DNA of 14,975 bases, taken from contig JAJXTQ010000008.1 of assembly GCA_021783685.1 (NCBI GenBank), positions 1 to 14,975 of the forward strand, in the 5' to 3' direction. This document shows positions 1-14,975 of this stretch, one piece after another. Both the position numbers and the translations under genes were made by a program. This DNA comes from Pseudomonadota bacterium. Its GTDB lineage: Bacteria > Pseudomonadota > Gammaproteobacteria > UBA5335. The notes under the pieces were generated by a model. It worked only from the letters and a program-made list of their open reading frames with translations, ran no database searches and was not told where the DNA came from. Position 1 is the first letter of the stretch. Each line of letters opens with the position of its first letter.

Positions 1-222
1 GGGCTCAAGCTGGTGCAGCTCGGTGCGCCCGCCAGACGGCTGATCCAGCTGCCGCTGCTGGCGCAGGCGCGGCGCTGGAAGAGCCTGCACGGTTCGGACG
101 ACCTTGAGGCGCTGAAGGCGAAGATCGCCGCGATCCCGGACGCCTTCGAGCCGCTGCTGCAGGAATACGCACACCCCCCCTCCAAGGGAGAGGGACAGGG
201 AGATAGGGTGGCCGCGCCATGA
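1..222 (+). CDS. ntpA: V/A-type ATP synthase subunit A, C-terminal end (partial)
   Basis: The frame is open from base 1 to the TGA at 220-222, so this is the last 73 codons of a gene that starts upstream. The helical, Arg/Leu-rich tail (GAPARRLIQLPLLAQARRWK) fits the C-terminal helical region of the catalytic A subunit. The assignment rests mainly on position: the next genes are subunits B and D, the usual A-B-D order. Subunit A hydrolyses or makes ATP in the cytoplasmic V1/A1 head. Its stop overlaps the subunit B start (ATGA, 219-222), so the two are probably translationally coupled. The last 14 or so codons (PPSKGEGQGDRVAAP) are largely encoded by an intergenic-type repeat, so the natural end may once have been near EYA at about 170. 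Without the ATP-binding part in view the identity is probable, not certain. Confidence 0.7.
   Translation, partial: GLKLVQLGAPARRLIQLPLLAQARRWKSLHGSDDLEALKAKIAAIPDAFEPLLQEYAHPPSKGEGQGDRVAAP
174..210 (+). repeat. GC-rich intergenic repeat, copy 1 (inside end of subunit A gene)
   Basis: About 37 nt of the form C7-TCC-AAGGGAGAGGGAC-AGGGAGATAGGGTG. It matches, in inverted orientation, the repeat between subunits B and D (1639-1678), with the shared core GGGAGAGGGAC and the shared end AGGGTG. It resembles short GC-rich intergenic repeats that are common in proteobacteria. Here it is translated as the tail of subunit A, and its AGGGTGG end (205-211) lies 7 nt before the subunit B ATG, so it may also serve as the ribosome binding site. 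Confidence 0.7.
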
Positions 223-1604
223 AGAACGTCGAATTCCGCACTGCCACCTCCGCCCAGGGCGGCCTCGTCGTGATGGCCGGCGTGCCGGGCGTCGCGGCCG
301 GATCGCGCGTGCAGCTGCGCGACCACGCCGGGCGCCTGCGCTCGGGGCAGGTGATCCGCACCTCCGACGCCGCCGTGCTGGTCGAGGTGTTCGAGGGCAC
401 CGACGCACTCGACCTCGAGCGCACCTGGGTGCGCTTCCTCGACGAGCCGTTCCGCCTGCCGCTGTCGCGTGACATCCTCGGCCGCGTGTTCAACGGCGCC
501 GGCCTGCCGCGCGACGGCCGCCCGCCGGTGATCTCGGCCGACCGCCGCGACGTCAGCGGCGAGCCGCTCAACCCGGCGGCGCGCGCCTATCCGCGCGAGT
601 TCATCCAGACCGGCATTTCCGCCATCGACGGCATGAATTCGCTGACGCGCGGGCAGAAACTGCCGATCTTCTCCGGCGGCGGCCTGCCGCACAACCGGGT
701 GGCGGCGCAGATCGTGCGCCAGGCGCGGCTGCTGGGCGAGGGGTCCGCCGAGTTCGTGGTGGTGTTCGCCGCCTTCGGCGCCTCGCACGCCGACGCGCGC
801 TTCTTCCAGGAAAGCTTCGAGGAAAGCGGGGTGCTGAACAAGGTGGTGATGTTCCTCAACCTCGCCGACGAACCGGTGATCGAACGTCTGCTGACCCCGC
901 GCGCGGCGCTCACCGCCGCCGAGTACCTCGCCTTCGACCTCGACTACCATGTTTTAGTCGTGATGACCGACATGACCGCCTACGCCGAAGCCTTGAGGGA
1001 AGTGGCAGTGCTGCGCGGCGACGTGCCGGCGCGCAAGGGCTATCCCGGCTACCTCTATTCCGACCTCGCCGAAATCTACGAGCGGGCCGGGCGCATCAAG
1101 AACCGGCGCGGCTCGATCACCCTGATCCCGGTGCTGTCGATGCCGTCCGACGACATCACCCACCCGATCCCCGACCTCACCGGCTACATCACCGAAGGCC
1201 AGATCGTCCTCGGGCGCGAGCTTTCCAACCAGGGCGTCTATCCGCCGGTGACGGTATTGCCCTCGCTTTCGCGTCTGATGAAGGACGGCGTCGGCAAGGA
1301 CTTCACCCGCGAGGACCACCCCCACGTCGCCAGCCAGCTGTTTGCCAGCTACGCCAAGGCGCTCGAAGTCAGGGGGCTGGCCGCGATCATCGGTGCCGAG
1401 GAATTGAGCGATGCCGACCGCCGCACGCTCGCATTTGCAGAAGCCTTCGAGCGCCGCTTCGTCGGCCAGGGCGAGGACGAGGACCGCAGTGTCCACGAAA
1501 CGCTCGACCTCGCCTGGGAACTGCTGTCGATGCTGCCGCCGGAGTCGCTGATCCGGGTGACCGAGGAGGAGCTGGCGAAGTATCACAAGAGGGTGACAGC
1601 TTGA
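219..1604 (+). CDS. ntpB: V/A-type ATP synthase subunit B
   Basis: Non-catalytic nucleotide-binding subunit of the V1/A1 head, which alternates with subunit A around the central stalk in the cytoplasm. The 461-residue length is typical. The stretch at residues 149-164 (PIFSGGGLPHNRVAAQ) is the family signature found where subunit A has its P-loop, and no Walker A GxxxxGKT is present, as expected for B. MPSDDITHPIPDLTGYITEGQ near residue 310 and the SRLMKDGVG region are also characteristic. The N-terminal 70 residues form the usual beta-barrel domain. The ATG overlaps the subunit A stop as ATGA, which supports coupled translation, and a purine-rich AGGGTGG lies 7 nt upstream. No frameshift or missing segment is seen. 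In bacteria this complex either pumps H+ or Na+ or makes ATP; the ion is set by the membrane rotor, which is outside the window. Confidence 0.96.
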   Translation: MKNVEFRTATSAQGGLVVMAGVPGVAAGSRVQLRDHAGRLRSGQVIRTSDAAVLVEVFEGTDALDLERTWVRFLDEPFRLPLSRDILGRVFNGAGLPRDGRPPVISADRRDVSGEPLNPAARAYPREFIQTGISAIDGMNSLTRGQKLPIFSGGGLPHNRVAAQIVRQARLLGEGSAEFVVVFAAFGASHADARFFQESFEESGVLNKVVMFLNLADEPVIERLLTPRAALTAAEYLAFDLDYHVLVVMTDMTAYAEALREVAVLRGDVPARKGYPGYLYSDLAEIYERAGRIKNRRGSITLIPVLSMPSDDITHPIPDLTGYITEGQIVLGRELSNQGVYPPVTVLPSLSRLMKDGVGKDFTREDHPHVASQLFASYAKALEVRGLAAIIGAEELSDADRRTLAFAEAFERRFVGQGEDEDRSVHETLDLAWELLSMLPPESLIRVTEEELAKYHKRVTA

Positions 1605-1638
1605 ACGCCCGGATCGCACCGCCCCCTGGCAGGGCGCG

Positions 1639-1678
1639 CACCCTCTCCCCCGGTCCCTCTCCCTCGGAGGGAGGGGGG
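1639..1678 (-). repeat. GC-rich intergenic repeat, copy 2 (between subunits B and D)
   Basis: The reverse complement reads CCCTCCGAGGGAGAGGGAC followed by CGGGGGAGAGGGTG. This matches copy 1 at 174-210 over nearly its full length with a few substitutions. The element has an internal CCCTC/GAGGG dyad (1660-1672). It lies 34 nt after the subunit B stop, and its purine-rich end (GGAGGGAGGGGGGAG, 1667-1680) sits 6 nt upstream of a possible ATG at 1687. Confidence 0.72.
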
Positions 1679-1679
1679 A

Positions 1680-1716
1680 GCACGGCATGCTTGGCGGGAG
1701 CGGGGCGCACGGCATG
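1680..1716 (+). repeat. 10-bp direct repeat carrying two candidate starts for subunit D
   Basis: GCACGGCATG occurs at 1680-1689 and again at 1707-1716, 27 bp apart. Each copy contains an ATG in the subunit D frame (1687 and 1714). The upstream copy directly abuts the intergenic repeat, so the duplication may be a scar of the event that placed the repeat there. That origin is inference. Confidence 0.5.
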
Positions 1717-2334
1717 AAAAAACGCCTCGCAGTCCCGCCGACCAAGAGCGCGCTGCTGCAGGTCGGCCGCCAGGCGCGATTCCTGGAGCAGGGCCGGCAG
1801 ATGCTGGAAAAGAAGCGCGACCTGCTGACGCGCCTGGTGTATGAGCGCCTCGCGCAATACCGCGAGCTGCGCGAGCAGACCCAGCGCGAACTGGCCGAAG
1901 CCTACCACTGGCTCGGCATCGTGCAGATGCGCATGGGGGGCCAGATGCTGCATCAGGCGTCGGTGGGACTGAAGCCGGCGGTGGCGATCAAAGTCGTGGC
2001 GCGTTCCAGCGTCGGCGTCGAGTATCCGAGCGTGACGGCAGAGGCCCTGCCGCTGCAGCCGGTCGGGCTGATGTGGACCGACGTCAGCTTCGACGAGGCG
2101 CGCCTGCGCCTGCGCGATCTGACGGTGACGCTGGCACGGCTGGGCGAGGCGGAAAACGCGCTGTGGCGGCTGCTGGCCGCCAGCCGCAAGACGCAGAAAC
2201 GGGTCAACGCGCTGAAGTACAACATCATCCCGCGCTACCGGGCGACGGTGCAGCACATCCGTGCCGCACTGGAGGAGGACGAGCGCAACACGCTGTTCCA
2301 GATCAAGGTGCTGCGCGCACGCAAGCCGGCCTGA
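1714..2334 (+). CDS. ntpD: V/A-type ATP synthase subunit D
   Basis: Central-stalk (rotor) subunit of the V1/A1 ATPase, coupling the A3B3 head to the membrane rotor. The 206-residue protein is highly charged and helical at both ends with a short middle section, as in the family. MKKRLAVPPTKSALLQ at the start matches the usual N-terminal pattern of subunit D (a PTK/PTR motif followed by a long coiled coil), and the C-terminal helix RVNALKYNIIPRYRATVQHI is strongly typical. I chose the ATG at 1714 because the family motif follows it at once. The in-frame ATG at 1687 has a better-placed purine-rich sequence from the upstream repeat and would add nine residues (MLGGSGAHG) of no family character. 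The gene is the last of the operon in view and faces a convergent gene. Confidence 0.9.
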   Translation: MKKRLAVPPTKSALLQVGRQARFLEQGRQMLEKKRDLLTRLVYERLAQYRELREQTQRELAEAYHWLGIVQMRMGGQMLHQASVGLKPAVAIKVVARSSVGVEYPSVTAEALPLQPVGLMWTDVSFDEARLRLRDLTVTLARLGEAENALWRLLAASRKTQKRVNALKYNIIPRYRATVQHIRAALEEDERNTLFQIKVLRARKPA

Positions 2335-2374
2335 GCAGCATCCGGGCCGGTCAGGGTGCGCATCGAATCAAGGG

Positions 2375-2394
2375 CTTGGGGGTGCTTCCTCAAG
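2375..2394. terminator. weak hairpin between convergent genes
   Basis: CTTGGGG (2375-2381) and CCTCAAG (2388-2394) can pair over 7 bp with one G-U, around a 6-nt loop. It lies in the 80-nt gap between the convergent stops of subunit D and the small exported protein. No T tract follows on either strand, so a terminator role is only suggested. Confidence 0.25.
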
Positions 2395-2414
2395 TCACTC
2401 CTGCATGGGATGCA

Positions 2415-2816
2415 TCACATGGCCGGGATGATGTTGCCGCAGGACACATAGACCTGCGCTTCCTCCGCGCTCTTGTGGACGTTGATCGCCGCCTTCTCCT
2501 TCAGGATGGTATCCAGCGATGCCGGAACCACCGTGGTCGATTGACCATCCCGCACGGCTTCGAGCTTCCACTTCGGCGCCGGGTCCAGCTTGCCGCACTG
2601 CCCCAGATGGATGTGGGCAGGCTGGGCAACCCCTGCGGGCGCATTCGAAAGCAGGATGACGACCTTCGTCTTTTCCCCCTGCGGCGTCAGGGTGGCGCTG
2701 CCGGCCTGCCCGGAAGCGTTCTGCGCTTGAAGCGTGACGGTGACGACATCGTCGAGGGCGAGCGCGGCGCCGGCATGCAGCCCGCCAAGCATCAGGATCA
2801 TGGCCAGTTTACGCAT
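2415..2816 (-). CDS. small exported CHRD / Cu-Zn-SOD-like beta protein
   Basis: 133 residues with a clear Sec signal peptide (MRKLAMILMLGGLHAGAALA, cleavage likely after residue 20), so the product acts in the periplasm or outside the cell. The mature part is beta-rich, with SGQAGSATLTPQGEKTKVVILLSN followed by PAHIHLGQC (residues 66-74). That order recalls CHRD-type and Cu/Zn-superoxide-dismutase-like folds. Two cysteines (74 and 126) could form a disulfide. The full set of SOD copper and zinc histidines is absent (only H68, H70 and H114 are obvious), so SOD activity is unlikely. I chose the second of two adjacent ATGs because AGGAG lies 6 nt before it; the first ATG (2819) is only 3 nt away. 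The frame also extends upstream to 2855, but that would bury the signal peptide. Exact function unknown. Confidence 0.75.
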   Translation of the reverse strand: MRKLAMILMLGGLHAGAALALDDVVTVTLQAQNASGQAGSATLTPQGEKTKVVILLSNAPAGVAQPAHIHLGQCGKLDPAPKWKLEAVRDGQSTTVVPASLDTILKEKAAINVHKSAEEAQVYVSCGNIIPAM

Positions 2817-2902
2817 CATCTGCTCCTGGTAGCGAAAGAGACTGTTTTGTAGCACTGGGCGGCCAGAAGGCTAGGGCGGGGTGTGCGTCATTTCCTTCTG
2901 AG

Positions 2903-2916
2903 CGGGGTGCTCCCCG
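2903..2916 (-). terminator. short hairpin after the LysM L,D-transpeptidase gene
   Basis: CGGGG (2903-2907) and CCCCG (2912-2916) form a perfect 5-bp stem with a 4-nt loop, 20 nt past the stop of the minus-strand gene that ends at 2936. No T run follows, so it would be a weak or factor-aided terminator. Confidence 0.35.
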
Positions 2917-2935
2917 TCGGCGCAGGTGAGCGAGG

Positions 2936-3997
2936 TCAGCGCTGTGGCGGCAATCCCTGGTTGGCCTCGATGCCGTAGGGTTCGAAGTCGTGGTGTTGCG
3001 GCTCGACCGAGGCGACCAGTTCGTCGAGGCCCGGCGCACCGACGCTGACCGGGACAGGGAGCATCCGCTTGGCATCGACCGCCTCCCGCACGCGCCCCCA
3101 GTCGATTTCCGGGGCAATCGGTCGCGCCTCCAGGTAGAGCGCCACCGCGTCGACGGCCCGCAGAAGCAGGTCGTCGACGTCGTCCGGGTACTCGCCCACC
3201 GGCTTCGACACGCCGAGGTAGAGCACGCCGTCCCGTTCGCCCAGCAGCGCAGGCTGGTTGATGACTCTCAGCGGTGTGCCGACGGCCAGCCCGGCAAAAA
3301 GCTCAGCGGCGTCCTCGGGATACAGGCGGATGCAGCCATGGCTCACGCGCATCCCGACCCCCCAGGGCCGGTTGGTGCTGTGGATGAAAATCTTGTCGAA
3401 TCCGGTTCCGATGGCGAGCATGCCCATGGGATTGTCGGGGCCGGGCGGAAAGTATTCCGGGAAGTCGAACTCGCCCTGCTTGCGGTGCTCTTCCTGAATG
3501 CTCTTCGGGACGAACCAGGCGGGGTCCCTGTACTTGCCGGTGATGCGGGTCGTGCCCAGGGGCGTTGGCCAGCCGGCCCGCGCGGTGCCGATCGGGAAGG
3601 TGACGACCATCGGGGGTTCGTTGGCCTTGGGGCGTGGGAAATAGTACAGTCGACGCTGCGGAATGTTGAGGACGATTCCCTGCCACGGCTTGGGCGGCAG
3701 GATGAACTCGGTGGGCACGACGATCCGGGTTCCCTCGCCGGGCAGCCAGATCGAAACACCGGGATTGGCAACAGCGATTTCCTCGTAGCCGAGGTCGAAA
3801 TGACGGGCGATGTCGAGGAGGGTGTTGCGGGGGTCGGCGGTCACCACCTGGAGTTGACCGACGATGTTGCTGCCGTCGGTGGGCAGCAGGAAGGTCGCGC
3901 CCCGGGCGGGGAGCGACCCACATACGAGCAGCACAAGGATATGCAGACCGAAAACCAGTCGCAGCGCTGTCGGGGTCGTGGAAAATGTGCGTTTCAT
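2936..3997 (-). CDS. LysM-domain L,D-transpeptidase (YkuD/ErfK family)
   Basis: Periplasmic enzyme of 353 residues predicted to form L,D (3-3) peptide bonds on peptidoglycan stem peptides or to anchor a lipoprotein to them. An N-terminal hydrophobic segment (residues 11-32) gives export. A LysM-like peptidoglycan-binding domain spans about 49-95 (NTLLDIARHFDLGYEEIAVANPG). The YkuD catalytic domain covers about 107-245 with the canonical pattern: H206 in IFIHSTN and S219-H220-G221-C222, where C222 is the nucleophile. The layout matches the E. coli ErfK/YbiS/YcfS/YnhG group, some of which attach Braun's lipoprotein. An Lpp-like lipoprotein gene lies close by (4673-5011). The start at 3997 places the signal segment at the N-terminus but has no strong ribosome binding site. 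It is 9 nt from the ATG of the divergent gene. The frame stays open upstream across the opposite-strand gene, which I treat as chance. Confidence 0.93.
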   Translation of the reverse strand: MKRTFSTTPTALRLVFGLHILVLLVCGSLPARGATFLLPTDGSNIVGQLQVVTADPRNTLLDIARHFDLGYEEIAVANPGVSIWLPGEGTRIVVPTEFILPPKPWQGIVLNIPQRRLYYFPRPKANEPPMVVTFPIGTARAGWPTPLGTTRITGKYRDPAWFVPKSIQEEHRKQGEFDFPEYFPPGPDNPMGMLAIGTGFDKIFIHSTNRPWGVGMRVSHGCIRLYPEDAAELFAGLAVGTPLRVINQPALLGERDGVLYLGVSKPVGEYPDDVDDLLLRAVDAVALYLEARPIAPEIDWGRVREAVDAKRMLPVPVSVGAPGLDELVASVEPQHHDFEPYGIEANQGLPPQR

Positions 3998-4008
3998 CGG
4001 CAGCTCAT
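3994..4008 (-). other. possible 4-codon leader ORF overlapping the transpeptidase start
   Basis: On the minus strand an ATG at 4008-4006 reads M-S-C-R-stop. It is preceded by GAGG with 6-nt spacing (complement of 4015-4018), and its TGA overlaps the ATG of the LysM L,D-transpeptidase as ATGA. It could couple translation of a gene that otherwise lacks a good ribosome binding site. Very short, so weakly supported. Confidence 0.25.
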
Positions 4009-4573
4009 GGCAGTCCTCAAGCGGGGACTCGTCGCCTTGCTCGTCGCCATGCTCCTGGGGGCACCCGCGGTTTCCTGGGCAAGCGGACGACTGCCGTGGA
4101 TCCTGGTGGATACCGAGGGGCTCACCCTCACGGTCTTTTCCGCTGAAAACCAGGTCCTCGCGCGCTTCCGGGATATCGCCATCGGCAGCGGCGGCGCAGC
4201 CAAAATCCATCGCCGCGGCGACGAAACCACGCCGCTCGGCATCTTCCACATCGCCTGGATCGATCGCCTCAGCCGCTTCGACACGTTTTACGGCTTCGAT
4301 TATCCCTCCGAACGTGTCGCCCGCAGCGCCTATGCCGAGGGCATCATCGGCCGGGCGGAGCTGGATGCCATCGTCGAGGCCGTGCGGCAGCATCGCCTTC
4401 CTCCCCAGAACACGCCGCTTGGCGGTAACTTGGGCATCCACGGCGTCGGCCGCGGCGACCCCGCGATACACGAGGCGTTCAACTGGACCGACGGCTGCGT
4501 CGCGCTCACCAACCGGCAAATTCGGCAGCTTTCGCCGTGGATGCATATCGGCACCCAGGTCGTCATTCGCTGA
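4007..4573 (+). CDS. L,D-transpeptidase-fold (YkuD) protein with variant active site
   Basis: 188-residue exported protein, with signal peptide MAVLKRGLVALLVAMLLGAPAVSWA at residues 1-25. The YkuD-type catalytic domain fills the rest: LVDTEGLTLTVFSAENQV is the usual first strands, TPLGIFHIAW follows, and the active-site segment is GIHGVGRG (H145) with W160-T161-D162-G163-C164. The nucleophile C164 is present, but the family's HGC is DGC here, as in compact proteins related to YafK. In E. coli, YafK (DpaA/LdtF) releases Braun's lipoprotein from peptidoglycan rather than making crosslinks. Whether this protein crosslinks, anchors or cleaves cannot be told from sequence. It is divergent from the LysM L,D-transpeptidase with 9 nt between start codons, so each promoter must lie inside the other gene. 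No strong ribosome binding site precedes the ATG. Confidence 0.88.
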   Translation: MAVLKRGLVALLVAMLLGAPAVSWASGRLPWILVDTEGLTLTVFSAENQVLARFRDIAIGSGGAAKIHRRGDETTPLGIFHIAWIDRLSRFDTFYGFDYPSERVARSAYAEGIIGRAELDAIVEAVRQHRLPPQNTPLGGNLGIHGVGRGDPAIHEAFNWTDGCVALTNRQIRQLSPWMHIGTQVVIR

Positions 4574-4625
4574 GTCGAGCTGTGCACGAGCAGGCGCGCC
4601 ATGACGTGCCATGCTCGCGCGGGGT

Positions 4626-4660
4626 CGGAGGACAGAAGATCGAAGTATCCCTGTCCTCCG
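4626..4660. terminator. bidirectional hairpin between convergent genes
   Basis: CGGAGGACAG (4626-4635) and CTGTCCTCCG (4651-4660) form a perfect 10-bp inverted repeat with a 15-nt loop. It sits between the stop of the YkuD-fold gene (+, 4573) and the stop of the lipoprotein gene (-, 4673). There is no T tract on either side, but the position suits a shared terminator. Confidence 0.6.
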
Positions 4661-4672
4661 GATCCGCAGGGG

Positions 4673-5011
4673 TTACTTCTGCATCGTCTTCTTGAACATG
4701 CGGTCGATTTTCTCGGACAGTTCGTCGACCTGGGATTTCGCCGCATCGGCCGTCGCCTTGGCTTCATTTGCGGTCGACTGGGCGCCCGCCGCAGCCGAAT
4801 TCGCCTGGTCGGCCTTCTGCGAAGCCTGGGCGGCATCGGCCTTGGCGGAAGTGGCATTGGCGTCGGCCGTCTTGGCCTTGCTCAATGCCTCGTCTGCTGT
4901 GGTCTGGGCCTTGGTCACAGTGTCGGTCGAGGCGCAGCCGCCCAGCAAGGCAACGACAAAGGCCGAGGCACCGAGGATGGAAATTGCTTTGTACGAGCGT
5001 GTCTGTTTCAT
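4673..5011 (-). CDS. Lpp/OprI-like alanine-zipper outer-membrane lipoprotein
   Basis: 112-residue lipoprotein. The signal peptide ends in the lipobox L23-G24-G25-C26 and C26 would be lipidated; the following residues are A-S, not D, which favours transport to the outer membrane. The mature chain is one long helix with Ala in repeated heptad-like positions (KAQTTADEALSKAKTADANA and onward), the pattern of alanine-zipper trimers such as OprI and Lpp. It ends FKKTMQK. The C-terminal lysine (K112) matches the residue by which Braun's lipoprotein is joined to peptidoglycan by L,D-transpeptidases, and two such genes are adjacent. It is longer than E. coli Lpp (78 residues in the precursor), so it would span a wider gap if extended. 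GGAG lies 6 nt before the ATG. The family is clear; covalent anchoring is inferred. Confidence 0.88.
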   Translation of the reverse strand: MKQTRSYKAISILGASAFVVALLGGCASTDTVTKAQTTADEALSKAKTADANATSAKADAAQASQKADQANSAAAGAQSTANEAKATADAAKSQVDELSEKIDRMFKKTMQK

Positions 5012-5112
5012 TTTTTACTCCGAAGTTAAGTTCCTGGAAAACGCCGCAGGACGTGAACGCGGCCAACCTCCTACATCAGCGGCCCACCAGGATGGCTGGG
5101 CCGTTCATTGCG

Positions 5113-5140
5113 CTGACAAACAACAAAAAAGCAGTATATC
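5113..5140 (+). promoter_or_regulatory. candidate sigma-70 promoter toward the PhoX-like gene
   Basis: CTGACA (5113-5118), a 16-nt A-rich spacer, then TATATC (5135-5140). The -35 box matches consensus at 5 of 6 positions and the -10 at 4 of 6. A transcript from here would have a leader of about 315 nt before the ATG at 5464. Found by eye only. Confidence 0.35.
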
Positions 5141-5146
5141 TACAAA

Positions 5147-5175
5147 GACATATCGCTTTCTCTTAACCTAGACAA
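5147..5175 (-). promoter_or_regulatory. candidate promoter toward the lipoprotein gene
   Basis: On the minus strand TTGTCT (5175-5170), a 17-nt spacer and TATGTC (5152-5147). Spacing is ideal but the boxes match consensus only partly. It would give a leader of roughly 130 nt. Confidence 0.22.
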
Positions 5176-5203
5176 GTTCGACCCCGACGTGAAGAATTCC
5201 GGA

Positions 5204-5266
5204 TGGGCCGACTGGAATTAAACCATAGGCCTACCTGAATTTGTCGTTCCGGAAATGGTCGGCCCA
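5204..5266 (+). repeat. 9-bp inverted repeat in the PhoX-like gene leader
   Basis: TGGGCCGAC (5204-5212) and GTCGGCCCA (5258-5266) are perfect inverted arms 45 nt apart, with a TTCCGGA beside each arm. They could pair in a leader RNA or be two binding sites for a regulator. No known riboswitch is recognised. Confidence 0.4.
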
Positions 5267-5463
5267 ATGGAAGTGGACCGGATCCGTTTAGAGAGCTTCG
5301 TCCCAAAGCCACAGAGCGCAATACATCAAGCATGATCAACAGCTTGAACGCGCTTCGCGGCGGGTTCATGGAATGATCACAAGGCCGCAACACGCGCCGG
5401 GAACAATGTAGACGCGGCACGCCATGCCGCTCCTTTCAAAGATCATTACGGGAGATCCACCCA

Positions 5464-6789
5464 ATGAAGTATTCCAAGCTCTTGCTGACCCTGGTCGCCG
5501 CCTTTGCCGCCCAGGCCAACGCCGGTTCCGTCATCGACGGCCCGATGTCGTTCAACCCCATTTCCGGCTCCGCCTACGGCATGGAAGCCGACCCCAGTGT
5601 CCCGACCGCACCGTGGGTCGTTCCTGAAGGCTACGTCCAGACCATCGTCTCCGACGAAACCGACCTCAACATCTATGTCGCCAACGACTGGAACGACATG
5701 AACACCGTCAACGAAACCGGCAAGCACGCCGGCCGTTACCTCTACCGCACCCACGAAGTCCGCGGCGGTGCCATCGGTGACGACCGCAACTCGCTGCGCG
5801 TCGACGGTGGCAGCGGTGGTTCCGTGTCCGTCGTCGACCTGAAGTCCGGCGTCGCCAGGGAAGTCGTCGGCCGCACCGACTGGGAAGCGCTCGACGGCAT
5901 CGTCTGGACCCCGTGGCAGACCGTTCTGTTCGCCGAAGAGGCAGGCACCGCAGCCCGTCCCGACCCGGATGCGCCCAACGCCACAGCCGGTCTGCTGTAT
6001 GAGCTCAAGCTGGACAAGCATGACCCGACCAAGGCCGAAAGCGTGACCGTGCGTCCCTTGCTGGGCGCACTGGCCCACGAAGGCATCGAGACCGATGCCG
6101 CCGGCAACGTCTACGTCATCGACGAAGACCGCCGCGGCTCGATTTACAAGTTCGTGCCGACCAGCTACGGCGACCTCTCCAGCGGCCAGCTGTATGCGCT
6201 GAAGGTCAAGGATGGCGCCAAGACCGGCGCCGCCGAATGGGTCGCGCTCGACATGGCGCAGGCCCAGATCCGGGCCAACGTCGCGGCGCGTGCCGTCGGC
6301 GCGACCGAGTACTGCCGCCCCGAGGACCTCGAGCGTCTCGGCAGCACCCTATACGTCGCGCTGACCTGCGAGGACGTCGACAATCCCGCCAACACCAGCG
6401 GCCGCGGCGCCGTGATGGCGGTCGAACTGGGCGACAAGCCGGTCGTCAGCTACGTCGTCGCTGCCGGCAAGAATGCGCCGATCGAAGACCGAACCAACCA
6501 GGTGACCGGCTTCAAGGGCGCCGACAACCTGGCCAGCGGGCCCGACGGCAAGCTGTGGATCGTCGAAGACAACGCCTACAGCGACATCTGGGTGTACGAC
6601 CCGCGCTCGAAGGACGCCAATGGCGACGGCTACCGCGACGGCGTGCATCTGTTCGCCTCGCTGAAGGAGAACACGGCCGAGGGTTCCGGCATCTACTTCG
6701 GCAAGGATCCGCACACCCTGTTCGTCAACGTGCAGCACTCCGCCACCGGCAACGACAAGACGATGGCGATCACCAAGCGCCGCAAGTAA
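5464..6789 (+). CDS. secreted PhoX-family (DUF839) phosphatase-like protein
   Basis: 441-residue exported beta-propeller-like protein. A Sec signal peptide occupies residues 1-20 (MKYSKLLLTLVAAFAAQANA). Family segments appear in order: GRYLYRTHEV, GGSVSVVDLKSG, WEALDGIVWTPWQTVLFAEE, HEGIETDAAGNVYVIDED with GSIYKFVP, EYCRPEDLE, GADNLASGPDGKLWIVEDN, and a late NVQHSATGND. These match PhoX-type proteins, Ca/Fe-dependent phosphatases that release phosphate from organic esters in the periplasm. Characterised PhoX enzymes usually carry a Tat signal and are longer; this one has a Sec signal, so cofactor loading may differ or the protein may not be a true phosphatase. GGGAG lies 9 nt before the ATG. 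It appears monocistronic, with a strong terminator directly after it. I see no clear Pho box upstream. Confidence 0.85.
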   Translation: MKYSKLLLTLVAAFAAQANAGSVIDGPMSFNPISGSAYGMEADPSVPTAPWVVPEGYVQTIVSDETDLNIYVANDWNDMNTVNETGKHAGRYLYRTHEVRGGAIGDDRNSLRVDGGSGGSVSVVDLKSGVAREVVGRTDWEALDGIVWTPWQTVLFAEEAGTAARPDPDAPNATAGLLYELKLDKHDPTKAESVTVRPLLGALAHEGIETDAAGNVYVIDEDRRGSIYKFVPTSYGDLSSGQLYALKVKDGAKTGAAEWVALDMAQAQIRANVAARAVGATEYCRPEDLERLGSTLYVALTCEDVDNPANTSGRGAVMAVELGDKPVVSYVVAAGKNAPIEDRTNQVTGFKGADNLASGPDGKLWIVEDNAYSDIWVYDPRSKDANGDGYRDGVHLFASLKENTAEGSGIYFGKDPHTLFVNVQHSATGNDKTMAITKRRK

Positions 6790-6808
6790 GCCTTCCCGGC
6801 CGACCCTG

Positions 6809-6838
6809 AACCCCCGCCCCGCAAGGGCGGGGGTTTTT
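6809..6838 (+). terminator. strong rho-independent terminator after the PhoX-like gene
   Basis: CCCCCGCCC (6811-6819), loop CGCAA, GGGCGGGGG (6825-6833), then five T residues. This is a textbook intrinsic terminator 20 nt after the stop codon. AA before the stem can pair with the first T residues. Confidence 0.95.
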
Positions 6839-6859
6839 CATTGCGCGGAAAATCCCCGG

Positions 6860-6887
6860 TTGCCTGTGGCACACCGTTTGCTAGTCT
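6860..6887 (+). promoter_or_regulatory. candidate promoter for the PAS-PAS histidine kinase
   Basis: TTGCCT (6860-6865), a 16-nt spacer and TAGTCT (6882-6887), between the upstream terminator and the kinase start. The terminator makes a promoter here necessary; the exact boxes are a visual guess. Confidence 0.35.
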
Positions 6888-6916
6888 GTTGAGTAGTGAA
6901 GTGGAGGGGCGATGTC

Positions 6917-8476
6917 TTGGACATCCAGACACTAGAAAAGACGAAGCAGCAGTGGCAATCTGCCGCTGACCAGATGCCTCAGTTGATCTGCCTGCTCGAC
7001 GGCGAGGGGCGGTTGCTCCACGTCAACCGGACCATCGAATGGTGGCGGCTCGGCAGCGTCGGCAGCGTCAGGGGGCGCTTCCTGCACGACATCCTGCACC
7101 CCGGCTGCACCGATCCCGAGTGCTATTTCACGGCGCTGTGGCAGGAGATGGCGAGCGCCTGGCAGCAGGGACGCCGCGTCGAGCTGGACGCATTCGACCC
7201 GACGCTGAACCGCCACTTGTGCATCCGGTCCCAGCCGCTCGTCGGGCCCGGGCGCGGCCAGACGCGCGGCGCAGCGGACCTGCATACCGTCATGATCGTC
7301 GACGACATCAGCGATCTCAAGCAGACCGAGGCGGGGGTCCAGCGGCGCCACGACGAACTGGCGCGCCAGGTGGCGCACGAGGCGCAGCAGCGCGCGCTCA
7401 GCGAGGAAATGCAGGCGCGGCTGCTGACCATTCTCGAGCGGACCACCGACTTCGTCGCCATGGCCGATACCTCGGGATCCCTCCTGTACCTCAATCCGGC
7501 AGGGCGGGCGATGCTCGGACTTGGTGCAGCGGACGACATCGCCGACCGGAAACTGTGCGAGAACGCCGACCCGGATGTCCGGCAAGTCCTCCGGGATGTC
7601 GCCATCCCGACAGCGGTCGAACATGGCGTGTGGTCCGGCGAATCGACGATGCGCGACAGCACAGGCCAGGAGATCAACGCCTCCCAGGTCATCATCGCGC
7701 ATCGCGGGGCGGACGGGCAGATCGACTGCATCTCCACCATCCTGCGGGACATCAACGAACGGGTCAGGACCGAGCGTGCCCTGCGCGAGTCCTGTGAGGA
7801 ATTGCGGCAGCTTTCCGGCATGCTGGTGTCGATCCAGGAAGACGAGCGGCGCCGGATCGCGCTCGACCTGCACGACGGGCTGGGGCAGTCGCTCAGCCTG
7901 ATCAAGCTCGCCGTCGAGAACACGGCAGATCTGGTCGTCGACCAGCAATACGACGCCGTGCTCGGCGCCCTGCAGCAGATCGTTCCCCGTCTCAAGGCGG
8001 CACTCGCCGATGTGCGGCGCGTGTCGACCGAATTGCGGCCCTCGATCCTCGACGACCTGGGCATGCTGCCGACGCTGAACTGGTTTTTCCGCGAGTTCGA
8101 AGCCGTGTGCGGCCGGATGGCGATCGAGAAGGACCTCTGCATCAGCGAGGAGGACGTGCCGCCTGCCTTGAGGATCACCCTCTATCGCGTGCTGCAGGAG
8201 GCGACCAGCAATATCGTCAAGCATGCCGCTGCCACGCGGATGCGGGTCAGCCTCCAGCGCGACGCCGAGGCGCTGCATCTGACGATCGAGGACAACGGAC
8301 GCGGTTTCGAACCGCTGAGCGTGTGCGCGCAGTGCGACGGATGCGGTACGGCCGTATGCCGCGGCATCGGGCTGGTCAGCATGAAGGAGCGGGTGACGCT
8401 TTCGGGCGGGCACTACCGGCTCGAATCCAGCCTGGGGGCGGGCACCCGGATCCATGCCTGGTGGCCGCTCGGGTAA
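6917..8476 (+). CDS. soluble PAS-PAS sensor histidine kinase (NarL-type, HisKA_3)
   Basis: 519-residue cytoplasmic kinase with no membrane segment. PAS 1 spans about 18-110 and contains LHPGCTDPECYF with C64 and C69. PAS 2 spans about 168-285 with a typical ending (ISTILRDINERVRTERALRES). The HisKA_3 dimerisation domain has H319 in RRRIALDLHDGLGQ, and LRPSILDDLGM follows. The HATPase_c domain is intact: E428 and N432 in the N box, D459-N460-G-R-G in G1, GIGLVSMKERV in G2. Between G1 and G2, in the ATP lid, sit four cysteines (C470, C473, C476, C481), which is unusual and may bind a metal or sense redox state. I chose the TTG at 6917 because GGAGGGG (6903-6909) lies 7 nt before it. A GTG at 6896 lacks such a site, and the ATG at 6912 is out of frame. 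The response regulator downstream is the likely partner. Confidence 0.92.
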   Translation: MDIQTLEKTKQQWQSAADQMPQLICLLDGEGRLLHVNRTIEWWRLGSVGSVRGRFLHDILHPGCTDPECYFTALWQEMASAWQQGRRVELDAFDPTLNRHLCIRSQPLVGPGRGQTRGAADLHTVMIVDDISDLKQTEAGVQRRHDELARQVAHEAQQRALSEEMQARLLTILERTTDFVAMADTSGSLLYLNPAGRAMLGLGAADDIADRKLCENADPDVRQVLRDVAIPTAVEHGVWSGESTMRDSTGQEINASQVIIAHRGADGQIDCISTILRDINERVRTERALRESCEELRQLSGMLVSIQEDERRRIALDLHDGLGQSLSLIKLAVENTADLVVDQQYDAVLGALQQIVPRLKAALADVRRVSTELRPSILDDLGMLPTLNWFFREFEAVCGRMAIEKDLCISEEDVPPALRITLYRVLQEATSNIVKHAAATRMRVSLQRDAEALHLTIEDNGRGFEPLSVCAQCDGCGTAVCRGIGLVSMKERVTLSGGHYRLESSLGAGTRIHAWWPLG

Positions 8477-8499
8477 AGCCGCTGCAGCGGCCACCAGGC
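8456..8499 (+). terminator. 14-bp hairpin spanning the kinase stop codon
   Basis: GCCTGGTGGCCGCT (8456-8469) and AGCGGCCACCAGGC (8486-8499) are a perfect 14-bp inverted repeat with a 16-nt loop holding the TAA (8474-8476). A 14-bp palindrome, GCCGCTGCAGCGGC (8478-8491), is nested in it. There is no T tract, so it may end transcription with Rho, protect the 3' end, or limit read-through toward the regulator gene. Confidence 0.5.
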
Positions 8500-8547
8500 C
8501 TGAGGCATGGCCCGCGTGGCAGGAAAACGGCTCGCAGATCCTGAAGT

Positions 8548-8623
8548 GCCCTACAGTGTCCGCTGTAACGAACAATACATTGCGAACCCTAGGATGAATT
8601 GCTGGCTGGCAGATTAGACTCAG
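8548..8623 (+). promoter_or_regulatory. promoter module upstream of the response regulator, shared with the copper oxidase
   Basis: GCCCTACAGT (8548-8557), AATACA (8574-8579) and TAGACTCAG (8615-8623) recur upstream of the multicopper oxidase gene at 11185-11260 with exactly the same spacing. TAGACT resembles a -10 box with no good -35 box before it, as in activator-dependent promoters; the two outer blocks would then lie at about -75 and -50. TACAG (8552-8556) and CTGTA (8563-8567) also form a dyad. The leader to the ATG at 8768 would be about 140 nt. Recurrence and spacing are seen directly; the role is inferred. Confidence 0.65.
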
Positions 8624-8767
8624 CCCAAGGCTGTCTTCGCGTAATGATCCTCGCCCAGTTCAGTGGGGCTTGTGGTCTGCAGCATCGATGCTAGACATTA
8701 AACTGAATTGTGATCGCCCTGTCCTCCGGGCCGGGCCAGCAGGTCGGTAAAAGGGAAGGTGTACATC

Positions 8768-9427
8768 ATGGTGGCTGGAAAGCAGTCGGTTTATATCGTC
8801 GAAGACCAGAACCTGGTGAGGGCCGGGCTGAGGGCCCTGCTGGCACAGGAAGCCGACCTCGAGATCATCGGCGAAGCCAACAACGGTCGCGACGCCATCC
8901 ATGCCATCGGCACGCTCTTGCCCGACCTGGTGCTGATGGACCTCACCATGCCGGGCATGAACGGCATCGAGGCCATGCACGCCATCAAGCGGCGCAATCC
9001 AGAAACCCGCATGCTCGTTCTCACCATCCACAGGACCGACGAGTACATCCATGAAAGCCTGCGTGCTGGCGCCGACGGCTACATCCTCAAGGATGGGACC
9101 CATGACGAACTGCTGCTGGCGATTCGCAGGGTGCTCGACGGCAAGACCTATCTGAGCCCGGACGTTTCTGACAAGGTCATTCACGGCTTTCTGGGCACCG
9201 GCAAGACGGCCGCCTCCAACGGGGGCTGGGATTCGCTGACGCTGCGCGAGCGCGAGGTGCTGAAACTCATCGCAGAGGGCCATCCGAACAAGTACATCGC
9301 CAAATACCTCTGCCTCAGCATCAAGACCGTCGAGACGCACCGCTCCAATCTGATGAAAAAACTCAACCTGCACAATGCGTCGATGCTGACCAGCTACGCC
9401 ATCGGCAAGGGACTGGTAGGCGTCTGA
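8768..9427 (+). CDS. NarL/FixJ-family response regulator
   Basis: 219-residue DNA-binding response regulator. The receiver domain (about 7-120) has the acidic pair E12-D13, phosphoacceptor D58 in LVLMDLTMPGMNG, T86 and K108. A LuxR-type helix-turn-helix covers about 155-215 (LTLREREVLKLIAEGHPNKY, then LSIKTVETHRSNLMKKL). It would bind DNA as a dimer when phosphorylated. I chose the ATG at 8768 because AAGGGAAGG ends 8 nt before it; a GTG at 8759 lies inside that ribosome binding site. The gene sits between two NarL-type histidine kinases, one upstream on the same strand and one convergent, so it may receive input from both. Its promoter module is shared with the multicopper oxidase gene, which makes autoregulation and control of that gene plausible. 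Confidence 0.95.
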   Translation: MVAGKQSVYIVEDQNLVRAGLRALLAQEADLEIIGEANNGRDAIHAIGTLLPDLVLMDLTMPGMNGIEAMHAIKRRNPETRMLVLTIHRTDEYIHESLRAGADGYILKDGTHDELLLAIRRVLDGKTYLSPDVSDKVIHGFLGTGKTAASNGGWDSLTLREREVLKLIAEGHPNKYIAKYLCLSIKTVETHRSNLMKKLNLHNASMLTSYAIGKGLVGV

Positions 9428-9445
9428 CCCTTCTGGTTCTGGTCC

Positions 9446-9463
9446 GGCCGCTTCAGCGCGGCC
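9446..9463. terminator. hairpin between convergent regulator and membrane kinase genes
   Basis: GGCCGC (9446-9451) and GCGGCC (9458-9463) form a perfect 6-bp stem with a 6-nt loop in the 95-nt gap between the two stop codons. No T tract is present. It is a plausible shared terminator, moderately supported. Confidence 0.4.
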
Positions 9464-9522
9464 TGATGCGCTCGGCGCGGACGTTGCCCGCTGCATCAAG
9501 TCTGCCGCGCACCTGAACCGCG

Positions 9523-10881
9523 TCACAGGCTCCAGTAGGCATACAGCGTCGTTCCGCACCCGGCATGGTGCGATGCCCTGAATGTCCCGCCCGACAGGGT
9601 CGCCAGTTCCTCCATGCGGGCGAGTCCATGGCGCAGCTGCGGGTCGATGTTGGACAGTGGAATCGCCGTGCTGTCGCGCGCCTCGGGAGGGGCGTCGTCA
9701 ATCATCAGGCTGAGGGTCTTGCCGTCGCGCCATAGGGCGAGCGTGATCCGGTCCGCAAGCGGGTGCTGTGCCATGTCGTCGAGCACCGACGTGACGATGC
9801 GGTAAAGGATGATCTTCAATTGCGAGGGAATGTCCTTTTCCCTCAGCGTGATCTGCTGCTCGACCCTGACGGGCGGATGCCGCTGCTCGAACGCGCGGCA
9901 CAGGAGCTGCAGCGTGAGCAGCAGACCGAAGTCGTCGATGCTCGAGGGCCGCAACTCGCAGGCGATCGAACGCACGTCGCGAATCGCGCCCTGCAATGCG
10001 GGGATGATCGCGTCGACCGCGCGCCGGTTCGGGCTGCCTTTCTTGTCATGGGCCTTGATGGTCTCGACGTGCAGCTTGATGCCGCTCAGGGTCTGGGCAA
10101 GCCCTTCGTGCAGGTCGAGGGCGATCTTCTTCTTGTACGTTTCCTCGTTTCTCAGCATGTGGGCGGACAGCGCTTCGAGGGTACTCGATCGCTCGCGTAT
10201 GGTGTTCTGCTGGCGGTCGATGATATGGCCTGCGCGCCACACGATCAGCACCACGACCGCATACATCGTCGACAGGATGAGGAGGGCGCCGAGGATGGTG
10301 ATGAATTCGGTGCGCTCGGTCTGCTGGGCCAGGTGATCGACATCGGTGTAGATCTCGAACACGCCATGGACCGGCCCATCCGGGCCGTCTCGCACCGGCA
10401 GGTAGGTCTGCATCAGGTTTTCATCTTCGGTACCGCCGTCGAAATAATTGAAGCCGTCCCGGTAGATCAGGTTGCTGGACACGTTGCCGCGGATTGCGGC
10501 CTTGAATCCCTCATTGCCGCCCTGATCCCTGCCCACCTGGATTTCCCGGTTCGAGAAAACGACCGTGCCCTGGCGGTTGAACAGATTGACCCTGACCACC
10601 GTCTTGTCGACCAGCAGAGTCCTGACCGTGCGCGACAGTTCGGGGGGAAGTGGATGGCGGGCGAGACTTTCCGGGCGCAGGTCCTCGGTGGCACGCAGAT
10701 GGTCGAGCAGCAGGGGACTCAGGGAGGTCAGCGCGGTCTGCGCCAGGGCCAGGTTGCTCCGCTCGGCAATATGGGAAATGCCATCGATGGCGACCTGGCG
10801 GTAGAACCAGACCAGCACGACCAGGGTGGCGAGGAAGGCGACGAGACTCGCCACCGAAAAGTAGCGCAATAGCCTGAACAT
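9523..10881 (-). CDS. membrane sensor histidine kinase homologue with degenerate ATP site
   Basis: 452 residues. Transmembrane helices lie at about 10-28 and 195-216 and flank a periplasmic sensor region (about 30-190) that contains VVRVNLFNRQGTVVFSNREI, a Cache/PAS-like pattern. A HisKA_3 domain follows, with H258 in KKKIALDLHEGLAQT and LRPSSIDDFGLL. The HATPase_c domain aligns with that of the PAS-PAS kinase but has lost key residues: the N-box Glu and Asn are S365 and D369, and G1 reads IDDAPPE instead of DNGRGF. The end (HGLARMEELATLSGGTFRAS, CGTTLYAYWSL) is still recognisable. It may therefore be a pseudokinase that works as a phosphatase, as a heterodimer partner or as a sensor adaptor. 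AAGGG lies 8 nt before the ATG. It is convergent to the response regulator and divergent from the multicopper oxidase gene. Confidence 0.9.
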   Translation of the reverse strand: MFRLLRYFSVASLVAFLATLVVLVWFYRQVAIDGISHIAERSNLALAQTALTSLSPLLLDHLRATEDLRPESLARHPLPPELSRTVRTLLVDKTVVRVNLFNRQGTVVFSNREIQVGRDQGGNEGFKAAIRGNVSSNLIYRDGFNYFDGGTEDENLMQTYLPVRDGPDGPVHGVFEIYTDVDHLAQQTERTEFITILGALLILSTMYAVVVLIVWRAGHIIDRQQNTIRERSSTLEALSAHMLRNEETYKKKIALDLHEGLAQTLSGIKLHVETIKAHDKKGSPNRRAVDAIIPALQGAIRDVRSIACELRPSSIDDFGLLLTLQLLCRAFEQRHPPVRVEQQITLREKDIPSQLKIILYRIVTSVLDDMAQHPLADRITLALWRDGKTLSLMIDDAPPEARDSTAIPLSNIDPQLRHGLARMEELATLSGGTFRASHHAGCGTTLYAYWSL

Positions 10882-10928
10882 TTGGGTGACCCTTTCCAGG
10901 ATGCAGCCCTCTCAAGTTAGCCAAACCC

Positions 10929-10951
10929 GCAGCGAAACGCGAGTTCGCTGC
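10929..10951. promoter_or_regulatory. 8-bp inverted repeat upstream of the membrane kinase gene
   Basis: GCAGCGAA (10929-10936) and TTCGCTGC (10944-10951) are perfect inverted arms with a 7-nt spacer, about 50 nt before the kinase ATG on the minus strand. It could be an operator or a leader hairpin. Confidence 0.4.
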
Positions 10952-11184
10952 AGAACACCCGGATGGATGCAGTCATCGGAAATCCGTGGCGGCTCGAAAG
11001 ACGGGGCGTGCGGAGAAATCGAGGCAGGACAAGGCTTGCAGCCCGTCCGACTGCAACCGACCGTGCGCTGACCATGGGCTCACGTCCGGTGAAAACAGGC
11101 AGGGCAGCTACAGGCTTGCCAGCCTCGCAAATACAATAAAGCCCGGAAGAAAACCCGGATGCCTGATCGACGCCGAAGCCCTTC

Positions 11185-11260
11185 GCCCTACAGTAAACAC
11201 CCTTGATCCAAATACAGGATCGTCGGGAGCGCAATCGCGCTTTCCCCTCTCTAGACTCAG
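11185..11260 (+). promoter_or_regulatory. promoter module upstream of the multicopper oxidase
   Basis: GCCCTACAGT (11185-11194), AATACA (11211-11216) and TAGACTCAG (11252-11260) repeat the module upstream of the response regulator at the same spacing (67 nt from the start of the first block to the start of the last). TAGACT is a candidate -10 box, with transcription starting near 11264 and a leader of about 78 nt. A dyad, AGCGC-AATC-GCGCT inside GGGA/TCCC-like flanks (11225-11246), lies where a -35 box would be expected. Confidence 0.65.
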
Positions 11261-11341
11261 GCCTACCACCCCTTGACGATTGCTGAACGCCTCTCGGACG
11301 CGCAGCTTCAGGAGTCGGGGGCACAGTCAGGAGGAAGCACC

Positions 11342-13198
11342 ATGAGTAGCCAAGACATCGACGACGCCTCTGCCACGGCTCCCGCCAGCACTGGCAGGCG
11401 GACTTTCCTGAAGGGGTCAGTCGTGGCTGCGGCTGCGCCGGCGATCCTGACCTCCCGCAAGAGCAGCGCGCAAACCGCGGGCTTTCCGGCGAGCCCGCCG
11501 GTGCAGGCCTGGGCCGAGGAACTGCCGCCACAGATCACGCCGATCCAGCCGGTTACAGCCCTCGACCCCGCACCCACGGCGGGGGCGAACCTCGCCCGCG
11601 GCGAATGCGGGCGGGCCGATCACCAGCGTTTCGCCGAGTTGGGCGGGAACCCGACCTACTACGTGCTGCGGGCGCGCGAGAATCCCGCCTGGGTGTTCAA
11701 TCCGGCGTATCCGCCCCAGCCTGTCTGGGGCTGGTCGGGGACGCCGGCGACCTCGACCAGCAGCGGGCCGACAAAAGGCAAGGGCGGCGGCGGCAAGGGC
11801 GGCCCCAAGGGCGCTCCGCCACCCGCATCGGACGTGACCGCGCCGGGCCCGACCTTCTTCGCGCGCTACGGCCAGCCGGTCATCGTGCGCATCGTCAACG
11901 AACTGCCGCAGAACCATGTCGGCTTCGGCTCGCCCGAGATCAGCACCCACCTGCACAACGCCCACAACCCGTCCGAGAGCGACGGGTTTCCCGGCGACTA
12001 CTTCAGCGCCTCGAAGGCGGGGCCGACGCTCACCATGCCAGGCGGCTGGCGCGACCACTTCTGGCCCAACGTCTACGCCGGTCTCGACGAGTTCGGGGGA
12101 ATCGGAGACCCGCGCGAGGCCTTGGGTACCTGCTGGTACCACGACCACACGCTGGATTTCACCGCGCCCAACGTGCTGAAGGGCCTGGTCGGCTTCTATC
12201 TGCTGTTCGACAACCTCGATTCGGGCAACGAGCGCGACCCCAACCCGGCCGCGCTGCGGCTACCGAGCCATCCCTACGATTACCCGCTGGTGTTCGGCGA
12301 CAAGCGTTTCGACGCGAACGGCATGCTGTTCTATGACCAGTTCGATCCCGACGGCGTCCTCGGAGACCAGGTCTGCGTGAACGGCAAGATCCAGCCGGTG
12401 CTGCGCGTCGCACGCCGCAAGTACCGCCTGCGCCTGCTCAACGGCGGGCCGTCGCGCTTCTATGCGCTGTCGCTGGCTGACCGGAATTTTCTCCTGCGCC
12501 CGTTCACCTATATCGCCAACGACGGCAACCTGCTGCCCGCCCCGATCGCGAACATGACGACGATCGATCTCGCACCTGCCGAGCGTGCCGACATCGTGGT
12601 GGACTTTTCGAGCTACCCGATCGGCACCGAACTCTATTTCGTCAATCGGCGGCTGCAGACCGAAACGCGCCGCTACGATGGTCTGACCGGTACCGGCACG
12701 CAGGTGCTGAAAATCGTCGTCGATCGCAATCCGCCCGAGCAGGATCTGAGTCGGGTGCCGGCGACGCTGCGCGCGATGCGCCCGCTGAGTGCCGAGGAGA
12801 TCGCCGCGGCGCCGGTCCGCCAATGGAATTTCGACCGCAGCAACGGGCAATGGACGGTCAACGGCGAGCTGTTCGACGTGTCAAGGGCACGCGCCACGCT
12901 CAGACGCGGCGATGCCGAGGTCTGGGAGTTCGTGAACAACGACGACGGCTGGGTCCATCCCATCCACATGCACTTCGAGGAAGGCCGGCTGCTCAGCAAG
13001 CGGGTGCAGGGCGTCGACGTCCCGATTCCGCTCTACGAGCGGGGACGCAAGGACGTCTACCACCTGCCGCGGGGGCCGAACACGGTCCTGCGGGTATTCG
13101 TGCGCTTCCGCGATTTCGAGGGCAAGTATGTCATGCACTGCCACAACCTGATCCACGAAGACCACGCGATGATGGTCCGCTTCGACATCAGGCCCTGA
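11342..13198 (+). CDS. Tat-exported three-domain multicopper oxidase (bilirubin oxidase/CotA type)
   Basis: 618-residue oxidase that would couple one-electron oxidation of phenols, metals or pigments to reduction of O2 to water. The N-terminus has a Tat signal (GRRTFLKGS, residues 18-26, followed by an Ala-rich segment). All four copper-ligand clusters are present: H203-L-H205, H267-D-H269, H539-P-I-H542-M-H544, and H599-C600-H601 with H605 and axial M610. The last one (HCHNLIHEDHAMM) is nearly that of bilirubin oxidases and close to CotA laccases. A Lys/Gly-rich insert (about residues 142-160, KGKGGGGKGG) interrupts domain 1 just before PGPTFFARYGQPV. I chose the ATG at 11342 because AGGAGG lies 7 nt before it; the frame is open from a TTG at 11273, but that would put the Tat signal inside the protein. 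A Sco-type chaperone follows by 39 nt, consistent with copper loading. The natural substrate cannot be told from sequence. Confidence 0.94.
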   Translation: MSSQDIDDASATAPASTGRRTFLKGSVVAAAAPAILTSRKSSAQTAGFPASPPVQAWAEELPPQITPIQPVTALDPAPTAGANLARGECGRADHQRFAELGGNPTYYVLRARENPAWVFNPAYPPQPVWGWSGTPATSTSSGPTKGKGGGGKGGPKGAPPPASDVTAPGPTFFARYGQPVIVRIVNELPQNHVGFGSPEISTHLHNAHNPSESDGFPGDYFSASKAGPTLTMPGGWRDHFWPNVYAGLDEFGGIGDPREALGTCWYHDHTLDFTAPNVLKGLVGFYLLFDNLDSGNERDPNPAALRLPSHPYDYPLVFGDKRFDANGMLFYDQFDPDGVLGDQVCVNGKIQPVLRVARRKYRLRLLNGGPSRFYALSLADRNFLLRPFTYIANDGNLLPAPIANMTTIDLAPAERADIVVDFSSYPIGTELYFVNRRLQTETRRYDGLTGTGTQVLKIVVDRNPPEQDLSRVPATLRAMRPLSAEEIAAAPVRQWNFDRSNGQWTVNGELFDVSRARATLRRGDAEVWEFVNNDDGWVHPIHMHFEEGRLLSKRVQGVDVPIPLYERGRKDVYHLPRGPNTVLRVFVRFRDFEGKYVMHCHNLIHEDHAMMVRFDIRP

Positions 13199-13237
13199 GC
13201 CGCGCGCCATTCGGTTCGACACGCAGGAGACGAGGAC

Positions 13238-13936
13238 ATGAAAACAGACGACATGGACACGGCACGGCACGACCGCAGGGTCGTTCTGGCGGGCTTCGGC
13301 GCCGCCGCGTTCGGCCTGCTTGGGTGGCAGGGTACAGTGCTCAAGCCGAGGCCTGCGCAGGCCGCCGGGCGCATACCCGGGCGCCTTCCCAACCCGACCG
13401 TCATCACGCACGAGGGCAGGGCGCTCAGGTTCTACGACGACCTCGTGCGCGACAAGGTGGTCGCGATCAACATGACCTACGCCCAGTGCACCGCGAGCTG
13501 CCCGGCCACGATGGGCAACCTGCTGCAGGTGCAGAAGCTCCTGGGCGGGCGCATCGGGCGCGATGTCTTCATGTACTCGATCACGCTGTTCCCCGAAGTC
13601 GACACGCCGCAGGTGCTCAAGGCCTACGCGGAGAAATTCGACGTCGGGCCGGGCTGGCTGTTCCTGACCGGCGCACCCGACGACATCGAGTCGCTGCGGC
13701 GCGGACTCGGCTTCTGGGATCCGAATCCGGTGGTGGACGAAAACCGCACCCAGCACGCAAACATGATCCGCATAGGCAACGGCGCCTACGACCGCTGGGC
13801 GATGTCGCCCGGGCTGGTCAGTCCCGAGCAGATCCTCGCGGTCATCAACCACGTCGACCCCACCGTCGTGCACACCGCACACCCGCCTTCGGCCCCCGCC
13901 GCACCGCAGCCGGGCAGGGGAAGCGCCCCGACCTAG
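13238..13936 (+). CDS. Sco1/SenC-type copper chaperone
   Basis: 232-residue exported thioredoxin-fold protein. The copper-binding set of the family is intact: C84-x3-C88 in YAQCTASCPATMGNL, and H173 in TQHANMIRIGN. The N-terminus carries RR followed by a hydrophobic stretch (DRRVVLAGFGAAAFGLLGW), which may be a Tat signal or a membrane anchor. The C-terminus is a Pro/Ala-rich tail (PPSAPAAPQPGRG). Sco proteins deliver copper to, or reduce cysteines at, the CuA site of cytochrome oxidase. Here the gene lies 39 nt after a multicopper oxidase and no cytochrome oxidase gene is in view, so a role in maturing that oxidase is more likely. GGAG lies 8 nt before the ATG. Probably co-transcribed with its neighbour. 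Confidence 0.92.
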   Translation: MKTDDMDTARHDRRVVLAGFGAAAFGLLGWQGTVLKPRPAQAAGRIPGRLPNPTVITHEGRALRFYDDLVRDKVVAINMTYAQCTASCPATMGNLLQVQKLLGGRIGRDVFMYSITLFPEVDTPQVLKAYAEKFDVGPGWLFLTGAPDDIESLRRGLGFWDPNPVVDENRTQHANMIRIGNGAYDRWAMSPGLVSPEQILAVINHVDPTVVHTAHPPSAPAAPQPGRGSAPT

Positions 13937-13990
13937 CGACGCGCCGCGTCCCGGAACACCGCCTCACCGCAACACGTATTGCCCCCCCGC

Positions 13991-14008
13991 GCAGGCGATC
14001 ACGCCTGC
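13991..14008 (+). terminator. hairpin between the Sco and peroxidase-like genes
   Basis: GCAGGCG (13991-13997), loop ATCA, CGCCTGC (14002-14008): a perfect 7-bp stem 33 nt before the next ATG, with no T tract. It could attenuate or process the message. GATCACGCCT (13997-14006) and GATCAGGCCT (14012-14021) are near-identical direct repeats. The rest of the 105-nt gap holds GACGCG/CGCGTC at 13938-13950. Confidence 0.4.
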
Positions 14009-14041
14009 CCGGATCAGGCCTCACCTTTCAGGAGAAGCATC

Positions 14042-14975
14042 ATGGCTTTCTACGACTTCAACGTGAATCTGAACGACCTCAAGAAGATCCTCGAGCAGAT
14101 CAGGATCGCCGAGGCGCACGCGGCGTTCGCCCACGACGCCACCGCCCCGCAGGTCGCCCTCGTTGACCTGGTGAGCCATGCGCTGGCGCCCGAAGGCCTG
14201 CGCACGGTCAGCGGCATCTACAACAACCTGCTTCCCGGCCAGGAGCTGACCGGGGCCGCCGACAACGTGATGCCGCGCCTGCTGCAGCCGGTCTACAACC
14301 CCGCCGAGATCCAGCCGGCAGGCTTCTTCGGACCGGGATCGCCCGCCGGGACGACGACGACGTCCTACGAGCAGACCGCCGGCGCCGTCTTCGATTCGCA
14401 GCCGCGCATCATCAGCAACCTGATCGTCGACCAGACCTCGAACAACCCGGCCGCGCTCGTGACGGCGCTGATCGTCGCCGGCTCGGCCGATCCCTACGGC
14501 GATGCCGCGCGCATCGCCGAAATGCGGCAGGCGCTGGCAGACGCGCCGGCTCAGGCCGCGGCGGCGCAGGCCGCGGAAGACGCGGCGCTGGCGGCCGCGG
14601 TGGTTTCCGCCGAGGCGGCTGCCGCCGCAGCGGCCACGGCGAGCGCACTGCAGGCGACTGCTGATGCCGATGCCCAGGCGGCGGCCGACGCCCAGGCTGC
14701 CGCCGCTACGGCGAACCAGGCCGTGGCCGATGCGCTCGCCGCGCTCACGGCGCTGCAAGGGCAGGGCGATCCGGCGGCCCTGGCTGCCGCGCAGCTGGCC
14801 TACGACGCGGCGGTGGCCGCGTCAAACGCGGCCGACGCGCTGGCCGCCGCGACCGCCGCGACGGCGGCCGCGTCGGCCGCGGCCGCCGTGACTGCCCAGG
14901 CCGCTGCCGACGCGGCACAGGCCCAGTCCGCTGCAGACCTCGCGGCCCTGTATGCCGCGATGACGCCGCTGACTG
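14042..14975 (+). CDS. N-terminus of a large alanine-rich, animal-heme-peroxidase-like secreted protein (partial)
   Basis: 311 codons are visible and the frame is still open at the right edge. There is no Sec or Tat signal. Residues 1-140 contain NLNDLKKILEQIRIAEAHA, GLRTVSGIYNNLLPGQELTG, AADNVMPRL and FDSQPRIISNLIVDQTSNNP. From memory this run is typical of the start of very large bacterial animal-type heme peroxidases with C-terminal calcium-binding repeats, exported by type I secretion; MopA Mn(II)-oxidising peroxidases belong to that group. The catalytic heme domain would lie beyond the window, so the call rests on the N-terminus only. Residues about 163-303 are more than half alanine, in AQAAAD-like repeats, probably a long helical or coiled-coil insert. 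AGGAG lies 7 nt before the ATG. The gene follows the multicopper oxidase and Sco genes and may belong to the same operon. Confidence 0.7.
   Translation, partial: MAFYDFNVNLNDLKKILEQIRIAEAHAAFAHDATAPQVALVDLVSHALAPEGLRTVSGIYNNLLPGQELTGAADNVMPRLLQPVYNPAEIQPAGFFGPGSPAGTTTTSYEQTAGAVFDSQPRIISNLIVDQTSNNPAALVTALIVAGSADPYGDAARIAEMRQALADAPAQAAAAQAAEDAALAAAVVSAEAAAAAAATASALQATADADAQAAADAQAAAATANQAVADALAALTALQGQGDPAALAAAQLAYDAAVAASNAADALAAATAATAAASAAAAVTAQAAADAAQAQSAADLAALYAAMTPLT

Follow-up and report, generated by a model that had tools for sequence, protein, structure and literature searches.

Why should two promoters of a single locus, one preceding a response regulator gene and the other a multicopper oxidase gene, share three short sequence blocks at identical spacing? 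We addressed this question in a 14,975-nucleotide stretch of DNA (the window), which is Thiobacillus-like and whose oxidase shares 90% identity over the best segment with the oxidase of Thiobacillus denitrificans UBA4768 (locus L001 of genome G001). The genes of the window are arranged in the order HK1, RR1, HK2 (reverse), multicopper oxidase, SCO, and a large protein running past the window end.

6896–8476, forward strand: HK1, a PAS-PAS histidine kinase (HisKA_3, HATPase_c; by Pfam; the neighbour of RR1 in G001 is 81% identical)
8768–9427, forward strand: RR1, a NarL-type response regulator with receiver and GerE domains (by Pfam and by NarL and VraR alignments)
9523–10881, reverse strand: HK2, a second HisKA_3 histidine kinase (by Pfam; its relatives adjoin RR or receiver-receiver genes)
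11342–13198, forward strand: multicopper oxidase with a TAT-like signal (weak Pfam match, below the cut-off)
13238–13936, forward strand: SCO1/SenC protein (by Pfam)
14042–14975, forward strand: N-terminal portion of a large protein truncated at the window end (by its G001 counterpart)

RR1 has the domain architecture of the NarL/FixJ family (Pfam Response_reg, 1e-27; GerE, 2.8e-19), and its nearest solved relatives are VraR (5hev, E 3.1e-38) and NarL (1a04, E 1.5e-37). Against the NCBIfam NarL equivalog it scored 160.7 bits, with a cut-off of 250, and it remained under every equivalog cut-off listed. RR1 has at least 120 homologues, all at least 74% identical among the matches listed; a blastn search of plasmids with the regulator gene returned partial matches alone, none reaching 80% coverage. 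The ATG was chosen as the start of RR1, and an upstream GTG at 8759 is also possible. The part of the large protein inside the window had no Pfam match; in its G001 counterpart, RTX repeats accompany a haem peroxidase domain of the animal type, and the gene after it encodes an ABC transporter.

The three blocks, GCCCTACAGT at 8548 and 11185, AATACA at 8574 and 11211, and TAGACTCAG at 8615 and 11252, are related by a single offset of 2637. Together with other elements that we recognized in the two promoters, they are located as follows.

8552–8567, no strand assigned: 7-2-7 inverted repeat TACAGTG-TC-CGCTGTA in the regulator promoter (by sequence; near-identical dyads in relatives)
8574–8579, forward strand: block 2, AATACA, regulator promoter (by sequence match)
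8587–8598, forward strand: candidate extra box CCCTAGGATGAA, regulator promoter (G001 has CCCTACGATGAA in the same place)
8615–8623, forward strand: block 3, TAGACTCAG, regulator promoter, with TAGACT as the proposed −10 and a putative start at ~8627
11108–11135, forward strand: upper box pair, CTACAG-N16-AATACA, 5' of the oxidase gene (G001 equivalent at L001:136)
11185–11194, forward strand: block 1, oxidase promoter
11211–11216, forward strand: block 2, oxidase promoter
11252–11260, forward strand: block 3, oxidase promoter, with the proposed −10 and a putative start at ~11264

All copies in the window lie in noncoding DNA, and at runner-up places in the window 9 of the 25 block bases were mismatched. 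The stretch at 11108–11135 is an extra, looser copy of blocks 1 and 2 with a gap shorter by 1 base, and the oxidase promoter therefore has two box pairs.

Two intergenic regions, 8477–8767 and 10882–11341, were compared. Shared runs of at least 6 bases within 80 nt summed to 25, while in 200 pairs of first-order Markov sequences the run sum had a mean of 10 and a maximum of 16, so that none of the 200 pairs equalled the observed value. The two 76-mers that span the blocks are identical at 33 of 76 positions overall, with runs of 10, 6, and 9 among the shared bases. In random sequences of the same composition (n = 20), the best identity found anywhere was 42–45, i.e., above the observed 33/76, and the signal thus resides in the block pattern rather than in general similarity. 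The first-pass annotation had described equally spaced blocks separated by differing bases, and had considered a chance origin very unlikely; the analysis confirmed the observation in each of these respects, the pattern also being kept in relatives. A search of positions 8400–11400 against Rfam for an RNA element gave no match up to an E-value of 0.5.

Comparison of upstream regions of orthologous genes, which had been proposed as a check, revealed that both G001 promoters keep the blocks and their spacing. The G001 oxidase promoter (L001) has all three blocks at equal spacing with 0/25 mismatches, and the G001 RR1 promoter (L076) has CTACAG, AATAC, and TAGACTC at equal spacing, with 7 of 25 block bases differing. 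In the oxidase promoter, the window and G001 sequences are identical at 38/47 positions of the core and 12/13 positions of the −10 region, whereas the flanks have diverged (16/59 further upstream and 33/79 in the leader). Conservation of the RR1 promoter is patchy and the contrast is weaker (core, 24/45; −10 region, 9/13; leader, 68/143).

Block 1 corresponds to the heptamer TACAGT(G), and at the regulator promoter most of this block (8548–8557) lies inside the dyad at 8552–8567, which is the sole TAC-N10-GTA in the 14,975 bases. NarL 7-2-7 sites are 16 bp long, a pair of inverted heptamers that carry TAC/GTA at their ends and are separated by 2 bp, and the NarL heptamer consensus is TACYYMT. 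The dyad of the window and those of its relatives have the 7-2-7 geometry, but the window heptamer, TACAGTG, does not fit the NarL consensus. The RR1 promoter of G001 contains the dyad TACAGGA-TT-TGCTGTA. Another dyad, TACAGTGTTCGCTGTA, identical to that of the window at 15 of 16 positions, is found 5' of a transglycosylase gene in G001:C27, G032, and G049, where the transglycosylase gene precedes the gene of a two-receiver protein without a Pfam DNA-binding domain (the receiver-receiver gene). Of the ten half-site positions, one is mismatched in the dyads of G034, G050, and G028:C187, and two are mismatched in that of G008. Overall, a near-identical dyad is located 51–84 bp before the transglycosylase start at seven of nine receiver-receiver loci, and is absent at the two others, G038 and G028:C188. 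The two-mismatch dyad of G008 is weak when taken alone, yet it stands at 51 bp, as do those of G034 and G050. In the other loci (L001–L074, 1.34 Mb), there were no exact copies of the dyad and 18 copies with at most one mismatch.

The distribution of the element was studied in 56 genomes of the genus. The regulator, defined by an RR match at E ≤ 1e-60, is present in 9 of the 56 (all surveyed genomes are related, and these and the following counts are not independent), the oxidase in 2, and the receiver-receiver protein in 8, all among the 9 with the regulator. A scan for the motif had been suggested earlier; when it was run on relatives, the copies were found to sit in regulator-bearing genomes. 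When the −10 distance was left free, a loose pattern produced 6 sites in 3 of the 56 genomes, all 3 regulator-bearing, and 1 control hit. Those in G028 are located 5' of a PEP-CTERM gene, the oxidase gene, and the gene of the large-peroxidase counterpart. Boxes of the same form were also located 3' of the receiver-receiver gene in seven genomes, where the next gene codes for a PEP-CTERM protein (G008, G032), a multicopper oxidase (G034 and G050, the latter being a near-identical, cut-off counterpart), a large exoprotein (G038, G001:C27), or an exoprotein-related protein (G049). A second G032 site is 5' of its large exoprotein gene. Multicopper oxidase genes follow the exoprotein gene in G032 and G001:C27, and in G034 a second such gene follows the first. 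The direct-repeat form is thus seen before oxidase, peroxidase, PEP-CTERM, exoprotein, and multicopper oxidase genes. In both G008 and G034, a single cluster comprises the boxes and the genes of the regulator, HK2, and the receiver-receiver protein.

A profile built from 12 copies of the element (R1; window, G001, G028, and G032) was applied to the held-out genomes. At E ≤ 1, it matched five of six regulator-bearing genomes (G008, G034, G038, G049, and G050) versus 4 of 47 others (Fisher p 2e-4, ignoring kinship), and all five matches in regulator-bearing genomes are no more than 200 bp from a receiver-receiver gene. Their E-values were 3.0e-5, 3.6e-4, 0.019, 0.22, and 0.7; the best match in a regulator-free genome (G031:C3, E 0.0122) is within a reading frame. 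The matches with E-values of 0.22 and 0.7 fall short of this one and rest on their position. The remaining regulator-bearing genome, G055, gave no motif match and lacks a receiver-receiver gene. A second profile (R2, 19 copies) gave 14 matches below E 0.004 in eight of the nine regulator-bearing genomes; since all 14 are training copies, the result merely shows that nothing else in the 56 genomes scores so high. With the limit raised to E 1, three regulator-free genomes, G014, G031, and G033, were matched by R2 as well. Outside the genus, R2 had no match at E ≤ 3 in five regulator-bearing genomes, three of which have a relative of the receiver protein; in one of them, G091 (L137), a diverged copy follows its gene, and at L138 and L139, the loci of the other receiver relatives, the loose pattern had no match.

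Several candidates were set aside. The matches at G001:C27:22762 (R1 E 0.049; under a long open frame on the opposite strand), in G031:C3 (R1, 0.0122; R2, 0.67), and in G014 (R2, 0.047), the last two within reading frames, are either unexplained or were taken as chance. Further matches occurred in G005, G006, G042, and G031:C34 with R1, and in G033 with R2. A strict 24-base pattern with up to three mismatches retrieved a single promoter, that of the G001 oxidase gene, from the 56 genomes; it was too strict because relatives use another −10 distance. An order-wide pattern, CTACAGT-N13-16-AAATACAGG, was found in 2 of 399 genomes with 1 control hit; its G064 match is inside a transporter-like reading frame and was taken as chance.

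When distances were counted from the start of CTACAG, using −10 variants and block spellings picked after seeing the sequences, box 2 was found to start 20–23 bases downstream, and the −10 to begin at 64 in all four promoters beside RR1 (short class) and at 83–86 in ten other promoters (long class), nine of them in genomes with only a regulator of another type, RR2. No −10 match was found in the G008 promoter. Long-class promoters have an additional block (GAGTG, GAAGTG, GCAGTG, or GAGCG) at 42–44 in 10 of 11 cases, so that the last box stays ~42 bp from the −10. Thus, one step of ~21 bp, or two helical turns, appears to have been gained or lost between the promoter classes. Both short oxidase promoters also have GAGCG at 39. 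For the oxidase gene, the short promoter class goes with RR1, located nearby or in the same genome (window and G001), and the long class with RR2 alone (G028); four short promoters with RR1 versus nine long ones in RR2-only genomes correspond to p 0.0014, ignoring kinship. The recognition-helix region reads KTxETH in RR1 and KTVEKH in RR2, and the RR1 letter is found in 5 of the best 120 homologues, including the window protein. This difference speaks against the reading that we favor below, where both regulator types would need to read one heptamer. The first-pass annotation had put the outer boxes around −75 and −50, in agreement with the present analysis. Sigma-70 consensus promoters were not found in the region (0 versus 0.6 expected), which fits activator dependence.

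Three other explanations of the shared blocks were weighed. The boxes might be read by a different DNA-binding protein that has both RR1 and the oxidase among its targets; the role of RR1 as binder and regulator is a deduction, and RR2 genomes lack the motif before the regulator gene, as this explanation would allow. We nevertheless consider it unlikely, as the boxes are near RR, HK2, or receiver-receiver genes and track the presence of the regulator across the 56 genomes, the dyad has NarL 7-2-7 geometry, and the receiver-receiver protein is devoid of a Pfam DNA-binding domain. Recent duplication of one promoter, with functionless outer blocks, would account for the equal order and spacing of the three blocks at both promoters, but is far less credible: bases between the blocks are unmatched (33/76), the blocks of the oxidase promoter persist in another species where the flanks have diverged, and similar elements precede several unrelated genes in other genomes. 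Chance resemblance, for which the shortness of the blocks could be invoked, is practically dismissed by the 0/200 simulations and the conservation in relatives.

We therefore favor, with a probability of roughly 0.7, the reading that NarL-type RR1 activates its own gene and a small secreted-oxidase regulon through heptamer boxes ~21 bp apart. The blocks would be part of an activator-dependent promoter of a NarL-type two-component system. In response to a presumed signal, HK1 or HK2, both likely kinases, would phosphorylate RR1, and phosphorylated RR1 would bind heptamers TACAG(T/G)(G/A). At its own promoter, RR1 would occupy the 7-2-7 inverted repeat and the second box, and at the putative oxidase operon (multicopper oxidase, SCO, and RTX haem peroxidase) it would occupy direct-repeat boxes arranged in two pairs. 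From the promoter-proximal box, ~42 bp before the TAGACT −10, RR1 may recruit polymerase to this weak element; since TAGACT lacks a good −35, transcription is proposed to depend on the regulator.

That the adjacent regulator controls both its own gene and, directly, the oxidase, as put forward in the first-pass annotation, is the best-supported reading, given the noncoding location of the boxes, their retention across species, their co-occurrence with the regulator, and the 7-2-7 geometry. That block 1 of the regulator promoter forms half of a dyad had been missed, however, and the regulon appears wider than two genes. The autoregulation part agrees with the window and with G001, which has a matching regulator, but not with nine other loci of RR relatives (L077–L085), where the patterns used did not detect the motif upstream (a lone CTACAGT precedes the L082 and L083 genes); autoregulation therefore appears to belong to the RR1 lineage. 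Outside this lineage, the receiver-receiver operon carries the dyad instead. The element probably marks one small control circuit in species that carry the regulator.

RR1 and its sites resemble NarL and VraR regulators and their sites in the receiver and GerE domains and in a 16-bp dyad with TAC/GTA ends. They differ from NarL in the heptamer (TACAGTG versus TACYYMT), the equivalog score below the cut-off, and the target genes. Haft 2006 (PMC1569441) describes a PEP-CTERM promoter of the PrsK/PrsR system with a TTTACA-containing motif, a sigma-54 site, and NtrC-like PrsR. A common promoter element before PEP-CTERM genes and a link to a two-component system are shared with that account, while the regulator here is of the NarL type and the −10 is TAGACT-like. 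In Pseudomonas putida, according to PMC8218464, two kinases, MnxS1 and MnxS2, and one regulator, MnxR, control manganese (multicopper) oxidases, and the oxidase operon includes an SCO-family gene; the window likewise has two kinases, one regulator, a multicopper oxidase, and an SCO gene, a likeness of gene content. MopA manganese-oxidising peroxidases are large proteins that combine a haem peroxidase domain of the animal type with a calcium-binding domain of the haemolysin type, as stated in PMC6247904. The comparison here is one of domain content with the G001 counterpart, the window containing the N-terminal part that had no Pfam match.

Manganese or iron as the substrate of the oxidases is a guess drawn from the domains present. 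One may envisage, tentatively and with considerable doubt, that a subset of Thiobacillus devotes an undescribed regulon to oxidising metal (Mn or Fe) outside the cell and to the accompanying matrix, in which a NarL-type regulator reads TACAG heptamers ~21 bp apart, and one 21-bp box is gained or lost, with the −10 shifting by two helical turns, depending on RR1 or RR2. The two oxidase clusters, one with the TAT-like oxidase and the RTX peroxidase, and the other with a giant exoprotein, several multicopper oxidases, and PEP-CTERM proteins, would then be alternative outputs of one switch.

Titles and abstract openings among the literature matches listed contained no description of this element; the kind of regulator and the site geometry are known, and the operator is apparently undescribed. 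The finding turns a matching promoter pair into a defined, testable regulon, and proposes which operator is used by a NarL-type family whose close relatives are numerous in environmental data. In a sulfur oxidiser, it ties this operator to secreted multicopper oxidases, a MopA-like peroxidase, and PEP-CTERM proteins. If the proposal is true, it would represent a second route of PEP-CTERM gene control, apparently without sigma-54 (as judged by eye), and the two- and three-box promoters would form a natural series for the study of co-evolution of box number and regulator type.

The neighbourhood of the NarL-type response regulator RR1 and of the histidine kinases HK1 (PAS-PAS) and HK2 (HisKA_3) includes the following features of the window:

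219-2334, two frames with the appearance, judged by eye, of subunits B and D of a V-type ATPase
5464-6789, a protein with a PhoX domain, encoded upstream of HK1
9453-9530, minus strand, short frame between RR1 and HK2

The PhoX-domain protein has a counterpart, 88% identical and at the equivalent position, in G001, the closest relative of the window (an assembly named Thiobacillus denitrificans UBA4768). In the C-terminal part of HK1 (6896-8476), a cluster of four cysteines, CAQCDGCGTAVC, lies inside the ATPase domain, and is shared by the G001 counterpart. These cysteines could be ligands for a metal or iron-sulfur centre.

The end of the 9453-9530 frame resembles the end of the G001 gene found at the equivalent position (L106:9393-10409), which carries cytochrome c domains. 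The window seems to retain just the end of such a gene, and a cytochrome gene may therefore have been lost.

The receiver-receiver gene of locus L002 was a 100% match to G028:C188, G028 being counted within the Thiobacillus genus set. In G038, the frame of the RR1-related regulator gene (L082, G038:C91) contains a single TAG. In G008 and G034 (L107 and L109), the genes ahead of the regulator gene have prepilin-type N-termini, and Pfam N_methyl was present in one of these genes that was tested. The position of the regulator gene behind prepilin-type genes suggests that in these two genomes the regulator is linked to secretion or to a pilus.
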